Shown here one piece after another: positions 1 through 64,000 of a DNA stretch of 64,000 bases; the stretch's first letter is position 1; every line of letters begins with the position of its first letter. This stretch comes from Marispirochaeta aestuarii (GTDB lineage Bacteria > Spirochaetota > Spirochaetia > JC444 > Marispirochaetaceae), in assembly GCF_002087085.1 (NCBI RefSeq), contig NZ_MWQY01000004.1, positions 124,001-188,000 of the forward strand. Reading direction: 5' to 3'. The translations under genes were made by a program, and so were the position numbers. The notes under the pieces were generated by a model that did no database searches, had not been told where the DNA came from, and saw only the letters and a list, made by a program, of their open reading frames with translations.

Positions 1-147
1 CCGGTAGGTCTCTTCCTCCAGGCTGGTTTCCGGTATCGCTTCGGGTTCAGGTTCTACAGTTTTTGGCGCCGTGGCACAACCGAAGAAAATATAGGCAGCC
101 AGGAGAGAAACAAGAAGCGGGGAGAATATGCGGTGCGTAGCTGACAT
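1..147 (-). CDS. Lipoprotein, N-terminal fragment (runs off left edge)
   Basis: Only the first 49 codons are in the window; the rest lies beyond base 1. The product opens with a short basic region, a hydrophobic stretch and a lipobox (Phe-Phe-Gly-Cys, residues 21-24), so the mature protein should be lipidated on Cys24. A Pro/Glu-rich linker follows. An AGAGG site lies about 9 bases before the ATG. It is divergent from the peroxidase gene. The function cannot be told from this fragment. Confidence 0.75.
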   Translation of the reverse strand, partial: MSATHRIFSPLLVSLLAAYIFFGCATAPKTVEPEPEAIPETSLEEETYR

Positions 148-260
148 GAAACTCAACCTCTACGTATAGGAAAATCTCCCGGAAACTCTACACGAAAGAG
201 AGGCCCTCCGCAAGAAGATGAAAACCGGCACTTTTTATATCGCGCACGATAAAATCGCAC

Positions 261-289
261 TTGATTCTTATTTGTAATGCAGGTATATT
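261..289 (+). promoter_or_regulatory. Promoter of the peroxidase gene, probably leaderless
   Basis: TTGATT (261-266), a 17-base spacer, then TATATT (284-289). The -10 box ends six bases before the ATG at 296 and there is no Shine-Dalgarno site, so transcription should start at or next to the A of the start codon. An inverted repeat, GTAAT (274-278) and ATTAC (287-291), overlaps the -10 box and is a candidate operator for the downstream OhrR-like regulator. Confidence 0.6.
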
Positions 290-295
290 ACTCCC

Positions 296-784
296 ATGAA
301 ATCACCATTTTACAGTTTTCAGGCAGAAAGCCTGCAGGGTAAACCGGTATCCTTCGATGAATACGAAGGCAGGGTTGTGCTGGTCGTCAATACCGCAAGC
401 AAATGCGGTTTAACCCCTCAATATGAAGGTCTCGAAACACTCTATAAAAAGTATCGGGATCGGGGACTCGTAATACTTGGATTTCCCTGCAATCAGTTCG
501 GCAATCAGGAACCGGGAAACGAGAACTCGATACAAGAAGGATGTCTGATCAATTACGGAGTCAGCTTTCCCGTATTCAGAAAAATCGACGTAAACGGAAA
601 TGACGCTCATCCGCTTTTCGCCTACCTGACTAAATCCCTTCCGGGAATATTCGGAGGAAAAATCAAGTGGAACTTTACCAAGTTCCTGCTGGATCGAAGG
701 GGTAATCCCGTAAAAAGGTATGCCCCGTCGACAAAACCGGAAAAACTGGAACCTGCAATCAGGATGTTGCTGGATAAGAGCTGA
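296..784 (+). CDS. Glutathione peroxidase family protein (Cys type)
   Basis: A 162-residue thiol peroxidase of the glutathione peroxidase family (BtuE/Gpx). The peroxidatic residue is Cys37 in N-T-A-S-K-C-G, so this is the cysteine and not the selenocysteine form. Gln71 and Trp125-Asn126 (in W-N-F-T-K-F) complete the active site. Cys65 (F-P-C-N-Q-F) and Cys83 are also present; Cys83 lies where thioredoxin-dependent members carry the resolving cysteine. Bacterial Cys-type members usually take electrons from thioredoxin and reduce lipid or organic peroxides, which is inferred here. No signal peptide is seen, so it is probably cytoplasmic. The next gene, an OhrR-like repressor, starts 18 bases later and may control it. 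Confidence 0.93.
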   Translation: MKSPFYSFQAESLQGKPVSFDEYEGRVVLVVNTASKCGLTPQYEGLETLYKKYRDRGLVILGFPCNQFGNQEPGNENSIQEGCLINYGVSFPVFRKIDVNGNDAHPLFAYLTKSLPGIFGGKIKWNFTKFLLDRRGNPVKRYAPSTKPEKLEPAIRMLLDKS

Positions 785-796
785 AGAGGCTATACT
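767..796 (+). promoter_or_regulatory. Internal promoter of the ohrR-like gene, probably leaderless
   Basis: TTGCTG (767-772), an 18-base spacer and TATACT (791-796), six bases before the ATG at 803. No Shine-Dalgarno site precedes this start, so the regulator probably has its own leaderless transcript besides readthrough from the peroxidase gene. Confidence 0.5.
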
Positions 797-802
797 TGCT
801 GT

Positions 803-1240
803 ATGGCTGATTCTGATGATGTACTGAAACTGGAAAACCAGCTCTGTTTTCCCTTTTACGCGGTCTCCCGGCTCATTACCCGTCATTATCAGCCCCTGCT
901 GGAAAAACTGAACCTGACCTACCCGCAGTACCTGGTTCTTCTGGTACTGTGGGAGCGTCAGTCCTCCAGCGTTACGGAGCTGAGCCGGATTCTTCTGCTC
1001 AACTCAAACACCCTGACCCCCCTGCTCAAACGCCTGGCAGCGCAGGGTTATATCGAGCGCACCCGCAGCGACGAAGATGAACGGAGGGTAATGATCAGTC
1101 TTACAGAAAGGGGCTGGAATCTGCGCAAAGAAGCCCTCGGCATTCCAGAAAAGCTGGTCGCCTCCCTGGAGTATTCAGAGGAAGATCTCATTGCATTGAA
1201 AAAACTGATCGATCCTTTCCTGGAAGCTTTGAAAAAATAG
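803..1240 (+). CDS. OhrR-like MarR-family organic peroxide sensor
   Basis: A 145-residue winged-helix regulator of the MarR family. The N-terminal L-E-N-Q-L-C with Cys15, followed by F-P-F-Y-A-V-S-R, matches the peroxide-sensing region of OhrR. Cys15 is the only cysteine, so it would be a 1-Cys OhrR that is inactivated by forming a mixed disulfide or by overoxidation. The wing region (R-T-R-S-D-E-D-E-R-R) is typical of MarR proteins. OhrR normally represses ohr; here the only peroxidase gene beside it is the Gpx-like one, so it probably represses that gene and itself. Confidence 0.88.
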   Translation: MADSDDVLKLENQLCFPFYAVSRLITRHYQPLLEKLNLTYPQYLVLLVLWERQSSSVTELSRILLLNSNTLTPLLKRLAAQGYIERTRSDEDERRVMISLTERGWNLRKEALGIPEKLVASLEYSEEDLIALKKLIDPFLEALKK

Positions 1241-1259
1241 AGGGCATCCCTGCAGTTTT

Positions 1260-1628
1260 TTACTCTCGCAGATTTGTTCTCTGATGAAAGATTACCTTCC
1301 ATTCCCCGTTCGTCGACTTCCAGATTGAGCTGCAGTTCGCCTTTGTTCTGCTGTTGTTCTTCGTTTTCACAGCTTCGTACAGCAAAAGGGCCGTATCCTC
1401 GGACAGCATGATCATTTCAGACGCTGTATCCGAGATGTAAAAGACACCGTCAAGTTTTTCCAGCCCGGCCTTGCTTGAATAGGCCTTTCGGCCATGTTCA
1501 TCGATTTCGATACAATTTTCTTCGACAATCCGGTTGATCTGCTCCCTGTCGTTCCGAATACCCTTATTCAATAACAGTTCTTCCCGCGCAATGAGTTCCT
1601 TTTTGCTTATCCCATTAGTATCCGTCAT
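1260..1628 (-). CDS. NTF2-like (SnoaL/DUF4440-type) small protein
   Basis: A 122-residue protein with the look of the NTF2-like fold: an N-terminal helical part with L-I-A-R-E-E-L-L-L, a central strand pair (G-V-F-Y-I-S-D), and a C-terminal W-K-S-T-N-G-E-W-K-V-I-F-H-Q strand near the end, as in DUF4440 proteins. Such proteins bind small ligands or act as isomerases; no catalytic residue can be assigned here. A GGGAG site lies upstream of the ATG. It converges on the ohrR-like gene. Confidence 0.7.
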   Translation of the reverse strand: MTDTNGISKKELIAREELLLNKGIRNDREQINRIVEENCIEIDEHGRKAYSSKAGLEKLDGVFYISDTASEMIMLSEDTALLLYEAVKTKNNSRTKANCSSIWKSTNGEWKVIFHQRTNLRE

Positions 1629-1651
1629 ATAACATGCTCCCGAGGCCCTGA

Positions 1652-1744
1652 ATGTTTCTCCATGATATCAGATTCCCGATATCTTTTCTAATACCCTTCT
1701 GCGAGGAGATCCTGAAGTCTGCCAGGGAATATGGACGTCAATGA
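1652..1744 (+). other. Possible antitoxin remnant upstream of the PIN pseudogene
   Basis: A 30-codon frame ends in E-E-I-L-K-S-A-R-E-Y-G-R-Q and its TGA overlaps the ATG of the PIN gene (ATGA), the usual antitoxin-toxin junction. No DNA-binding domain remains upstream because the frame is closed at 1649-1651. It is probably a decayed antitoxin end and may not be expressed. Confidence 0.25.
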
Positions 1745-2089
1745 TCGTCGTCGATACCAATGTAATCGCCTGGATGTTTCTCTTATCCCCATACAGAAAA
1801 GCTGCTGAAGAGCTGTACTGCAACGATTCTGACCGGGCGGCTCCCCGGCTCCGGCGCAGTGAGTTTCAGAACGTTCTGACTCATTATGTGCACAAACAGC
1901 TTCTCAGTACGGATGATACTGTCGGTATCTTTACTGCTGCATCGGATGTAACGAAGGGAAGGGGGTTCGGCCTATGTCTGCGAATTTGTGGATACAGCCC
2001 GTTCCCTGGGGGTACCGTTTTACACAGGCCAGCGAAGTCCGGTAAAGGCTTTTCCGGAGACAGCAATAAAAATCGGAATTCCGGATTGA
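1741..2089 (+). pseudogene. Decayed PIN-domain (VapC-type) toxin
   Basis: The first 70 or so codons encode a PIN start (M-I-V-V-D-T-N-V-I-A). The frame then shifts in the purine-rich run near 1955-1965. In the next frame the family's C-terminal part continues as A-Y-V-C-E-F-V-D-T-A-R-S-L-G-V-P-F and T-G-Q-R up to TGA at 2087-2089. Besides the frameshift, two acidic positions of the PIN active site appear lost: the family usually has Asp before the Cys-Glu-Phe and Asp in T-G-D. The toxin is therefore very probably inactive. Confidence 0.75.
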
Positions 2090-2114
2090 CCAGCCCCCCT
2101 TCCCGCTCTACAGT
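2086..2114 (+). promoter_or_regulatory. Promoter of the MFS-HEAT gene
   Basis: TTGACC (2086-2091), 17 bases, TACAGT (2109-2114). The ATG at 2124 is nine bases after the -10 box, so the transcript would have a leader of zero to three bases. Confidence 0.5.
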
Positions 2115-2123
2115 AATGCAGAG

Positions 2124-4298
2124 ATGATCACCGATTTTCTTACCCAGGACGAACGAGAAAAAGGAGTCCGGCTGCTTCTCTGGCACGCCCTCTTCAACGG
2201 GCTGGGTTACGGTTTTCTTGCAGAGACGATAATTTATCTGCTGGCCCTGCAGTTCAATCCCTCCAACACCCAGCTGGGTTTTATCTCGTCGGCTATTCAT
2301 ATTGCGGGACTCGTACTGCTTTTCGTCCCCCGGCTGACCAACGGCATGAACCTGCGAAAACTCTTTTTCTCCGCCTGGATGTTCCGCGGCGCGGTGAGCT
2401 CCTTTTACGTACTGCTGCTCTTTACCCGGGGGCAGACGGCGGTGGTCCTTATTCTTGGCATCTATGCCCTCTTCTGTATCTCCCGTATTGTCGGGGCCTC
2501 CATGGCCGAGCCGGTGCAGCAGATGGTGGCTTCCACGGAAACCCGGGGGCGCTTTATCGCCCAGATGTTCATCAGCAACCAGTCCGCCCGGCTGGTCAGC
2601 CAGCTCATCAGCTACCTCTTGACCTCCATCGCAATCATGAGCGAATTGAACAGTCTGCTTGTTCTGATAGGCCTTGGAGTAGTAACCAATACGATCTCGG
2701 CCCTTTACCTGCGCAGGATTCCCTACCGGGAAAAGAGCCAGTATCAGAAAGGGAGCAACCTCTACCGGGTACTCCTTCGGACGGTAAAAAACCGGGAGCA
2801 GTTACTGGTGATCTTTATCCGCTGTTTCAGCCTTTCCGCCGCGGTGCTCATCGGTTTTACCACCCCCTTCCTGCGGGTAGTGGTGGGCTACGCCCAGAAC
2901 ATGGTGTTTCTTTATTCCCTGGTAGGTACGGCGGGAATGATTGTAAGCGGCCTGTTCCTGCGGCCCATCGTGGACAATGTGGGGTCCAAGCCCCTTTTGA
3001 TGGCCTCCTTTACCGGTCAAGCGGCCATCTTTATTATCTGGGCCGGCCTCAAGGATGCACCCCTGGGACTTTTTCTGGGCCTGGGATTTTTTACCACCTT
3101 TCTGCAGGCCTCGGTTTTTCAGCTGGTCGCCCGGCTCGTGTATAACGTGATCCCCGAGGAGGACAAGATCAGCTTCATGTCCCTGCTGAACTTTATCACC
3201 GCCGTATTCTCCTTCCTGGCCGGTATTGCAGGAGGTCTCCTCATCGACCTGGCGGCAAAAATCAGCCTTCCCTTCGGCTCCGACTACAGTCTCACCTTTA
3301 CAGCAGGCTCAATATACTGCGCCATAGCCTTCCTGCTGGTATTCAGCCTGCGGGACCAGGGTAGCCTGGGTATGCGGGAAACCGCGAACATCATCTTCTC
3401 GCCCCGGAACTTCAAGACCTTCCTGGATATCTACACCTTCAACCTGACGGCCAATCCGGTAAAGCGGCAGAATATCCTTACCGCGCTGAACTTCTCTCCC
3501 ACACCTCAGGCGGAGCAGGAGCTGCGGCAGATCCTGAACAACCCGATTGCCCCGGAGAAGGACCAGATACTTATTTCCCTCTATACGAACCCCAGACCCC
3601 GGCTCCTGGGGCTCATAATCCGGGAAGCGGAGAACCCGGAATCCGCCCAGCGCTCCAGCGCCATCTTCGCCCTGGGGGCCTACCCGGGAGAAAAGAGCCG
3701 AAACGCCCTGCGCGGGCTCTATCAGTCGGAGGATCCCCGGGTATCCTGCGCCGCGGCCAAGTCCCTGGCCCGGATCGGAAACCCTGTTCATCCCGAAGAG
3801 CTTGAAGGTCGCCTGATCTCCGTCGACCTTCCCACCCGGGCGATGCAGGACCTGATGGTTGCCCTTTCAGTGGCGGGGGAACATGAGCGTTACCTCCGCT
3901 CCCTCTTTCAGCTCTGTCCGGCCTACCGGGGCGATTACCATCTGCAGAGCATCCTGGCCCTCGCCGCAGCCCTGGAGGATTATTCCCCCCGTCTCGACCT
4001 TATCTATTCCCGGGAGAACAACAGAAGCGGCGGCGGGCTGTCCATCATCATCGAAGAGACCCGCCCCTTCAAACCCTTTTTCGATGACCTCCGGACCATT
4101 CAGGAATACTATCGCAACGGTCGGCATGAAGAGCTCCGGGACTGGTGCTGCAGGGTCGTTTCCGACTACACCCTGGACGAGCATCCGGTGGCCCTCTCGA
4201 TGAAATCCGACTCGGGCCATCCCTCTTCTTCGCTGAGTCTTGGGCGCCTGTATTTCACCTTTCAGTTGATGAATCTTCTTCGTCGTCCCGGGAAGTAG
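2124..4298 (+). CDS. MFS transporter fused to a C-terminal HEAT-repeat domain
   Basis: A 724-residue protein. About residues 1-415 form a polytopic membrane domain with the spacing of a 12-helix major facilitator. From about residue 440 the sequence becomes soluble and helical, with HEAT-like repeats (for example S-A-I-F-A-L-G-A-Y-P and A-A-A-K-S-L-A-R-I-G) up to roughly residue 560, then further helical sequence. MFS proteins move small solutes by proton or sodium coupling; the substrate is unknown. The cytosolic HEAT part would be a protein-docking surface. It is much longer than ordinary MFS proteins (about 400-450 residues). The ATG at 2124 is preferred because a promoter lies just before it. 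Confidence 0.8.
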   Translation: MITDFLTQDEREKGVRLLLWHALFNGLGYGFLAETIIYLLALQFNPSNTQLGFISSAIHIAGLVLLFVPRLTNGMNLRKLFFSAWMFRGAVSSFYVLLLFTRGQTAVVLILGIYALFCISRIVGASMAEPVQQMVASTETRGRFIAQMFISNQSARLVSQLISYLLTSIAIMSELNSLLVLIGLGVVTNTISALYLRRIPYREKSQYQKGSNLYRVLLRTVKNREQLLVIFIRCFSLSAAVLIGFTTPFLRVVVGYAQNMVFLYSLVGTAGMIVSGLFLRPIVDNVGSKPLLMASFTGQAAIFIIWAGLKDAPLGLFLGLGFFTTFLQASVFQLVARLVYNVIPEEDKISFMSLLNFITAVFSFLAGIAGGLLIDLAAKISLPFGSDYSLTFTAGSIYCAIAFLLVFSLRDQGSLGMRETANIIFSPRNFKTFLDIYTFNLTANPVKRQNILTALNFSPTPQAEQELRQILNNPIAPEKDQILISLYTNPRPRLLGLIIREAENPESAQRSSAIFALGAYPGEKSRNALRGLYQSEDPRVSCAAAKSLARIGNPVHPEELEGRLISVDLPTRAMQDLMVALSVAGEHERYLRSLFQLCPAYRGDYHLQSILALAAALEDYSPRLDLIYSRENNRSGGGLSIIIEETRPFKPFFDDLRTIQEYYRNGRHEELRDWCCRVVSDYTLDEHPVALSMKSDSGHPSSSLSLGRLYFTFQLMNLLRRPGK

Positions 4299-4319
4299 TT
4301 TTTCCCTCTGATATATTGC

Positions 4320-4348
4320 TTGCCTCAAGGGGCCGGCCTTGGTACAAT
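4320..4348 (+). promoter_or_regulatory. Promoter of the gene at 4355, probably leaderless
   Basis: TTGCCT (4320-4325), 17 bases, TACAAT (4343-4348), six bases before the ATG at 4355. No Shine-Dalgarno site is present. Confidence 0.6.
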
Positions 4349-4354
4349 CCGGTC

Positions 4355-6202
4355 ATGAAAAGTCGGGTCAGGCCAGCCTACTACCTTGTTCTTGTTGTGT
4401 ACGCACTTATAATCGGTGGACTTCTGTATCGGGAATTCGGCCAGGCCAGACCTGTCAGCTATTCTCTGGGAGAAATAAGCATATCCGCCCGTCAGACCGC
4501 AGGAGTCCCGGGAAACATTCTTCCTGGACAGGGTGCAGGGTTCCGCTCCCTTACCCTGCGCTACCGCAGCTTTCAACTCTCCATCCCCGAAACGGGCCTT
4601 GCCGTTGAAGTCGATGAGGAGGGCACGGAAATTCCTGCCGCCGTGGCTGACATTGACCGTTCAAGCAGCGAGATTTCAATACGCCTGGTTTCCGGGATTG
4701 AACTCCGGATACGGGAGAACGAAGAGGAAAACAACAGTTACATCCTGAGCCTCGATTTTACAGCCGCCGATGCGGAGAAGCTGCGGGGCATTCGACTCCC
4801 CTGGAGAGGTTCGGAACCGCAGTTTCACAGCGGGCTGCCCATACTCATTGCCTCACCCCCCGGAACATCGGGAGGTACGGTACTGCTGCCTGCTTCGGCC
4901 CGGGTGAATGCGGAGTTCCTCTCCATTCCCCGGAGTGATTCCCTCCAGGAGATCCTGCTCTTCAACGCCCCCGAAGAGGGTTCCCTGATTGAAAGCTGGT
5001 TCCGAATACGGGGAGGTCTCGCCTCGAGAGAAGAAGCCGACCGTGCCCTGAAGGAGTTTTACAACCTCGCCTACAGAGGCTGGGAACGGGACCGCTGGAT
5101 TCCCGGGGCAGGGAGCTGGGAATACGTGGCGGACGCTCCGCCGGAGAGCAGAACTGCCACGGCACTCCTCATGGAATCCCTCTCCAGAGGCAGCTACTTC
5201 TCAACCAGGGAACGCCTTGCCGCGGCCAGTCCCCGGCTCATCGACCATACCAGCGCCCTCTTTCTCGGGTCCGTCGTATCTCCCTTCGAACAGTTCGGTT
5301 CATCCATGGAAGATTTCATGGCGGAAGTCCGGCAGGCGCTGAACAACGGAGACAGTTCGATATTTGACAAAGTCGACAGTCTGAACAGAATTATCCAGGC
5401 GGGAATCGGTTCCGGGGAAGGCATACAGGATGCCCTCTCCCAGCTGGCGGAAACAACGGTCCTTGCCGAACCATCCAGCCCGGCGGAACTGCTCAGGGCC
5501 ATCAGGGCCGCTGAGTTTCTGCTTGAATGGGAAGGGCCGGAACACTCGGGAATCCGCTATCTGATCCGGGAAGAGCTTCTGCCCGGACTCTGTACAACGA
5601 ATTACGGCTACGGCATACACTTCAACGGGACCTCCGACGCCCTGACCGGCGTTCTGGCGGGAAGACTGATGGCCGCAGGCAGTGACGACTTTTCCGCAGC
5701 CCTGGGATACACCCTTCTTGCATCCTTTACCGCCTCCGCCGGGGAGTTCTCCCGGACCCCCGCCGGGATTATACGCAGGGAGTTTTATTACCAGAACTCA
5801 CAGAAACTTCTGGAACCGGAAGCCCTGCCGCGGCTTCAACCCCTGGCGGGAGAACTGCCCTATCAGCCGCGGGCAATCGAACTGGGAACAGACGAAGGAT
5901 GGATGTGGACCACCGCCGCGGATGTGCGTTACCAGGACGGCGGTACAACGAGCATCTTGAGTTTTCGCTTTCCCCAGGGCGGAATACACCACTTTGCCCT
6001 CTACGGGGTAGAACCCTTCGACCAGATCCAGATGCACGGAATTCCCTGGAAGAGCGACCCGGAATTCCAGCGCTACAGCGACGGCTGGGTGTACAATCCC
6101 CGTACGAAAACCCTCTTCTTCAAGATACGGCACCGCTCCGAGAGGCAGGAGATACGGATCCTCCGAAATACCCCTGAAGCGGCTCCTCCGGCTAGGCCTT
6201 GA
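4355..6202 (+). CDS. Membrane-anchored protein of unknown function
   Basis: I do not recognise this 615-residue protein. Residues 7-25 form one hydrophobic N-terminal anchor; the rest is soluble and probably outside the cytoplasmic membrane. The first half is beta-rich with many acidic residues; the second half contains helical stretches and a late aromatic region (H-H-F-A-L-Y-G-V-E-P-F-D). The frame is open upstream to 4145, but that extension overlaps the previous gene, and the promoter just before 4355 fixes the start. Its stop codon overlaps the end of the convergent fusion gene by 11 bases. Confidence 0.7.
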   Translation: MKSRVRPAYYLVLVVYALIIGGLLYREFGQARPVSYSLGEISISARQTAGVPGNILPGQGAGFRSLTLRYRSFQLSIPETGLAVEVDEEGTEIPAAVADIDRSSSEISIRLVSGIELRIRENEEENNSYILSLDFTAADAEKLRGIRLPWRGSEPQFHSGLPILIASPPGTSGGTVLLPASARVNAEFLSIPRSDSLQEILLFNAPEEGSLIESWFRIRGGLASREEADRALKEFYNLAYRGWERDRWIPGAGSWEYVADAPPESRTATALLMESLSRGSYFSTRERLAAASPRLIDHTSALFLGSVVSPFEQFGSSMEDFMAEVRQALNNGDSSIFDKVDSLNRIIQAGIGSGEGIQDALSQLAETTVLAEPSSPAELLRAIRAAEFLLEWEGPEHSGIRYLIREELLPGLCTTNYGYGIHFNGTSDALTGVLAGRLMAAGSDDFSAALGYTLLASFTASAGEFSRTPAGIIRREFYYQNSQKLLEPEALPRLQPLAGELPYQPRAIELGTDEGWMWTTAADVRYQDGGTTSILSFRFPQGGIHHFALYGVEPFDQIQMHGIPWKSDPEFQRYSDGWVYNPRTKTLFFKIRHRSERQEIRILRNTPEAAPPARP

Positions 6203-9200
6203 TCCGCTTTAGTACACCCCCGGCAAAGGTGAAACCGCCTCCGAAGGCTGTAAGTCCGTAGTACTCTTCCCGGCGGGAACTATCCTCCAGGATCCTTTCA
6301 ATACAGACCGGGATTGTCGATGACGAGATATTTCCGATTCCATCGATAATGCTGTAAACCTTCTCCGGTTTTGCCCTGAGCTTCTGTCGTACAGCATCAA
6401 TTATCCGCTGGTTTGCCTGGTGGGGAACTACAAGATCGAGCTCATCGGGTCCGATTCCCGCCTCCCTGCAGGCGTCTTTAAGGATGTCCGCCATGGCGGT
6501 AACCGCCTTGCGAAAGACCTCCGGTCCTTCCATGAAAACCGGGTCCTTCAGGTCTGCAGGGATCCTCAGAAGTGATCCGTCTTCCCCACTGGCGGAGAGG
6601 ACCGGCCGCTTTATCTCCAGAACGCCCTTTTCCGACAGCTCATTTCCGCCGACTATCATGGTCGCCGTTGCACCGTCACCGAAAACCGGGGCTGTGGAGG
6701 GATCAGATGTATCCATACGGTCAGAAAGCACATCGGCGGTAACAAGCAGTACTCTGTGGCCGGGTTTCTGTGCCAGGTAGTCGTGGGCTATCTGCAGGCC
6801 GTAGACGTATCCGGAACAGGCGGCGTTTATGTCATAAGCCGGACAGGTACAGTCGGCATTGTACCTGCGGTTCAGTTCATACTGCACCATGGTGGCCAGG
6901 GCCGGAGTGTTCATGACGGGGGTCACGGTGGAACAGATCAGAAGGTCCACCTCCTCGATTCCCATACCCAGATCATCCAGCAGCCGGCTTGCGGCGTCCA
7001 CCGACAGGCTCAGGGCATTCTCCCCCTCCCCGATCCAGTGGCGCTCCCTGATTCCGGTGCGTCGCACTATGTCGTCGGGACTCCAGGTGGGACAGAGCCG
7101 GGAGATTTCTTCGTTGCTCACAACCCGGGAACCCAGGACCCCCCGGACCGCCGTAATGGCCGCCGTTCCCTCCCGGGAAGGTCCGGAAAAGCCGGAAGCT
7201 CCGGTCTTGAGAGACGTGATAACCGGGATTCCAGGTTCCTCCCGGGTAATAGGTTTGATCCTCACTGCTCCCTTTTCCAGGCGGATCTTTGCAATCCCGT
7301 CACCCACATTGGCGGAGTCCCCCTCGGCAACATCGAGGGAGCTCACGACACCGGAAACAGGGCTGGACAGGGTTACCATGGCCTTATCGGCTTCGAGTTC
7401 CGCAATCTCCTGACCTTCGCTGATGGAATCCCCCTCCGCCACGAGCCATTCGATAACCGTTACAACCTCATCGGAAGGACTCGATCCGACGGCTTCCAGG
7501 GTATAGAGTTCTCCGCCGGCCTCTTCCGCCTTGCGCCAGCTGATACTGCCCTCCAGCAGTTCAACGGCGGTCTCCAGTACCCGCTTGTACGACGGCAGGA
7601 CCTCAAGCTGGTTGGCAAAATTGCAGGGAACGTAGGTATCTCCCCGGGTTACCCTCCGCAGCCGGATCGGACGACGGCTTGCCTCCGCCAGGGTACTCAG
7701 AATCTCCGACCCCATACCGGCGGTGTGGGTGTCTTCATGAACGACAATCAGCCGGCCGGTCTTTTCCGCCGAGGAGATGAGCATATCCCTGTCCCAGGGG
7801 GCCAGAGTACGCAGATCGATAACCTCCGCTTCCGCTCCGGCCTCCGCCAAGGCTGCCGCCGCCTTCATGCAGTGGACCACGGTGTTTCCCCATCCCAAGA
7901 GGGTGATGTCCCTGCCCTCCTTGAGGAGCCGGGCTTTACCGGGAGAGGCCAGCAGCCTGGCTGCCGGTCTGGTCGTGGCAAAATCCCTGCTGTTCAGCAG
8001 GTTCTTGGGATAGAAAAAGAGGGTCGGTCTCCCGGATTCGAAGGCGGAGTTCAGAAGGGCCGCTGCATCATCCGCCCGGGAGGGCATAAAGACATCCACC
8101 CCCGGGGTATGGGCGGCTATTCCGTCCATGGACTGGGCGTGAAAGGGTCCCAGGCCCGGCTTGTAGCCCCCGCAGGATATCATCACGATGACCGGGGCCT
8201 GCCAGCCGCCGTCGGTACGCCAATACATGCTTCCCAGCTCGGAGATTATCTGATTAAAGGCTATGGGCAGAAAATCGGCGAACTGCAGAAAGGCCACGGG
8301 ACGCCTTCCCGCCAGGGCCTCGCCGCCGGCAATCCCCACAATGGAGGCCTCAGCCAGGGGAGAATTGCAGACCCGGCCGGGGAAGAGGTCCGTAAGACCC
8401 CGGGTCACCCCGAAGACGTCCCCCTTGGGATCTTCGATGTCCTCTCCGAACAGATAGACCCGTTCGTCGGCCTTCATGCGGGCAGTCAGGACATCCCGCA
8501 GGGTTTCAATCATGGTCCTGGGCTCACCTTCGCTCTCCGACGGCTGACTCTCGTCGACCTCGAGCAGGTGCCGGGGATAGGGTTTTACCGCATCGTGGAC
8601 GGCCTCGGGTTCGGGACCCAGCTGACTCTCCCGGGCGAGGTTCTCCAGCTCCGTTCTGCGGGAGGCTTCAGCCTCCTCCAGTTCCTTCTCGTCCATACCG
8701 GATGAAAGAAGCACATCCCGCAGCTTCCGCACCGGATCCCCGGTCAGCCGTGCCCGGGAAATCTCCTCTTCGCTGCGATAGACCCGCTGGTCGTCGGCGT
8801 TGGTGTGGTTCGAAAGCCGTTCGACCTCCATAATCAGGATTGCCGGTCTCCTGGATTCCCGCATTTCCGCGACGGTCTCCCCAAAAACCTCGTCCGCCGT
8901 CAGCGGGTCCCGGCCGTCGAAACGGCGGATCGGTATACCGTAAAACTCTTCGGCCGGTCCGTCGGGAAGATTGTAGAAGGTCTTTCCCCGTGTGCGGGTG
9001 GATATGGCAAATCCGTTATCCTGAACAAGAAAAAGGACCGGAAGGGTCTCCCGAACCGCCTGGGCCACAGCTTCAAGAACCTCTCCCTGCTGGCTCATGC
9101 CGTCTCCCAGGGAACAAAGGACCACAGGAGCTCCGGGCCTGTCCTTTACGGCCCGGGCGACACCCGCCGCCTGGAGTCCCGAGTTTCCCACGGGTCCCAC

Positions 9201-9545
9201 CAGACTGAGGATATTCAGTGAGGGATCACTCATGTGGGCGTTCATCTGCCTGCCCCGGGAGTGTGAAGCGTCCTTGTTGAAGAGAGAATGAAAGAACATT
9301 ACCGGGGCCATTCCCCGGGCGAGCATCATCGCTTTGTCACGGTAGTGGCAGTGGAGCCAGTCCTCCGGCTTCAGATACTGAGCCAGGGCCGCCCCGGCTT
9401 CGTGCCCTCCCCCGGAGACGTGAAAAAAGGCCTCTCCCCGGTGAGTGTAGCTCTCTTCTATCCGGTCAATTTCCCGGGAAGAGAACATATTCATATAGAG
9501 TTTGAACAGATACTCCTGCCGCTGGGCGCTTATATCGGTCTTCAT
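6192..9545 (-). CDS. E1alpha-E1beta-lipoyl-KASIII fusion (2-oxoacid dehydrogenase linked to ketoacyl synthase)
   Basis: A 1117-residue single chain with four modules. Residues 1-330 are a thiamine-diphosphate E1 alpha subunit (G-D-G at 147-149, D-N-G at 176-178). Residues 342-666 are an E1 beta subunit (P-L-A-E-A-S-I-V-G with Glu399). Residues 682-757 are a lipoyl domain with Lys721 in E-A-D-K-A as the lipoylation site. Residues 795-1117 are a ketoacyl synthase III with Cys910 (A-A-C-S-G), His1042 (P-H-Q-A-N) and Asn1072 (G-N-I-S-S-S). No E2 acyltransferase or E3 module is present. I infer that it decarboxylates a 2-oxoacid, loads the acyl group on its own lipoyl arm and uses it to prime a malonyl condensation, perhaps for branched fatty acids. 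The start at 9545 has GGAGGAG eight bases upstream; an ATG at 9569 has none. Confidence 0.93.
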   Translation of the reverse strand: MKTDISAQRQEYLFKLYMNMFSSREIDRIEESYTHRGEAFFHVSGGGHEAGAALAQYLKPEDWLHCHYRDKAMMLARGMAPVMFFHSLFNKDASHSRGRQMNAHMSDPSLNILSLVGPVGNSGLQAAGVARAVKDRPGAPVVLCSLGDGMSQQGEVLEAVAQAVRETLPVLFLVQDNGFAISTRTRGKTFYNLPDGPAEEFYGIPIRRFDGRDPLTADEVFGETVAEMRESRRPAILIMEVERLSNHTNADDQRVYRSEEEISRARLTGDPVRKLRDVLLSSGMDEKELEEAEASRRTELENLARESQLGPEPEAVHDAVKPYPRHLLEVDESQPSESEGEPRTMIETLRDVLTARMKADERVYLFGEDIEDPKGDVFGVTRGLTDLFPGRVCNSPLAEASIVGIAGGEALAGRRPVAFLQFADFLPIAFNQIISELGSMYWRTDGGWQAPVIVMISCGGYKPGLGPFHAQSMDGIAAHTPGVDVFMPSRADDAAALLNSAFESGRPTLFFYPKNLLNSRDFATTRPAARLLASPGKARLLKEGRDITLLGWGNTVVHCMKAAAALAEAGAEAEVIDLRTLAPWDRDMLISSAEKTGRLIVVHEDTHTAGMGSEILSTLAEASRRPIRLRRVTRGDTYVPCNFANQLEVLPSYKRVLETAVELLEGSISWRKAEEAGGELYTLEAVGSSPSDEVVTVIEWLVAEGDSISEGQEIAELEADKAMVTLSSPVSGVVSSLDVAEGDSANVGDGIAKIRLEKGAVRIKPITREEPGIPVITSLKTGASGFSGPSREGTAAITAVRGVLGSRVVSNEEISRLCPTWSPDDIVRRTGIRERHWIGEGENALSLSVDAASRLLDDLGMGIEEVDLLICSTVTPVMNTPALATMVQYELNRRYNADCTCPAYDINAACSGYVYGLQIAHDYLAQKPGHRVLLVTADVLSDRMDTSDPSTAPVFGDGATATMIVGGNELSEKGVLEIKRPVLSASGEDGSLLRIPADLKDPVFMEGPEVFRKAVTAMADILKDACREAGIGPDELDLVVPHQANQRIIDAVRQKLRAKPEKVYSIIDGIGNISSSTIPVCIERILEDSSRREEYYGLTAFGGGFTFAGGVLKRIKA

Positions 9546-9663
9546 AGTTAAAAACTCCTCCATTCTCATGTCGGCCGCGGACCGACTGAAGAATTCGGAA
9601 CAGGTTACCAGATCTTTAGATTAATGAAAACACTCCCGGTACGGCCCTTCCCGAAGACCAAAC

Positions 9664-9693
9664 TTGACCTGCTCCGCCGGCCCGGCCTATCAT
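9664..9693 (+). promoter_or_regulatory. Promoter of NAD synthetase gene, probably leaderless
   Basis: TTGACC (9664-9669), 18 bases, TATCAT (9688-9693), exactly six bases before the ATG at 9700. There is no good Shine-Dalgarno site at that start. Confidence 0.55.
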
Positions 9694-9699
9694 GGAGCC

Positions 9700-11667
9700 A
9701 TGAAAAGAACCCTCTCCGAATACGGTTACCTCCGCGCTGCGGCGGCTGTTCCCCTGGTAAAACCTGGAAATGTAGATTTCAACTGTACAAAAACCCGGAA
9801 TCTGATGGAGGAGGCAGCCCGGGCGGACGTCTCCGTAACGGTCTTTCCCGAGCTCGGAATCACCGCTTACACCTGTGCCGACCTGTTTCAGCAGGATCGT
9901 CTGCTGCATACTGCGGAAGAGGGAGTCAGCGGCCTTATAAACCTGACAAAGTCCCTGAGCGGTGTTTTTGTTCTCGGGGTGCCGGTAAAACGGGACGGGA
10001 GGCTTTTCAACTGCGCCCTGGTAATCGGCGGAGGCAGGCTCCACGGCGTCGTACCCAAAACCATCATTCCCACCTATCGGGAGTTTTATGAGACCCGCTG
10101 GTTTGCAGGCGGCGGTCGTATAGGCGGTCAGGTAGAATACGCCGGACATCGAAGCCCCATGGGCACGGACCTGATCTTCTCTTTCGAGGCCGACGGAGCA
10201 CGGAACCTTAAAGCAAGCTTCGGCGTGGAAATCTGCGAGGACCTCTGGGCACCCGTTCCGCCCAGCTCAGGCCTCTGCAGTGCCGGCGCCCAGATCATCC
10301 TGAATCCCTCCGCCAGCAATGAGCTCGTCGGCAAGGCATCCTACCGTCACGGACTCATTACCCAGCAGTCCGCCCGCTGTCTTTCCGCCTATGTTTACGC
10401 TTCCTCGGGGGTGGGGGAATCCACCACGGATACGGTCTTTGGCGGTCATGCCCTTATTGCAGAAAACGGGGCCATCATTGCCGAGGGCGAACGCTTTAAA
10501 CGGGAAGGGCAGCTCCTCTATTCCGATATCGACCTCGATTTTCTTGACCACGAACGGATCAATTCAAGCACCTTCGCCCAGGGAGCCGACCTGGCAGAAC
10601 GGGAGTACCGACAAATAAACCTGGAACTGAGCACCGCCTCCCCGGAAATCACCAGCCTTGTCCGCACACCGGTACGAAACCCCTTCGTACCGGCGGTCCG
10701 GGAAGATCTTGAGGCCCGCTGCCGCGAGATCTTCGCCATTCAGAGCGCAGGTCTTGCGGGAAGGCTTGCGCATATAGGCTGCACGAGCGTTGTCCTGGGG
10801 CTTTCGGGGGGGCTGGATTCCACCCTGGCACTTCTGGTTACCGTGGAGGCCTTCAGGGAGCTGGGGCTCGATCCTTCGGGGATCCGCACCTTTACCCTTC
10901 CGGGCTTCGGCACAAGTTCCCGTACCCGGACAAATGTGGAGAAACTGACCAGAGCCCTGGGAGTACCCCTGGAAACAGTGGATATAGCCGAAAGCTGTCT
11001 GCTGCAGCTCAAGGACCTTGAGCATTCGGGAAAACCCGAGGACACGGCCTATGAGAATGTCCAGGCCCGGCAGCGGACAATGTTTCTGATGAACAAAGCC
11101 AACATGCTGGGAGCCATCGTGATCGGGACCGGCGATCTTTCGGAACTGGCTCTGGGCTGGTGCACCTACAATGGGGACCATATGTCCATGTACTCGGTAA
11201 ACAGCGGGGTGCCCAAAACCCTGGTCCGGTTTCTGGTTACCTACGCGGCGGACAGCTGGGCCGGAGACGAGGCCGCCGCAGTACTCCACGATATTGTTGA
11301 CACACCCATCTCTCCCGAACTGCTTCCCCCCGACGCGGAAGGAGAGATCTCCCAGAAAACCGAGGATACCATCGGACCCTACGTATTGCACGATTTCTTT
11401 CTGTACCACGCAATACGCTGCGGCGCCTCCCCGAAGAAGGTACTCCTGCTGGCGGATAAGGCCTTTTCCGGAGAATACGAAACCGGCACAATCCTCACCT
11501 GGCTGCGCAGCTTTTACCGCCGCTTCTTTTCCCAGCAGTTCAAGCGATCCTGTCTTCCCGACGGTCCCAAGGTGGGAACCATCTCCCTCTCTCCCCGGGG
11601 TGACTGGCGCATGCCCTCGGATGCTGATGCGGGAATCTGGCTGGACGAACTGGACGCTCTGTCATAA
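9700..11667 (+). CDS. nadE: Glutamine-dependent NAD(+) synthetase
   Basis: A 655-residue two-domain enzyme of the long glutamine-dependent type known from Mycobacterium. The N-terminal nitrilase-like glutaminase has the triad Glu51 (F-P-E-L-G), Lys120 (V-V-P-K) and Cys179 (E-I-C-E-D). The C-terminal synthetase has the pyrophosphatase loop S-G-G-L-D-S at 369-374. It converts deamido-NAD to NAD with ATP and ammonia channelled from glutamine, the last step of NAD synthesis, in the cytosol. The frame opens at 9664, but the ATG at 9700 fits the family N-terminus (G-Y-L-R-A-A-A-A) and the promoter. Confidence 0.95.
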   Translation: MKRTLSEYGYLRAAAAVPLVKPGNVDFNCTKTRNLMEEAARADVSVTVFPELGITAYTCADLFQQDRLLHTAEEGVSGLINLTKSLSGVFVLGVPVKRDGRLFNCALVIGGGRLHGVVPKTIIPTYREFYETRWFAGGGRIGGQVEYAGHRSPMGTDLIFSFEADGARNLKASFGVEICEDLWAPVPPSSGLCSAGAQIILNPSASNELVGKASYRHGLITQQSARCLSAYVYASSGVGESTTDTVFGGHALIAENGAIIAEGERFKREGQLLYSDIDLDFLDHERINSSTFAQGADLAEREYRQINLELSTASPEITSLVRTPVRNPFVPAVREDLEARCREIFAIQSAGLAGRLAHIGCTSVVLGLSGGLDSTLALLVTVEAFRELGLDPSGIRTFTLPGFGTSSRTRTNVEKLTRALGVPLETVDIAESCLLQLKDLEHSGKPEDTAYENVQARQRTMFLMNKANMLGAIVIGTGDLSELALGWCTYNGDHMSMYSVNSGVPKTLVRFLVTYAADSWAGDEAAAVLHDIVDTPISPELLPPDAEGEISQKTEDTIGPYVLHDFFLYHAIRCGASPKKVLLLADKAFSGEYETGTILTWLRSFYRRFFSQQFKRSCLPDGPKVGTISLSPRGDWRMPSDADAGIWLDELDALS

Positions 11668-11693
11668 CAGAAGGCGGGATCAGCTACAGCGTA

Positions 11694-11722
11694 TTGACCG
11701 CCCAATCCGAAAGGCGTATTAT
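11694..11722 (+). promoter_or_regulatory. Promoter of the NifX-like/Mrp operon
   Basis: TTGACC (11694-11699), 17 bases, TATTAT (11717-11722). The predicted start near 11729 gives a leader of about 24 bases with an AAGGA ribosome site before the ATG at 11753, so this unit is conventional and not leaderless. Confidence 0.6.
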
Positions 11723-11752
11723 TGAGACTGATTTTCAATCAAGGAACGAACC

Positions 11753-12094
11753 ATGAAATATGCAATTGCAGCCGATGGCAGCCAGATGGCCGGACACTTC
11801 GGCCACGCCCCTTCTTTTATTGTCGTTGATATTCGGAATGGAAAAACAGTATCCCGCCAGGAGTTTCCCAGCCCTCCCCATGCACCGGGAAGGATCCCCG
11901 CCTTCGTCAAGGAACTCGGGGCCGGCTGTGTTGTGGTCGGCGGAATCGGCGGTCAGGCAAAAGCCCTCTTTTCACAGCAGGGAATCGAACAGATCTGCGG
12001 AATAACCGGAAGTATCGATGATGTTATCGCCGCCCTGGAAGCCGGCACCCTCGAGGATGGCGGTGATCTCTGCGACCATTCCCACGGGCATTAG
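11753..12094 (+). CDS. NifB/NifX-type iron-molybdenum cofactor domain protein
   Basis: A 113-residue small protein of the dinitrogenase iron-molybdenum cofactor family. The N-terminal M-K-Y-A-I-A-A-D-G with H-F-G-H-A-P-S-F is the family signature, and G-G-I-G-G-Q-A precedes the end. The C-terminus is rich in His, Asp and Cys (C-D-H-S-H-G-H) and may bind metal. Stand-alone members occur in anaerobes without nitrogenase and are thought to handle iron-sulfur or other metal cofactors. It lies 12 bases upstream of an Mrp-like gene, its usual partner. A second NifX-like gene lies at 31740-32204. Confidence 0.88.
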   Translation: MKYAIAADGSQMAGHFGHAPSFIVVDIRNGKTVSRQEFPSPPHAPGRIPAFVKELGAGCVVVGGIGGQAKALFSQQGIEQICGITGSIDDVIAALEAGTLEDGGDLCDHSHGH

Positions 12095-12106
12095 GAAAAG
12101 GTCTGT

Positions 12107-12943
12107 ATGGAACAGGTAAACAGGATCGCCGAACAGGCGGAAGAGACCCGTCTTCTGCGGGACAACATGAGCAGGGTCAAAAATATCATCATGGTTATGA
12201 GCGGCAAGGGAGGAGTCGGGAAAAGCACCGTCGCGGTAAACCTGGCCCTGGGGCTCGCCAAAATGGGAAAGAGCACCGGCATCCTGGATATCGATATCCA
12301 CGGACCGAATGTTCCGAAGATGCTGGGAGTCGACGATCAGCAGCTCTTTTCTTCCGATGAGAAGCGGATCATACCTCTGGAGAGCAGCCCGAACCTGAAG
12401 GTCGTAAGCCTTGCCCTGGCGGGTTACGAACCGGAACGGCCGATTATCTGGCGGGGGCCCATCAAGATGAACGTCATCAAGCAGTTCCTGAAGGACGTTG
12501 AATGGGGCGAGCTGGATTACCTGGTAATCGACACTCCGCCGGGGACCGGGGATGAACCCCTCTCCATCTGTCAGCTTCTGCCGGACATGGCGGGAACCAT
12601 AATCGTAACCACTCCCCAGGAGGTTGCGAACCTGGATGCCATGAAAAGCGTCTCTTTTGCCCGGGAACTCAAGGTTCCGATTATCGGAATAATCGAAAAC
12701 ATGAGCGGCTTCGTTTGTCCGAACTGCGGCAGCGTAAGCGATATCTTCGGCAAGGGGGGAGGCAAGGCCATCGCTGAACGTTTCAAGGAAAACTTCCTGG
12801 GAGAACTGCCCCTGGACCCCCGGATCATGCAGGGGGGCGATTCCGGGCGGGGTTTTATCAGCGACAGCGAAGGACCCGCAGGCCAGGCCATGACGGCGAT
12901 TATAGAAAAGATTATCGCCGGGGTAGATACAAAGTCAGCCTAA
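12107..12943 (+). CDS. Mrp/NBP35-family iron-sulfur carrier ATPase
   Basis: A 278-residue P-loop protein. It has the deviant Walker A motif G-K-G-G-V-G-K-S-T near residue 30, a Walker B region (Y-L-V-I-D-T-P-P-G-T-G) and a C-terminal C-P-N-C pair that bridges an iron-sulfur cluster in the dimer. Such proteins carry and hand over Fe-S clusters in the cytosol. It lacks the N-terminal DUF59 domain of longer Mrp proteins. An AGGAAAAGG site precedes the ATG and the gene is in an operon with the NifX-like gene. Confidence 0.92.
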   Translation: MEQVNRIAEQAEETRLLRDNMSRVKNIIMVMSGKGGVGKSTVAVNLALGLAKMGKSTGILDIDIHGPNVPKMLGVDDQQLFSSDEKRIIPLESSPNLKVVSLALAGYEPERPIIWRGPIKMNVIKQFLKDVEWGELDYLVIDTPPGTGDEPLSICQLLPDMAGTIIVTTPQEVANLDAMKSVSFARELKVPIIGIIENMSGFVCPNCGSVSDIFGKGGGKAIAERFKENFLGELPLDPRIMQGGDSGRGFISDSEGPAGQAMTAIIEKIIAGVDTKSA

Positions 12944-13827
12944 ATTTTCTGATGTTCTCCGGGAACCGCGGCAATGCCGATCCACTCAGGAGAGGGTTTT
13001 AAGGGGGTTCCGGCCAGATCGGCCCACATGGCCTCCACTTCAAAACCCTCCGTCCTGAGGTATTCCCTGATCTCCCCCCGTTCAAACCATCGATGCCACA
13101 GGTTGCAGCTTCGCACAGTGCCGTCTTCAGTTACAATCAGGTAACGGTTCAGGTGCACCGACTTATCCGCGTAGCGGTGTTTTATCTCAAAAACCAGGTT
13201 TTTATCTCGGCTCCAGAAACCGTCCCGCAGCATGGTGTACCAGGCCCGTTCATCGGGATGAGGCAGATACATCTCGGTAAATACATCAAAAAGAAAGACC
13301 CCCCCCGGGCTCAAGGCCCTGCGGATATTCGCAAGGAGTCTTTTACGGGAGGCGGGATCCAGAACGCAGAAATCGCCGAAGATCATCACAATGATCTCGA
13401 AACTGTTCTCCCCGGCCTTCCATTCCCGGTAATCCATATTGAGATAGGTAATCTCCCGGCGCTTCTTTCGCGCATCGTCCCGGGCATAGCCGATGCTTAC
13501 GGGAGAATAGTCAATCCCCGTAACCCGATAACCCGCGTCATGAAAACCCGAGGCATACAGCCCGGGTCCGCAGCCCAGATCCAGAAGCCGGGGATGGTTT
13601 TCCGGGGGATATTTCTCGCTGATGAACTTCAGAGTCTTTTCGATGGTCTCCGCCCTGCGGGAAGCATCATCGGAATGGGGATCGAGATGGGCCTCCAGTA
13701 CATGGGAGGAGATATATGGATCCGTCCAGAAGACAAAATCCCCGGGCTCATAGAGCCTGGGCTTCTTTTCCAGCCGGTGCAGCAGGGAGAGATCGAGCTT
13801 TCCGTTTCGTATAATTCTAGCGGGCAT
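12940..13827 (-). CDS. SAM-dependent methyltransferase (class I)
   Basis: A 295-residue Rossmann methyltransferase. The SAM-binding motif L-D-L-G-C-G-P-G lies near residue 102, followed by the acidic residue after strand 2 (G-I-D-Y-S) and the post-motif A-L-S-P-G-G. An N-terminal segment of about 95 residues comes before the fold. The substrate cannot be inferred. The stop overlaps that of the mrp-like gene by four bases, and its start is 18 bases from the divergent DNA polymerase start. Confidence 0.85.
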   Translation of the reverse strand: MPARIIRNGKLDLSLLHRLEKKPRLYEPGDFVFWTDPYISSHVLEAHLDPHSDDASRRAETIEKTLKFISEKYPPENHPRLLDLGCGPGLYASGFHDAGYRVTGIDYSPVSIGYARDDARKKRREITYLNMDYREWKAGENSFEIIVMIFGDFCVLDPASRKRLLANIRRALSPGGVFLFDVFTEMYLPHPDERAWYTMLRDGFWSRDKNLVFEIKHRYADKSVHLNRYLIVTEDGTVRSCNLWHRWFERGEIREYLRTEGFEVEAMWADLAGTPLKPSPEWIGIAAVPGEHQKI

Positions 13828-13845
13828 AACAGGCGAAAGTGTAGC

Positions 13846-16203
13846 ATGAAACCATGGGATTCGGATATTCTATCCACGGTGATTCAGAACAACCGGGGCA
13901 GATGTTACATCCTCACCGAAGAGAGCCGGGATACTCCTGCAGGGGTGGAAATCAGGCTCCACTGCATAGACGACACAGGGCCGCTTCTCCTTCGCTTTCT
14001 CCGCCAACGTCCCCTCTTTTTTCTGCGCCGCAGCGACCGGACTGAGTCCCCGGCCTTTAACCGTCGGGCCCTGGATCTGCAATCTTTTTCCGGGGAAGCC
14101 CTGGATGGACTGTATTTCAAGAGCCTGGGGGATTTCTACACCCTGCGCCGGGAGCTGCGCCGGGGAGGGCACAGTCCCATGGAGTCGGATATACGGCCGG
14201 AGGAACGCTTCCTGATGGAACGTTTTATCCACCGGGGAATCGATTTTCAGGGGACTCTACAGAACGGCGGCGGATTTCGCAGCGTCACAAATGCGAGGAT
14301 ACGACCTGCGGAATACAGGCCCCGGTTTTCCATTCTCTCCCTGGATATCGAAACCAGTCCTGCAGGAGAGGTGTACTGCCTTGGCTGTCACTTCAGCGAC
14401 CGGAGAGGCCGGGAATCCGGGGTAGTACACATGGTCGATCCCGCAGGCGTTTCAGAATCGGAGAACCGGGATTACCGTATTCTCTGTTCCCCCGACGAAG
14501 CCGGAATGCTGAGAAAGTCTCTGGACTGGATTCGCCGTGCCGACCCGGACCTGATTATCGGCTGGAATGTGATCGGTTTTGATCTGGAGATTCTGACCAA
14601 ACGCTGCGCCCGTTTCGGAATTCCCTTCAGCCTCGGCCGGGACGGCGGGGGGGTACGCAGCTTCCAGAAGCAGTCGGGAATGCGCTCTGCGGAAATCAGC
14701 GGACGTATCGTCCTCGACGGCCCCCAAATCCTGCGGGGAGGTTTCCATCGCTTCGAGAACTACAGCCTCGAAACCGTGGCCAACACCCTCCTGGGGACGG
14801 GAAAAACCATCAGCCCGGAGGAGGACAAACTCGGCGAAATCCAGCGCCTCTTTTCCGACGACAAGTCTTCCCTTGCCCGCTACAACTTCGAAGACTGCCG
14901 CCTGGTGAGCCGTATATTTGCAGCCACCGGGATTCTGGAGCAGTATGTAACCCGCAGCCTGGTGACCGGTCTGCGCCTGGACAAGGTAAGCATGTCCGTG
15001 GCGGCCTTTGATTTTTTCTACCTTCCCAGACTGCACCGGGAAGGTTATGCCGCAGTGGACATCGCGGACATCAATATGGCTGAACACGCCGCCGGAGGTC
15101 ACGTCTTTACCAGCCAGCCGGGTCGTTACAGCCACGTTGTGGTCCTGGATTTCCGCAGCCTCTACCCGTCCATCATCCGGACCTTCAATATCGATCCCCT
15201 GGCCCGCCTGACCGCAGACGAGGATCCCGGGCCTACCCCGGCGGGAATCTTTTTCAACCGCCGGCGAAGCATACTGCCGGAGCACATCGGAGGTCTGCTT
15301 GAGCGCAGGGCGGAGGCGAAAAGATCGGGAGACGAGGCCCTGAGCCAGGCGGTCAAGATCCTTATGAACAGCTTTTACGGTGTAATGGGCACCCCGGGCT
15401 GCCGCTTTTACCATCCTGACCTGCCCACGGCGATTACCGGAAGCGGACAGTGGGTGCTGAAGACGACGGCCGCACAGCTTACGGAAGAAGGTTACACGGT
15501 CCTGTACGGGGACACGGATTCAGTGTTTGTGCAGCTCAGGGAAAAGGAAACAGACGACGCGGAAAAAGCCGCCCTGCGGATTGTATCGAGGATCAACTCG
15601 TTTTTCTCCGAAAGGATATCCCGGGAGTTCGGGGCCCGGTCACACCTGGAACTGGAGTTTGAAAAGCACTATGATCTCTTTTTTCTGCCCCCCATGCGGA
15701 GCAGCGGCGAAGGAGCCCGAAAGCGCTATGTCGGACGGATTGCAGACAGCGGAGAAATCGAGTTTCGCGGAATGGAGTCAGTCCGATCCGACTGGACCGA
15801 ACTTGCCAGAGCTTTTCAGCGGGAACTTTTCCGGCGTTATTTTAACGAAGAGGAAATTCCTGAATGGCTTCGTCAGACAGTGGCGGAGATACAGGGGGGC
15901 AGACGGGACCATGAGCTGGTCTACCGCAGGAGACTGACCAAACAGGCCGCGGGGTATACTAAAAACGTGCCGCCCCATGTGCGGGCCGCCCGGCTGCTCG
16001 ATCCCTCGGGAAGGAGAAACGTCCGCAGCATTGACTACCTCATGACCCCTGAAGGACCGATACCCCTTCAACACAGGCCGACACAGATTGACTACGCCCA
16101 TTACATCGAAAAACAGATCAAACCGATTGCCGACGGGGTGCTGCCTTTTCTGAATACGAGTTTTGACGAGATTATTGAAGGCAGGCAGCTGGAACTCTTC
16201 TGA
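13846..16203 (+). CDS. polB: DNA polymerase family B (Pol II type)
   Basis: A 785-residue B-family polymerase, almost the length of E. coli Pol II. The exonuclease domain shows Exo I (L-D-I-E-T, Asp167 and Glu169), Exo II (G-W-N-V-I-G-F-D) and an Exo III-like Y-N-F-E-D. Polymerase motif A is D-F-R-S-L-Y-P-S-I from residue 435, motif B K-I-L-M-N-S-F-Y-G from 504, and motif C Y-G-D-T-D-S from 554. All catalytic acids are present, so it should be active in polymerisation and proofreading; Pol II works in replication restart and lesion bypass. The frame is open upstream to 13093, but that part is antisense to the methyltransferase. A TATAAT (13810-13815) lies upstream without a convincing -35 box. 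Confidence 0.93.
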   Translation: MKPWDSDILSTVIQNNRGRCYILTEESRDTPAGVEIRLHCIDDTGPLLLRFLRQRPLFFLRRSDRTESPAFNRRALDLQSFSGEALDGLYFKSLGDFYTLRRELRRGGHSPMESDIRPEERFLMERFIHRGIDFQGTLQNGGGFRSVTNARIRPAEYRPRFSILSLDIETSPAGEVYCLGCHFSDRRGRESGVVHMVDPAGVSESENRDYRILCSPDEAGMLRKSLDWIRRADPDLIIGWNVIGFDLEILTKRCARFGIPFSLGRDGGGVRSFQKQSGMRSAEISGRIVLDGPQILRGGFHRFENYSLETVANTLLGTGKTISPEEDKLGEIQRLFSDDKSSLARYNFEDCRLVSRIFAATGILEQYVTRSLVTGLRLDKVSMSVAAFDFFYLPRLHREGYAAVDIADINMAEHAAGGHVFTSQPGRYSHVVVLDFRSLYPSIIRTFNIDPLARLTADEDPGPTPAGIFFNRRRSILPEHIGGLLERRAEAKRSGDEALSQAVKILMNSFYGVMGTPGCRFYHPDLPTAITGSGQWVLKTTAAQLTEEGYTVLYGDTDSVFVQLREKETDDAEKAALRIVSRINSFFSERISREFGARSHLELEFEKHYDLFFLPPMRSSGEGARKRYVGRIADSGEIEFRGMESVRSDWTELARAFQRELFRRYFNEEEIPEWLRQTVAEIQGGRRDHELVYRRRLTKQAAGYTKNVPPHVRAARLLDPSGRRNVRSIDYLMTPEGPIPLQHRPTQIDYAHYIEKQIKPIADGVLPFLNTSFDEIIEGRQLELF

Positions 16204-16208
16204 ACGTC

Positions 16209-17453
16209 TCAACCGGCCTCGGCCACAACAACCCGGTTCTTTCCTTTCTGCTTTGACTGATACATGGCCTCGTCGGCCACCGCGATAAGGTCCTTGTTGC
16301 CCCCTGAAGCGATCAGGGAGGTGGAGGCAATTCCGATACTGAGCCCGCTGAACCCTTCGGGTACGCCGGGGATCTGGAGTCGCAGGCCTTCACAATATTC
16401 CCGGATGATCTTTTCACCCAGGTCCCGTGCGACGTTCCGTCCGCACTGTTTCAGGAGAACGATAAACTCGTCGCCCCCGTACCGGGCGGGGATATCCGAA
16501 CGCCTGACATTGGCACGGACAATGCTGCCAATCATTTTCAGCACCCGGTCGCCCACGGTATGACCATAGCGGTCATTCACACCTTTGAAATTATCGGCGT
16601 CGATAAAAAGGATGCTGTGTTCCTGGGGACTTCGGGCCCAGGACTCCGCCTCAATCTCCAGAATGGAATTGAAGAACTCCCGTGAAAACAGACCGGTCAG
16701 GGGATCATACTTAAGACGGTGACGTAAAACCTCGTTTTCATCAGTCTGACGCTGCATCTCCCTTGCATTCTTTTCCACCATGGAGCCGAGATGCAGCCCA
16801 ACGGTAATTACCATGGCCACGGGTCCCACCCAGGGGGTACTGACCGAAATCAGCACTTTCATGGCAACCAGAGCATCCACGATAATTGACGCCAGCCAGA
16901 TGCTGAGTCCGGTGATGATAAGCCGATACTGGCGCCACAACTGCTCCTCGGTAAAGAGTCGGCGGCAGAACCAGCCAAGGGAGAATAGAACAGAGCTCAG
17001 GGAGACCAGGGAGAAGAGAGGAAACACGGGGCCCTTGACCACGGAGGTAAAACCCCGCTGGTGAACGACAATGTTTCCGGTGGTCATCAGCGATGGGTCT
17101 CCCCAGAGAATGAACAGAAAAATCAGGGAACCAAGACCGATTACCAGTTGCACAAAGAGACGGCGAATATCCAGCAGGGATTCGAGAAACAGCTCAAGGG
17201 CCAGGGGAGTCAGGATAAGCCCGCTTACACAGATGCGAAACCAGAAGAGTATCCAGGAGTGTTCCGATCCCGATGTGTAAAGAGCAAATCCGATCAGGTA
17301 AGGCAGAAATACTGCCTGGAGAATCAAATAGCGAATATGAACCCGGTTATGGGAAACAAAAACAAGAAAGGCGGCGGAAAAAACCAGGAAGGTCAGCACC
17401 ACAGCTGCCCCGACCCCCGCGCCTATACTGGTAAGATGTACTGTCAACCACAT
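16209..17453 (-). CDS. Diguanylate cyclase with N-terminal seven-helix membrane sensor
   Basis: A 414-residue protein. About residues 1-225 form a seven-helix membrane region like the N-terminal 7TM domain of some histidine kinases; a short coiled coil and a GGDEF domain (from Y-D-P-L-T-G-L-F-S-R) follow. The catalytic motif is G-G-D-E-F and the product-inhibition site R-R-S-D sits five residues before it, so it should make cyclic di-GMP with feedback control. An AGGA site precedes the ATG. It converges on polB with five bases between stops. Confidence 0.9.
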   Translation of the reverse strand: MWLTVHLTSIGAGVGAAVVLTFLVFSAAFLVFVSHNRVHIRYLILQAVFLPYLIGFALYTSGSEHSWILFWFRICVSGLILTPLALELFLESLLDIRRLFVQLVIGLGSLIFLFILWGDPSLMTTGNIVVHQRGFTSVVKGPVFPLFSLVSLSSVLFSLGWFCRRLFTEEQLWRQYRLIITGLSIWLASIIVDALVAMKVLISVSTPWVGPVAMVITVGLHLGSMVEKNAREMQRQTDENEVLRHRLKYDPLTGLFSREFFNSILEIEAESWARSPQEHSILFIDADNFKGVNDRYGHTVGDRVLKMIGSIVRANVRRSDIPARYGGDEFIVLLKQCGRNVARDLGEKIIREYCEGLRLQIPGVPEGFSGLSIGIASTSLIASGGNKDLIAVADEAMYQSKQKGKNRVVVAEAG

Positions 17454-17543
17454 ATTGAAATCCTGATCACTTTAGTATTATCGACAACTTAGCACAGAGT
17501 ATACACCTGCCTTCTCATAATGAAAAGGGTTGAAATTCAGAGA

Positions 17544-17774
17544 CTATTCCGTCAGGGATTCCCGGTAGGCCGCCAGCAGGGACTCCGCCTGCCGGAGGAA
17601 CTCTTCGGGAACCTCGGCGTAGCCCCAGCCGTTCTGGAGCTGAAATATTCCGGTGTACACCGAGGAATCATTGGATATCACGGCACAGGGGATTCCTTCC
17701 TGTGCCAGGATATCCGCGAAACGGGCAGCTTCGATATCGTTTGCCAGCCCGATCCGCGGTTTCTTTTTCTTCAC
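17544..17774 (-). CDS. DUF2007-like small protein
   Basis: A 76-residue cytosolic protein with the DUF2007 look: an N-terminal A-N-D-I-E-A-A-R-F-A-D-I-L helix, then G-I-P-C-A-V-I and a C-terminal E-V-P-E-E-F-L-R-Q-A helix. The family is described as putative signal-transducing; its function is unknown. It starts eight bases after the glycerate kinase stop, so the two are probably co-transcribed. Confidence 0.7.
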   Translation of the reverse strand: MKKKKPRIGLANDIEAARFADILAQEGIPCAVISNDSSVYTGIFQLQNGWGYAEVPEEFLRQAESLLAAYRESLTE

Positions 17775-17782
17775 AGACGTCC

Positions 17783-19138
17783 CTACTCAACCAGCAGAAT
17801 CTGCACGTCGCAGACATTGGTGTTGGTGGGGCCTGTCATCAGAAGCCCCCCGGTTTTCTTCAGAAAGTGGTACGAGTCGCTGTTATTGATATACTCCGCG
17901 GGATCGAGATCTGCATCCTGCATGGCTTTCATGATTCCGCTGTGGGCGACTCCCCCCGCCGCATCGGTGGGGCCGTCATTCCCGTCTGTGCCGCCGGATA
18001 AAAATACGACCTTCTCTAGCCCCTCGGGATCATCCAGGAATTCCATCAGGAAGGCCAGGGCCATCTCCTGATTCCGTCCACCCTTGCCCTTTCCCTTCAG
18101 GGTCACCGTGGTCTCCCCTCCTGCGATGATACAGGCGGGCTTTTTAAAATTAAGCCGGTTCAGGGAGAGGTCTTTGGCCATGCCGGAGAAGAGCTTCGCG
18201 ATTTCCCGGGCCTCGCCGGTCAGCTGGGAAGTCAGAATGACCGGGGCGTAGCCGAGTTTCTCCGCCTCCTCGGAAGCAGCATAGAGGGCCGAGATATTGG
18301 TTCCGATAAGAACATTCCTGACGGTCCTGAAGATTTCATCCCCTTCACCGGGAGTCTCCTGGACCTTGCCGGCGACTCCGTCGGCAATAATACGGGACAC
18401 CGACTCGGGGAGTTTTTCTTCCAGGTTATACTTGCGGAAAATGTTCCGGGCATCCCTGTAGGTGGTGGGATCCGGTACGGTGGGGCCGGAGGCGATGGAG
18501 GTCAGGGGATCTCCGATAACATCCGAGAGGATCAGGCTGACCATGGTAGCCGGTGCGGCAAAGCCGGCGAGACGTCCGCCCTGAACGGCGGAGAGGTGCT
18601 TGCGGATGACGTTGATCTCCTGGATAACGGCACCACAGGCCAGAAGCAGCCCTGTAACCGCCTGAATATCGTCCAGGCTGATGGCATAGGCCTCGTCCTG
18701 GTAGGGAGCAGTCAGCAGGGCCGATCCGCCGCCGGAAATAAGGTTCAGGATAAGGGTCTTTTCATCGGCGTCGGAACAGATCTTTCCGATTCTTTTTGCA
18801 GCCTCCACGCAGCGCTCGTCCGGCATGGGATGGGCGGCCTCTATAAGATCGACATACTGAAGTTTTTCGGTATGCCCCTCCTTTACTGCCACCAGTCCGG
18901 AACTGATACGGTCTCCCAGAACAGCTTCCAGTCCCAGGGCCATCTTGGCGCTGGCCTTACCCGCACCCACGACAACAATGCTGGAATATCGGGAAAGATC
19001 GTACTCAGCGGTGTCGGTCTCGGTCCGGATAACGAGCCTGTTCCCTTCGACGCTCACCAGCTCCTTGAGCATCAGGGCCGGGTCGACCCTCTTCAGGGCT
19101 GCTGAAAAAATGGTGTTGGCATGATCAGTCTTTTTCAT
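17783..19138 (-). CDS. Glycerate kinase (GckA/TtuD, MOFRL family)
   Basis: A 451-residue glycerate kinase of the type with an N-terminal DUF4147 domain and a C-terminal MOFRL domain. Signatures are I-S-G-G-G-S-A-L-L in the first half and A-G-G-E-T-T-V with G-G-R-N-Q-E and S-G-G-T-D-G-N-D-G-P-T-D-A-A in the second. It phosphorylates D-glycerate with ATP, usually to 2-phosphoglycerate in this family, feeding glycolysis. An AGGAAAGG site eight bases before 19138 supports that ATG over the one at 19156. It overlaps the end of the upstream TPR gene by 14 bases. Confidence 0.9.
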   Translation of the reverse strand: MKKTDHANTIFSAALKRVDPALMLKELVSVEGNRLVIRTETDTAEYDLSRYSSIVVVGAGKASAKMALGLEAVLGDRISSGLVAVKEGHTEKLQYVDLIEAAHPMPDERCVEAAKRIGKICSDADEKTLILNLISGGGSALLTAPYQDEAYAISLDDIQAVTGLLLACGAVIQEINVIRKHLSAVQGGRLAGFAAPATMVSLILSDVIGDPLTSIASGPTVPDPTTYRDARNIFRKYNLEEKLPESVSRIIADGVAGKVQETPGEGDEIFRTVRNVLIGTNISALYAASEEAEKLGYAPVILTSQLTGEAREIAKLFSGMAKDLSLNRLNFKKPACIIAGGETTVTLKGKGKGGRNQEMALAFLMEFLDDPEGLEKVVFLSGGTDGNDGPTDAAGGVAHSGIMKAMQDADLDPAEYINNSDSYHFLKKTGGLLMTGPTNTNVCDVQILLVE

Positions 19139-19886
19139 GGTGTTTCCTTTCCTCATCTCTGCACATCTGCAGGTTTTTTTGTATCAGCGGAAGATCGGAA
19201 TACTCCAGGGCCGCCTGGAATTCCTCCGCCGCCCGGGGATAGTCCTTCTCATAATTCATGTAGATCGACCCCAGATTGTTCCGGGTCATAAAGTTTGTAG
19301 GATCCAGTTCGGCGGATTTGCGGTAGGATTCCGCAGCAGCCGGGGAATCGCCTTTCTGCAGGGCTTTGTTGCCCTCGTTGAACAGCCGGATTCCTTCCAT
19401 GGCATCGGCAAAGCTCGCTTCGTTCCCGCAGATTTCCAGCCTCTTCTCCAGGAAGCTGCGGTCCTCCTTCGAAGGCGCGCCCTCCTCCAGGGCCTTGCGG
19501 TACCATCCGGCAGCCTCCGCCGCCTTGCCCCACAGATAGAAGGAGTCCCCCAGGGCGCGATACCGGGGATATACCCCGCCAAAACGGTCCACCTCATCGA
19601 GGAGCAGTTTGACGGCCTCCCCGTGTTTTCCCAGGGCAAGCTTAACGAGTGCAAGGTTATGGCGCATACCGACCTTGTTGGGATCGGCCTCCAGAAGCCG
19701 GAGGAAACTGCTTTCCGCTTTATCGTATTTTCCGCTTACAAAATAGTTGAAGGCTTTACGCTGATGCCACTTGTAGAAGAGCATTCCCATGATGCCAGTG
19801 TACAGGAATATACGGATGATTGCTACACCGGGGAAGTTTACCCGTCGCTTGTATCTGCCATCTTTTTCGTGTATCACTTGTTCCAT
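19125..19886 (-). CDS. TPR-repeat protein with one N-terminal membrane helix
   Basis: A 253-residue protein. A single hydrophobic helix lies at about residues 22-40, followed by tetratricopeptide repeats (such as A-F-N-Y-F-V-S-G-K-Y-D-K-A-E-S-S-F and A-A-E-S-Y-R-K-S-A-E-L-D-P). TPR domains mediate protein contacts; the partner is unknown. The start is uncertain: the ATG at 19886 lacks a Shine-Dalgarno site and interlocks with the ATG of the divergent HAD gene in one CATG; the frame is open to 19961. Its stop overlaps the glycerate kinase start, so the two probably share a transcript. Confidence 0.8.
   Translation of the reverse strand: MEQVIHEKDGRYKRRVNFPGVAIIRIFLYTGIMGMLFYKWHQRKAFNYFVSGKYDKAESSFLRLLEADPNKVGMRHNLALVKLALGKHGEAVKLLLDEVDRFGGVYPRYRALGDSFYLWGKAAEAAGWYRKALEEGAPSKEDRSFLEKRLEICGNEASFADAMEGIRLFNEGNKALQKGDSPAAAESYRKSAELDPTNFMTRNNLGSIYMNYEKDYPRAAEEFQAALEYSDLPLIQKNLQMCRDEERKHHEKD
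19849..19877 (+). promoter_or_regulatory. Possible promoter of the HAD gene, leaderless
   Basis: TTGTAT (19849-19854), 17 bases, TATCAC (19872-19877), seven bases before the ATG at 19885. The -10 match is weak but the spacing repeats that seen at other genes of this window. Confidence 0.35.
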
Positions 19887-20541
19887 GAGTTTTACGGGAA
19901 TAATCTTTGATCTTGACGGGACCCTGTTGAACACCATCGACGACCTGGCGGACAGCTGCAACCGCCAGCTGGAAAAATACGGTTTCCCGACCCACCCGGC
20001 GGAGGCCTACCGCTACTTCGTGGGTAACGGTGTGGTAAAACTGGTTGAACGAGCCCTCCCCGATTCCAGGGAAGCGCATTCAATCCTGAATACGTTTATC
20101 AGGGATTTCCGGGCGGATTACAAGGAGCACTGTTTCGATAAAACCCGACCCTACCCGGGGATCCTTGAGCTTCTTGAAAGACTGCGCCGGGACGGTATGA
20201 TTCTCGCGGTACTGTCGAACAAACCGGACGCCGAGACAAAAAAGGTTGTCCGCTACTTCTTTCCGAAGGAGCAGTTTCACTGTGCCGCGGGACACAAGGA
20301 AGAGTTTGATGTAAAACCCGATCCCGCGGGGGTACGGGCCATTCTGAAAAAACTGGATCTGAAACCCGAAGATACAGCTTTTGTGGGAGACACCTGGATA
20401 GATATGCAGACGGCGGTCAACTCCGGATGCTTTCCCGTGGGAATCCTCTGGGGATTCCGGGATCGTAAGGAGCTCGAAGAGGCCGGGGCCCGGCGTATCG
20501 CAGCAACCGCCGAAGAGCTCTACTCCATCCTGAGAAGTTAA
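19885..20541 (+). CDS. HAD hydrolase, phosphoglycolate phosphatase-like
   Basis: A 218-residue HAD-IA hydrolase. Motif I is F-D-L-D-G-T-L (nucleophile Asp near residue 9), motif II V-L-S-N-K-P, and motif IV F-V-G-D-T-W-I-D. The cap helices lie in residues 15-85. Close family members (Gph) dephosphorylate 2-phosphoglycolate, but related enzymes act on other small phosphates. The frame is open to 19789; the ATG at 19885 is chosen because the family starts just before the Asp motif. Confidence 0.88.
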   Translation: MSFTGIIFDLDGTLLNTIDDLADSCNRQLEKYGFPTHPAEAYRYFVGNGVVKLVERALPDSREAHSILNTFIRDFRADYKEHCFDKTRPYPGILELLERLRRDGMILAVLSNKPDAETKKVVRYFFPKEQFHCAAGHKEEFDVKPDPAGVRAILKKLDLKPEDTAFVGDTWIDMQTAVNSGCFPVGILWGFRDRKELEEAGARRIAATAEELYSILRS

Positions 20542-20547
20542 GCCCGC

Positions 20548-21237
20548 TTAGAGAACGATAATATCCCCCACCCCTGTACGGTGATCACTCAGTTCTCTTC
20601 CGATCTCTCCGGAACAGTGGGTGGCGATAATCCGTTTGTAGCCGATCTCCTTCAGCTGATCCATGGTTTTCCGGATCTGATCCCTGTCCATGTTCACCAG
20701 ATGCATCCCTCCAAGAAGGGTATACAGATCATCCCCGGCATAAGTCGAGGCCACCTCCTGTGCTATTTTGAGGATTCCCGGGTGAGCACAGCCGGTGATC
20801 AGGCTCGTCCCTCTGGCACTGCGCACAACAATGCCCTGCTCCATCATCAGGTCGCCCTTGTATTCTGTGGTAAAGGTTCCCGTCGTCCTGACCGGACCGA
20901 TGTCCAGAGCCTCAGGACACAGGATAACCTCTGCCTTCCCCAGAGCTTCCTTGTCGGGGAAGATATCCTGTGCCCCGGCGGGCAGATAGACGGACAGCCC
21001 GGGGCGCAGATCCAGCAGGGTCTTTAATCCCCCCGTATGGTCCCAGTGGGGATGGGAGACAATGACCGCTTCGATCTCTTCCAGGCTTATTTCCATCTCT
21101 TTAAGGTTTTTTACCATGGCGGGACCGGCCTCACCGGTATCGAAGAGAATCTTTCCGTCAACCAGACAACTGAAGCCCCAGCCTGATTCGAGGGAGGATC
21201 GCACCGTCTGATTGTCATACAGGATATGTACTGTCAT
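20548..21237 (-). CDS. Metallo-beta-lactamase fold hydrolase
   Basis: A 229-residue MBL-fold protein of the COG1237 type. Metal-binding motifs are visible: H-P-H-W-D-H-T-G-G, G-C-A-H-P-G and the late T-H-C-S-G, with an early D-T-G-E-A-G. Relatives include the enzymes named for dihydropterin ribofuranosyl-aminobenzene phosphate synthesis, but most are of unknown substrate. The ATG at 21237 has GGAG about 11 bases upstream. A promoter lies at 21275-21303 on this strand. It converges on the HAD gene with six bases between. Confidence 0.85.
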   Translation of the reverse strand: MTVHILYDNQTVRSSLESGWGFSCLVDGKILFDTGEAGPAMVKNLKEMEISLEEIEAVIVSHPHWDHTGGLKTLLDLRPGLSVYLPAGAQDIFPDKEALGKAEVILCPEALDIGPVRTTGTFTTEYKGDLMMEQGIVVRSARGTSLITGCAHPGILKIAQEVASTYAGDDLYTLLGGMHLVNMDRDQIRKTMDQLKEIGYKRIIATHCSGEIGRELSDHRTGVGDIIVL

Positions 21238-21274
21238 GGGCAACTCCGGGGAAAGAAATGAACTGGCAGGTAGC

Positions 21275-21303
21275 ATTGTACCCCGGAATTATCCGCTTCA
21301 CAA
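21275..21303 (-). promoter_or_regulatory. Promoter of the MBL-fold gene
   Basis: On the minus strand TTGTGA (21303-21298), 17 bases and TACAAT (21280-21275). The leader would be about 30 bases, with a ribosome site. Confidence 0.45.
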
Positions 21304-21313
21304 GCTGAAGAAA

Positions 21314-21625
21314 CTATGATTCCTTCTGCCCCTGCTCGTCCATCTCCTGCAGGACCCTGCGGGTCTCCGCCAGTTCCTCCTCCAGAAGATCCGCACGGCG
21401 GCGCAAAAACTCCGCCTGATCATCCCCGGTAACCGGACCCCAGGCGTACGCGGCGCCCCAGGCGGCTCCCCGGCCCCGGCCCATACCCCGGGCAAAGCCG
21501 CGGCCTCCCCGAAAAAAACCTCGTCCCGCAAATCTTCCCCGGGAGTATCCGGTTCCGCAGTATCCCATCCCCCAGCCGCTCATGGGTCCCATTCCGGCAG
21601 GCCCTGTTCCGTCAAATCCAGGCAT
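21314..21625 (-). CDS. DUF5320 Gly/Arg/Trp-rich small protein
   Basis: A 103-residue protein that starts with M-P-G-F-D-G-T-G-P, the DUF5320 signature, has a Gly/Arg/Phe-rich middle and ends in a charged helix (residues 70-97). The family usually sits beside NifX, Mrp and DUF134 genes in anaerobes; those families occur elsewhere in this window. AGGAGG six bases before the ATG supports the start. An inverted repeat at 21644-21664 lies just upstream. Confidence 0.85.
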   Translation of the reverse strand: MPGFDGTGPAGMGPMSGWGMGYCGTGYSRGRFAGRGFFRGGRGFARGMGRGRGAAWGAAYAWGPVTGDDQAEFLRRRADLLEEELAETRRVLQEMDEQGQKES

Positions 21626-21643
21626 ACCATACCTCCTATTCTC

Positions 21644-21664
21644 TATTGATTTTCATTATCAATA
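21644..21664. promoter_or_regulatory. Inverted repeat upstream of the DUF5320 gene
   Basis: A perfect repeat, TATTGAT (21644-21650) and ATCAATA (21658-21664), separated by TTTCATT. The core (GATAATGAAAATC on the minus strand) resembles half of a Fur box. It could be an operator for the DUF5320 gene. Confidence 0.4.
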
Positions 21665-21700
21665 TAGACAAAAACAGTTTCCCTGTCAAGAAAATTATAC

Positions 21701-21729
21701 TTGACTTATTTTGTCTGATTTTCTATATT
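21701..21729 (+). promoter_or_regulatory. Promoter of the marR-wrbA operon
   Basis: TTGACT (21701-21706), exactly 17 bases, TATATT (21724-21729). A GAGGGAG ribosome site follows before the ATG at 21774. Two operator-like palindromes overlap or follow the -10 box. Confidence 0.75.
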
Positions 21730-21739
21730 GTTCAATATA
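21724..21739. promoter_or_regulatory. Palindrome over the -10 box (candidate operator 1)
   Basis: TATATTG and CAATATA around TT, a perfect 16-base palindrome containing the -10 hexamer. A repressor here would block RNA polymerase. Confidence 0.5.
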
Positions 21740-21740
21740 A

Positions 21741-21762
21741 GATAGTTTGATATTAAACTATC
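21741..21762. promoter_or_regulatory. Palindrome after the transcription start (candidate MarR operator 2)
   Basis: GATAGTTT (21741-21748) and AAACTATC (21755-21762) around GATATT, a perfect 22-base inverted repeat at about +5 to +26. Size and symmetry fit a MarR dimer site, probably for self-control by the gene that follows. Confidence 0.6.
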
Positions 21763-21773
21763 GAGGGAGTTGC

Positions 21774-22274
21774 ATGGCACAGGCAGAAAAAGATATGTAC
21801 CTGGACACCTTTACCAAGTTTTCCAGGGCCCACACTTCCGTGCTCAACTATCTCTCCGGCCCGCCGGCACTGCCGGAGGATATGACGATAACCCAGTTCG
21901 GCGTCCTTGAGGTCCTGCTGCACAAAGGCCCCCTGACCCACCGGGAAATCGCCGCCAAAATTCTCAAGAGCCGGGGGAATCTGACCATGGTAATCGATCA
22001 CCTGGAACGGGACGGCCTCGTAGAACGCCTTCCCGTTGCAGGGGACCGTCGTTCAAGGCGCGTAGCCCTCACCCCCAGGGGTGAAAAACGAATCAAAACC
22101 GTGTTTCCCCTTCAGGCAGAAGCAATCCGTTCGGTTTTCGGCAACCTGGCCGACCAGGAGGTAATACTCCTGGGACAGCTTTGCAGGAAGCTGGGCCTGA
22201 GCCTTGCGGCCGAAAACCGGAGCAGGAAAGCTGAAGGGAAAAAACCAGAGACCGCATCAGGAGGTGCACAATGA
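21774..22274 (+). CDS. MarR-family transcriptional regulator
   Basis: A 166-residue winged-helix protein. The recognition region (T-H-R-E-I-A-A-K-I-L-K-S-R-G-N) and the wing (V-A-G-D-R-R-S-R-R-V) are typical MarR. No conserved sensing cysteine is visible, so the signal is more likely a small ligand such as a quinone or phenolic compound. It overlaps wrbA by four bases (ATGA) and should regulate the operon through the palindromes at 21724-21762. The ATG at 21774 has GAGGGAG upstream. Confidence 0.9.
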   Translation: MAQAEKDMYLDTFTKFSRAHTSVLNYLSGPPALPEDMTITQFGVLEVLLHKGPLTHREIAAKILKSRGNLTMVIDHLERDGLVERLPVAGDRRSRRVALTPRGEKRIKTVFPLQAEAIRSVFGNLADQEVILLGQLCRKLGLSLAAENRSRKAEGKKPETASGGAQ

Positions 22275-22885
22275 AGGTCAACATTTTATTCTATTCCATG
22301 TACGGCCACATGTTTCAGATGGTCAAAGCCGCCAAAGAGGGGGCGGACAAGGTAACGGGAGTCGAGAGCCGAATCCTGAGAATACCGGAAACCCTCCCCG
22401 AAAATATCCTCGAGGCCATGGGTGCCCTGGAGGCCCAGAAACAGTTTGCCGACATTCCCGAAGCGACCATGGACGACCTGGCGGAGGCCGACGGTCTGAT
22501 CCTCGGTATTCCCACCCGCTACGGACGGATGAGCGCCCAGTGGGCCAACTTCCTCGATCAGTCCGGGCAGCTGTGGCTCAAGGGTACCCTGATCGATAAA
22601 CCCGTGGCCCTTATGTCCTCTTCGGCGACCCAGCACGGCGGGCAGGAATCCACCCTTATAAGCACAGCCGCCTCGCTTATGCACCACGGAATGCTGGTGG
22701 TGGGACTCCCCTACTCCTATCAGGGACAGATGGGGGTCGATGAGATCACCGGGGGCAGTCCCTACGGAGCCAGCACGATTACCGGGGGACAGGGAGAACG
22801 CCTGCCCAGTGAACGGGAGCTGGAGGGGGCACGTTTCCAGGGAGAGCGTCTGGCGATGATAGCCAGCAGACTTTCCACCAAATAG
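22271..22885 (+). CDS. wrbA: NAD(P)H:quinone oxidoreductase, WrbA type
   Basis: A 204-residue flavodoxin-like protein of the WrbA family. It has the N-terminal FMN loop (Y-S-M-Y-G-H-M), G-I-P-T-R-Y-G-R-M, and S-S-A-T-Q-H-G-G-Q-E with S-P-Y-G-A-S-T-I, all WrbA signatures. WrbA reduces quinones to hydroquinones by two electrons and avoids semiquinone radicals, in the cytosol. Control by the MarR protein would fit quinone stress. Confidence 0.94.
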   Translation: MKVNILFYSMYGHMFQMVKAAKEGADKVTGVESRILRIPETLPENILEAMGALEAQKQFADIPEATMDDLAEADGLILGIPTRYGRMSAQWANFLDQSGQLWLKGTLIDKPVALMSSSATQHGGQESTLISTAASLMHHGMLVVGLPYSYQGQMGVDEITGGSPYGASTITGGQGERLPSERELEGARFQGERLAMIASRLSTK

Positions 22886-22895
22886 ACCAGTTTAC

Positions 22896-22927
22896 CGGGG
22901 GGCGGGGATTGCCCCCGCCCCCGTTTT
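22896..22927 (+). terminator. Rho-independent terminator after wrbA
   Basis: A GC-only stem (G-rich arm 22896-22907, C-rich arm 22912-22923) with a short loop, followed by TTTT. Confidence 0.75.
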
Positions 22928-22944
22928 CATGTTTCAGTATATCC

Positions 22945-23496
22945 ATGAAATCTCCAGAATTTGAAACCATCCCTGTAAAAGGTCCCCAGGAGACCAGTTC
23001 AAACTGTTTTATCTGCGGGGTAAACAATCCCGCCGGGGTAAAGGCACGCTTCTACGAACTGGAAAGCGGCGAAGCCGCGGCGGTCTTCTCCGTGCCGGAG
23101 ACCCATAACGGGTATCCCGGAAGGGTCCACGGCGGCGTTACCGGGGCCATTCTCGACGAACTTGTCGGACGATCCATAACCAGTCTGGAACCCGGGACCT
23201 GGGGCGTAACCGTGGAGCTTAACGTACGCTACCGTAAACCGATCCCGACTGAAACCCCCTTAAGCGCCCGTGGAAGGGTCAGCCTGAACGAAAAAAGACG
23301 GTTTCGGGGTACCGGAGAGCTCTACCTGCCCGACGGTACCGTTGCCGCGACCTGTGAGGGAACCTACGTAAAACTTCCCCTGGAACGCATAGCCTCGGAA
23401 ACCGGCGGCGACCCCCACTCCCTGGCGGAGGAGGGCTGGATGAAGCGTAATTCAAGCGACGATCCCGAGGCGCTCCGCTTTCCCAGGATAAAATAG
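22945..23496 (+). CDS. PaaI-type hotdog thioesterase
   Basis: A 183-residue hotdog-fold protein. The catalytic region R-V-H-G-G-V-T-G-A-I-L-D-E is the PaaI family signature, followed by V-E-L-N-V-R-Y-R-K-P-I-P. A Cys pair (C-F-I-C-G) near residue 20 is typical of one subgroup. It should hydrolyse an acyl-CoA or acyl thioester; the substrate is unknown. The C-terminal 35 residues extend beyond the domain. The frame opens at 22909; the ATG at 22945 avoids the upstream terminator. Confidence 0.85.
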   Translation: MKSPEFETIPVKGPQETSSNCFICGVNNPAGVKARFYELESGEAAAVFSVPETHNGYPGRVHGGVTGAILDELVGRSITSLEPGTWGVTVELNVRYRKPIPTETPLSARGRVSLNEKRRFRGTGELYLPDGTVAATCEGTYVKLPLERIASETGGDPHSLAEEGWMKRNSSDDPEALRFPRIK

Positions 23497-23507
23497 GTAC
23501 TACGATA

Positions 23508-24944
23508 ATGGTCCTTATGACGGTGCCCCGGAGTAAGTCTGCCCTGCATGTAATACTTAGTCTCTCCCTCTTTTTCGGTTGGCTCCTATCCTTTCCCTTC
23601 CATGGACCTGTGCTGAATATCTACAGTGAGGCCCGGGGGTTTAACCCGGGTTATCTATCTACACTCTTTATTGCCTTTCACGGTGGAGGGATTCTCCTTA
23701 GCGGCTTCGTTGCCGGCACAACACGTTCCTGGCGGCATTTAATCCGGCCGGCGGGAATCATTACTCTCGTGGCCGCAGCAGCTATTCTCGCCGTACCACC
23801 GGACGTCGCGCCTTTTCTTTTCGCCCTTTCGGGCGCGTCGTCAGGAGTATTTATTGTAGCCTGGAGTGTTCCCTTTTCACTGCAGGTATCACCGGCATTT
23901 CGAATACAGGTCATGGCGGCGATCATTGCAGTTGCCAATATTGTGTACATTGCAGTCAAGTTGAGTCTGATTTTTTCCATGCCCGGTTTGGGAAACACCA
24001 TCAGCATGGTTTCCTTGATTGCCGCAACGGCAGTAGTTTTGCTGTTGAACACAGCTCCCGGGGATACAACGAAACAGACCAGTTCTCCCGTCAAGCTGCC
24101 GGCCGTGTTGATTGGGATACTCTGCGCTACGATCTTTCTGTTATATATAAACGGAGGATTCATGTACCTGGTACTGTATCCTTCATCCCCGGAATCCCTG
24201 ACCTGGCTTCCAATATTCCGGGACCTTGTCTACCTTTCAACTCTAATTACAATGGCCATTTCGGGCGCCAGAATAGACCGCATGGTTCCGGTTTATTTAT
24301 CTGCATCCCTGATGATTCTTGCTTTCGCGTTTTATTCCCTCTTCGGCTCCTCAACAGTTGGGTGGATAAGCGCGGAGGTTCTGTGCCAATCGTCCATGGC
24401 CCTGCTGGATCTTTTTCTCTGGACAGTTCTGGGGGATATCGCCTTTACCTACAAACGTCCATATACAGTCTTCGGTTGGGGGCTATCGGCCAATGTGGCT
24501 GGTATCCTGGCTGGAGGTTTTATTGGTGGACTCCTTATCCGATTAAACGAGAATCCGGAGCTCATTATTGCCGTATCCACCGGGACAAGCGTTTCTCTCA
24601 CCTTTCTGCTGATACCCTTGCTTGCTGCGAGACTGCTTGTAGACCTGCTGGAGAAGATCAATCTGATGCAGATGGAGTCACATAGAGAAGCCGGCGAGAA
24701 CACCGGGATCCGGGTACCCCCGGCACACAGCATACCGGGTTTTGTAGAGCTAAGCCCCAGAGAAACAGAGATAGCCGGACTTATATTACGCAGTAAGAAC
24801 AATCAGGAAATTGCTGACAAACTCTTTATCTCCGAGAACACCGTAAAAGTCCATTTGAAAAACATCTACCGAAAACTATCGGTGGCCGGGAAGAACGAGT
24901 TCTTAGCTCTGGTTGTATCGGCCTACGAAAACAGCCGAGGTTAA
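23508..24944 (+). CDS. LuxR-type regulator with MFS-like membrane domain
   Basis: A protein of about 478 residues. Residues 10-385 form a polytopic membrane domain with about 12 hydrophobic helices, like an MFS transporter. The last 65 residues are a LuxR helix-turn-helix (L-S-P-R-E-T-E-I-A-G, then N-Q-E-I-A-D-K-L-F-I-S-E-N-T-V-K-V-H-L-K-N-I). Membrane-bound LuxR regulators of this plan probably sense a ligand in the membrane domain. An alternative ATG at 23517 is seven bases after GATAAT and could be the true, leaderless start. It converges on the broken lipoprotein gene. Confidence 0.85.
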   Translation: MVLMTVPRSKSALHVILSLSLFFGWLLSFPFHGPVLNIYSEARGFNPGYLSTLFIAFHGGGILLSGFVAGTTRSWRHLIRPAGIITLVAAAAILAVPPDVAPFLFALSGASSGVFIVAWSVPFSLQVSPAFRIQVMAAIIAVANIVYIAVKLSLIFSMPGLGNTISMVSLIAATAVVLLLNTAPGDTTKQTSSPVKLPAVLIGILCATIFLLYINGGFMYLVLYPSSPESLTWLPIFRDLVYLSTLITMAISGARIDRMVPVYLSASLMILAFAFYSLFGSSTVGWISAEVLCQSSMALLDLFLWTVLGDIAFTYKRPYTVFGWGLSANVAGILAGGFIGGLLIRLNENPELIIAVSTGTSVSLTFLLIPLLAARLLVDLLEKINLMQMESHREAGENTGIRVPPAHSIPGFVELSPRETEIAGLILRSKNNQEIADKLFISENTVKVHLKNIYRKLSVAGKNEFLALVVSAYENSRG

Positions 24945-24954
24945 GAAACACCCC

Positions 24955-26289
24955 TCAGCCCACAACGCTCCATTTTTTAATAATCTCCAGAGCAGGCTTG
25001 TTCCGCACACTGGAGGCTTTGTGAAAAGAGGAATCACCATGACGATACATGGTGTCTCCCCGGTTACGCCACCAGAATCCCCAGCTCCAGACCTCGTCCA
25101 CCCAGGCGAGACTTTGAATAGACTGGAAAAAGGCCTCGTACATCTCTGCCTGGATAAGAAGGTCCTGGGCGACATCCGGATTGCTGTGGTCCGCCGGTTC
25201 GAACCAGAGCTGCCGCGGAGCCCCGGAACAGCTCATGAAGGGATTGAGGTAGATAACGGGGACTGAAGGAGTACCGACTGCAGAACCGGTAAATGCTTCG
25301 GCCGTGGTATCGTGAAAATCCGCAAAAGAAGCTGCAAGCGAAGAAATATCCGGATTCTCGGCGTCCATAATCTCCGCCCAGGGAACAACTACCGCCACGT
25401 CAAGATCTTCCACGGGGAACTGCTCCAGTTCGTGGTACAATGACCCTTCCAGGCTGCCTGTTACAACCCCGGCGTAGGCGATATCCCCGGAATAAACAGC
25501 TTTCACTGCTCCAATCAGGGCCCGCCATCTGTCTGCATTGGCATCTCGTACTGCCCCGGCAAGCTGCTTCCCAATGATCAGCATGCTTATGCCTGCCTCT
25601 TCGGCAACAACAGCCTGATCAAGCACAAAGGCGGTGTAAGCGTTGAACCAGTTGTCCCAGTACTTATATGCAAAGTCTGTTGGCGATGCGCTGGCAACTG
25701 CGTCACCGGTGGTATTCAGGAATGCAATAAAATCATCTATAAACCAGCGGTACTCGTTCCAGTCCCAGCCATCCGCACCTGGACCTGCCAGGTAGGCCAG
25801 ATCATAATTCAGTTCCAGCCCCAGTACAAAATCCAAGCCCCGCCCAGCGGCTTCGGCAGCCATGGCCCGGATTTCCGCGGATGTGGCACTGCGAAAACCG
25901 TATGCATCGCCGCTGCCGAGATAATCGAAAACAGGGGGAGTATCCGCCGTACCCTGGTCCCGGTAGCTTGCCCAGTTAAAATAGATCAGCCGCTGAGCCC
26001 CGCTACGCTACACACTGTTAAAAGTTGTCTCAAGACAATCCTGGTAGATAAAGTCGGCGTAGAAGTCCATAAGGGTATGGCCTGTGTGAAGCTTCCTGGT
26101 AATATCGGCAGGCTGAGTGTAATCACTGCCCGCAAAGATCGCCTGATACTCTTCCGGCAATTCATACACCAGGTCCTGTTCCGAGATGCGGCTGATCCCA
26201 TCGTCTCCGGAGGAACTGCACCCGGAAAAAGCAAGCGCCAGCGTCAGGGCGACTGTGGGCAGTATACATAAAGCAAACGATTTTCTCAT
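24955..26289 (-). pseudogene. Glycosidase-like lipoprotein interrupted by an in-frame TAG
   Basis: A single 445-codon frame runs from the ATG at 26289 (GGAGGGATGA upstream) to the stop at 24955, broken only by TAG at 26010-26008 after codon 93. The first part is a lipoprotein start with lipobox (F-S-G-C-S-S-S). The second part looks like a TIM-barrel glycoside hydrolase related to GH113: R-W-R-A-L-I-G-A-V-K-A-V-Y-S-G-D-I-A-Y and a W-rich C-terminus. The motif I-I-G-K-Q-L stands where clan-A hydrolases carry an Asn-Glu or similar acid/base, so the catalytic Glu may be lost too. It is probably a young pseudogene; amber readthrough is the alternative. Confidence 0.7.
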
Positions 26290-26432
26290 TCATCCCTCCA
26301 AGCGCAGCGGCTATACTTTTTATATGACTTTCTTAGATGAACTTTATTGTTCAGTACATTGAAGCCATGATACCCCGGGTTCTGGCACAGCGATATAACC
26401 CGAAAGGAGTATTTTCGCCGGTATCAGGACAT

Positions 26433-26461
26433 TTGACACAGACTCAGCCGGGGCATACAAT
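26433..26461 (+). promoter_or_regulatory. Promoter of the B12 photosensor-kinase operon
   Basis: A consensus TTGACA (26433-26438), 17 bases, TACAAT (26456-26461). The ATG at 26470 is eight bases later with no ribosome site, so the transcript is probably leaderless. Confidence 0.7.
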
Positions 26462-26469
26462 TCCAGCAT

Positions 26470-27522
26470 ATGGATACATCCCCGGCTGAAAATAACTTCC
26501 GCACATATATCGACGAACATGAACTGGCCCTTTCGGATCAGATCATCACGCTTCTCTGGCGGGACCACCCTGAGTATGACAGGATCTTTGATGAGAAAGG
26601 CAAGGGGAAGTGCGCCCAGGATATCCGCTATCATCTGAAGTATCTTGCCGCCGCCGTGGACGCCGAATCTCCCGCCCTCTTTCTGCGTTATCTGGAGTGG
26701 GTAAAGAGCCTCTTCGCCTCCCTGAACATTCCCCGGGACACCTTTTTAGAGACCCTGAAGACAATGAAGGAGGTTCTCGGAGATCAGAGCAGCATCGCCC
26801 TGAACTACCTTGACGAAGGACTGAAGGCCTACCCGGAGCTCCCGGACAGGCATGACTCCTTTATTACCCCGGAAAATCCCCTCTCCGGGGTGGCCGGAAA
26901 CTACATCCAGGCCCTGCTCAAACGGGACAGGGAAGGCGCCATGAAGATCATCATGCAGGAGATGGAAGCGGGACGGGACATCCGGGAGATGTACGAGTAC
27001 GTATTCCAGGTAAGCCAGCGGGAGATCGGCCGTCTCTGGCAGACCGGAAGCGTCAGCGTGGCCCAGGAACACTACTGCACCGGAGCGACCCAGCTTATCA
27101 TGAGCCGCCTCTATCCCTATGTATTCAACCACGAGAAAAACGGACTCACTTTTATCGGAACCAGCGTGGGGGATGAGCTTCATGAACTTGGAATCCGCAT
27201 GGTCAGCGACTTCTTTGAACTCGACGGCTGGGATACGATTTTTCTGGGCGCCAACACACCTGCGAAGGACATACTGCGGTGCATCATGGATGAGCAGGCA
27301 AAGGTCATCGGAATTTCCGTGACCATAACCTACCACCTTCACAAAGTCCGGGAGATTATAGATTCCATCGCCGAAAACCCTGAGCTAAAGGGGGTCAGGA
27401 TCCTTGTGGGGGGCTACCCCTTCAATGAGGACCGTGAATTGTGGCGCAGGATAGGAGCTCACGGCTACGGGACTGATGCCAGAGACGCGATACGCACCGC
27501 ACGCCGGCTTGTGGGGATATAG
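26470..27522 (+). CDS. Cobalamin-binding protein with CarH-type photoreceptor motif
   Basis: A 350-residue soluble protein. About residues 140-215 resemble the four-helix B12-capping bundle of CarH/LitR, and 225-350 are a Rossmann B12-binding domain. Trp190, nine residues, then Glu200-His201 form the W-x9-E-H motif that marks CarH-type adenosylcobalamin photoreceptors. The lower axial ligand would be His238 in E-L-H-E-L-G (the usual D-x-H-x-x-G with Glu for Asp). Later landmarks are G-I-S-V-T and V-G-G-Y. There is no DNA-binding domain; residues 1-135 are a helical region I do not recognise. A histidine kinase starts two bases downstream, so the output is probably via phosphorylation. Confidence 0.85.
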   Translation: MDTSPAENNFRTYIDEHELALSDQIITLLWRDHPEYDRIFDEKGKGKCAQDIRYHLKYLAAAVDAESPALFLRYLEWVKSLFASLNIPRDTFLETLKTMKEVLGDQSSIALNYLDEGLKAYPELPDRHDSFITPENPLSGVAGNYIQALLKRDREGAMKIIMQEMEAGRDIREMYEYVFQVSQREIGRLWQTGSVSVAQEHYCTGATQLIMSRLYPYVFNHEKNGLTFIGTSVGDELHELGIRMVSDFFELDGWDTIFLGANTPAKDILRCIMDEQAKVIGISVTITYHLHKVREIIDSIAENPELKGVRILVGGYPFNEDRELWRRIGAHGYGTDARDAIRTARRLVGI

Positions 27523-27524
27523 GT

Positions 27525-28733
27525 ATGAAACAGAAGATCTTCCACGGTTTCGCGGTTCTGTGTGATCAGGACGGCCGTATAGAGCTCATCCTGCGGAATG
27601 ATTTGAAGAACATACTGAATCCCCGGCCCGGGGCACCCCTGAGCACCCTGATCGACGAAGCGGACCTTCCCGATTATTACACCTTTTTATACCGGCTAAA
27701 GAATGAAACCGTGCTCTATGACTGGCAGCTGAAAATCGATTCTGCCACGGAGCCGGGGGAGCTCTACTTTACGGGAGGAAGCTTTGACGGGCGGATATTC
27801 ATTATCGCCTCCTCCCTGACAACGGAAGCAGCGGAGTTCATTGACGAACTGGGACGCATCAACAATGAGCAGGCCGACATGCTCCGACGGGCAATAAAAA
27901 AAGAGAACCGCGATGATCAGGAAGTTTTCCGCGACTTTGCCAGGGTGAATAATGAGCTGACCAATCTTCAGCGGGAACTGCACAAAAAAAACCATGAGCT
28001 GACAAGAACCCTGCAGGAGAGAGACAGGTTTATCGGCATGGCCGCCCACGACCTGCGCAGTCCCTTAAGCGGAATCTCCGGGCTCTGCGGCCTGCTGCTG
28101 GACGGCCGGATGGGAGAACTCAGCACGGACCAGCAGGAGATTATCCAGACCATATGCGAAAGCTCAGAGTACATGGTCCAGATGGTGAACGACATGCTGG
28201 ACCTGGCGGCCATCGAGTCCGGTACCCTGCAGCTCAACATCAGGAAAACGGACCTGGTGAAGATAATCCGGGACAGCTTCAGCATTAACAGGCAGATCGC
28301 CGAGCAGAAGGAGATCTGCCTCACGATAAAGACGGAGCAGGATTCGATCCCGCTGGAAATCGACGGAGTAAAAATCAGGCAGGTGGCGGACAACCTGATT
28401 TCCAACGCCATCAAGTTCTCCCATCCCGGGACCGCCGTACAGGTCGGGGTTATGCAGACCGGGGATCACGCCGAGGTCAGCGTCCGGGACCAGGGACAGG
28501 GGATTCCCGCAGAAGAGCTGCCGAAACTCTTTACTCCCTACTCACGAGTCAAGGTCTCCTCCACCGCCGGAGAAAAAAGCACCGGATTAGGCCTGGCAAT
28601 ATCCCAGCGTATAATCCGGGGACACCGGGGAACACTGAAGGTTGAGAGCGAGGTCGGGAAAGGCTCGATCTTTCGCTTCAGCCTGCCGCTTAAACCGGCG
28701 GATGGGGAAAATACCCCTCAGGCCTCTTCATAA
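27525..28733 (+). CDS. Soluble PAS-like sensor histidine kinase
   Basis: A 402-residue kinase with no membrane helix. Residues 1-105 look PAS-like, 110-165 are a coiled coil, the HisKA box is M-A-A-H-D-L-R-S-P-L with His175, and the ATPase domain has N-L-I-S-N-A-I-K-F-S, D-Q-G-Q-G-I and G-L-G-L-A-I. It follows the B12-binding protein by two bases, so that protein is its probable sensor partner. No response regulator is adjacent. The 3-prime end overlaps the convergent MFS gene by 16 bases. Confidence 0.9.
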   Translation: MKQKIFHGFAVLCDQDGRIELILRNDLKNILNPRPGAPLSTLIDEADLPDYYTFLYRLKNETVLYDWQLKIDSATEPGELYFTGGSFDGRIFIIASSLTTEAAEFIDELGRINNEQADMLRRAIKKENRDDQEVFRDFARVNNELTNLQRELHKKNHELTRTLQERDRFIGMAAHDLRSPLSGISGLCGLLLDGRMGELSTDQQEIIQTICESSEYMVQMVNDMLDLAAIESGTLQLNIRKTDLVKIIRDSFSINRQIAEQKEICLTIKTEQDSIPLEIDGVKIRQVADNLISNAIKFSHPGTAVQVGVMQTGDHAEVSVRDQGQGIPAEELPKLFTPYSRVKVSSTAGEKSTGLGLAISQRIIRGHRGTLKVESEVGKGSIFRFSLPLKPADGENTPQASS

Positions 28734-29962
28734 TCCACGGGACATTCCAGTCGGCGGAGAAAAAAGAGCGAGACCAGTGCCGCTCCGGCCGCTGTGACAA
28801 AGACGACAGGATAGCCGAGGGCGGCGATGAGGGAACCCAGCAGAATGGGAACCACAACAATTGAGAGGTTCAGGGTCCCGATGATTCCCGCATAGAGCAC
28901 CCGGTTCTCCTCGGTTGAGAGTTCAACCGTAACGGCGTCCCGGCTTACGGTACGGGCGCTGACCACAGCCCCTAGAAAAAAGAAGAGCACAAGATAAAAG
29001 GGCATGGGAAGAAACCAGGCTGTTCCCAGAGCCGCCAGGGGAAGTACAAAGGAAAACCCCGACCATATCCGGAGCATGGCCCTGAATCCTCCCCGGCGCA
29101 CCACCCGGGGCCAGAGCAGGCTCGATGCCACCATACCGCTGATCTGGAAGAACATGAGGTTCCCCGCCAGGGCGGGATCCAGGCTGTAGCGGAGCTTTGC
29201 CAGGGCTATGTAAAAGGGAATAAGAGCGACATGGATCCCGACGGAATTGAGATAGAAGAGATACGTCCGGAGGTTGGGGTCCTTTTTCAGGACCCCGGGC
29301 AGGGATTTCAGGGTCCTGAGGTATCCCCGGGCCCTGTTTCGCCTGTCCGCAGGGACTTCATGAAGCAGCCAGAACCCGATACTGGCAAAGAGCAGAACTG
29401 CTCCGGCGGTAAAAAAGAGGATCCCGTAGCTGACAGGATAACTGGTCGCAGCAAGCACCTGCCGTGCTATAAGCGCGGAGACCAGGATACCGACGCTGGA
29501 GATGATCTGTTTTCTGGTAAAGAAACGCCTTCGTAATTCGGTGGAAAAACTTTTCCCTATCAGATCCACGTAGGAAACACTGGCGAAGGCACCGCTGACA
29601 TTGAAAAGCAGAAGCTCCGCGTAGACAATCGCCAGCCCCTGCAGCACGCTGAGACGTTGTATGGAAAGCATGGTAAAGGCGATCAGAACCAGCGAGATGA
29701 TCCGCAAGGTGATGCCCAGCAGCAGCCAGGGTTTCTTCCGGGACCTTCCGTGGAGAAACCCGGAGAAATTCAGCTGAGCTATAAGGGGGACGCCGATCAT
29801 TATGGCGCCGGCAATGCCGACCTGGAGTTCCCCACCCCCGATCTGGAGAATCATGGCCGGAATTACCGTATTCACCTCGGTAAAGGTAATGGTTATGGAG
29901 AGAAAAACCGCGTGCCAGAGAAAACCGAAGTAGTTTCTTTTTTCCAAGGGTAGATCGGACAT
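28718..29962 (-). CDS. MFS transporter
   Basis: A 414-residue polytopic membrane protein with about 12 helices and the MFS loop pattern (F-L-H-G-R-S-R-K-K-P between helices 2 and 3). The substrate is unknown. Its promoter (29969-29997) ends six bases before the ATG. Confidence 0.82.
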   Translation of the reverse strand: MSDLPLEKRNYFGFLWHAVFLSITITFTEVNTVIPAMILQIGGGELQVGIAGAIMIGVPLIAQLNFSGFLHGRSRKKPWLLLGITLRIISLVLIAFTMLSIQRLSVLQGLAIVYAELLLFNVSGAFASVSYVDLIGKSFSTELRRRFFTRKQIISSVGILVSALIARQVLAATSYPVSYGILFFTAGAVLLFASIGFWLLHEVPADRRNRARGYLRTLKSLPGVLKKDPNLRTYLFYLNSVGIHVALIPFYIALAKLRYSLDPALAGNLMFFQISGMVASSLLWPRVVRRGGFRAMLRIWSGFSFVLPLAALGTAWFLPMPFYLVLFFFLGAVVSARTVSRDAVTVELSTEENRVLYAGIIGTLNLSIVVVPILLGSLIAALGYPVVFVTAAGAALVSLFFLRRLECPVDYEEA

Positions 29963-29968
29963 ACAGGG

Positions 29969-29997
29969 ATACTACTCAGGAGAAGGGTCTAAGACAA
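29969..29997 (-). promoter_or_regulatory. Promoter of the MFS gene, probably leaderless
   Basis: On the minus strand TTGTCT (29997-29992), 17 bases, TAGTAT (29974-29969), six bases before the ATG at 29962; no ribosome site. Confidence 0.55.
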
Positions 29998-30012
29998 GAG
30001 AATTTCACTATA

Positions 30013-30054
30013 TTGACTATGTTATATAGTTATTTTATTATGTGCATATGCACA
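30013..30054 (+). promoter_or_regulatory. Promoter and palindrome at the DUF134 start, probably leaderless
   Basis: TTGACT (30013-30018), 17 bases, TATTAT (30036-30041); the ATG at 30048 is six bases later. A perfect palindrome TGTGCATATGCACA (30041-30054) spans the start codon and could be an operator for autoregulation. Confidence 0.55.
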
Positions 30055-30374
30055 ATTCAGAAATCCCCGGAAGCAGGAAACCCGGAGCGCCCAGGAAGAC
30101 CCGCCGATACCGGCCCATTGGAGAGCTGCGCCGTTTCAAACCCGCCGGGATTCCCGGATCCGAACTGAAGCGGCAGATCCTCCACATAGATGAGTTCGAA
30201 GCCATGCGGCTCTGTGACCTGGAGAATCTGAGCCAGATCGAAGCCGCCGAAACCATGGAGGTGAGCCGCGGTACCGTACAAAGGCTGCTTCTGTCCGGAC
30301 GGGCAAAGGTGGCGGGGGCAATTCTCCGGGGAGAGATGATCATACTCGATGAAGGAGAAGAGAATGACGAATGA
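30048..30374 (+). CDS. DUF134 helix-turn-helix protein
   Basis: A 108-residue protein of the DUF134 family, annotated as a probable DNA-binding protein. The N-terminus is basic (K-T-R-R-Y-R-P-I-G); the helix-turn-helix is around L-S-Q-I-E-A-A-E-T-M-E-V-S-R-G-T-V-Q-R-L, and D-E-F-E-A-M-R-L is the family hallmark. It overlaps the flavoprotein gene and probably regulates this operon. A GTG at 30042 would add two residues; ATG 30048 fits the promoter spacing. Confidence 0.87.
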   Translation: MHNSEIPGSRKPGAPRKTRRYRPIGELRRFKPAGIPGSELKRQILHIDEFEAMRLCDLENLSQIEAAETMEVSRGTVQRLLLSGRAKVAGAILRGEMIILDEGEENDE

Positions 30375-31740
30375 ACACTTTGAACTGCTTGTAATCGGCG
30401 GGGGGCCCGCCGCGATAACCATGGCCAAGGAGCTGGGGTCCCGGGTCCGGATGGGGGTAATCCGGCGGGAGGCCCACTCCATGATCTACTGCGCCATGCC
30501 CTACGCCGTGGAAGGGCTGCTGCAGCCGGAAAAGACCCTGAAGGCTGATACACTGGTTACCGAGACCGGGGCGCAACTGATCCGGGACACCGTTACAGAC
30601 GTCGATTTTGAAAAAAAGAGCGTCACCACCCAGGCGGGAAACAGCTATACCTGGGATAAGCTGGTAATCGCCACAGGCGCGGAACCGGTACTGCCACCCC
30701 TGAAGGGGCATGAGCTGGAGGGCGTAAGCACCTTCAAGAAGGAAGAGGATATGTTCAAGGTCGCTTCCATGGTGGAAGAGGGCATGGAAAACGCTGTGGT
30801 TATCGGGGCGGGAGCCATCGGCGTGGAACTCGCCCAGGCCCTGGCAGCCCGCGGGGTAGATACCGTTCTGGCGGATATGGCGGATTCGGTTCTTCCCAAC
30901 CTCGCCGATCCGGAAATGACCGCCCCCGCAGCGGAGGAGCTGCAGAGGCTGGGGATCCGTCTCAAGCTGGGACGCAAAGCCCTGGAACTGAGGGCCCGTG
31001 AGGATAAGCCTGCCCTGATCGGCGGGGTTGTATTCGACGACGGCAGTATCGAGAAAGCCGACCTGGTCGTTTTTGCCGTCGGGATGCGCCCGGAGGTCTC
31101 CCTCTTCGAAGGCAGCGGCCTTGAAATAGCCCGGGACGGGATTATCGTGGACAGCCGAATGCGTACCAGCATCGAAGATGTCTACGCTGTCGGAGACTGT
31201 GTCTCCTTTACCAGCGCCATTACCGGTGAACCCGCCGGGGGAAAACTGGCGACCAACGCGGTTCCCATGGGTCGCATTCTGGCAGCCAACCTGAAGGGTG
31301 AGGACCGGGAGTATCCGGGCTTTATTAACGGTGCGGCAACCAAGGCGGGGGAACTCTTTATCGGCGGAACAGGCATGAAGGAAGAAGAGGCAAAAGGGCA
31401 TTTTCAGGTTCTATGCGGCTACTCCGAATTTACCACCACCTTTCCCATAATGCCGGGGGCAAAAAAGGCTCGCCTCAAGCTGCTGGCGGACCGTGAAAGC
31501 GGAAGGATCATCGGAGGCCAGATTGTGAGCGGACAGCCGGTTACCGACAAGGTCGACCAGATAAGCATGGCCATCCAGTTTGGCCTGAAGGTTGAGGATC
31601 TTCTGAATTTCAGCTATTCCAGTCAGCCCTGGCAGTCTTTTTATCCCGCCCATAACCTGCTGGTAAAGGCTGCGGAGGAACTTTCCATCCAGTTGAGCGG
31701 GCCGGACAGAAAACCAGCTGTCCTGGTCGAGGCTCGGTAA
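30364..31740 (+). CDS. FAD-dependent pyridine nucleotide-disulfide oxidoreductase (CoA-disulfide reductase/NADH oxidase type)
   Basis: A 458-residue flavoprotein. It has an N-terminal FAD loop (V-I-G-G-G-P-A-A), a redox Cys43 in I-Y-C-A-M-P-Y, an NAD loop (V-I-G-A-G-A-I-G-V-E), the second FAD motif (D-V-Y-A-V-G-D-C) and a C-terminal dimerisation domain. A single redox Cys puts it with CoA-disulfide reductases, NADH oxidases and polysulfide or persulfide reductases; which one cannot be told. GGAG precedes the ATG at 30364, which overlaps the DUF134 stop by 11 bases. Confidence 0.9.
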   Translation: MTNEHFELLVIGGGPAAITMAKELGSRVRMGVIRREAHSMIYCAMPYAVEGLLQPEKTLKADTLVTETGAQLIRDTVTDVDFEKKSVTTQAGNSYTWDKLVIATGAEPVLPPLKGHELEGVSTFKKEEDMFKVASMVEEGMENAVVIGAGAIGVELAQALAARGVDTVLADMADSVLPNLADPEMTAPAAEELQRLGIRLKLGRKALELRAREDKPALIGGVVFDDGSIEKADLVVFAVGMRPEVSLFEGSGLEIARDGIIVDSRMRTSIEDVYAVGDCVSFTSAITGEPAGGKLATNAVPMGRILAANLKGEDREYPGFINGAATKAGELFIGGTGMKEEEAKGHFQVLCGYSEFTTTFPIMPGAKKARLKLLADRESGRIIGGQIVSGQPVTDKVDQISMAIQFGLKVEDLLNFSYSSQPWQSFYPAHNLLVKAAEELSIQLSGPDRKPAVLVEAR

Positions 31741-32204
31741 TGGAAAAGCAGTACCTGGTTGCCTGCGGTACCGATTCGGAAGACGGCAGCTTCTTTACAA
31801 AGAATCATTTTGGAGAATCCCGCTGGTATGATATCTGGCGGGTATCTCCATCAGGAGCAGCGGAGAAGATCGACCGCATCCCGAATCCCGCATCCCAGGC
31901 GAATGAGGAAAGCCATGAGCATGGACATGATGAAAAGAAACCGGGAAAGATTGCCCCGGTGCTCAAGAAAAAAGGGGTCAGCGTTATCATGGGCCGCAGT
32001 ATCGGCGCCAACGTGGTCAGGATGCGGCGAAAGTTTGTGGTCGTTGTAAGCCGCAGCGAGAAAACAGACGAGGCTCTCGCGGAGCTCCGGAAGCGCCTTT
32101 CTGAGGTACAGGAGCTCCTGGATGCCGGTGAAGAGCGGGGTCACATGATACTCCGGCGGCCCGGAACCAAAGACCCGGACAGTCAGAAGGAGAGATCCAC
32201 GTAG
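31740..32204 (+). CDS. NifX-like protein with His-rich insert
   Basis: A 154-residue protein with the dinitrogenase iron-molybdenum cofactor domain (F-F-T-K-N-H-F-G-E-S-R-W-Y near the start, V-S-V-I-M-G-R-S-I-G-A-N-V later). A His/Glu-rich insert (E-S-H-E-H-G-H-D-E) around residue 60 may bind metal. Its ATG overlaps the flavoprotein stop (TAATG). With DUF134 and the reductase it makes a small metal or redox operon. Confidence 0.8.
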   Translation: MEKQYLVACGTDSEDGSFFTKNHFGESRWYDIWRVSPSGAAEKIDRIPNPASQANEESHEHGHDEKKPGKIAPVLKKKGVSVIMGRSIGANVVRMRRKFVVVVSRSEKTDEALAELRKRLSEVQELLDAGEERGHMILRRPGTKDPDSQKERST

Positions 32205-32899
32205 AGGGGCAGATGATCCGACGCCCGCCGTGCGAGTCTGCTCATGTGGGCCCGGGTTTCCTGCCGCCTGAGCTTTCCGCTCATCCAGATACGGTCCAGG
32301 GGCAGAAGGGGAAAGCGGGACGGGAAGCTGCGTTTTGCAACATGTTTTGAGAAAAGCCGGTCAAGACTGCGCAGAAAGGGATTCAAGAGGCGCCACTCGT
32401 TGAGGTCCCCCATGAATACCACCGCATCTTTCGAGGGCCTGGTATAGCGCCGGATCGCCTGAACAAGCAGCCGCCCCTGACCTTTCCGTACCCGTTTTCG
32501 CAGATCCAGGTGAGTCACCACAACCCAGAGCTGCTCCCCTCCGAGGTCTACCCTGGCAAAGATTGCCCGCCGGGCCTCCGGGCGTATCATCCTTCCCGGG
32601 TATCCGGCACTTTCCTCGAGGTCCACATCCAGGCATTCGACAAGCGGATATCGGGAGAAGAGGGCGTTGCCGAAATCTCCCCGGGAATCCTTCAGGGTTT
32701 TTCCAAAAACAAGATGGTAATCCGGATAGGCCCTTCGCAGAAGCTCCAGAAGCTCCGTACCGGTGCCGGTATTGCTGCGGACCTCCTGCATGCCGAGGAT
32801 ATCCGGCCCTGTCTCCCGAATCACTTCCAGGATCCGCTCCGGGTCGTAACGGCCGTCGGTACCGACACAACCGTGAAGGTTATAGGTCATAACACGCAT
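32183..32899 (-). CDS. Endonuclease/exonuclease/phosphatase family protein
   Basis: A 238-residue EEP-fold phosphodiesterase. Visible motifs are M-T-Y-N-L-H-G at the start, M-Q-E-V-R with the metal Glu, V-V-T-H-L-D-L-R, G-D-L-N-E-W and the final S-D-H-L-P with the catalytic His. It has no signal peptide. It follows the PLD-VTT gene in the same operon, which suggests a phospholipid or phosphodiester substrate. The end overlaps the convergent NifX-like gene by 22 bases. Confidence 0.9.
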   Translation of the reverse strand: MRVMTYNLHGCVGTDGRYDPERILEVIRETGPDILGMQEVRSNTGTGTELLELLRRAYPDYHLVFGKTLKDSRGDFGNALFSRYPLVECLDVDLEESAGYPGRMIRPEARRAIFARVDLGGEQLWVVVTHLDLRKRVRKGQGRLLVQAIRRYTRPSKDAVVFMGDLNEWRLLNPFLRSLDRLFSKHVAKRSFPSRFPLLPLDRIWMSGKLRRQETRAHMSRLARRASDHLPLYVDLSF

Positions 32900-32900
32900 G

Positions 32901-35003
32901 CTAGGTCTTAATCCCTGAGATTTTGCGCACCAGGGAGACGATACCCGTCATGATGGCGAAATAGGCGGCCAGAAGCAGAACAAACATGAGAATGTTCATC
33001 CAGCCGGGATCTGTAAAAACCTTCCTGATGGTCTCGCCGAAAACGGTAAAGGCGATAATTCCGGGCATGAGGCCGATGAGAGAACCCAGCAAAAACTGGG
33101 AGGGACGGAACCCCAGCATGCCGGTAACCAGGTTCACCACGAGAAAGGGCCCGGAGGGCACCATGCGGGAGATGGCCACCGCCCAGAGACCGTAGGGGCG
33201 GATCTTTTCGAACTGCTTCTTTACATGACGGACGGCCCTGAAGCGGTCGAACCAGGGGTTTGTGTGCAGGACAAGCCCCAGGGCGTAAAAAATAGCGGCC
33301 CCCGAAAACACCCCCAGGGTGGAATAGAGAATTCCGAACCAGGGGCCGTGGAGTGCGGCAAAGGAGACGATGGGAACCGTGATGGAAACAAAGACCAGCA
33401 TGCTGAGCCAGAAGGAGACTATCGTCAGCAGGGCAGCCAGGCCAGGCCTGGTTTCGTTGAGCTCCCGGACCTTCCCGAGGATCTGCTGAATATCCACATC
33501 CGTACGGGAGATAAAAAAGACTGCCCCCAGAACGACGGTGGTCAGCAGCATCAGGCCCCAGATTTTCCTGGTCCGGGCAATGATGCCCCTGGGCTCATCC
33601 TTTGTCATGGTATGCAATGCCTCCTCCGGCCGGGGTGCTCCCTTCATGTCGAAGTAATCCAGCAGCTCCTCGGGGACCGAACCGGGGGGTAGCAGTTCCC
33701 CGGGCTCCTGAAGACCGTCCCAGGATCTGCTCCGTTCTCTGAAAGCCGACAAGCGGGAACCCCGGTGCTGCCGGACCATTTCCCGCCACTCTTCCGGGCT
33801 CAAGCCGCAGTGCTGGGCGAGGATGCGAGCCTCCAGTTGTGCGACACACCCGGGGTCGTCCGTCTCCTGCGCGTCCATGAGGATGTTTACCTCGTTATCG
33901 AAACCGAAGGAGCGCTGGTTGATGTTCCCGGATCCCAGGGTCAGAAATCGGCTGTCGGTAATCATCAGCTTGGAATGGACCTTGACCGGGGTCGCGGGAT
34001 CATCGGGAGAAACGGGATTGAAAAATCCCAGACGACCGTGACGGTCGTTCTCCCTCAGCTTCGCGATGTGCATGGAGGCATTGACCCCCATGGTCATCCT
34101 GCCCAGCAGATCCGGGAGTTCCCGGCTCATGAGGATAATCAGCTCCGGTCCCTCCTTTTCACGGAGCCTTCGGGCCAGAAGATCGGTGATCTCGTCGCTG
34201 GAGAAATACTGGTTCTCGATGAAGATGAACTCCCGTGCCTCCCTGAGCATGTCCAGGTAAACCTGCCGTATCTGCCGGAGGTCCGGGACATCAGCGTCCG
34301 GGGATGATCGGGTAAGGGAGATCATGATTCGGGCATTTTCGACATCCACAGGAATCCCTTCAGGCCAGAGAGAAGGAGGTTCAGCATCAGTGGAATGATC
34401 GAGGGAGAACTCCTCCTGTGCCAGGGAGAGGAGCTCCCCCACCGCGGGTCCGGACATGACAGCATGGGTGTCGTGATAGGGGCCGTAGGCCTCCCCCTCC
34501 GGATTCACCCGGGCAGGGCTCTTCGCGGGATGCTCCGGGCTGTCCCAGCGCTCCCGGGTAAGGTCGATTCCTCCGATAAAGGCCAGGGCATCGTCCAGAA
34601 TAACGAACTTCTCGTGCCGGGAAGCGAAAGCCGATTTCGCTGGAAGGTGGTGGAGATCCATGTTCGGCGCCTCATGTACTTCCTTCCTGAATTTATGGGT
34701 AATGTGCTGGTCCGCCGCAAAGAGGGAGGGGGGCTTCCATATACACAGGTCTATCCACATAGAAGGGTTTTCCCGGGCAATGGAGAGGAGGAGATCCCCC
34801 AGCTCCGGTCCCGAGGGACCCGTATCCCTGTCCCGCCTGAGGCGAATGCGGTCGTCAAAGCTCCAGCCGACGATGAGTATCCTCTTTTGGGTCTTCGGAA
34901 GAACCTCCGCCAGGGCGGAGTAGTAATCCCGACTGGAGGTAAAAAAGGAGAGCCGGGATGCAATTGATGTGCTTGTATAGTGACGGTCTTGTGTAAAAAT
35001 CAT
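32901..35003 (-). CDS. Phospholipase D-like protein fused to a VTT (TVP38/DedA-like) membrane domain
   Basis: A 700-residue fusion. Residues 1-450 hold two HKD motifs (H-E-K-F-V-I-L-D-D near 131 and H-S-K-L-M-I-T-D near 350), as in cardiolipin synthases and phospholipase D. Residues 490-695 are a membrane domain of the VTT/TVP38 type (G-P-F-L-V-V-N-L-V-T-G in the re-entrant region). It probably makes or remodels phospholipid, with the VTT part handling lipid translocation. The ATG overlaps the lnt stop (ATGA). Confidence 0.9.
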   Translation of the reverse strand: MIFTQDRHYTSTSIASRLSFFTSSRDYYSALAEVLPKTQKRILIVGWSFDDRIRLRRDRDTGPSGPELGDLLLSIARENPSMWIDLCIWKPPSLFAADQHITHKFRKEVHEAPNMDLHHLPAKSAFASRHEKFVILDDALAFIGGIDLTRERWDSPEHPAKSPARVNPEGEAYGPYHDTHAVMSGPAVGELLSLAQEEFSLDHSTDAEPPSLWPEGIPVDVENARIMISLTRSSPDADVPDLRQIRQVYLDMLREAREFIFIENQYFSSDEITDLLARRLREKEGPELIILMSRELPDLLGRMTMGVNASMHIAKLRENDRHGRLGFFNPVSPDDPATPVKVHSKLMITDSRFLTLGSGNINQRSFGFDNEVNILMDAQETDDPGCVAQLEARILAQHCGLSPEEWREMVRQHRGSRLSAFRERSRSWDGLQEPGELLPPGSVPEELLDYFDMKGAPRPEEALHTMTKDEPRGIIARTRKIWGLMLLTTVVLGAVFFISRTDVDIQQILGKVRELNETRPGLAALLTIVSFWLSMLVFVSITVPIVSFAALHGPWFGILYSTLGVFSGAAIFYALGLVLHTNPWFDRFRAVRHVKKQFEKIRPYGLWAVAISRMVPSGPFLVVNLVTGMLGFRPSQFLLGSLIGLMPGIIAFTVFGETIRKVFTDPGWMNILMFVLLLAAYFAIMTGIVSLVRKISGIKT

Positions 35004-37495
35004 TCCTTTTTAAAGTAATACACAAAGACCCGGACAACAACAAGGATGATCAGCAGAGCACCCAGCAGCAGGGGAAACCAGTCCCCCAGGCGGGCGTAGA
35101 GGGTCATTCCGGGAGGGGCTTCAGGGATTTCCGCTAAAAGCCGGCCCTCTTCAAAAAACCCGAGGCTACCCAGGACCCGTCCCCAGGGGTCAGCTGCCAG
35201 GGTGAGCCCGGAGGTGGTGGCCCGGACCAGGGGCACCCTGTTCTCCACCGCCCGAAAGAGCCCGTTGACGCCGTGCTGCATCCCCTCCACCGGGGACAGG
35301 GACCAGTAGTCGTTGCTTACATTGACGATGAGCCGGGCCCCCTCCGCCACAAAGCGGCGTACATGAGCGGGCATGATGTCCTCGAAGCAGATGGGGGTGG
35401 TAAAGGGCGCCCTGGGGTGCCGGTGAAGCAGGTACTCGCTGCCGGGGGTCCAGTCGGTGACGTCGAACTTGTCCAGCTGCTCGTAGACCGCGGGGAGTTC
35501 CTCCTTGAAGGGGAAGTACTCGGTAAAAGGGACCAGCTTTATCTTGTGGTAGATGCTCCCGATCTCTCCCTCCGGGCTGATCAGATAGGTGGAGTTGTGG
35601 CTGATTTCCGGGTAATCCGTATCCCCCTCCTCCGGAAGTCTGGTGTGGTCGGAGCTTCCCGTCACGAGCCAGGTGTCCCAGGAATCCACGGCGGAGAGCA
35701 TCCTTTCGGCGAGTTTCCTCCTCCCTCGCCCCTCGTTACCCCGGCGCATCCAGAAGCGGATATCCGGCACGAAGGCGGTCTCCGGCCAGGCGACCAGGTC
35801 CACCGTTCTACCCTCCTCCGCGGCCCGGGCAAGACCGTCCTCGCTCAAGGAAAGGAGGGCGTCCAGGCTCTCGGCGTAGTCGTGCTTTCGGGGGTCCCGG
35901 TTATGCTGTACGAGCAGCACGGTAATGCTCTCCTCCGGCTTCGGCGCCAGAGCAAGGGTAAGAGCTCCGAAGCTGAGGGGAAGCAGAACCAGGGCAGCAG
36001 CACCGACGAGCAGCGGACGACGGCGCTCCCCGACAGTGAGCAGCTCCGCAATTGCCGCGTTGAAGGCTACGACCAGCCAGCTTACGCCCCAGACCCCGGT
36101 CAGGGAAGCGACCTGGATGAAGAGCGTCCAGGGATAGAGGGCCGTACCCAGCATGCCCCAGGGATAGGCCAGGAATCCCATGCCCCGGAGCCAGTCGAAG
36201 ACTATCCAGGATGAGGAGACTGTGAGAATCCAGCCGCGGCCGGGACGCCGCAGGAGCCACACAAGCAGGGGAAGAAAAATGAGCCACTGGGCCAGGGAGA
36301 GGAGCACCGTAAAGGGAAGGGAGACGTATGAGTAGGTTGAGTGCCAGAAGTTGACCAGCATTACCTGCAGGGAGGCGAAAGCCATGACCGAGGTCGCCGC
36401 CCCTCCCCGGGAAGCCCTTCGGCAGAACAGAAAGAGGGGTATCAGCGTGACGAAGCTCAAAACCGGGACTCCCTGGAGCCGGAATAGGGATGGAAGGGCC
36501 AGGGTGTAGAGCAGGCCGGAAAGCCAGCCCGCGAGGAGCCCGGGGGTATGATGCATGAAGCTTTCTACCGCGGCAGGGATAGAAGCGGAAATCCCGTCGG
36601 AAGGCGGATTGGAGCGGATAGCCCGGTCCTGCAGCGTTTTTTTGTCGGCAAAAAAACGCTGCAGGGAGCCGCCCGGAAAAAGATAGAGAGTTAGATTCAG
36701 CAGGATAAGGGGCAGAAAGCGCAGGGCCGCCTCGAGCTGCTGACTGGCGGTGTCGGCGGCCATTTTGAGGTCCCCTCCGTGGGCCACGAAGCGCTGAACG
36801 TAATCCATGTTGGCATTGCGGGCGAAGAAGAAGGCGAAAAGGTAGAGGGTGGAGCCGAGGATGATCAGACCCTGGTTGAAGAGACCCGCGGGACGGCGCA
36901 GCAGGAGCAGAAGGGCCAGAAGGAGCTCGAGGGCCAGGAAGAGAAAGAAGCTGTAGTCGAAGGGGGTAAGACCCGGAACAGGGATATCGAAGGCTTCGGC
37001 GAACTCAGGCCCCTCCAGGGATTCCATAAGAGCGGAAAGGTTCGAAGCCCTGAAACTTTCGGAGGAGATGGGCTCGCCCCCGACGGTGTCGTAAAGCCAC
37101 AGATAGAGGGCAAGCTCTCCCTCCCAGGCGGAAAGAACCGGCTGCACCAGACGCAGTACACCCAGCTCCCGGGCGAGCTCCATGGCGGACTCCCGGCTGT
37201 CGATATCCGCGAGGCTGCGGCCGGAGGGCATCAGGTACTCCTCCACCAGGGCCTGGGGTTTGACACTGGAGGATCCGGCGGTGGCGAAGGCCACCTCGAT
37301 GGATCGGGTAAGTTCCTCCATCTGACCATCGTTCAAGGCTGCCCCGCCCCGGGAGAAGGGTGCGACCATCAGGCTGGGGGTGCGGGTCAGGCTGATGGGA
37401 CCGTAAAAGGCGAGGAGCGCCTCTGCCAGGGCAAAAAGAAGGAGAATCAGGGAAAGCGCGGGTCTGAACAGGTTTTTAGCGGCAGGACTCGTCAT
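35000..37495 (-). CDS. lnt: Apolipoprotein N-acyltransferase with long N-terminal extension
   Basis: An 831-residue protein. The C-terminal 510 residues are Lnt: a polytopic membrane part and a nitrilase domain with Glu572 (W-P-E-T), Lys651 (Y-H-K-I-K-L-V-P-F) and Cys703 (P-I-C-F-E-D). Lnt adds the third acyl chain to lipoproteins at the outer face of the inner membrane. Residues 1-310 are extra: one helix, a soluble domain resembling TolB/FlgO-like N-terminal folds (V-A-P-F-S-R-G-G, D-I-D-S-R-E-S-A), then further membrane helices. Ordinary Lnt has about 510-560 residues. It sits in an operon with phospholipid-type genes. Confidence 0.9.
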   Translation of the reverse strand: MTSPAAKNLFRPALSLILLLFALAEALLAFYGPISLTRTPSLMVAPFSRGGAALNDGQMEELTRSIEVAFATAGSSSVKPQALVEEYLMPSGRSLADIDSRESAMELARELGVLRLVQPVLSAWEGELALYLWLYDTVGGEPISSESFRASNLSALMESLEGPEFAEAFDIPVPGLTPFDYSFFLFLALELLLALLLLLRRPAGLFNQGLIILGSTLYLFAFFFARNANMDYVQRFVAHGGDLKMAADTASQQLEAALRFLPLILLNLTLYLFPGGSLQRFFADKKTLQDRAIRSNPPSDGISASIPAAVESFMHHTPGLLAGWLSGLLYTLALPSLFRLQGVPVLSFVTLIPLFLFCRRASRGGAATSVMAFASLQVMLVNFWHSTYSYVSLPFTVLLSLAQWLIFLPLLVWLLRRPGRGWILTVSSSWIVFDWLRGMGFLAYPWGMLGTALYPWTLFIQVASLTGVWGVSWLVVAFNAAIAELLTVGERRRPLLVGAAALVLLPLSFGALTLALAPKPEESITVLLVQHNRDPRKHDYAESLDALLSLSEDGLARAAEEGRTVDLVAWPETAFVPDIRFWMRRGNEGRGRRKLAERMLSAVDSWDTWLVTGSSDHTRLPEEGDTDYPEISHNSTYLISPEGEIGSIYHKIKLVPFTEYFPFKEELPAVYEQLDKFDVTDWTPGSEYLLHRHPRAPFTTPICFEDIMPAHVRRFVAEGARLIVNVSNDYWSLSPVEGMQHGVNGLFRAVENRVPLVRATTSGLTLAADPWGRVLGSLGFFEEGRLLAEIPEAPPGMTLYARLGDWFPLLLGALLIILVVVRVFVYYFKKE

Positions 37496-37523
37496 TGACC
37501 GTTAGACTCACACGAGGCCGCAG

Positions 37524-37961
37524 TTAAATATCCAGGAGCCCGTCTTCTACAAGCTGCTGCTGGATCTCCTGGCCGATCCTCATTCCCCAGGCCTGACCGG
37601 CGGCCATGGACTCCTGGGAGATCGCGGGCATCTCCTGAATAAGTTTTTTTCCCGTGGGGGTCTCGTAGAAGCTGATGATGTCCGTAATCTCTTCATGGGT
37701 AAAGTGTTTGTCGTAAATCGGGACTATAAGGTCTATCATATCTGCCGGGTTGACCCTGGCCATGAACTGGTCCCAGTAGTCTTCGGGAATCTCCGGCAGG
37801 ATCTGTTTGAACTGGACTATCATATTCTGCATGACCTGGATGCCCATATTGGCGGAACCGGTCATCTCCATGAGACGGACAATATCCTCTTCCTTGGACT
37901 GCCCGAAGAGGGAGGCAAAGGAAAGAAGGGAAAACAGCAAAATCGCGATACTCTTTTTCAT
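37524..37961 (-). CDS. DUF2059 exported protein
   Basis: A 145-residue protein with a signal peptide (M-K-K-S-I-A-I-L-L-F, cleavage near residue 20). The helical DUF2059 domain follows, with F-T-H-E-E-I-T-D-I-I-S-F-Y-E-T-P-T-G-K as its hallmark. Function unknown. AGGAG precedes the ATG. It is the first gene of the lnt operon (28 bases upstream of lnt). Confidence 0.87.
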   Translation of the reverse strand: MKKSIAILLFSLLSFASLFGQSKEEDIVRLMEMTGSANMGIQVMQNMIVQFKQILPEIPEDYWDQFMARVNPADMIDLIVPIYDKHFTHEEITDIISFYETPTGKKLIQEMPAISQESMAAGQAWGMRIGQEIQQQLVEDGLLDI

Positions 37962-38014
37962 TAAATAACTCCTGGAAAGGAGCTTGCCCGGGAATGCGGG
38001 AAAGAATCAAGGCC

Positions 38015-38159
38015 AGTGTTCAGAATCGTGGGGATGAGTTGAGGACAATCCTTCTGCTAATCAGGATTTACGGGAAATTTCTTTAATTTTCCTGATTTTT
38101 TCCTGTTTACCGGAAATTCAGCGGGTTGAAGGATATCCATCCCCACGATTCTGAACACT
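38015..38159. repeat. MITE-like element with perfect 22-base terminal inverted repeats
   Basis: Bases 38015-38036 (starting AGTGTTCAGAATCG) are the exact reverse complement of 38138-38159. About 100 bases lie between, with further symmetric parts (AATCAGGA and TCCTGATT; related GGGAAATTTC and CCGGAAATTC stretches). There is no ORF. This is the form of a miniature inverted-repeat element or a large regulatory hairpin. No second copy was seen in the window. Confidence 0.65.
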
Positions 38160-38233
38160 ACAAAAATGGAAAGACTGATTCCGAATTTGCTGCGTTTATG
38201 GAATTAGTGTTTCCACTTCGGCAGTGTTTGCGG

Positions 38234-38239
38234 TATACT
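38234..38239 (+). promoter_or_regulatory. -10 box of the AAA ATPase gene, probably leaderless
   Basis: TATACT seven bases before the ATG at 38247; the -35 region (TTTCCA at 38210-38215) is a poor match. No ribosome site. Confidence 0.45.
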
Positions 38240-38246
38240 TTACACT

Positions 38247-39410
38247 ATGAGATATATCGAACGCCAGGTTCCAGAAGAAAATGCGGAGGGAAGCTACTTT
38301 TTATTCGGTCCCCGGGGTACCGGGAAATCCCTCTGGCTGAAGCACCGTTACCCGCAGGCTGTATTTATAGATCTACTCATGCCTGATACCCGCAGACAAC
38401 TCGAGGCCCGACCCGAAAGGCTTCGCGAGATTGTAGAGGCTGCGGGAAAAAACAGAATATTTATAATCGATGAGGTCCAGAAGGTTCCGGAGATCCTCAG
38501 TCTGGTACATCTTTTACTGGAGGAAAACAAACAGCGGCAATTCATTCTCACAGGATCGAGCTCAAGAAAACTAAAACGCGAAGGGGTTGATCTGCTTGCC
38601 GGACGGGCAACCCTAAGGAGTTTTCATCCCTTTTTACTGAGCGAACTGGGGGCTGAATATGATGCGGAAAAGGCACTGCAAACAGGTCTTATTCCTCTTG
38701 TCGTCGACAGCCCCCATCCCGGAGAGGTACTGCGCAGTTATATCGACCTCTATTTAAAGGAGGAGATACAGCAGGAAGGGCTGGTCAGAAATCTCGGGGC
38801 CTTTGCCCGGGTACTGGAGACCTTGAGTTTCTCCCATGCATCGGTACTGAACCAGTCGGAAGTAGCCCGGGAAGCAGAAGTTGAACGAAAAACAGTATCC
38901 GGGTATATCGAGATAGTAGAGCAGATGATGCTCTCCTGCAGGCTGCCTGTTTTTTCCAAAAGAGCCAAGCGTCAGCTGATCAAACATGAGAAGTTCTATT
39001 TCTTTGACGCCGGCGTATTTCGTGAATTGCGGCCCAAGGGGCCCCTGGATCGGACTGCCGAAATAGACGGACTGGCGCTGGAAGGATTGGTAATGCAGCA
39101 TCTGTATGCCTGGGCGGATTACTCCCGTCGGGACTGCCGAATCTACTACTGGCGGACCAAATCGGGAACTGAGGTGGATTTTGTCCTTTACGGTCAGGAT
39201 ACCTTTGCAGCGATGGAAGTAAAGAATTCCCGACAGGTGCACAGTAAGGATCTTAAAAGCTTGAAGGCATTTACAGAGGATTATCCGGAAGCTCAGCCTC
39301 TTCTGCTGTACCGAGGAAAGGAAAACCTGAAAATTGACGGCATCGTGTGTATCCCCTGGAACAGTTTTCTGGAGAACCTCAGGGTCGGAAGTCCCCTGTT
39401 TCAGGTGTAG
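38247..39410 (+). CDS. AAA ATPase with DUF4143 domain
   Basis: A 387-residue protein. Residues 15-150 are an AAA_14 ATPase with Walker A G-P-R-G-T-G-K-S and Walker B I-F-I-I-D-E-V-Q-K; residues 190-370 are DUF4143 with a nuclease-like core (G-T-E-V-D-F-V-L and M-E-V-K-N-S). Such proteins are common, often horizontally acquired and of unclear role. It is flanked by a MITE-like element and a VapBC pair, which suggests a mobile or accessory islet. Confidence 0.9.
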   Translation: MRYIERQVPEENAEGSYFLFGPRGTGKSLWLKHRYPQAVFIDLLMPDTRRQLEARPERLREIVEAAGKNRIFIIDEVQKVPEILSLVHLLLEENKQRQFILTGSSSRKLKREGVDLLAGRATLRSFHPFLLSELGAEYDAEKALQTGLIPLVVDSPHPGEVLRSYIDLYLKEEIQQEGLVRNLGAFARVLETLSFSHASVLNQSEVAREAEVERKTVSGYIEIVEQMMLSCRLPVFSKRAKRQLIKHEKFYFFDAGVFRELRPKGPLDRTAEIDGLALEGLVMQHLYAWADYSRRDCRIYYWRTKSGTEVDFVLYGQDTFAAMEVKNSRQVHSKDLKSLKAFTEDYPEAQPLLLYRGKENLKIDGIVCIPWNSFLENLRVGSPLFQV

Positions 39411-39425
39411 AAGTGTACAGGTATT

Positions 39426-39881
39426 TTAAACCACGCTGTTTTCCAAAAGCAGAACGGAGTTATCAAAGTCTGTGTTCTGTACGGATGCAGCCAGGGCCCG
39501 ATCAAAGGTAACCAAAGTCCCTCTCCTGTTTTTTGCCAGGAGTATGAGGTGGGCATCGCTAACCTGCCTGTGCCCCTGCAGCATGGAGGCAGGCAGCTTA
39601 GAAAAGGCCGAAACCGGCACATCGTCGGACCAGAACCGGTGAGACGGATGAGCTGAATATCTTTCCAGTATATTCAGAGCCTCCTCCGGGGATACCGCTT
39701 CGTCGATAATACGCGGATTGGAAGATATTCTGACGAAAGCCAGCTGTGTCAGAGGAGATGTCGCCCAGAATTCACCATTCTGAACGATAGTTTCAGCAAA
39801 CCAGGAATGGGCAACACCGTGGTGGAGATGGTTTGGCCATGCCAGGGCAATCAACACATTTACATCGGGCAGGAAGATCAC
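39426..39881 (-). CDS. vapC: PIN-domain toxin (VapC type)
   Basis: A 151-residue PIN ribonuclease. Catalytic acids are visible: Asp6 (L-P-D-V-N), the Asp in Q-V-S-D-A-H and the Asp in T-F-D-R-A. It should cleave RNA when free of its antitoxin. Its ATG overlaps the antitoxin stop by four bases. Unlike the decayed PIN gene at 1741 it looks intact. Confidence 0.88.
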   Translation of the reverse strand: MIFLPDVNVLIALAWPNHLHHGVAHSWFAETIVQNGEFWATSPLTQLAFVRISSNPRIIDEAVSPEEALNILERYSAHPSHRFWSDDVPVSAFSKLPASMLQGHRQVSDAHLILLAKNRRGTLVTFDRALAASVQNTDFDNSVLLLENSVV

Positions 39882-40102
39882 ACCTCATCCTCGAAAGAAG
39901 CCACATCCTCGGGGGTTATTCGCCGGGAATCCTCAGCCACCGAGAAAACCGGCAGACCGTTTTTCAGGGAGTATTCCACCTTTGAACCCAGTCCTCGCCG
40001 CATTAAAACGGAGACCGCCTGCCCCAGGGAAATCCCCTGCTCCCTGGCAATACTGCGGGCGACCTTTACAAGGTCATCGTCTATATTTATGGTGGTTCTC
40101 AT
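39878..40102 (-). CDS. vapB: Ribbon-helix-helix antitoxin (VapB type)
   Basis: A 74-residue protein starting M-R-T-T-I-N-I-D-D-D-L, the beta strand of a ribbon-helix-helix antitoxin, with a C-terminal tail that would bind the toxin. The frame is open to 40138, but the ATG at 40102 fits the family start and the promoter. Confidence 0.87.
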   Translation of the reverse strand: MRTTINIDDDLVKVARSIAREQGISLGQAVSVLMRRGLGSKVEYSLKNGLPVFSVAEDSRRITPEDVASFEDEV

Positions 40103-40109
40103 ACATAAA

Positions 40110-40138
40110 AAAATAAGAGCTTGATGCTCTGATGTCAA
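40110..40138 (-). promoter_or_regulatory. Promoter of vapBC, probably leaderless
   Basis: On the minus strand a consensus TTGACA (40138-40133), 17 bases, TATTTT (40115-40110), seven bases before the ATG at 40102; no ribosome site. Confidence 0.65.
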
Positions 40139-40279
40139 GATGCCGACACATCATTAATGTTGGATTCATATACACGGAGGAAGCGCTTCTCTTCCTGAGA
40201 CACGGCAAAAATACAAGGTTTTCAAAGGCGCTATTATTGACAAAAACCCGTGTTTCCCATAGAATCCGCCTTACTGAAT

Positions 40280-40363
40280 GCCCAGATGGCGGAATTGGTA
40301 GACGCGCTAGATTCAGGTTCTAGTCCGGGTTACCGGGTGGAGGTTCAAGTCCTCTTCTGGGCA
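40280..40363 (+). tRNA. tRNA-Leu (anticodon CAG)
   Basis: An 84-base class II tRNA. The acceptor arms are GCCCAGA (40280-40286) and TCTGGGC (40356-40362), with A40363 as discriminator and no encoded CCA. The anticodon stem CTAGA/TCTAG encloses TTCAGGT, giving anticodon CAG. A long variable arm (TCCGGGTTACCGGG region) and a T arm (GGTTCAAGTCC) are present. Confidence 0.95.
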
Positions 40364-40730
40364 AAAAAGACCGATGACCTTTAGGTTGTCGGTCTTTTTT
40401 TGTGCACAGAGAGGGGACTTGAACCTCCGAGTGAGCGCGGCGCGATGAGCGCCGGAAGTCCGGCAGGGATGCCGGACGCCAGCGAACGAAGGCGGGGTGT
40501 AAGGAGCCGGTACGATACCGGCGACTGAAACCTTCAAGTCCTCTTCTGGGCAAAAAAGACCGATGAACTTTAGGTTGTCGGTCTTTTTTTGTGCATAGAG
40601 AGGGGACTTGAACCTCCGAGTGAGCGCGGCGCGAGTAGCGCCGGAAGCGAGGCACGATGCCGGACGCCAGCGAACGAGGGCGGGGTGCAAGGAGGAATCA
40701 GGATGATTCCGACTGAAACCTTCAAGTCCT
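40344..40730 (+). repeat. Tandem tRNA-end/terminator repeat with conserved hairpins
   Basis: The T-arm and acceptor end of the tRNA plus the terminator and about 130 further bases occur twice in tandem (40344-40532 and 40533-40720, period 188-189), with the start of a third copy (40721-40730). Each unit also holds an inverted T-arm-like stretch (GGACTTGAACCTCC). Units contain hairpins at fixed places; the last one is GCCGGT/ACCGGC in unit 1 and GGAATCA/TGATTCC in unit 2, so pairing is kept although the bases differ. ORFs predicted here are not genes. Confidence 0.8.
40369..40401 (+). terminator. Terminator of tRNA-Leu
   Basis: GACCGA (40369-40374) pairs with TCGGTC (40389-40394), with an inner ACCT/AGGT stem, and is followed by seven T. 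The A-run before it makes it usable from both strands. A second copy is at 40558-40590. Confidence 0.85.
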
Positions 40731-40747
40731 ATTTTCAGACAACACCA

Positions 40748-42340
40748 TTATATTCTGACCACGTCTTGCTTCATATCGGATCTCCAGATCGTAGCCCGAT
40801 TCTTACCGCCTGACTTGGAGGCATACATGGCCTTATCAGCCCTGTCGAGTATATCCTCCAGGGTGGTCTCGTCGCTGCCGTCATACACGATTATTCCTAT
40901 GCTCAGAGTCACCGACATCTCCGCACCGCTATTGATCCGCGGCGGTATGGCCGATACGTATCTCCTTGCCAGCTCAAGGGCGTGGGTCTCATCGGTTTGA
41001 AAGGGCATGACAACAAATTCGTCTCCTCCGTAGCGGGCAACGACGTCTCCGCCGCGAGACAGTTCAACAAGAGTACCGGCGGTTTTCCTGAGCACGTCAT
41101 CTCCAGCTAAATGACCCATATTGTCGTTCACAGCTTTGAAATTGTCCAGATCGATCAGGATCATGGAGAAGGGAGAACCGTTTCTCTGAGAACGGACGAA
41201 TTCCCTCCTCGCCTGCTCGAAGAAGCTCCAGCGGTTTAACAGTCCCGTCAGAGCATCGGTGCCGGCAATCTCTTTGAGCTGCTCATAGGCATCAGACAGC
41301 TTCTTCTCGGTATCCTTTTGCGCGGTTATGTCGTGAAAATGCAGGATTAGCCCTTCGCCCATGTTGCCGGGAGAAACCAGAGGAGCAGAGCTGATCTCAT
41401 ATAAACGGCCGTTCAGCCGCATCTCGACAGATCCTGTGCGGTCTTTCGTGATCAGCTCACCTGCCCTTTCCGTCAGGCCTTCGAGGGATTTGCCGATGGC
41501 TTTCAGATGGGTGACGGAAAAGATCCTCTCCGCTTCCGGATTGAGGTCCAGTATCTTCTTTGAGCTGTCCAGGACCAGAACACCGCTCTTCATATTTTGG
41601 AAGACCGAATGATAGGCCACGGGAACCACATCGAAAAAGCGGTACCTTAAGATGCCCAGACCTATGAGCAGCGCGCTCAGCGCAAAGAAAAGAGATGATG
41701 GATCATAGGGTGTTATCAAATTAATTCCCATCAGGTAGAGGAGGTTCGGAACCGTGGGGAGAATGGCTGCCGTCAGAAGCAGAGAAATCCGGTACTTGTA
41801 ATGCTTGGGAAAGCGTACCATGGCCCGGATCAGAAGAATACTGCTGGAGACAATGACTGCATAGGCGTAAATAGCCCAGATCCAGAAAAGGGGACCGTAT
41901 CGGCGAGCCAAAACCCACAGTCCATTTACCTGTACAAGCTCCAACGATGTATAGAACCAGGGGTGCCAGGAAAAGGTCATCACTCCCAAAAACGAGACTG
42001 ATGGAATCACGAGTAAAAAGACCTTGAGCTTCCTCCCGATTAAATGTCCGCAATTACCGTAGACCAGGACGAAGTAGGACCAGGACATCGTCGTTCCCAT
42101 GACCCCCAAATAGGATAATCTCAATAGAATCTGCTTCGCTGTGATATCTGCAAAGAATTTCAGCAGTCCGTCGCATCCTGCCCACAAGGCGACAAAAAGC
42201 AGGGTTATTTTCCATATCCGACTGCCGTGAAAGGGAGGGAATTTGTTTGTGATGACAGCCAATGCGAGAGACAGAAGACTTGCAGAGAAATAAACTATTT
42301 GGAGATAATGGAACTGAAAAACCATGGTTAATTTTAGCAT
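40748..42340 (-). CDS. Diguanylate cyclase with 7TM and PAS domains
   Basis: A 530-residue protein. Residues 1-225 form a seven-helix membrane region (7TM histidine-kinase N-terminal type), 235-350 a PAS domain and 365-525 a GGDEF domain (D-A-L-T-G-L-L-N-R-W). The catalytic motif is Y-G-G-D-E-F and the inhibitory site R-G-G-D lies five residues before it. It should make cyclic di-GMP. The start is uncertain: ATG 42340 has no ribosome site, and ATG 42325 is five bases after TAAAAT. Confidence 0.9.
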   Translation of the reverse strand: MLKLTMVFQFHYLQIVYFSASLLSLALAVITNKFPPFHGSRIWKITLLFVALWAGCDGLLKFFADITAKQILLRLSYLGVMGTTMSWSYFVLVYGNCGHLIGRKLKVFLLVIPSVSFLGVMTFSWHPWFYTSLELVQVNGLWVLARRYGPLFWIWAIYAYAVIVSSSILLIRAMVRFPKHYKYRISLLLTAAILPTVPNLLYLMGINLITPYDPSSLFFALSALLIGLGILRYRFFDVVPVAYHSVFQNMKSGVLVLDSSKKILDLNPEAERIFSVTHLKAIGKSLEGLTERAGELITKDRTGSVEMRLNGRLYEISSAPLVSPGNMGEGLILHFHDITAQKDTEKKLSDAYEQLKEIAGTDALTGLLNRWSFFEQARREFVRSQRNGSPFSMILIDLDNFKAVNDNMGHLAGDDVLRKTAGTLVELSRGGDVVARYGGDEFVVMPFQTDETHALELARRYVSAIPPRINSGAEMSVTLSIGIIVYDGSDETTLEDILDRADKAMYASKSGGKNRATIWRSDMKQDVVRI

Positions 42341-42418
42341 GGAAATCTGATATTTGAAAGTTGACTTATTATCGCCAGAATCGACGTCTTAACCAGAAAA
42401 GTCCGGAAGGTTAATTAT

Positions 42419-43120
42419 CTATACACTGCTGCTAATTGTACTTCTGAGCCCATCCAGCTCTATTTTTCTGGTATAATGCAAATGTTTTTTCAGTCTCTCA
42501 AGGGCCAGCGTCGTGTCACCGTCCTGTATTGCTTCGGCAATCGACTGGTGCTCAAGAGCCAGTTGCTCTATGGTAGCCGGATCCCAGTATTTTTTACGGT
42601 AATCATCCTGATGAAAAAGCTGGTTTATAATCTGGCTAAAGGAGTCAAGCAGCTTGTTTCCGCTCGAATTGAGCATAGTAGCATGGAATTCCATATCCGC
42701 TTCATCCGCAACTCTTGGATCATTTTTATTATCAAGCATTTTTTGTACGCAGGATTCAAGCGCAACAATTCCTGACGGAGTTATCCTTTTTACCACAAGC
42801 GGTATAACTGCCAGCTCTATCACAATTCGCGCTTCGATAGATTCATACAAATTGAAGTTGGATACCTGATAATTGAACTTTATAGTGTTGGTTATGGCAT
42901 CTGTGTCCAACTTATTGATAAATGTTCCCCTGCGGGGTGTTTTGGTAATAATACCCTGCTGAGATAGACCGTTGAGCACGTTTCTCACTCTGTACCTTGT
43001 TACCTGGAAATGTTCCGCAAGCTTTTCTTCGGTTTCCACCTTGCTTCCGGGACCATTTGCATGCTCCAGGATGTATGTCTTGATTTTCTCTTCCAGGTTC
43101 TGAATATCAGTCTTAGCCAT
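42419..43120 (-). CDS. GntR-family regulator (FadR/FCD type)
   Basis: A 233-residue regulator. Residues 10-75 are the GntR winged helix (K-L-A-E-H-F-Q-V-T-R-Y-R-V-R-N-V-L); residues 85-225 are an all-helical FCD-like ligand domain with possible metal ligands (Asp/His in E-F-H-A-T-M and E-H-Q-S). It is the last gene of the TRAP/kinase operon and probably controls it, with a sugar acid as ligand. ATG 43120 is preferred; a TTG at 43135 is possible. Confidence 0.88.
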   Translation of the reverse strand: MAKTDIQNLEEKIKTYILEHANGPGSKVETEEKLAEHFQVTRYRVRNVLNGLSQQGIITKTPRRGTFINKLDTDAITNTIKFNYQVSNFNLYESIEARIVIELAVIPLVVKRITPSGIVALESCVQKMLDNKNDPRVADEADMEFHATMLNSSGNKLLDSFSQIINQLFHQDDYRKKYWDPATIEQLALEHQSIAEAIQDGDTTLALERLKKHLHYTRKIELDGLRSTISSSV

Positions 43121-43131
43121 ACGATTCCGCT

Positions 43132-44631
43132 TCAAATGTCATGGGGATGCAATCCATCATCCCCTCCAGCATACAATAAAAGCAGTTGTTTTGCATACTT
43201 ACTGTAGGCTGTAAACGTCTTTTCGTAGTTTTCCCCGTTTTCGGCCTCGGGTACGTAAGTTGTTCCGTCAAAAACGCCCGATTTTTTCCCACGCCCCAGA
43301 GTATGCAGACCATACAAAGCAGCACCATAGGATGAATCGATATCTTTCATTGCCAGGAGTTTCCTGTCCATAAGCGTACTGAGAATCTGCATGAGCACTT
43401 TGTCAGAACCTCCACCACCCACTACACCAATCGTTGCAGGCAACTTATCGCCATCGCCGAGAGCAAGCAGCGCATCGTATAACGAACAGGCGACCCCTTC
43501 TAAAACAGCCCTTGCAAAATGTGCCTTTCCGTGACGGAACGACACACCCGAGAATGTTCCCCTCAAGTCCGAATTCCAGTAGGGAGTCCGCTCACCGGAC
43601 AGGTAGGGATGAAATATAAGTCCCTCACATCCAGGAGGAGCCTGATCCGCCAGGTTATCGAAAGCGACATATCCCTCCGGAGTTCGGGGGAATCCCTCCG
43701 TTTCCACTGCCCATGTTATGGAGGAACCAGCAGAATTCGTCCCCGCCTGAGAGTACCAGAGATCGTCAATAAGATATGGATAAGTCAGCAGCCCGCCGAC
43801 CGGATTCGGTGTTTGCTTGATAACATGAATTCCCCCGGCAGTTCCTATCCGTATAACATAGTCCCCTGGTTTACGAGCACCTGCTCCATAGGTTTCCATG
43901 GCACTGTCCAGAGCTCCACATAAAACAGGGATTCCGGAAGGCAACCCGAGCAGTCGTGCTCCATTCTTGTTTAATGTTCCAGAAATTTCACCCGCCGGGA
44001 GAATCTCCGGCAGCAGTGAAATATCCAGTGATGCCATCGCTGCAAGTTCTTCAGACCAGGTTCCAGTTCCTGCATTGCAGAGCATGGAAGAAACTGCTGT
44101 AGAGAAATCACTAGTCCAATTTCCCGTAAGATGATATACAAGAAAATCCTTTGAAAAACTAACATGGCGTATTCTCCCCCATATTTCCGGGTGATGCCTC
44201 TTTATCCACAGAAAATGGGGTAATGTCCACGTAGTTGAAACCTGGTTATTTGTCTGAGTAAAAATCAGGTTTCCCTTCAGCCGATTGAGTTCCTCAACCT
44301 CCCGTGCAGACCGTTGGTCGCTCCAGATAATAGCGCGCCGAAGGCTTTTTCCAACATTGTCAGCAAGCACTCCAATGTGTGCAGCGCTGGTTGGAACAAT
44401 AGCGGCAATAGCATGTGGATCTATATCACAGAAACTCAGCATTCTTCCTGACGCTTCAGATACAGCAACAAGCCAATCTTCAGGATTTTGTTCGGCCCAT
44501 CCTGGTTTTTCTGAATAGGTGTCGTATCCGGCAGAGGCTGTAGCTGCAACTGAACCTGAAGCATCGACAACAGATAATTTACAGGAGCTCGTGCCCAAAT
44601 CAATGCTTAGAACGTACTCAGTACTTTTCAT
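43132..44631 (-). CDS. FGGY-family carbohydrate kinase (xylulokinase-like)
   Basis: A 499-residue sugar kinase. The N-terminal phosphate loop (S-I-D-L-G-T-S-S-C-K), W-A-E-Q-N-P, the P-H-F-L-W-I-K region, the G-A-L-D-S-A-M-E loop with the catalytic Asp, and the adenosine motif V-V-G-G-G-G-S-D-K are all FGGY features. It phosphorylates a ketose or polyol; xylulose is only the nearest guess. It is preceded by an aldolase gene (stop seven bases upstream of this ATG) in the TRAP operon. A TTG at 44649 is less likely. Confidence 0.88.
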   Translation of the reverse strand: MKSTEYVLSIDLGTSSCKLSVVDASGSVAATASAGYDTYSEKPGWAEQNPEDWLVAVSEASGRMLSFCDIDPHAIAAIVPTSAAHIGVLADNVGKSLRRAIIWSDQRSAREVEELNRLKGNLIFTQTNNQVSTTWTLPHFLWIKRHHPEIWGRIRHVSFSKDFLVYHLTGNWTSDFSTAVSSMLCNAGTGTWSEELAAMASLDISLLPEILPAGEISGTLNKNGARLLGLPSGIPVLCGALDSAMETYGAGARKPGDYVIRIGTAGGIHVIKQTPNPVGGLLTYPYLIDDLWYSQAGTNSAGSSITWAVETEGFPRTPEGYVAFDNLADQAPPGCEGLIFHPYLSGERTPYWNSDLRGTFSGVSFRHGKAHFARAVLEGVACSLYDALLALGDGDKLPATIGVVGGGGSDKVLMQILSTLMDRKLLAMKDIDSSYGAALYGLHTLGRGKKSGVFDGTTYVPEAENGENYEKTFTAYSKYAKQLLLLYAGGDDGLHPHDI

Positions 44632-44638
44632 AACCGTC

Positions 44639-45388
44639 TCATTCTTCAATGAATTCCCGCTGGTACTCTTTGAGTGCGTTGTTCATCAGGCCCATATCAT
44701 GAGACAGAAGGAAGAAATCCATCCCCGCAGCTCTCCACTTTTTCATATCCTGAGGGGAACCTACACTAAGTCCTATTGCAACATTATTTTTTTTTGCAAT
44801 TGCACTTACTCTGCTTACCACAGAATCAAACTCTGATTCAGTATTCGACATCATCATTGAATACCTCAGATCCCCACCGCCAACAAGACAACCGGTTATT
44901 CCCGGAACAGAGAGAATTTCCTCGGCCTTTTCTGCGGACGATACTGTTTCAATCATTAATATCACATTTATATTTTCGTTTATCATTTCATAGTAATCGT
45001 CTCCATAGAACACAGCCGCGGGGCTACTCTTGGAACGTTTACCTAACGGAGCATAATATGCTGACTCAACTGCCCGGATAGCTTCTTGCCGGCTTTCGAT
45101 CATTGGCACAATAATTCCAGTTGCTCCAGCATCCAGCAGGTTATTAATGGACCCAGGGCTGTTTTCAGCAACCCTGCCGAAGGGTGCAGGACCGTTTGAG
45201 CGGGCGAGACTGCGGATCGCACCTGTTGCACTCTCCTTATCAAAATGGCTGTGCTGCAGATCGACCATTGCAAAGTCAAAGCGTGATCGTCCAACCATTT
45301 CTGCTATCCGAACGCTTCCAAGACATACGCCAAAACCAATGACAGGTTTCTCCCCCGCCAACTTCAATCCTCGAACTGTTTCATTCAT
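44639..45388 (-). CDS. HpcH/HpaI-family aldolase
   Basis: A 249-residue TIM-barrel class II aldolase of the HpcH/HpaI (2-keto-3-deoxy-acid) family. The metal site is suggested by I-E-T-V (Glu) and G-G-G-D-L (Asp), and the catalytic region has V-D-L-Q-H (Gln where most members have Glu-His). R-V-A-E-N and G-A-T-G-I-I-V-P-M are family marks. It should cleave a 2-keto-3-deoxy sugar acid to pyruvate and an aldehyde. AAAGGAG lies about 14 bases before the ATG. Confidence 0.87.
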   Translation of the reverse strand: MNETVRGLKLAGEKPVIGFGVCLGSVRIAEMVGRSRFDFAMVDLQHSHFDKESATGAIRSLARSNGPAPFGRVAENSPGSINNLLDAGATGIIVPMIESRQEAIRAVESAYYAPLGKRSKSSPAAVFYGDDYYEMINENINVILMIETVSSAEKAEEILSVPGITGCLVGGGDLRYSMMMSNTESEFDSVVSRVSAIAKKNNVAIGLSVGSPQDMKKWRAAGMDFFLLSHDMGLMNNALKEYQREFIEE

Positions 45389-45418
45389 AGTGGGTACGAA
45401 TCTCCTTTCCCTGTTATC

Positions 45419-46711
45419 TCATCCGAAAAGTGCATTTGGGATTGCGAGCACGCTTTGCGGTATAGCAATTATCAATGCAAGAGCAATAAACAACACAACT
45501 ATCATCGGCCACAGCTCCCTGAGAGTAGATTCATAGTTGAGCTTTTTAATCCCGCAAACAGTCATAAGCACGACTCCGACTGGCGGGGTAGTATTACCGA
45601 TCATTGCATTTATTACAATAATCACACCAAAGTGAATCGGGTCCATTCCTGACGCAACAACAAGAGGAAGAACCATAGGAACAAACAACATGATATTTAC
45701 CGTTGGATCAGAAAGGGCACCCAGCAAAATGAATAACAAATTTATACTGAGTATGATCAAAAATTTATTATCCCCTGCAAAAGTTGTCATAAAATGAAAA
45801 ATATAATCCTGAAGATTTTCAGCAGTCATTACAAAACTGAAGACCTTCGCCGCTGGAAGAACCAGCAGGATCGAACCGCAGGTAATTACAACGCTTTTCA
45901 AACTTTGAATAAATTCGTCAAACTGCATGGTCCTGTACAGAAAAACTCCCAAAATCAGTGAATATACCACAGCTATTGCTGAGGCCTCTGTCGTTGTAAC
46001 AATCCCGAGGTAAATCCCGCCAAGCAGTATCACCGGTGTAAACAATGGAAGAATACCCTGGATGAATGCAACCAACAGATCCTGCAGATATTTCCTGACA
46101 TTTTCAATTTTACGTTTCGGGTAATGTCGTCTGAACGAAACCAAGAAAACATAGAGCATCAGTACAAGCCCGATGATAACGCCGGGGATTAATCCACCGA
46201 AAAACAGACGCCCTACAGATACATTGGCAACCATTGCATAAACAACCATAGGAATACTGGGAGGAATTATTGGCCCTACTGTTGATGATGCAATTGTAAT
46301 CGCCGCGCTGAATTCTTTATCGAAGCCTTCCTCCACCATGGCCTCATAGTTCAGGTTGCCTATTCCACCAACATCCGCTACTGCTGATCCGGACATGCCT
46401 GCGAACAGGATACTGGTTGCAATATTTACATGCCCCAAACCTCCCGGAATATATCCGACAAGCGCCTTACAGAAATTAAATATCCTGTCCGCAACTGAGG
46501 TTCTATTCATGATCTCAGCGGTTAGAATAAACATCGGTATAGCAATCAACACGAAATTATCAAGTCCGGAGAACATCTGCATTGCCATAAAGCCAAGATC
46601 CATCCCTTTCAATCCGATATAAACGAAAGAAGAAGTTATCATCGCAATACTGATAGGCATGCCAAAAAGAAAAAGGATAAAAAAGGTAAAAATAAACACA
46701 ATAAGCAGCAT
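45419..46711 (-). CDS. TRAP transporter large permease (DctM)
   Basis: A 430-residue membrane protein with the DctM pattern (L-F-G-M-P-I-S-I-A near the start, G-M-S-G-S-A-V-A-D, and P-P-S-I-P-M-V-V-Y). It is the sodium-coupled channel subunit of a TRAP uptake system. GGAG precedes the ATG. It is 11 bases after the DctQ gene. Confidence 0.93.
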   Translation of the reverse strand: MLLIVFIFTFFILFLFGMPISIAMITSSFVYIGLKGMDLGFMAMQMFSGLDNFVLIAIPMFILTAEIMNRTSVADRIFNFCKALVGYIPGGLGHVNIATSILFAGMSGSAVADVGGIGNLNYEAMVEEGFDKEFSAAITIASSTVGPIIPPSIPMVVYAMVANVSVGRLFFGGLIPGVIIGLVLMLYVFLVSFRRHYPKRKIENVRKYLQDLLVAFIQGILPLFTPVILLGGIYLGIVTTTEASAIAVVYSLILGVFLYRTMQFDEFIQSLKSVVITCGSILLVLPAAKVFSFVMTAENLQDYIFHFMTTFAGDNKFLIILSINLLFILLGALSDPTVNIMLFVPMVLPLVVASGMDPIHFGVIIVINAMIGNTTPPVGVVLMTVCGIKKLNYESTLRELWPMIVVLFIALALIIAIPQSVLAIPNALFG

Positions 46712-46722
46712 ATCTTTCTCCG

Positions 46723-47256
46723 TTAGCTTTTAAGCATTTGTTTTGAAGTTTTCCGGCTGCTCATATCTTCATGAATGCGATTAAAGTCCAGGAAAATATT
46801 GCTTATTACATGAAGAGCCATAAGGGAAAAAGCTATTGGAATGATCAGATAGACATACTTGAGCGGAACCCTGAGCATGTTTGATCTTCTGAGATTCTTT
46901 AAGATGCCAAAGGACGGTGCAATATACCATAGAAAAACAAGCAGCATTATTACATTCATTATCAGATGAACTATATTCCTGACTCGTTTGGGCAAACGTT
47001 GTTCAATCGCTGTCACACGGACATGGTTATCTTCTCCCATTACATAAGCGGAAGCGAGGAAGCTCATCCAGATAAAAAGGTAATTACTGAGTTCATCAGA
47101 CCATGCAAATGGTTTGAACAGAACATAGCGAAAAATAATATTCAGTACGATCACCGTCAGCATGACTGCAAGGCAGAACATGCCGGCAAAAAGTTCTATT
47201 TTCTGCAACAGGCGTGAAATCTTCAACGACAGCTGCAAAATGCTCTTTTGCGTCAT
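46723..47256 (-). CDS. TRAP transporter small permease (DctQ)
   Basis: A 177-residue protein with four hydrophobic helices and the DctQ core (F-A-W-S-D-E-L-S-N-Y-L-F-I-W). It pairs with DctM in the membrane. Confidence 0.92.
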   Translation of the reverse strand: MTQKSILQLSLKISRLLQKIELFAGMFCLAVMLTVIVLNIIFRYVLFKPFAWSDELSNYLFIWMSFLASAYVMGEDNHVRVTAIEQRLPKRVRNIVHLIMNVIMLLVFLWYIAPSFGILKNLRRSNMLRVPLKYVYLIIPIAFSLMALHVISNIFLDFNRIHEDMSSRKTSKQMLKS

Positions 47257-47287
47257 TTTTTCTCCAGTTCTTTGATATATGGTTCCT

Positions 47288-47306
47288 CCCGCCCTTCATG
47301 GACGGG
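47288..47306 (-). other. Intercistronic hairpin after the TRAP binding-protein gene
   Basis: CCCGCCC (47288-47294) and GGACGGG (47300-47306) form a stem with one mismatch between the DctP and DctQ genes, without a T-run. Such hairpins protect the upstream mRNA and favour higher binding-protein levels. Confidence 0.5.
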
Positions 47307-47328
47307 AAGAACATCAATAAATCAGGCC

Positions 47329-48327
47329 TTAGTCGGGAATGGACTGAATATTATTGTACAGGTCTACCCACTCGGGATTCCTTTCCAGAACAAGGGGAAC
47401 CCTGTCCATAAAAGGTCTGGTATCGATATCATCGATGATGGTCATGCCATAGGATTCCACCTGATCCATCAGGGCATTCTCATTATTCTGTACAATCTCA
47501 TCTATCCGGTTTGCTTCAAAGGTGAATACCTCTTCTATGATTTTCTGCTCTTCCGGAGATAGAGAGTTCCAGGTCGATTCAGCCATAATGGTTCCCGCTA
47601 CTGCAAGCATATGCCTGGTCAGCATGAGATACTTCTGGACTTCATAGAATTTCATGGTAACAATTTGCGTGAGCGGATTTTCCTGGGCGTCGACCACTCC
47701 CGTCTGCAACCCCATATACACATCACCGATGGGCAGAGAGGTTCCGACAGCATTAAAAATAGTGGCGATCTCGTTATAGGGAGGAAAGTTTACAACCCGC
47801 AATTTAAGCCTGTTGAAGTCATCAAGCTTAACCAGAGGCTTGTTTCCGGTTACATTCCTGAATCCAAAGTTATAATGATCAAGCTGTTTAACCCCAACAG
47901 CCTCTCCAATCTCTTTCTTCAGGTTTTTATAAAGCTGACTTTCTTTGAAGTTATTCCAGTGAGCGTAACTCCTGAACACGTATGGTCCAAGAAGAACACC
48001 GGATTTCGGCAGATATTCCGAAGCACTGTCCAACGGTGCCATATCCAGCTGTCCCATGATAACAGCCTGAACAGCATCGTTATAATTTGCATATGTACCG
48101 TTCGGGTATATATTAAGCTCCAGTCGTCCTCCCGATTTCTCCTTCAGCAGATCATTAGCTTCCAGCAGTGCAACATGCACAGGATGATCTGTAGCGAAAA
48201 CATGTGCATACGACAGAACACGTTTTTCGGTACCACCACTTTCACCTTCACCCCCGGCATAGAGTGTCCCTGCAATAAGAAAACATACCAATACTAAACC
48301 CAGAATCCTCGTGTTTGGATTTCTCAT
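47329..48327 (-). CDS. TRAP transporter substrate-binding protein (DctP)
   Basis: A 332-residue periplasmic binding protein with a signal peptide (hydrophobic residues 8-23, then A-G-G-E-G-E-S-G-G). The family marks are H-P-V-H-V-A-L-L-E-A, L-K-L-R-V-V-N-F-P-P (the Arg that binds the carboxylate) and Q-E-N-P-L-T-Q-I. The ligand should be a sugar acid or other carboxylate. It is the first gene of the operon, with AGGAGG before the ATG. Confidence 0.93.
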   Translation of the reverse strand: MRNPNTRILGLVLVCFLIAGTLYAGGEGESGGTEKRVLSYAHVFATDHPVHVALLEANDLLKEKSGGRLELNIYPNGTYANYNDAVQAVIMGQLDMAPLDSASEYLPKSGVLLGPYVFRSYAHWNNFKESQLYKNLKKEIGEAVGVKQLDHYNFGFRNVTGNKPLVKLDDFNRLKLRVVNFPPYNEIATIFNAVGTSLPIGDVYMGLQTGVVDAQENPLTQIVTMKFYEVQKYLMLTRHMLAVAGTIMAESTWNSLSPEEQKIIEEVFTFEANRIDEIVQNNENALMDQVESYGMTIIDDIDTRPFMDRVPLVLERNPEWVDLYNNIQSIPD

Positions 48328-48368
48328 AAAACCTCCTGAATAGTCTATGGATATCAGCTGATGAGAAA

Positions 48369-48402
48369 ATCATAAAACATACAACCTAATTTGTCAACAA
48401 AT
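48369..48402 (-). promoter_or_regulatory. TRAP operon promoter with overlapping GntR-type operator
   Basis: On the minus strand TTGACA (48397-48392), 17 bases, TATGAT (48374-48369), a near-consensus promoter. The palindrome ATTTGT-CA-ACAAAT (48389-48402) covers the -35 box; its GT and AC cores fit GntR-family operators. The leader is about 35 bases with a ribosome site. Confidence 0.7.
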
Positions 48403-48874
48403 AAAAAATATCCTTATATTCTTGATATATAATAAGATATAAATCTTATGTATTTATTTAACATATATATACAATGTAAATAAGTATTTTTCTCTCTTAA
48501 TTGTCGACATTTATCTGAATATTTTCCGATAAACAAATCTTTGAGGACTTTTTGCCCGATGAGACCAGCCTGTGCATCTCGAATAACATAGCCGTTCAAT
48601 CGTGACAACAGGTTTATTCGGCTGAGATATAACCATCCTAAAATATGAAAACTGTCCTTATGAAATCAACGTGACGCTGCGCGTTCTACAAGCTACAGAG
48701 AACAGGCCTGCGATTCAGTAAGTGATTTGAAAAATCACATATCCTTTCCTGAGTACTCACCGGCCAACTACCCTACCGGAAAGAAAATTCTGTGAGATGA
48801 AGGTTCATGGAAATCATGGTTGATGTTCAACACGGTAATTCGCTTCCGGGCTGTTTTATCTTCGGACAAACCCT
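48403..48874. other. Intergenic stretch without a recognised gene
   Basis: About 470 bases between the TRAP promoter and the msrB stop. The part next to the promoter (48403-48500) is very AT-rich and could be an upstream promoter element or bendable DNA. I see no terminator hairpin, tRNA or convincing ORF; a 64-codon frame at 48414-48608 looks like chance. Confidence 0.5.
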
Positions 48875-49477
48875 TTACCCGTTCCCATCCCCTGAAAAAA
48901 GATACAAAAGTTCTCCGTATCCTTCCTGCTCCAGCCTGTTTACAGGGATAAACTCAAGGGATGCTGAATTGATGCAGTAACGGAGCCCCGCGGGCTGCGG
49001 CCCGTCGGTAAAAACGTGCCCCAGATGTGAATCAGCATAAAAACTGCGGACCTCTACCCTTCTCATTCCGTAGGAGGTGTCGATATGTTCGACAATATTC
49101 CCCCCGGCGATGGGCTTCGTAAAACTGGGCCAACCGGTACCCGAATCATACTTGTCCGTCGAACTGAAAAGAGGCTCCCCGGATACTACATCCACGTAGA
49201 TGCCTTCCTCGTGATTGTCCCAGTACTCGTTCCTGTACGGCGGCTCCGTACCGTTGCGCCGGGCAACATCAAACTGCATCCCGGTAAGCTCCTTCATTAA
49301 TTCCTCATCCCCGGGCCTGACGTAGGCATCCCCGGCTGTTCCCGAAGGAGGCAGAACATCACCTGCAGCAGGGGCCATCATGGGCTGCTCCCCGGTCTCC
49401 TGTTTTCCCGCCGCCAGGGCAGGAAAAAACGCGGCAGCGGCAATAATGCCGGCAAGAATATATATTCGCATGTTCAT
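48875..49477 (-). CDS. msrB: Exported peptide-methionine (R)-S-oxide reductase
   Basis: A 200-residue MsrB with an N-terminal signal peptide (residues 1-23), so it acts outside the cytoplasm. Family motifs are [16 protein letters not shown] and the catalytic Cys168 in R-Y-C-I-N-S. The two CxxC zinc pairs of many MsrB proteins are absent ([11 protein letters not shown] in place of the first), and Cys168 is the only cysteine, so thioredoxin must reduce it directly. AAGGAG supports the ATG. It is the third gene after thioredoxin and the DipZ-like reductase. Confidence 0.93.
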
Positions 49478-49489
49478 GTCATACTCCTT

Positions 49490-51202
49490 TTACCCGAAGG
49501 TAAACGCATAAAATCTGAAATCACCATCAGCCTCAAGCCGCAGCAGCCGCTCTTCGGCTTCGTCAAACCCGGCCAGCCGGTAAAGACCGCTTTCAGCGGG
49601 TTCAATAACAGTCTTTTCATCGGCATCCACACTGACGCGCACACGTCCCCCCCGGGTAAGGGGTTCGATTACCACATAGATCTCCTTTGAGTAGAACCCG
49701 AGCTCAATCGCACCCTGCCCGCTGATCTGTATCGAGTCGGCCCGGATAAGCCATTCCCCCTCCAGGGCCCATTCGCCGTTTTCCGGAACCCGGTCAATTG
49801 AGTAGCCCATGGGCTCATTCCTTTTGAGCAGAGCTTCGGAGAGAAAGCCCTCTGCACGGCGGTACCCCAGATAGGTTTCTGCTGTTCTGCTGTGAAGGCC
49901 TTCCCAGGCCGATGCTTCTGCAGTTTTTTCAGGTGTTTTTCCGGCTTCTGCAAGGAGACTCCGGATAACCTTTTCAGAGTTTTCATACTCGCCTTCGCCA
50001 AAATGAAAATATCTGATGACTCCTTCCGCATCGATAAAGAAATGGGCCGGCCAATAGCGGTTATTATAGGCCCTCCACTGTCTGAAATCATTATCGAGAA
50101 CAACCGGCCAGCGTATACTCAGGTCCTTCATTGCCCGGGCCACATTCTCAGGATCACGTTCGAAGGCAAACTCGGGGGAATGAACACCTATAATCTCAAA
50201 TCCCTGATCCGCGTAGGCCTCATACCAGGCGCGCAGGTAGGGCATTGTCCGCACACAGTTTACGCAGCTGTAGGTCCAGAAATCCACGAGAACAACCTTT
50301 CCCCTGAGATCCTCCATCTTCAGGGGCCGGCTGTTGAACCATTCTCCCTGGGTAACGATTTCCGGCGCATTGCCAAAATTCTCGAGAATACCCTTCTCCG
50401 GCCGATTTTCCAGGCTCAAAGGTTTCGATGCACCCTCCGTTTCCGTATTCCCGTTTCTATTGCCGGAACGGCTGTCCAGCTCCCGCCGAATGAAAGCGGC
50501 GTCCTCGAAAAAGGTAAGACCGCTGCCGTAATCCGGAAAAACATCCAGGACCATGGTCTGAAACCGCCGGTCCGCACCCATGGCGATGGATATCCCGGCG
50601 ACGATCATTACGATGCCGAAAATCCTCTGAATCCTGCCGGTGTTCGCCACCAGCTTCGGAACGCGGTTCAGAAGCCTGCGTCCTCCGAGCATGACGCCGA
50701 ACATCGGGACCGCAGTTCCGGCGGAATAGGCAAGCACGATTACGACTGAACCGCCGTCCACCTGCTGACTCACCGCAAGACTGATTACCGAAGCCATTAT
50801 CGGTCCGACGCAGGGCGTCCACAGCAGCCCGAGACTTCCCCCCACCATCAGCCCCCCGCCGAATCCGCTGTGCTGCCTGCCCTGCTTCCTGCTGCCTGCT
50901 CTCGATACCAGACGTTCAAAACGCTGCTGCAGCTGCGGAACGACAAGGACGGCGCCGAAGCTCAGTATCACGATTACCGCGACGATTCTCAGGGCATCCG
51001 GCGGAACCTTCAGTGCCTGAACCAGGCTTGACAGCAGAAGCGTAAACAGGCTGAAGCTGATTACGAACCCGGCGACAACGCCCAGGGGCCTGCTTTTTCC
51101 GCCGATACTGCCTGACAGGACAATCGGGAGAACCGGAAGTATGCACGGCGATAATATCGTGACAATGCCCGACAGAAAGGCGAAAAAAGCGAGTACCATC
51201 AT
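49490..51202 (-). CDS. DipZ-like thiol-disulfide transporter (CcdA + TlpA domains)
   Basis: A 570-residue protein. Residues 1-220 are a CcdA/DsbD-type membrane domain with Cys20 (S-P-C-I-L-P) and Cys131 (T-P-C-V-G-P). Residues 275-420 are a periplasmic TlpA-like redoxin with Cys313-x-x-Cys316 (Y-S-C-V-N-C). The last 140 residues match the C-terminal domain of mycobacterial DipZ (Y-L-G-Y-R-R-A-E-G). It should carry electrons from cytosolic thioredoxin to periplasmic partners. It starts two bases after the thioredoxin stop and ends 12 bases before msrB. Confidence 0.92.
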   Translation of the reverse strand: MMVLAFFAFLSGIVTILSPCILPVLPIVLSGSIGGKSRPLGVVAGFVISFSLFTLLLSSLVQALKVPPDALRIVAVIVILSFGAVLVVPQLQQRFERLVSRAGSRKQGRQHSGFGGGLMVGGSLGLLWTPCVGPIMASVISLAVSQQVDGGSVVIVLAYSAGTAVPMFGVMLGGRRLLNRVPKLVANTGRIQRIFGIVMIVAGISIAMGADRRFQTMVLDVFPDYGSGLTFFEDAAFIRRELDSRSGNRNGNTETEGASKPLSLENRPEKGILENFGNAPEIVTQGEWFNSRPLKMEDLRGKVVLVDFWTYSCVNCVRTMPYLRAWYEAYADQGFEIIGVHSPEFAFERDPENVARAMKDLSIRWPVVLDNDFRQWRAYNNRYWPAHFFIDAEGVIRYFHFGEGEYENSEKVIRSLLAEAGKTPEKTAEASAWEGLHSRTAETYLGYRRAEGFLSEALLKRNEPMGYSIDRVPENGEWALEGEWLIRADSIQISGQGAIELGFYSKEIYVVIEPLTRGGRVRVSVDADEKTVIEPAESGLYRLAGFDEAEERLLRLEADGDFRFYAFTFG

Positions 51203-51204
51203 CT

Positions 51205-51645
51205 TTACATTACCTTAACCTTGTTCAGAAACTCGCCTGTCCCGCCGCCGTTCCACTTGGTAACAGCCTTTCCCTCAGAATCAATCTGTACAAAGGTATG
51301 CTGATAGGTGACCCCGTACTTCTCCTGGAGATCATCCGAGCTGTCATAGTCCACATAAACCAGGTAGTAATCCCTGATCTCGACCTCATTCGCCTCGAAG
51401 TCCCTCACCGCCCCCTTGCAGCTGGGACACCAGCTCGCGTTGAAAAAAAGCACCGTCGGCTTTTCGGCGGCAAGCTCCCGGGCATGATCCAGGGATCTGA
51501 AATCAACAATCGCATTGACCTCCGGCATTTCCATGGCTTCCATCATACCTCCTTCCATCACATCGACGGATTCGGACTGTCCTCCGCTGAATGCCGGAAA
51601 GGATACGATCAAGAGTACAAACGCAATTACTGTAAACACTCTCAT
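51205..51645 (-). CDS. Exported thioredoxin-like protein
   Basis: A 146-residue thioredoxin-fold protein with a signal peptide (residues 1-20) and the active site W-C-P-S-C (Cys73, Cys76). A Met/Glu-rich linker joins the two. It probably shuttles electrons between the DipZ-like protein and MsrB in the periplasm. AGGAGG precedes the ATG. Confidence 0.9.
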   Translation of the reverse strand: MRVFTVIAFVLLIVSFPAFSGGQSESVDVMEGGMMEAMEMPEVNAIVDFRSLDHARELAAEKPTVLFFNASWCPSCKGAVRDFEANEVEIRDYYLVYVDYDSSDDLQEKYGVTYQHTFVQIDSEGKAVTKWNGGGTGEFLNKVKVM

Positions 51646-51680
51646 CTGTTTACCTCCTGCTTTCGAAGGTACGACCTGAA

Positions 51681-51697
51681 TGTCACAGAAGTGTCAC
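51681..51697. promoter_or_regulatory. Direct repeat upstream of the thioredoxin operon (candidate response-regulator site)
   Basis: TGTCAC at 51681-51686 and 51692-51697, exactly 11 bases apart, one helical turn. OmpR/PhoB-type regulators bind such direct repeats. The site lies between the kinase gene and the thioredoxin gene. Confidence 0.5.
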
Positions 51698-51736
51698 GGA
51701 AAAAGAAACTGTTTATAAAATGAAGTGCCCTGAGGC

Positions 51737-53191
51737 TTAAAGAGGAAGGGATATGATAAAAACGGCCCCGCCGCTTCCGGGACTTTCCGCAGTAATGCTG
51801 CCGCCGTGCAGCTCTGCAACCTCCCGGGCTATGGCCAGTCCGAGGCCGGTTCCTTCAGAATCGCGACTCCGGCTTTTATCAGACCTGTAGAAGCGTTCGA
51901 ATATCCGCGGAAGGTCCTCTTTGCTTATGCCGGGTCCGGTATCGGCGACGGATATCACCAGTCCGTTGGCTGAAGTTTCAAGATTGATGCTTACGGAACC
52001 TCCCCCGGGGGTATAGTTTACAGCATTCTCGATTATGTTCGTGAGCATTCTTTCAATAAGACCGATGTCTGCGGTCAGAGAGGGAATATCCGCTGCGGGA
52101 TTATAACTTACATCGAGCTGCTTCGCATTAAAGCGCGGCTGCAGTTTCAGAACCACATCCTGAATGAGTTCCGCCACGGAGAAAGTTATTTTCTGAAGGC
52201 TCACCTGCCGGGCTTCGAGCTTGGCAAGCTCAAACAAGCCCTCCACAAGCTTCTGGAAACCCGCAACGTTCCTCAGCCCGACCTCGATAAGATCCCGCCG
52301 CTCATCCCCGGACAGGGACGACTCTTTCAAAAGCAGGGTTTCCAGAGAACCCCGTATCGAGGTCAGAGGGCTGCGCAAATCATGGGAAATATTGGCTATC
52401 AGCTCACCGCGAAGCCTTTCCGCCTCCCGGAGCTGCCGTATACCTTCTACGATTGATTCCGCCATATCGTTGAACGCATAACCCAGGGCGGAAATCTCGT
52501 CGTCACCCCGCATGCTGACGCGATGCTGCAGCCTGCCATGCCGGAACGCAGTAACCGCTTCGCTGAGCCGCCTGAGCCGGCGCGTCAGGATAAAGAACAG
52601 GCTGAGCCCGACAACAGCGGTCGCTGCAAGCGCAACGATGAAGGTTATAAGACCCGAGCGCATATAATAACTGTTCCGCAGCATCTCCAGGGAGCTGTCG
52701 TAACTGCTTCCCCGCAGTATAACGTAGACCCAGCCTTCTTTGCCGTTGATGATAAGGGGTGCGGCGGAAAAGGGTTTTTTTACCTTATCGTTGCGCGGGT
52801 CATCTCCCAGGATACGCTTAAAGCCTTCGCTTTCGACAAAGCTCCGAACAGGTTCAAGATCTACATTCAGATATGTAATCTCCTCTTCAATTTCGGAAAA
52901 ATAGCAGAGTATATTACCCTCATGATTGAGCAGATAGATCTCGACGGAGGGATTCATTACCATCATGTAGTGAATCGCCTCTTTGATATCTTCTTCGGTA
53001 AAATCCTCTGCAGTAAAGGGTTCCAGCTCAAGGGCTATATTCGCCGCATATCCGCGGTTCAGCTTCTGTTCCACCTCACCGAAGAGGAGTCGGGACGCCT
53101 CAAAGGCTATATACAGGCTGGTCGCCCCCAGGAGAAGAATCATCGCAAGAAAGAGAAGCGAGATTCTGGCATAGAAGGATTTCAGGAGCAT
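51737..53191 (-). CDS. Sensor histidine kinase (HAMP type)
   Basis: A 484-residue kinase. It has a membrane helix at 10-30, a periplasmic sensor at about 31-180, a second helix at 180-203, a HAMP domain, HisKA with His270 (I-S-H-D-L-R-S-P-L), and an ATPase domain ([24 protein letters not shown]). The ATG overlaps the regulator stop (TAATG). Its place upstream of thioredoxin and MsrB genes suggests it senses oxidant damage in the periplasm. Confidence 0.93.
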
Positions 53192-53931
53192 TATTCCACC
53201 TCTGATGCTTCAGCAAAGCGGTATCCCACGCCCCAGACAGTCAACAGGTACTCAGGATGAGAAGGATCGCTTTCGATCTTGTTTCTGAGTCTGTTTATAT
53301 GGGTGTTGACCGTATGCTCATATCCCTCGAAATTATATTCCCAGACCAGATTGAGCAGATCGGTTCTGCTGTAGGCTCTGCCCGGATTTCTCGCAAAGAG
53401 ACTGAGGAGTTCGAATTCCTTGACAGTGAGCTCCAGAGGATTCTGTCGCATTCTGCACCTGCGTTTGACAAAATCAATTTCCAGCTCTCCGATTTTCAGG
53501 ATCCCGGGACTGCCTGCCGAAACTGACTCTTCCGCCGAAAGTCCACCCCGTTTCACCCTCCGGAGGAGCGCCTTTACCCTCGCTGTCAGCTCGGGAATAC
53601 TGAAGGGCTTTGTCACATAGTCATCAGCTCCGAGCTCAAGACCGAGAACCCGGTCGATCTCCTCCGCCCGGGCCGTCAGCATCATTATCGGAGTATGTGC
53701 GTCTGTTTCTCTGATCCTGCGGCAGACGGATATACCGTCAAGTCCCGGGAGCATTATATCGAGAATAACCAGATCCCATCCGCCGGCACGGACCTCTTCA
53801 AGGCCCGTATTGCCGTCGTGGATCTGAGTCGCCTCCAATCCGGCATCCTTCAGGTTCAGGGCAACGATACCCGCTATTTCTCTGTCATCCTCGATTATCA
53901 GAATCCTTCCGGAGGATCCTCCGCTGTTCAT
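53191..53931 (-). CDS. OmpR-family response regulator
   Basis: A 246-residue regulator. The receiver has the acidic pair E-D-D near residue 15, phosphorylation site Asp58 (L-D-I-M-L-P-G) and K-P-F at the end; the C-terminal winged helix follows (residues 145-240). It pairs with the kinase gene. The ATG at 53931 has GGAG eight bases upstream; the frame is open to 54024. It may bind the TGTCAC repeats at 51681-51697. Confidence 0.94.
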   Translation of the reverse strand: MNSGGSSGRILIIEDDREIAGIVALNLKDAGLEATQIHDGNTGLEEVRAGGWDLVILDIMLPGLDGISVCRRIRETDAHTPIMMLTARAEEIDRVLGLELGADDYVTKPFSIPELTARVKALLRRVKRGGLSAEESVSAGSPGILKIGELEIDFVKRRCRMRQNPLELTVKEFELLSLFARNPGRAYSRTDLLNLVWEYNFEGYEHTVNTHINRLRNKIESDPSHPEYLLTVWGVGYRFAEASEVE

Positions 53932-54104
53932 GCGCTTTCTCCGGTCTAAAATATACGCCCACAAGGGGATAAGGGGAAATTTTCTTAAGGGGAGTCCGGT
54001 TTCTGCGGACTTGATGCAGCTCATCCGTCAAGAGAAAGAAATGCAAATTTTCTCTTTCAATCGGCCCGGGAAAGGCGTACAGTAAGATACTCCCTGGAGC
54101 CGGA

Positions 54105-55811
54105 ATGAAGCGAAGAGCCTATTTTACGCGTTTATTGTTATCGTTTTTTATTATCAGCATTATTCCTCTGGTTGCCGCGGGTATTGCGTTTTATGCGGCG
54201 AGCCTGAGGATCGTCAACAATGCCAACAGCCAGAGAGGTGTTGACGCCATCTCCATAGCAGCGGAGACAATCGAACAACGTCTCGACCTTTACCGCCACA
54301 TCGCGTATACCCTCTCCAAACGTCCCCAGGTGAGCTCGGCTTTTACAGCTGACAAGGAAAAAAAGGATTCAACATGGCTGAAGGGCCTGTATCGCGTACT
54401 CTATGGAGAGATTGCCGGTCATCTGTATGATGTTTCGGTACATCTTATTGCCGCGGACGGCAGCTCGGCATATTCCACTCATCAGCTGCCGGCGCACTAT
54501 GATCTCTCCAATTACGTCAATCAGGACGGCATCTTCTCCGAAGAACGACCCGACCCTGACCGGACGTATCTTTATTTTTACCCCTTTATATCCGAAAAGG
54601 GGGATCGGGTCGCCTGCTCTTTCTTCAGGGAACTGGAAAACGGCTACCTGATTCTGGATATTCTTGCAGCACCACTTTTCAGCGAAGCGGAACAGAGAGT
54701 ATTTGACAGCATGATTCTGGCAGAGACCGAACAACTGCAGGCTGTAGATTTTTATCGCGCCGAGAGGGACGGAACCTTCGACCATTTTGAGGAGCTGCGC
54801 TATCTTCTGGAAGAGGGGGCGGACCGATACAACGAAGGCAGGGCGATCATCCGGGATAATGTGCTGCTGATCGTAAAAAAGATTCCGGGGAGTTCGCTTA
54901 TCCTGCTGGGCAGTATGTCCTCCGACCGCTTTCGTTTTGCCTTGTCCGCTCTCTGGAAGTTCGGCTCGTGGATACTGATCGGCATCTCAGTCCTGGTGGT
55001 ACTGCTTGCCTATTATATCAGCAGGGATATAGGCGGCCCGGTCCATGATCTTGCCTCCGCCATGGAACATCTATCAGACGGCATACCTCCCAGGGTGTCA
55101 GAAACCGGACGGAATGATGAACTCGGGTATCTCGTCATCAGCTATAACCGGATGGTAGGGAGGCTTGAGGAGCTTCTGGAACGAACCCGCGAGGAGGCAC
55201 TGGCATTACGCATTGCCGAACGTAAAGCTCTGCAGGCCCAGGTCCACCCCCATTTTCTTTTCAACACTCTGGGTACGATTAAATCAATAGCGAAACTGCG
55301 GCAGGTTCCTGAAATTGTAGATATTACCACCGCTCTTGGGAAAATGCTCCGGGCAGCAGCAGGCGACGGTATTGATCTTGTACCCTTTTCCACCACCGTT
55401 GAACTTTTACAAAGCTATATTGCCATTCAGTACTATCGTTTTGGAGACAGACTTCAGGTCAGCTTTAATGTTGATGATTCAGTTCTATCCTTTCTCGTGC
55501 CGCGTTTAATCCTGCAGCCCCTGGTTGAAAATGCAGTTATTCACAGCCTGGAGGCTTCTCCCGGCCCGGTTCATATTACCATTACCGCACAACGCCGGGG
55601 AATCGGAATGGATGTACGCATTACGGACGATGGACCGGGAATTGCTCCCGAACGCCTGGATGAAATCATGAAAAACGGTATCAGGGTGGGAATATCCAAC
55701 GTCAAGCGCCGCATGGAGCTGTTATATCAGGGGGAAGGACATTTCTCCATTACAAGTACAGTGGGCACAGGAACAGAGGTTTACCTTTTCTTCCCCGGGG
55801 AACAGGCATGA
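54105..55811 (+). CDS. YesM-type sensor histidine kinase
   Basis: A 568-residue kinase of the LytS/YesM class. It has a helix at 10-32, an extracytoplasmic sensor up to about 275, a second helix near 285-303, a HAMP domain, then the phosphoacceptor region V-H-P-H-F-L-F-N with His383 and an ATPase domain (L-V-E-N-A-V-I-H-S, D-D-G-P-G-I). CTGGAG precedes the ATG. It overlaps the YesN-like gene by four bases. Confidence 0.93.
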   Translation: MKRRAYFTRLLLSFFIISIIPLVAAGIAFYAASLRIVNNANSQRGVDAISIAAETIEQRLDLYRHIAYTLSKRPQVSSAFTADKEKKDSTWLKGLYRVLYGEIAGHLYDVSVHLIAADGSSAYSTHQLPAHYDLSNYVNQDGIFSEERPDPDRTYLYFYPFISEKGDRVACSFFRELENGYLILDILAAPLFSEAEQRVFDSMILAETEQLQAVDFYRAERDGTFDHFEELRYLLEEGADRYNEGRAIIRDNVLLIVKKIPGSSLILLGSMSSDRFRFALSALWKFGSWILIGISVLVVLLAYYISRDIGGPVHDLASAMEHLSDGIPPRVSETGRNDELGYLVISYNRMVGRLEELLERTREEALALRIAERKALQAQVHPHFLFNTLGTIKSIAKLRQVPEIVDITTALGKMLRAAAGDGIDLVPFSTTVELLQSYIAIQYYRFGDRLQVSFNVDDSVLSFLVPRLILQPLVENAVIHSLEASPGPVHITITAQRRGIGMDVRITDDGPGIAPERLDEIMKNGIRVGISNVKRRMELLYQGEGHFSITSTVGTGTEVYLFFPGEQA

Positions 55812-56575
55812 ATACGGTACTTCTTATCGAAGACGAAATTTATCTGTTAAAAGAACTGGCCGACACCTTTCCCTGGGACCGGCACGGATTCCAGCTTGTC
55901 GGTGCAGTCGCCTCGATTGAGGAGGCCCTTGAAGTATACGAAAAAAGACGTCCCGATCTTATCGTGACGGATATCAGGCTTCCAGGCGGAAGCGGTCTCG
56001 ATATCGTCAGGACGTGCAGTCCCCGTGCCGCCATTATTATTACCGGGCATGACCAGTTTGATTATGCCCGTTCGGCCCTCCGGCTGGGAGTCGATGATTT
56101 CCTGTTGAAGCCGATCGACGACAGCGAGCTGGAGGAAGCCCTGCGTCGGGTAAAGTTGAGGCTGGCGGGTAAAAAATCGGACAGCTCTGCCCGGTTGCAG
56201 CCGGATACGGAAGAAAGCCGGGACAGCCGTGAGCGCCATGTTATCGCCGCTGAAGATTTCATCAGAAGGAGATACCGGGAGGATATTTCACTGGCCGAAG
56301 CGGCACAGGAGCTGGAACTGAGCGAAAGTTATCTTTCACGAACAATAAAGGAATTTCGCAATCAGACTTTTGTGGAAATGATGACCTCTTACCGCCTGAA
56401 ACTCTCCCTCGCACTTCTCCGGGACCAACGTTTACGGGTGGGAGAAATCGCCCGCAGCTGCGGATTTCAGGACCAGAGCTATTTTGCCCGGACCTTCAGA
56501 CGCTACTACGGGGTTTCTCCCAGTCGCTACCGCTCAAGCCTGAAGATGAATCCCCTGCTCGACAAAGAACCCTGA
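55808..56575 (+). CDS. YesN-type response regulator with AraC DNA-binding domain
   Basis: A 255-residue regulator. The receiver has Asp55 (V-T-D-I-R-L-P-G) and K-P-I; residues 150-248 are an AraC-type double helix-turn-helix (L-S-E-S-Y-L-S-R-T-I-K-E and C-G-F-Q-D-Q-S-Y-F-A-R-T-F-R-R). It should activate sugar-uptake genes, most likely the convergent ABC operon, through the direct repeats at 60336-60363. Its end overlaps the HAD gene by 42 bases. Confidence 0.93.
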   Translation: MNTVLLIEDEIYLLKELADTFPWDRHGFQLVGAVASIEEALEVYEKRRPDLIVTDIRLPGGSGLDIVRTCSPRAAIIITGHDQFDYARSALRLGVDDFLLKPIDDSELEEALRRVKLRLAGKKSDSSARLQPDTEESRDSRERHVIAAEDFIRRRYREDISLAEAAQELELSESYLSRTIKEFRNQTFVEMMTSYRLKLSLALLRDQRLRVGEIARSCGFQDQSYFARTFRRYYGVSPSRYRSSLKMNPLLDKEP

Positions 56576-57127
56576 GAGATTCTCGTGGTCCGTATAGCAG
56601 TGAGCGGCAATGCCCACCTCCCGTGCAGCATGTACATTTTCTGCACGATCATCGATAAAGAGCTCTTTTCCTGAGTAGGTGTTCAGCTCCTTTTCCCGGC
56701 TGATGATATACCGGAAAAACTCCGGATCAGGTTTCGCCAGATGAATACAATGGCTCGCATAAACGGCATGGAAATGATCATAATCTCCCCGTTCCATATG
56801 GATTTTATAATGCGAATCGATGGTGTTGGTTCCGCATACCACACGGTGCCCGGCCTGCCGCAACTGACGGAGAAACGAGATCATCTGGGGGTCTTCTTCA
56901 GGATGAAACAGACTGGCAAGATAATCCTCATGTCCGTTCACCCCGAGCTCCCGACTGAAACGCTCCCAGAACTCTTCTGTGGTGATATGTCCGGTGGTGA
57001 GACCGAGAAAATCATCCTGCAGAACGTCCTTAAGATACTCCAGCGAGATCCCTGTTTTCCCGGCGAAGGCCGGAAGAATATCCACCGAACGATATACGAC
57101 GTTCCCCATATCAAAGATAATCAGCAT
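56534..57127 (-). CDS. HAD-IA phosphatase (YihX-like)
   Basis: A 197-residue HAD hydrolase with motif I I-F-D-M-G-N-V (YihX subgroup, Gly-Asn for Gly-Thr), motif II C-G-T-N-T and motif IV F-I-D-D-R-A-E-N. Relatives dephosphorylate sugar phosphates such as glucose-1-phosphate. It is the last gene of the sugar ABC operon. AAGGGG nine bases before 57127 supports that ATG over a GTG at 57133. Confidence 0.88.
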   Translation of the reverse strand: MLIIFDMGNVVYRSVDILPAFAGKTGISLEYLKDVLQDDFLGLTTGHITTEEFWERFSRELGVNGHEDYLASLFHPEEDPQMISFLRQLRQAGHRVVCGTNTIDSHYKIHMERGDYDHFHAVYASHCIHLAKPDPEFFRYIISREKELNTYSGKELFIDDRAENVHAAREVGIAAHCYTDHENLSGFFVEQGIHLQA

Positions 57128-57133
57128 CGACAC

Positions 57134-57976
57134 TTACCCCTTTCTGCTCGAATAGACTGCAGCACCGCTTACAAAGTACTTGCTCAATGCGAAAAAGAGA
57201 ACGAACATCGGGATGCTTGCAAGCAGGTTTACCGCCATCATCGCACCCTCATCGGTGTGCATTTCGGCGGTAAACTTTACGATATACAAGGGAATCGTTT
57301 TCATTTGCTCTGTCTGAGCGACCAGCAAAGGCCAGAGAAGATTATCCCACTGTGATCGGAAGGCGAGTATGGCCAGGGTTGCAATTGCAGGTCCTGTATT
57401 GGGAAGAATGATGGAACGGTATATGGCAAACTCGCTCATGCCGTCGACGCGGGCAGCATCGATAAACTCGTCAGGAAAGGTAATCAGGTACTGCCGCATC
57501 ATGAAAACGCCGAAGGCATTGACCAAAAAGGGTAAAATAAGTCCCTGATAACTGTTCTGCAGGCCCAGTTTTGTTACCACCATATACAGGGGAATCATTA
57601 TAGCTTCAAAGGGAATCATCATGGTCGCCATAATCATCAGAAACAGAAGGTCCCGTCCGCGATAGGAGAATTTTGAGAGACTGTATCCTGTCAGGCTGCT
57701 GATAAGAACCGTTGTGAAACTGACGACGGAAGCAACAATCAGGCTGTTGAGCAGATTGCGAATAAAGATATATGTGCCGTCATTGCCTGCTACTGCCTTG
57801 ACAAAATTCTCGGAATGAATCCCCCTGGGAATCCATCGGTAGGGCATCTTGACGATATCGGATGCCGGCATGAAACTTGCACTTATCATGAAGATCATCG
57901 GTGCCATAATAAAGACCAGAGCACCGAGAAGAAAAATCCAGATTATGATCCTTTGAATCGGGATGCTCTGCTTCAT
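57134..57976 (-). CDS. Sugar ABC transporter permease (MalG type)
   Basis: A 280-residue permease with six helices and the EAA loop (I-D-A-A-R-V-D-G-M-S-E-F-A-I-Y). It belongs to the carbohydrate uptake-1 family. Its ATG overlaps the stop of the MalF-type gene by one base. There is no ATPase gene in the operon, so a shared MsmX-like ATPase elsewhere is likely. Confidence 0.93.
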   Translation of the reverse strand: MKQSIPIQRIIIWIFLLGALVFIMAPMIFMISASFMPASDIVKMPYRWIPRGIHSENFVKAVAGNDGTYIFIRNLLNSLIVASVVSFTTVLISSLTGYSLSKFSYRGRDLLFLMIMATMMIPFEAIMIPLYMVVTKLGLQNSYQGLILPFLVNAFGVFMMRQYLITFPDEFIDAARVDGMSEFAIYRSIILPNTGPAIATLAILAFRSQWDNLLWPLLVAQTEQMKTIPLYIVKFTAEMHTDEGAMMAVNLLASIPMFVLFFALSKYFVSGAAVYSSRKG

Positions 57977-58884
57977 CAGTAGGTCACCTCATCGCTTTTT
58001 GTCGTTTTGAACTGAAGCCAGGTAAAAAAGAGCATGATAACGAAGAGGATAATACTCATGGCACTGGCGCGTCCTATACGATGATCACGGATTCCCGTGT
58101 TATAGATATTCATCGTAATAACATTGATCGGGCCCTGGGGAGCCCCTGACTGTGTAAAGAGATACTGGGTGCTGAAGGTTTTCAGACACTGCAGCATGGA
58201 CATGATCGAGACAAGGACGACCGTCGGCCTGAGTAGCGGCAGAGTTATTTTCCAGAAGGATTGCCAGTTTCCGGATCCGTCTATGCGGGCGGCCTCGTAC
58301 AGAGTCACCGGGATGGATGCGATCCCTGCAATAAAAATAATGATGAAGTAGCCGACATATTTCCAGAAATACACCAGCATCGTGGCAAACTGAACCATGC
58401 ATGAATTTGAAAACCAGTTATGATCTACTCCGGGAGTCATGAGAATGGCGTTGACCCACTGGTTTGCCAGCCCCCGGGGATCAAAAATAAGGAGCCATAT
58501 CGCCGCCGCAACCACCGAGGAGAGAACTGCCGGGCTATAGTACGCCAGCTGCAGGAATTTCCGGCCCCGTTTTACCTGGGATATAAATACCGCAAGAAGC
58601 AGGCTTACTATCAGGAGAGGAACAAAGGTTCCGAGAGTAAACACAGCTGTTGCACGAATGGAATTCCAGAAATCAGCCGACGTTAAAAGATACGTATAGT
58701 TCTCCAGGCCGATAAACATCGGAGGCTTGAGGCTTAGAACCTTCTTTCTGAAAAGGCTTGTAAAAAGCGCATTAAAAATAGGGTAAAAATTAAAAAGAGA
58801 AAAAAACAGCAGGGCCGGTAGAACAAACAGCATTCCCCAGCGGTCCTGATGGTGTTTCAGGCTCGATTTCTTTTGTCGGCTCAT
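57976..58884 (-). CDS. Sugar ABC transporter permease (MalF type)
   Basis: A 302-residue permease with six helices and the EAA loop (Y-E-A-A-R-I-D-G-S-G-N-W-Q-S-F). It pairs with the MalG-type protein. A hairpin separates it from the upstream binding-protein gene. Confidence 0.93.
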   Translation of the reverse strand: MSRQKKSSLKHHQDRWGMLFVLPALLFFSLFNFYPIFNALFTSLFRKKVLSLKPPMFIGLENYTYLLTSADFWNSIRATAVFTLGTFVPLLIVSLLLAVFISQVKRGRKFLQLAYYSPAVLSSVVAAAIWLLIFDPRGLANQWVNAILMTPGVDHNWFSNSCMVQFATMLVYFWKYVGYFIIIFIAGIASIPVTLYEAARIDGSGNWQSFWKITLPLLRPTVVLVSIMSMLQCLKTFSTQYLFTQSGAPQGPINVITMNIYNTGIRDHRIGRASAMSIILFVIMLFFTWLQFKTTKSDEVTY

Positions 58885-58920
58885 GACACATTAACTCCGC
58901 GTGCAGTAAGACAGATACAC

Positions 58921-58946
58921 GGAGTCCCCATTAAGCCGGGGACTCC
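58921..58946 (-). other. Intercistronic hairpin after the sugar-binding protein gene
   Basis: GGAGTCCCC (58921-58929) and GGGGACTCC (58938-58946) form a perfect nine-pair stem with an eight-base loop and no T-run. It could act as an mRNA stabiliser or partial terminator that keeps binding protein in excess over permeases. Confidence 0.6.
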
Positions 58947-58962
58947 ATAGTTCGCAAACAGA

Positions 58963-60261
58963 CTACTCTTCGTCGAGCAGTTCCTGGGCTTCCGCTTTAA
59001 GGGTCGCATAGGCTTTTTCGCTGGAAACACCACTGAGCATTACAGACTCGACGGCCTGCTTGATGAGTTCCTGCATTTTTGCGCTGTTTTCTCCGTAGTA
59101 GACGATATGACCATTTTCCATATCATCCCGGAAAACATCGGAATAGGGCATGTTCTTGAAGGTATCTGACTCCATCAGCTTTTTTGTAGGCTGAATGATG
59201 TTCACGGTGGTAAGGTACTCCTCACCATGGCTGAGCATGTAGCCGATGAACTTCCAGGCAGCCTGCTGGCGCCGTTCTGATGTCTGGCCATTTACCATGT
59301 AATAGTGCCCGTAGTAGCAGGCAGCTGCCTTCTGCTTAGCGTCTTCAAACTGCGGGAAGGGTACAACCATCCACTCACCGCTGTTGTAGAAATCTTCGTT
59401 GTCGGCCTTGATCCGTCCCTGCTGGTACAATCCCGTCAGCGCCATGGCGATATCATTATTATCGTAGTTGAAGAGCTTCCGCGCATTCTTGTAGGTAGGA
59501 CTGCCGAGGTTGCGTCCGTTGGGGCCCCAGGCCTTCATATAGTCGAGAAAGGATATCCAGGCTTCTTCTCCGACAATGGCGGTTTTGCCGTCTTTACTGA
59601 TAAGCTCTCCGCCGAGCTGCTCGACCATGGGTACCATGGATACCAGATAATAGGGATAGCGAAAGTCAAAACCCCGGCGGGTGATAATGTCCCCGTCACG
59701 AATAATAATCTTTTCGGAAATATCCGCCATTTCTTCCCAGGTTCTGGGATAGTCGGTTTCCGGATCGAGTCCTGCATCCCGGAAAACACGCTTGTTTATA
59801 TAGATGCTCCAGTTTGTCAGCTCCAGGGGAAGACCGTAGAGTTTTCCGTCCATTACAACCGGATCGAGTACCTTGGGGATATAGGCATTCTTGAGTTCAT
59901 CGATACTTTTGTAGCCCACAGCCCTGGCATCAACCGCTGCCACACGACCATTGGCAATATATGCGTATTCGTCTTCGATGGACATGTTAAAGATATCCGG
60001 TCCCTGATTCGCGGCAAAAGCCGTAAGAACCAGCTCCTGAATCTTTGTCGAAGAATGGGTTACCCGCTTGACGGTGATACCGGGATTTTCAGCTTCGAAC
60101 TCCTGGATGTAACGCTCTTCGATGGCAGTCCGATTGGGATCTTCGTGAGTCCAGAATTCCAGTTCAATCGGCCCTTCTTCCTTCTGCTCCTGGCCACCGG
60201 CGGCAAAAAGGCTGGTTGCCACAAGAGAAAGTGAAAGCAGTAAAAACAGTGCTTTCTTCAT
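58963..60261 (-). CDS. Sugar ABC transporter substrate-binding protein
   Basis: A 432-residue extracellular binding protein (family 1) with a signal peptide (residues 1-20, A-A-G-G at the cleavage region). Typical parts are E-F-W-T-H-E-D-P near 35 and the late M-A-L-T-G-L-Y-Q region. The ligand is an oligosaccharide or sugar, not identifiable. AGGAGG precedes the ATG. It leads the operon. Confidence 0.93.
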   Translation of the reverse strand: MKKALFLLLSLSLVATSLFAAGGQEQKEEGPIELEFWTHEDPNRTAIEERYIQEFEAENPGITVKRVTHSSTKIQELVLTAFAANQGPDIFNMSIEDEYAYIANGRVAAVDARAVGYKSIDELKNAYIPKVLDPVVMDGKLYGLPLELTNWSIYINKRVFRDAGLDPETDYPRTWEEMADISEKIIIRDGDIITRRGFDFRYPYYLVSMVPMVEQLGGELISKDGKTAIVGEEAWISFLDYMKAWGPNGRNLGSPTYKNARKLFNYDNNDIAMALTGLYQQGRIKADNEDFYNSGEWMVVPFPQFEDAKQKAAACYYGHYYMVNGQTSERRQQAAWKFIGYMLSHGEEYLTTVNIIQPTKKLMESDTFKNMPYSDVFRDDMENGHIVYYGENSAKMQELIKQAVESVMLSGVSSEKAYATLKAEAQELLDEE

Positions 60262-60300
60262 CAGATATTCCTCCTATTTATTAAGGCGTATGATAATAAG

Positions 60301-60330
60301 ATTGTATCCGGCCTGTTTACACGCGGGCAA
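60301..60330 (-). promoter_or_regulatory. Sugar ABC operon promoter with weak -35 box
   Basis: On the minus strand TTGCCC (60330-60325), 18 bases, TACAAT (60306-60301). The poor -35 box fits a promoter that needs an activator. Confidence 0.55.
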
Positions 60331-60335
60331 GCGGA

Positions 60336-60363
60336 GGATTTTGCCTTATTTGTAAGGATTTTG
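60336..60363. promoter_or_regulatory. Direct repeats upstream of the sugar ABC promoter (candidate YesN site)
   Basis: GGATTTTG at 60336-60343 and 60356-60363, exactly 20 bases apart, both preceded by A. They adjoin the -35 box, about -42 to -70 from the predicted start, the normal place for an AraC-type activator. Confidence 0.55.
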
Positions 60364-60428
60364 ATCTTTCAGTGTCTCTGATGAATGAAGGTACACGAGC
60401 TTCGACCCCGGGATGGATCTAAATATAA

Positions 60429-61943
60429 TCACAGTATACTGGAATCACCTTTTTCTATGCTGCGTTCCTTTCTCTTTGCCTTATACATCGCAGAATCGGC
60501 ATTTTTAAGGAGTGTTTCAATTTCACTGCTTTCATCAGGATACACACTGACTCCGGCACTGACGCTTACTGGTATCTCCTTCATCCCAATGAATAATGGC
60601 TTCTTAATTTCAGCGATCAGTCTTTTTGTTACTTCCATTATTTGCTGCTTTGAAGATAAATCGGTCAGGGCCACCACGAATTCATCGCCCCCCATTCTGG
60701 CTTTCAGGTCTTTGTCTTTCAGACTGTTTTCAATCCGGAAGGCAATACTCTTCAGGACCTCATCGCCGGTGTCGTGCCCGAAATTGTCATTTATCTCCTT
60801 GAACTTATCGATATCAATAAAGACAAGACCGATATTCCTGCCGGCAGAATCAGCTTTATTTGTCAGTTTATTGAATTCTTCTTCAAAATATTTCCTGTTT
60901 GCCAACCCGGTTAATTTATCGTGATGGGCCTGATACTCAAAATTCCTTATCAAATAGACTACAACAGCAATAAAGCTGCCGAACAGCACGGTCATTAAAA
61001 TGATATTGGCCAAAAACAGATTCCAGTGCTGCGTCATTTCTTTTTGCACAACCTGATCATTATAGATAATACCAACCACATAGGAATTCCAGCCATCTTC
61101 AGATTCAGTACTGCTGATCAGCGCCGGAAAAAAGCGGTAACTGTGCTGTATTCCTTCTATGCTTCTGGTGTCCCGCTGCATGGCGTTCTGTATAACCACC
61201 TGTCTGGCAAGTTCTTCTTCAAACTCGGGGACATCCGGGTTCAAATAGGGCCGTTTGCTGTTTCTCAGTTTGGCAACACCATAATGAAGGGGCTCAACGC
61301 TGTAAAAACCGATGTCTTCAACCATCTCATATTGTTCAGTTAAGGACGCCGCATCCTTAAAAAGATTAAGACTCTGAAAGGAAGGATATTTATCCTCAAT
61401 ACTCACACTGAGTTCAAACAGATACTGATTGTCCGGGCTCGGCATATAGCTGTATTTTTTGATTTCTCCTGCCTGGGTCGAAAGATCGATCCTGTCAACC
61501 TCAAATTCATTCCCGGCCATTCTTTCCCTGACAACAGCAGCAAAACTGCCGAATTTCGAGAAATCGAGGCCGAGGTCCTCTTCATAGGTGGTCTTTATTA
61601 TCTTTAAATCTTTATCGACAATATAAATATCATACCCGACAAAACGTTTCTGCAGCTCGGCCAAATCCCAGTCCATAACATCGGGGTTCTCTGTATATTT
61701 CAGGACCATCTGTTCCGAGTATTCTCTCATTTCCTGATTCAACTGCTGCTCGGCAATCTTGTAGGCATTATCGATATAGCTTACGGTCTGCAGAATATTC
61801 TTCTCCACCAGCTGCTGCTGGCTGCGGTACTTGTCTTCTACTACCCGGAGGATATTTTTATACTGAGTCGAAAAAATATAGATCATTACCAGGGCAAGTG
61901 AGACGATTAGTATATACTTGAACCTGCTTAAGAATTTGTCCAA
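60429..61943 (-). CDS. Diguanylate cyclase with extracytoplasmic Cache-like sensor
   Basis: A 504-residue protein: helix at about 10-27, a long periplasmic Cache-like sensor to about 305, a second helix at 310-333, and a GGDEF domain (D-K-L-T-G-L-A-N-R-K). The active motif is M-G-G-D-E-F. The residues five before it are K-D-K-D, so the usual R-x-x-D inhibition site is not conserved. It starts with TTG at 61943, supported by GGAGAG upstream. It may respond to a small extracellular ligand. Confidence 0.9.
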   Translation of the reverse strand: MDKFLSRFKYILIVSLALVMIYIFSTQYKNILRVVEDKYRSQQQLVEKNILQTVSYIDNAYKIAEQQLNQEMREYSEQMVLKYTENPDVMDWDLAELQKRFVGYDIYIVDKDLKIIKTTYEEDLGLDFSKFGSFAAVVRERMAGNEFEVDRIDLSTQAGEIKKYSYMPSPDNQYLFELSVSIEDKYPSFQSLNLFKDAASLTEQYEMVEDIGFYSVEPLHYGVAKLRNSKRPYLNPDVPEFEEELARQVVIQNAMQRDTRSIEGIQHSYRFFPALISSTESEDGWNSYVVGIIYNDQVVQKEMTQHWNLFLANIILMTVLFGSFIAVVVYLIRNFEYQAHHDKLTGLANRKYFEEEFNKLTNKADSAGRNIGLVFIDIDKFKEINDNFGHDTGDEVLKSIAFRIENSLKDKDLKARMGGDEFVVALTDLSSKQQIMEVTKRLIAEIKKPLFIGMKEIPVSVSAGVSVYPDESSEIETLLKNADSAMYKAKRKERSIEKGDSSIL

Positions 61944-62128
61944 TCTGCTCTCTCCAAAAAACCGTTAGCGTTGAGGGTTTTGCAATGATAGGAAAAATTA
62001 TCCTGACAATCAATGACCTAATTAGAAGAATTTGACAAATTATGGAGAGAAGGGCCGGGCAGGATGGACGCCAGCCAAACTGAACAGATACAAGATAGAC
62101 GGGGACCATTAAAAAACGGTGAAAATGC

Positions 62129-62659
62129 TTACCTCACTTTCAGTGCACCAGTCACCTCGCCGCCTTCCTGTAGACTGAAGGAGGATTTATATTCGTCCCT
62201 GGCAAAGTAGATATCTCCGTCAACCTTTCCGTCATATATGTGAAATTTATTCGCCTCCACATATACATCTCCTGCAAAGGTTCCCCCCTGTATCCGGGTG
62301 TTTTCACTGCGCACTGTGAGTTTTGGCGCTGTCAGCGTATACCGGGCGGTTACATTTCGGTTCTCATCCTGTGCATACAGGGCGATTTTCCGGTAGATCT
62401 CATCCCTGCGGGTAAACTGCCCTTCCACCAGAATTTCCTGATCCGTCGTAATGTCCTGGGTTATTGCTATTATCCAGGTTCCGTTTTTTCCTGCCGCCTT
62501 GAGGAATCCCTGGGCAGTATCAACAATCGAAGCGGCGCTTACTGCATCTGCTTCAATCGATTTTTCAGCCGCCTCCGGAGAGACTTTCCGACTGCAGCCT
62601 GTGACGATAATTATTACAAGCAGAATCAGCCCCATGGCGGATACCTGTTTTCGTTTCAT
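62129..62659 (-). CDS. Lipoprotein of unknown function
   Basis: A 176-residue protein with a lipobox (I-V-T-G-C, Cys22). The middle is beta-rich, and the C-terminal half (G-G-T-F-A-G-D-V-Y-V and D-G-K-V-D-G-D-I-Y-F) has short beta repeats like those of polymer-forming bactofilin-type folds. I do not recognise the family. GGAGG precedes the ATG. Confidence 0.75.
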   Translation of the reverse strand: MKRKQVSAMGLILLVIIIVTGCSRKVSPEAAEKSIEADAVSAASIVDTAQGFLKAAGKNGTWIIAITQDITTDQEILVEGQFTRRDEIYRKIALYAQDENRNVTARYTLTAPKLTVRSENTRIQGGTFAGDVYVEANKFHIYDGKVDGDIYFARDEYKSSFSLQEGGEVTGALKVR

Positions 62660-62864
62660 TACGCACCTCCAGTAAAGTATGTTCTTTTTCCTGACTTATT
62701 CTATCATCTATTATCGCAATTTATCAATGCCATCAACATACTGTTTCACAGGCTTTTACCAGCGTACCCCCGTTTCATTCAGCTGCAATTTGCTTCGTCC
62801 GGTACAATTTTGTAGCTTTATTCATGTACTTAAAGGAATGATTTTGAAGCAGGGGAGAGAAGCA

Positions 62865-63272
62865 ATGAGTTACTACATGTCTATAACTTTGCAACAGCCG
62901 TTCGATCAATGCCTGGAAAGGGTCACTGGAGCCCTGCAGGCCGAGGGATTCGGAGTGCTTACCCATATTGACGTAAAGGAAACGATGAAAAAAAAGCTGG
63001 ATGTGGATTTCCGCAACTACCACATTCTCGGAGCCTGTAATCCGCCCTTTGCCCATAAAGCGCTTGTAGCCGAAGACAAGATCGGAACAATGCTTCCCTG
63101 CAATGTTATTGTACAGGAAACTGCTCCCGGAACAGTCGAGGTGGCAGCGGTTGACCCGGTCAGTTCCATGCAGGCCGTCCATAACGAGGCACTTCAGCCC
63201 GTTGCCGAAGAGATCCGCGGCAGACTTAAGCGTATGATCGACTCGCTGCAGAGCGGAAAGGGCACGCCGTGA
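62865..63272 (+). CDS. DUF302 protein
   Basis: A 135-residue protein of the DUF302 family. The pattern V-L-T-H-I-D-V-K-E-T, Y-H-I-L-G-A-C-N-P and L-P-C-N-V-I-V is typical. Its function is unknown; members appear in redox and sulfur contexts. The ATG at 62865 has AGGGGAG upstream; the frame is open to 62679. It overlaps the next gene by one base. Confidence 0.87.
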   Translation: MSYYMSITLQQPFDQCLERVTGALQAEGFGVLTHIDVKETMKKKLDVDFRNYHILGACNPPFAHKALVAEDKIGTMLPCNVIVQETAPGTVEVAAVDPVSSMQAVHNEALQPVAEEIRGRLKRMIDSLQSGKGTP

Positions 63273-63520
63273 TGCACGGCTGGGGCTGGAACACCGGAAT
63301 AGGCGGCTGGGGACCGGGGGGAGACGTCTTTACCCTCCTCCTTCTGGCTGCCCTGATTATAGGAGGAGTGTATCTGTTTCGCCGCCACCCGAAACAAGGG
63401 GGAGAGGACGAATCCCGGAAGGCGAAACCAAGTGCTGAGGAAGAACTGAAAAAGCGATACGCCAGGGGCGAGATCGACAGGGAAGAGTACCAACGCATAA
63501 AGAACGATCTTGAGGATTAA
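63272..63520 (+). CDS. SHOCT-domain small membrane protein
   Basis: An 82-residue protein. It has a Gly/Trp-rich start (M-H-G-W-G-W-N), one membrane helix at about 17-36 and a C-terminal SHOCT domain (L-K-K-R-Y-A-R-G-E-I-D-R-E-E-Y). SHOCT domains are oligomerisation modules. TGATG couples it to DUF302; a GTG three bases earlier is possible. Confidence 0.87.
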   Translation: MHGWGWNTGIGGWGPGGDVFTLLLLAALIIGGVYLFRRHPKQGGEDESRKAKPSAEEELKKRYARGEIDREEYQRIKNDLED

Positions 63521-63591
63521 GCCTGACGGAAAGTGTGTTTCATCTGTTCCGGATACCGACAGCTCTGCGGTGTCCCTGTGAGCGGAGGATT

Positions 63592-64000
63592 TCAGGCTTC
63601 CCGGCTGGTTTGAATCACATTCTTCAGCACCCGGTCTGACATTGTGCTGACCGGGCATACCCGGCACCATGTACGGGGACGGTACAGAAGAGCAAGCAGG
63701 GTGCCCACAAGAAATGACGTGGTCATCATGGAATAGATCCGGTATGAAAAATGAAGCAGTGCCGGCGGTAAGACCGGCTGGCTTAACAGCTGAGGCATGG
63801 CGAAGGGTATTTCGAAGATTATGAGAATCCGCACACGGTCAATGGGCGCCATGTTTCCGGCAGCAACCATCATGGTTGAGGCGGCTATAAAAAAGAGGTT
63901 CATACAGAAGTAACTCAGAACGAGGTCTCTGGTCTTCCTTTCCAAAAGGAAACCGGGAGTTTTAGCGGTATCACCCGTTTTCCTGAACAGATCAAAGAAT
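63592..64000 (-). CDS. Membrane protein with C-terminal Fe-S cysteine motif, partial (N-terminus beyond right edge)
   Basis: The frame is open to the window edge, so only the last 135 residues are seen. Three or four hydrophobic helices are followed by R-P-R-T-W-C-R-V-C-P, a motif seen in NapH/FixG-like 4Fe-4S membrane proteins. It may carry electrons at the membrane. A TTG at 63945 is in frame, but the sequence continues upstream. Confidence 0.6.
   Translation of the reverse strand, partial: FFDLFRKTGDTAKTPGFLLERKTRDLVLSYFCMNLFFIAASTMMVAAGNMAPIDRVRILIIFEIPFAMPQLLSQPVLPPALLHFSYRIYSMMTTSFLVGTLLALLYRPRTWCRVCPVSTMSDRVLKNVIQTSREA

Follow-up and report, generated by a model that had tools for sequence, protein, structure and literature searches.

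What becomes of a 2-oxoacid dehydrogenase whose chain lacks an E2 acyltransferase and ends in a ketoacyl synthase? In the textbook account, fatty-acid initiation takes FabH and an acyl-CoA, and the last step of a 2-oxoacid dehydrogenase is transfer to CoA by E2. A gene of the marine spirochaete Marispirochaeta aestuarii joins parts of both schemes. It lies in the window analysed here (64,000 nucleotides of contig NZ_MWQY01000004.1, positions 124,001 to 188,000), where a minus-strand reading frame runs from an ATG at 9545 to a stop codon ending at 6192, has no internal stops, and encodes 1117 residues.

Modules of the fused gene

6192..9545, minus strand: single gene, E1alpha-E1beta-lipoyl-KASIII, 1117 aa (open reading frame, Pfam and Shine-Dalgarno)
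9555..9561, minus strand: Shine-Dalgarno sequence GGAGGAG, 9 nt before the ATG at 9545
8607..9491, minus strand: E1alpha, PF00676, aa 19-313 (Pfam; best PDB match Thermus branched-chain E1alpha, 120 bits)
9015..9107, minus strand: ThDP-binding motif GDG(147-149)...N177 (from the sequence; kept in 63/63 homologues or nearly so)
7602..8516, minus strand: E1beta, Transket_pyr aa 344-518 and Transketolase_C aa 536-648, with Glu399 and His469 invariant
7284..7466, minus strand: lipoyl domain, PF00364, aa 694-754, with an ELEADKA motif (Pfam; nearest to E2 lipoyl domains)
7383..7385, minus strand: codon of Lys721, the predicted lipoylation site (K in 63/63)
7164..7283, minus strand: linker, aa 755-794; conserved motif KPxTxExPGxP(I/V)I (aa 764-776), followed by a variable, disordered part
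6207..7163, minus strand: KAS III domain, aa 795-1113 (Pfam, PRK09352 and structure superposition)
7071..7073, minus strand: Asp825, equivalent of FabH Trp32, which stacks on the CoA adenine (alignment)
6816..6818, minus strand: catalytic Cys910, with partners His1042 and Asn1072 (63/63)
6699..6701, minus strand: Pro949, equivalent of FabH Arg151, which stacks on the CoA adenine (alignment)

The four modules that the initial annotation had read in this frame are all recovered by Pfam, with every match far over its cut-off (ACP_syn_III at aa 904-967, its C-terminal domain at aa 1026-1113), and the KAS III subfamily model of NCBIfam, PRK09352, passes its own cut-off at aa 794-1113. In an AlphaFold2 model of the whole protein (mean pLDDT 86.9), Foldseek superposes the KASIII module on FabH (TM 0.90 by target) and the E1beta module on Thermus branched-chain E1beta (TM 0.91). 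The annotated positions of the ThDP site and of the catalytic residues are right: Glu399, Lys721, Cys910, His1042 and Asn1072 are each present in 63/63 full-length homologues, and GDG(147-149)...N177 and the E1 histidines H247 and H469 are conserved as well.

Set beside PDH and BCKDH, the chain has a ThDP-dependent E1 (GDG...N, the E1beta Glu, the His) and a lipoyl Lys in a DKA-type motif, but Pfam detects in it neither the E2 catalytic domain (2-oxoacid_dh, PF00198) nor the PSBD (E3_binding, PF02817). The E2 transferase is thus missing, as had been claimed, and the lipoyl domain precedes the ketoacyl synthase. Of 32 members of the family scanned individually, 32/32 had all six Pfam domains and none had PF00198 or PF02817. 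The wider description “without E2 or E3” fits the gene alone; the genome encodes three canonical E2s, each adjoining its own E1, and two E3s.

If the chain has no E2, where does the acyl group go? The reading that we favour, with a probability of about 0.7, is that the fusion is a self-contained 3-oxoacyl-ACP initiation enzyme, in which KASIII takes the role of the E2 acyltransferase and free acyl-CoA is never formed. In this scheme (i) the E1 halves would bind ThDP, decarboxylate a 2-oxoacid and load the remaining acyl group onto the lipoyl group of Lys721 by reductive acylation; (ii) the lipoyl arm, on linkers of ~33 and at least 40 residues, would reach the attached KASIII, whose Cys910 would take the acyl group directly; (iii) KASIII would condense it with malonyl-ACP, using His1042 and Asn1072 and the docking residue Arg1047, to give 3-oxoacyl-ACP; and (iv) the dihydrolipoyl arm would be reoxidised by a housekeeping dihydrolipoamide dehydrogenase (E3) encoded elsewhere. 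Since E1 (alpha2beta2) and KASIII are both two-fold, one homodimer would suffice and would hold two complete catalytic sets; E2 cores are trimers or larger. As the chain has no PSBD, a candidate docking segment for E3 is the conserved motif KPxTxExPGxP(I/V)I in the linker. What the sequences show is the identity, integrity and conservation of the modules, the lost CoA-adenine site, the exchange of one domain for another and the presence of lipoate synthase and E3; the direct transfer, independence of CoA, the part played by malonyl-ACP, the substrate and the dimer are inferred. If the scheme is right, it adds a third kind of acyl hand-off, which runs via lipoate and is independent of the CoA pool.

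Distribution, partners and likely product

Is the gene more than an accident of one genome? A search for the four-domain architecture, proposed in the initial annotation, finds it at more than 60 loci across phyla. The full-length homologues, also more than 60, are 42-89% identical to the query and come from Spirochaetota, Planctomycetota, Neisseriales/Burkholderiales and others, complete chromosomes included. The 61 loci of a contig scan include Ca. Marispirochaeta associata (75%) and Planctomycetales bacterium 10988, the latter as a complete chromosome; further ones are in MAGs that carry the labels Neisseriaceae, Burkholderiales, Verrucomicrobia, Lentisphaerales and others, and some of the labels (Xenococcus, Accumulibacter) may be binning errors. 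About 15 of the 393 Spirochaetota genomes in an even sample carry it, and a plasmid search found no full-length copy. The fusion is widespread but patchy among bacteria. Against its 89%-identical orthologue, dN/dS is 0.08 for E1alpha, 0.04 for E1beta, 0.02 for the lipoyl domain and 0.07 for KASIII, and 0.135, above the modules, for the linker; the low values of the modules, together with the invariant residues, argue that all four are maintained and that purifying selection acts on every one. Chance, a frameshift or a chimeric assembly is ruled out by the low dN/dS and the more than 60 loci, complete chromosomes among them.

The fusion would depend on partners encoded elsewhere. LipA, the lipoate synthase, is present in 18/18 fused-gene genomes of a 60-relative set. 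The E3 that PDH and BCKDH need to reoxidise lipoate is likewise found elsewhere in the genome: TIGR01350 scores above its cut-off in 14/14 genomes checked, in none of them beside the fusion gene, and an E3 supplied in trans is almost certainly needed. Since nearly every fused-gene genome examined has a stand-alone FabH too, the fusion would add a second initiation route rather than replace the first.

The neighbours tell less. In M. aestuarii the gene is convergent with 4145..6202 and divergent from NAD synthetase; elsewhere its neighbours vary and are housekeeping genes (aconitase, serS, NAD synthetase, glnA). Across the loci compared, no conserved lipid or ACP gene and no biosynthetic cluster lies beside it. 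A functional link through neighbours, for which the initial annotation had proposed listing them, was dropped: the adjoining genes are unrelated and differ by species. Two kinds of neighbour were too rare to use: PlsC, at a few loci of the Neisseriales type, and, at L057, a Glu/Leu-dehydrogenase-like gene.

Which 2-oxoacid would be used? Probably a branched-chain one, which would lead to iso and anteiso fatty acids. E1alpha scores 120 bits against the Thermus branched-chain enzyme in the PDB, 95 against the human branched-chain enzyme and 69-78 against pyruvate E1s, and only 49 against the Pseudomonas branched-chain E1; the best match of E1beta is likewise the Thermus branched-chain E1. In FabH, Phe87 limits the acyl pocket; this site is Thr or Ser in 63/63 fusions, which suggests a roomier pocket in the fused KASIII. 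Together, the E1 scores and the change at Phe87 speak weakly for branched primers. An association of the fusion with an acetyl-type Phe87 in the partner FabH was sought and rejected, Phe87 there being no more or less frequent with the fusion than without it (15/21 versus 7/10 genomes, p = 1.0). In small Neisseriales-type fusion genomes no other branched-chain-type E1 was found, only transketolase/DXS-like matches. If the proposed reaction is correct, it would explain branched primers in bacteria that have no dedicated branched-chain dehydrogenase complex, and would provide engineers with a compact module for making branched fatty acids.

The initial annotation left the product wide: fatty acid, polyketide or alkyl ketone. 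A lone gene beside housekeeping genes, with its ACP-docking Arg kept, favours the priming of fatty acids and makes the other two less probable. The patchy distribution across phyla and the co-presence of a stand-alone FabH would suit the making of a dedicated compound from the 2-oxoacid, such as a polyketide, an alkyl ketone or a signalling lipid, rather than a membrane fatty acid; a single gene without a cluster, among varying housekeeping neighbours and also in genomes as small as 1.5-1.7 Mb, argues against this, and we consider it unlikely.

The CoA-adenine site of the fused KASIII

If the acyl group came from lipoate, would the condensing domain still need a place for CoA? In FabH of the E. 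coli type, the adenine of CoA is sandwiched between Trp32 and Arg151, as seen in the Yersinia enzyme (PMC4606726). The fused KASIII domains were aligned with E. coli FabH and with stand-alone FabHs from similar genomes, and the two groups part sharply at this site: 33/35 stand-alone FabHs have the pair, against 0/63 fusions. Position 32 is Trp in 34/35 stand-alone enzymes and Asp or Glu in 60/63 fusions; position 151 is Arg in 34/35 of the former and in none of the latter, which mostly have Pro or Phe. The stand-alone FabH of M. aestuarii itself retains the pair. Other functional residues of KAS III are kept: the equivalents of Cys112, His244 and Asn274 (Cys910, His1042, Asn1072) are intact in 63/63 fusions, as is that of the ACP-docking Arg249 of E. 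coli FabH (Arg1047), and Arg829, the equivalent of the pantetheine-contacting Arg36, is present in 54/63.

Because the residue at position 32 is acidic in 60/63, the adenine site appears to be specifically altered, beyond mere decay, and the overall pattern is that expected if the primer is no longer an acyl-CoA while malonyl-ACP still enters. The fusions form one clade, so the loss of the pair has to be scored as one evolutionary change with later retention; it could be a single event, and its weight would lie in the pair never having been regained and in the acidic residue having been maintained. Being invariant, the loss gives a putative sequence marker by which unannotated genomes might be searched for condensing enzymes fed by lipoate.

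FabH is normally fed by acyl-CoA, and the M. aestuarii genome has three canonical E2s that could in principle act in trans. Could the fusion, then, only bring the parts close together, with a separate E2 making acyl-CoA and KASIII acting as an ordinary FabH, so that the product is channelled but CoA is still needed? The kept Arg829 would fit such an arrangement, but pantetheine contacts are needed anyway for malonyl-ACP, and each of the three E2s adjoins its own E1. The absence of the stacking pair from all 63 fusions, the absence of PSBD and E2cat from all 32 members scanned, and the related chains described below, which bear their own E2cat exactly where KASIII stands, also speak against it; we regard it as quite unlikely. 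The fusion as a self-contained enzyme differs from the Bacillus-type branched-chain dehydrogenase complex with its separate FabH, which works via acyl-CoA: E1 chemistry, lipoyl arm and KASIII chemistry are shared, but the fusion is one polypeptide, lacks the E2 acyltransferase and PSBD, and has lost the CoA-adenine site of KASIII.

Relatives of the fusion and a second system

Where did the KASIII module come to sit? Single-chain E1alpha-E1beta-lipoyl-E2cat proteins occur in a Spirochaetota genome (L129 in G257) and in Blastopirellula (L130 in G427). They share the chassis and module order of the fusion, with E1beta modules 48% and 41% identical to it, but end in an E2 acyltransferase (PF00198) where the fusion has KASIII. 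An E1beta tree places the G257 chain as sister to the fusion family (99/96), and a wider clade (100/100) takes in the chain from Blastopirellula together with E1ab genes of Streptomyces. These E1ab genes lie directly upstream of hybrid synthases that start lipoyl-E2cat-ACP-KS, and one such locus sits amid streptogramin-like genes; the published scheme for virginiamycin M draws a BCDH element (PMC10006238), and the starter of pristinamycin II is isobutyryl (PMC6963833). The fusion thus has KASIII at the point that E2cat occupies in its nearest relatives, and its chassis comes from a lineage that delivers lipoate-borne acyl groups into assembly lines.

In the BCDH-type loading of such Streptomyces hybrid polyketide synthases (clusters L124, L125), an E1ab that shares the lineage of the fusion and is ~40% identical supplies the lipoyl domain with which an acyl-carrier assembly line opens; unlike the fusion, the lipoyl domain is followed by E2cat and ACP, a type I KS condenses, and E1 is a separate gene. 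Such loading is transfer without condensation, and it is what the fused KASIII would resemble if it only handed the lipoate-bound acyl group over to an ACP or some other nucleophile, with no malonyl condensation. We judge this very improbable. In the KASIII acyltransferases found in polyketide pathways, CerJ among them, Asp replaces the Asn of the triad; the fusions have Asn1072, not Asp, in 63/63, a Cys-His-Asn triad of the decarboxylating-condensation type, and no dedicated ACP or biosynthetic cluster adjoins them.

Is there precedent for an E1 fused to its acyl acceptor? Our search of the open-access literature, which leaves most subscription journals outside its scope, returned no earlier report of the fusion and nothing relevant on KASIII with lipoyl domains or on branched fatty acids in spirochaetes. 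The only close item was actinobacterial OdhA, a “two-in-one” E1-E2 2-oxoglutarate dehydrogenase (PMC10415282). As in the fusion, E1 is joined to an acyl-accepting enzyme; unlike it, the E1 is of the SucA type and the fused transferase is an E2, which passes the acyl group to CoA. The OdhA chain is not known to contain a lipoyl domain.

A nearer parallel is found in five spirochaetes (L093-L096, L131), in which an E1ab gene is followed by a gene of 499-534 aa encoding lipoyl, PSBD and KASIII. This layout reads as that of an E2 whose catalytic domain is a KASIII. KASIII again stands at the E2cat place and the overall logic is that of the fusion; what differs is the E1, which belongs to the canonical lineage in the E1beta tree, the presence of a PSBD (plain to see in L094 and L131), and a separate KASIII clade. 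One of these genomes (G012, 96% complete) gave no PF00198 match and has both LipA and E3. The direct hand-off from lipoate to the synthase cysteine, suggested in the initial annotation, thus gains sequence-level support from the lost adenine pair, from KASIII at the E2cat place, and from this second, lipoyl-PSBD-KASIII “E2”.

Did KASIII replace E2 more than once? In the KASIII tree the fusions form one clade and the two-gene proteins another; since its root is unplaced, that tree alone cannot settle their independence, and the argument for two replacements comes from the E1 tree. On balance we lean towards a widespread CoA-independent start of fatty-acid synthesis, with acyl groups of 2-oxoacids passing via protein-bound lipoamide straight to a ketoacyl synthase cysteine, which would have arisen at least twice by KASIII replacing E2. 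The two-gene KASIII has Tyr at the Trp32 site and retains Arg151, so it may still bind CoA.

Related module layouts

Five spirochaetes encode an E2-like protein composed of lipoyl, peripheral subunit-binding (PSBD) and KASIII domains that adjoins E1alpha-E1beta (E1ab); this architecture differs from that of the fused gene, but the logic is shared:
L094:1270-2775, lipoyl-PSBD-KASIII
L093:5760-7259, lipoyl-PSBD-KASIII
L096:7278-8819, lipoyl-PSBD-KASIII
L131:5043-6644, lipoyl-PSBD-KASIII
L095:7125-8666, lipoyl-PSBD-KASIII

Single-chain 2-oxoacid dehydrogenases combine E1alpha-E1beta-lipoyl with an E2 acyltransferase domain (E2cat), a layout apparently without an existing name:
L129:1647-4835, spirochaete-phylum genome
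L130:1799-4903, Blastopirellula MAG
The Blastopirellula genome also encodes a second, highly divergent KASIII-like protein (L138; end branch 2.2), with Leu at the position of the CoA-stacking Trp32.

On Streptomyces plasmids, an E1ab gene lies immediately 5' of a hybrid synthase that begins lipoyl-E2cat-ACP-KS, possibly a loading module with direct transfer from lipoate to ACP:
L124:9965-22259, E1ab and hybrid synthase
L125:9881-21887, E1ab and hybrid synthase

Linker motif, split and degenerate copies

The linker C-terminal to the lipoyl domain of the fused protein is variable except for one conserved motif:
window 7218-7256, KPxTxExPGxP(I/V)I (residues 764-776)

In a complete spirochaete genome (G049, 3.78 Mb; L132:2326-5815 and L133:2255-4393), three overlapping frames make up the fused gene, and an additional copy, partial and degenerate, occupies a separate chromosomal site; gene decay, sequencing errors or frameshifts could each account for these.

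Other genes

window 2124-4298, 724-aa MFS-like membrane transporter
L057:1415-2620 (MAG labelled Xenococcus), Glu/Leu/Val-dehydrogenase-like gene in divergent orientation to the fused gene
The dehydrogenase-like gene would provide a branched 2-oxoacid. The transporter has a C-terminal extension that looks like HEAT-like repeats, an unusual pairing.
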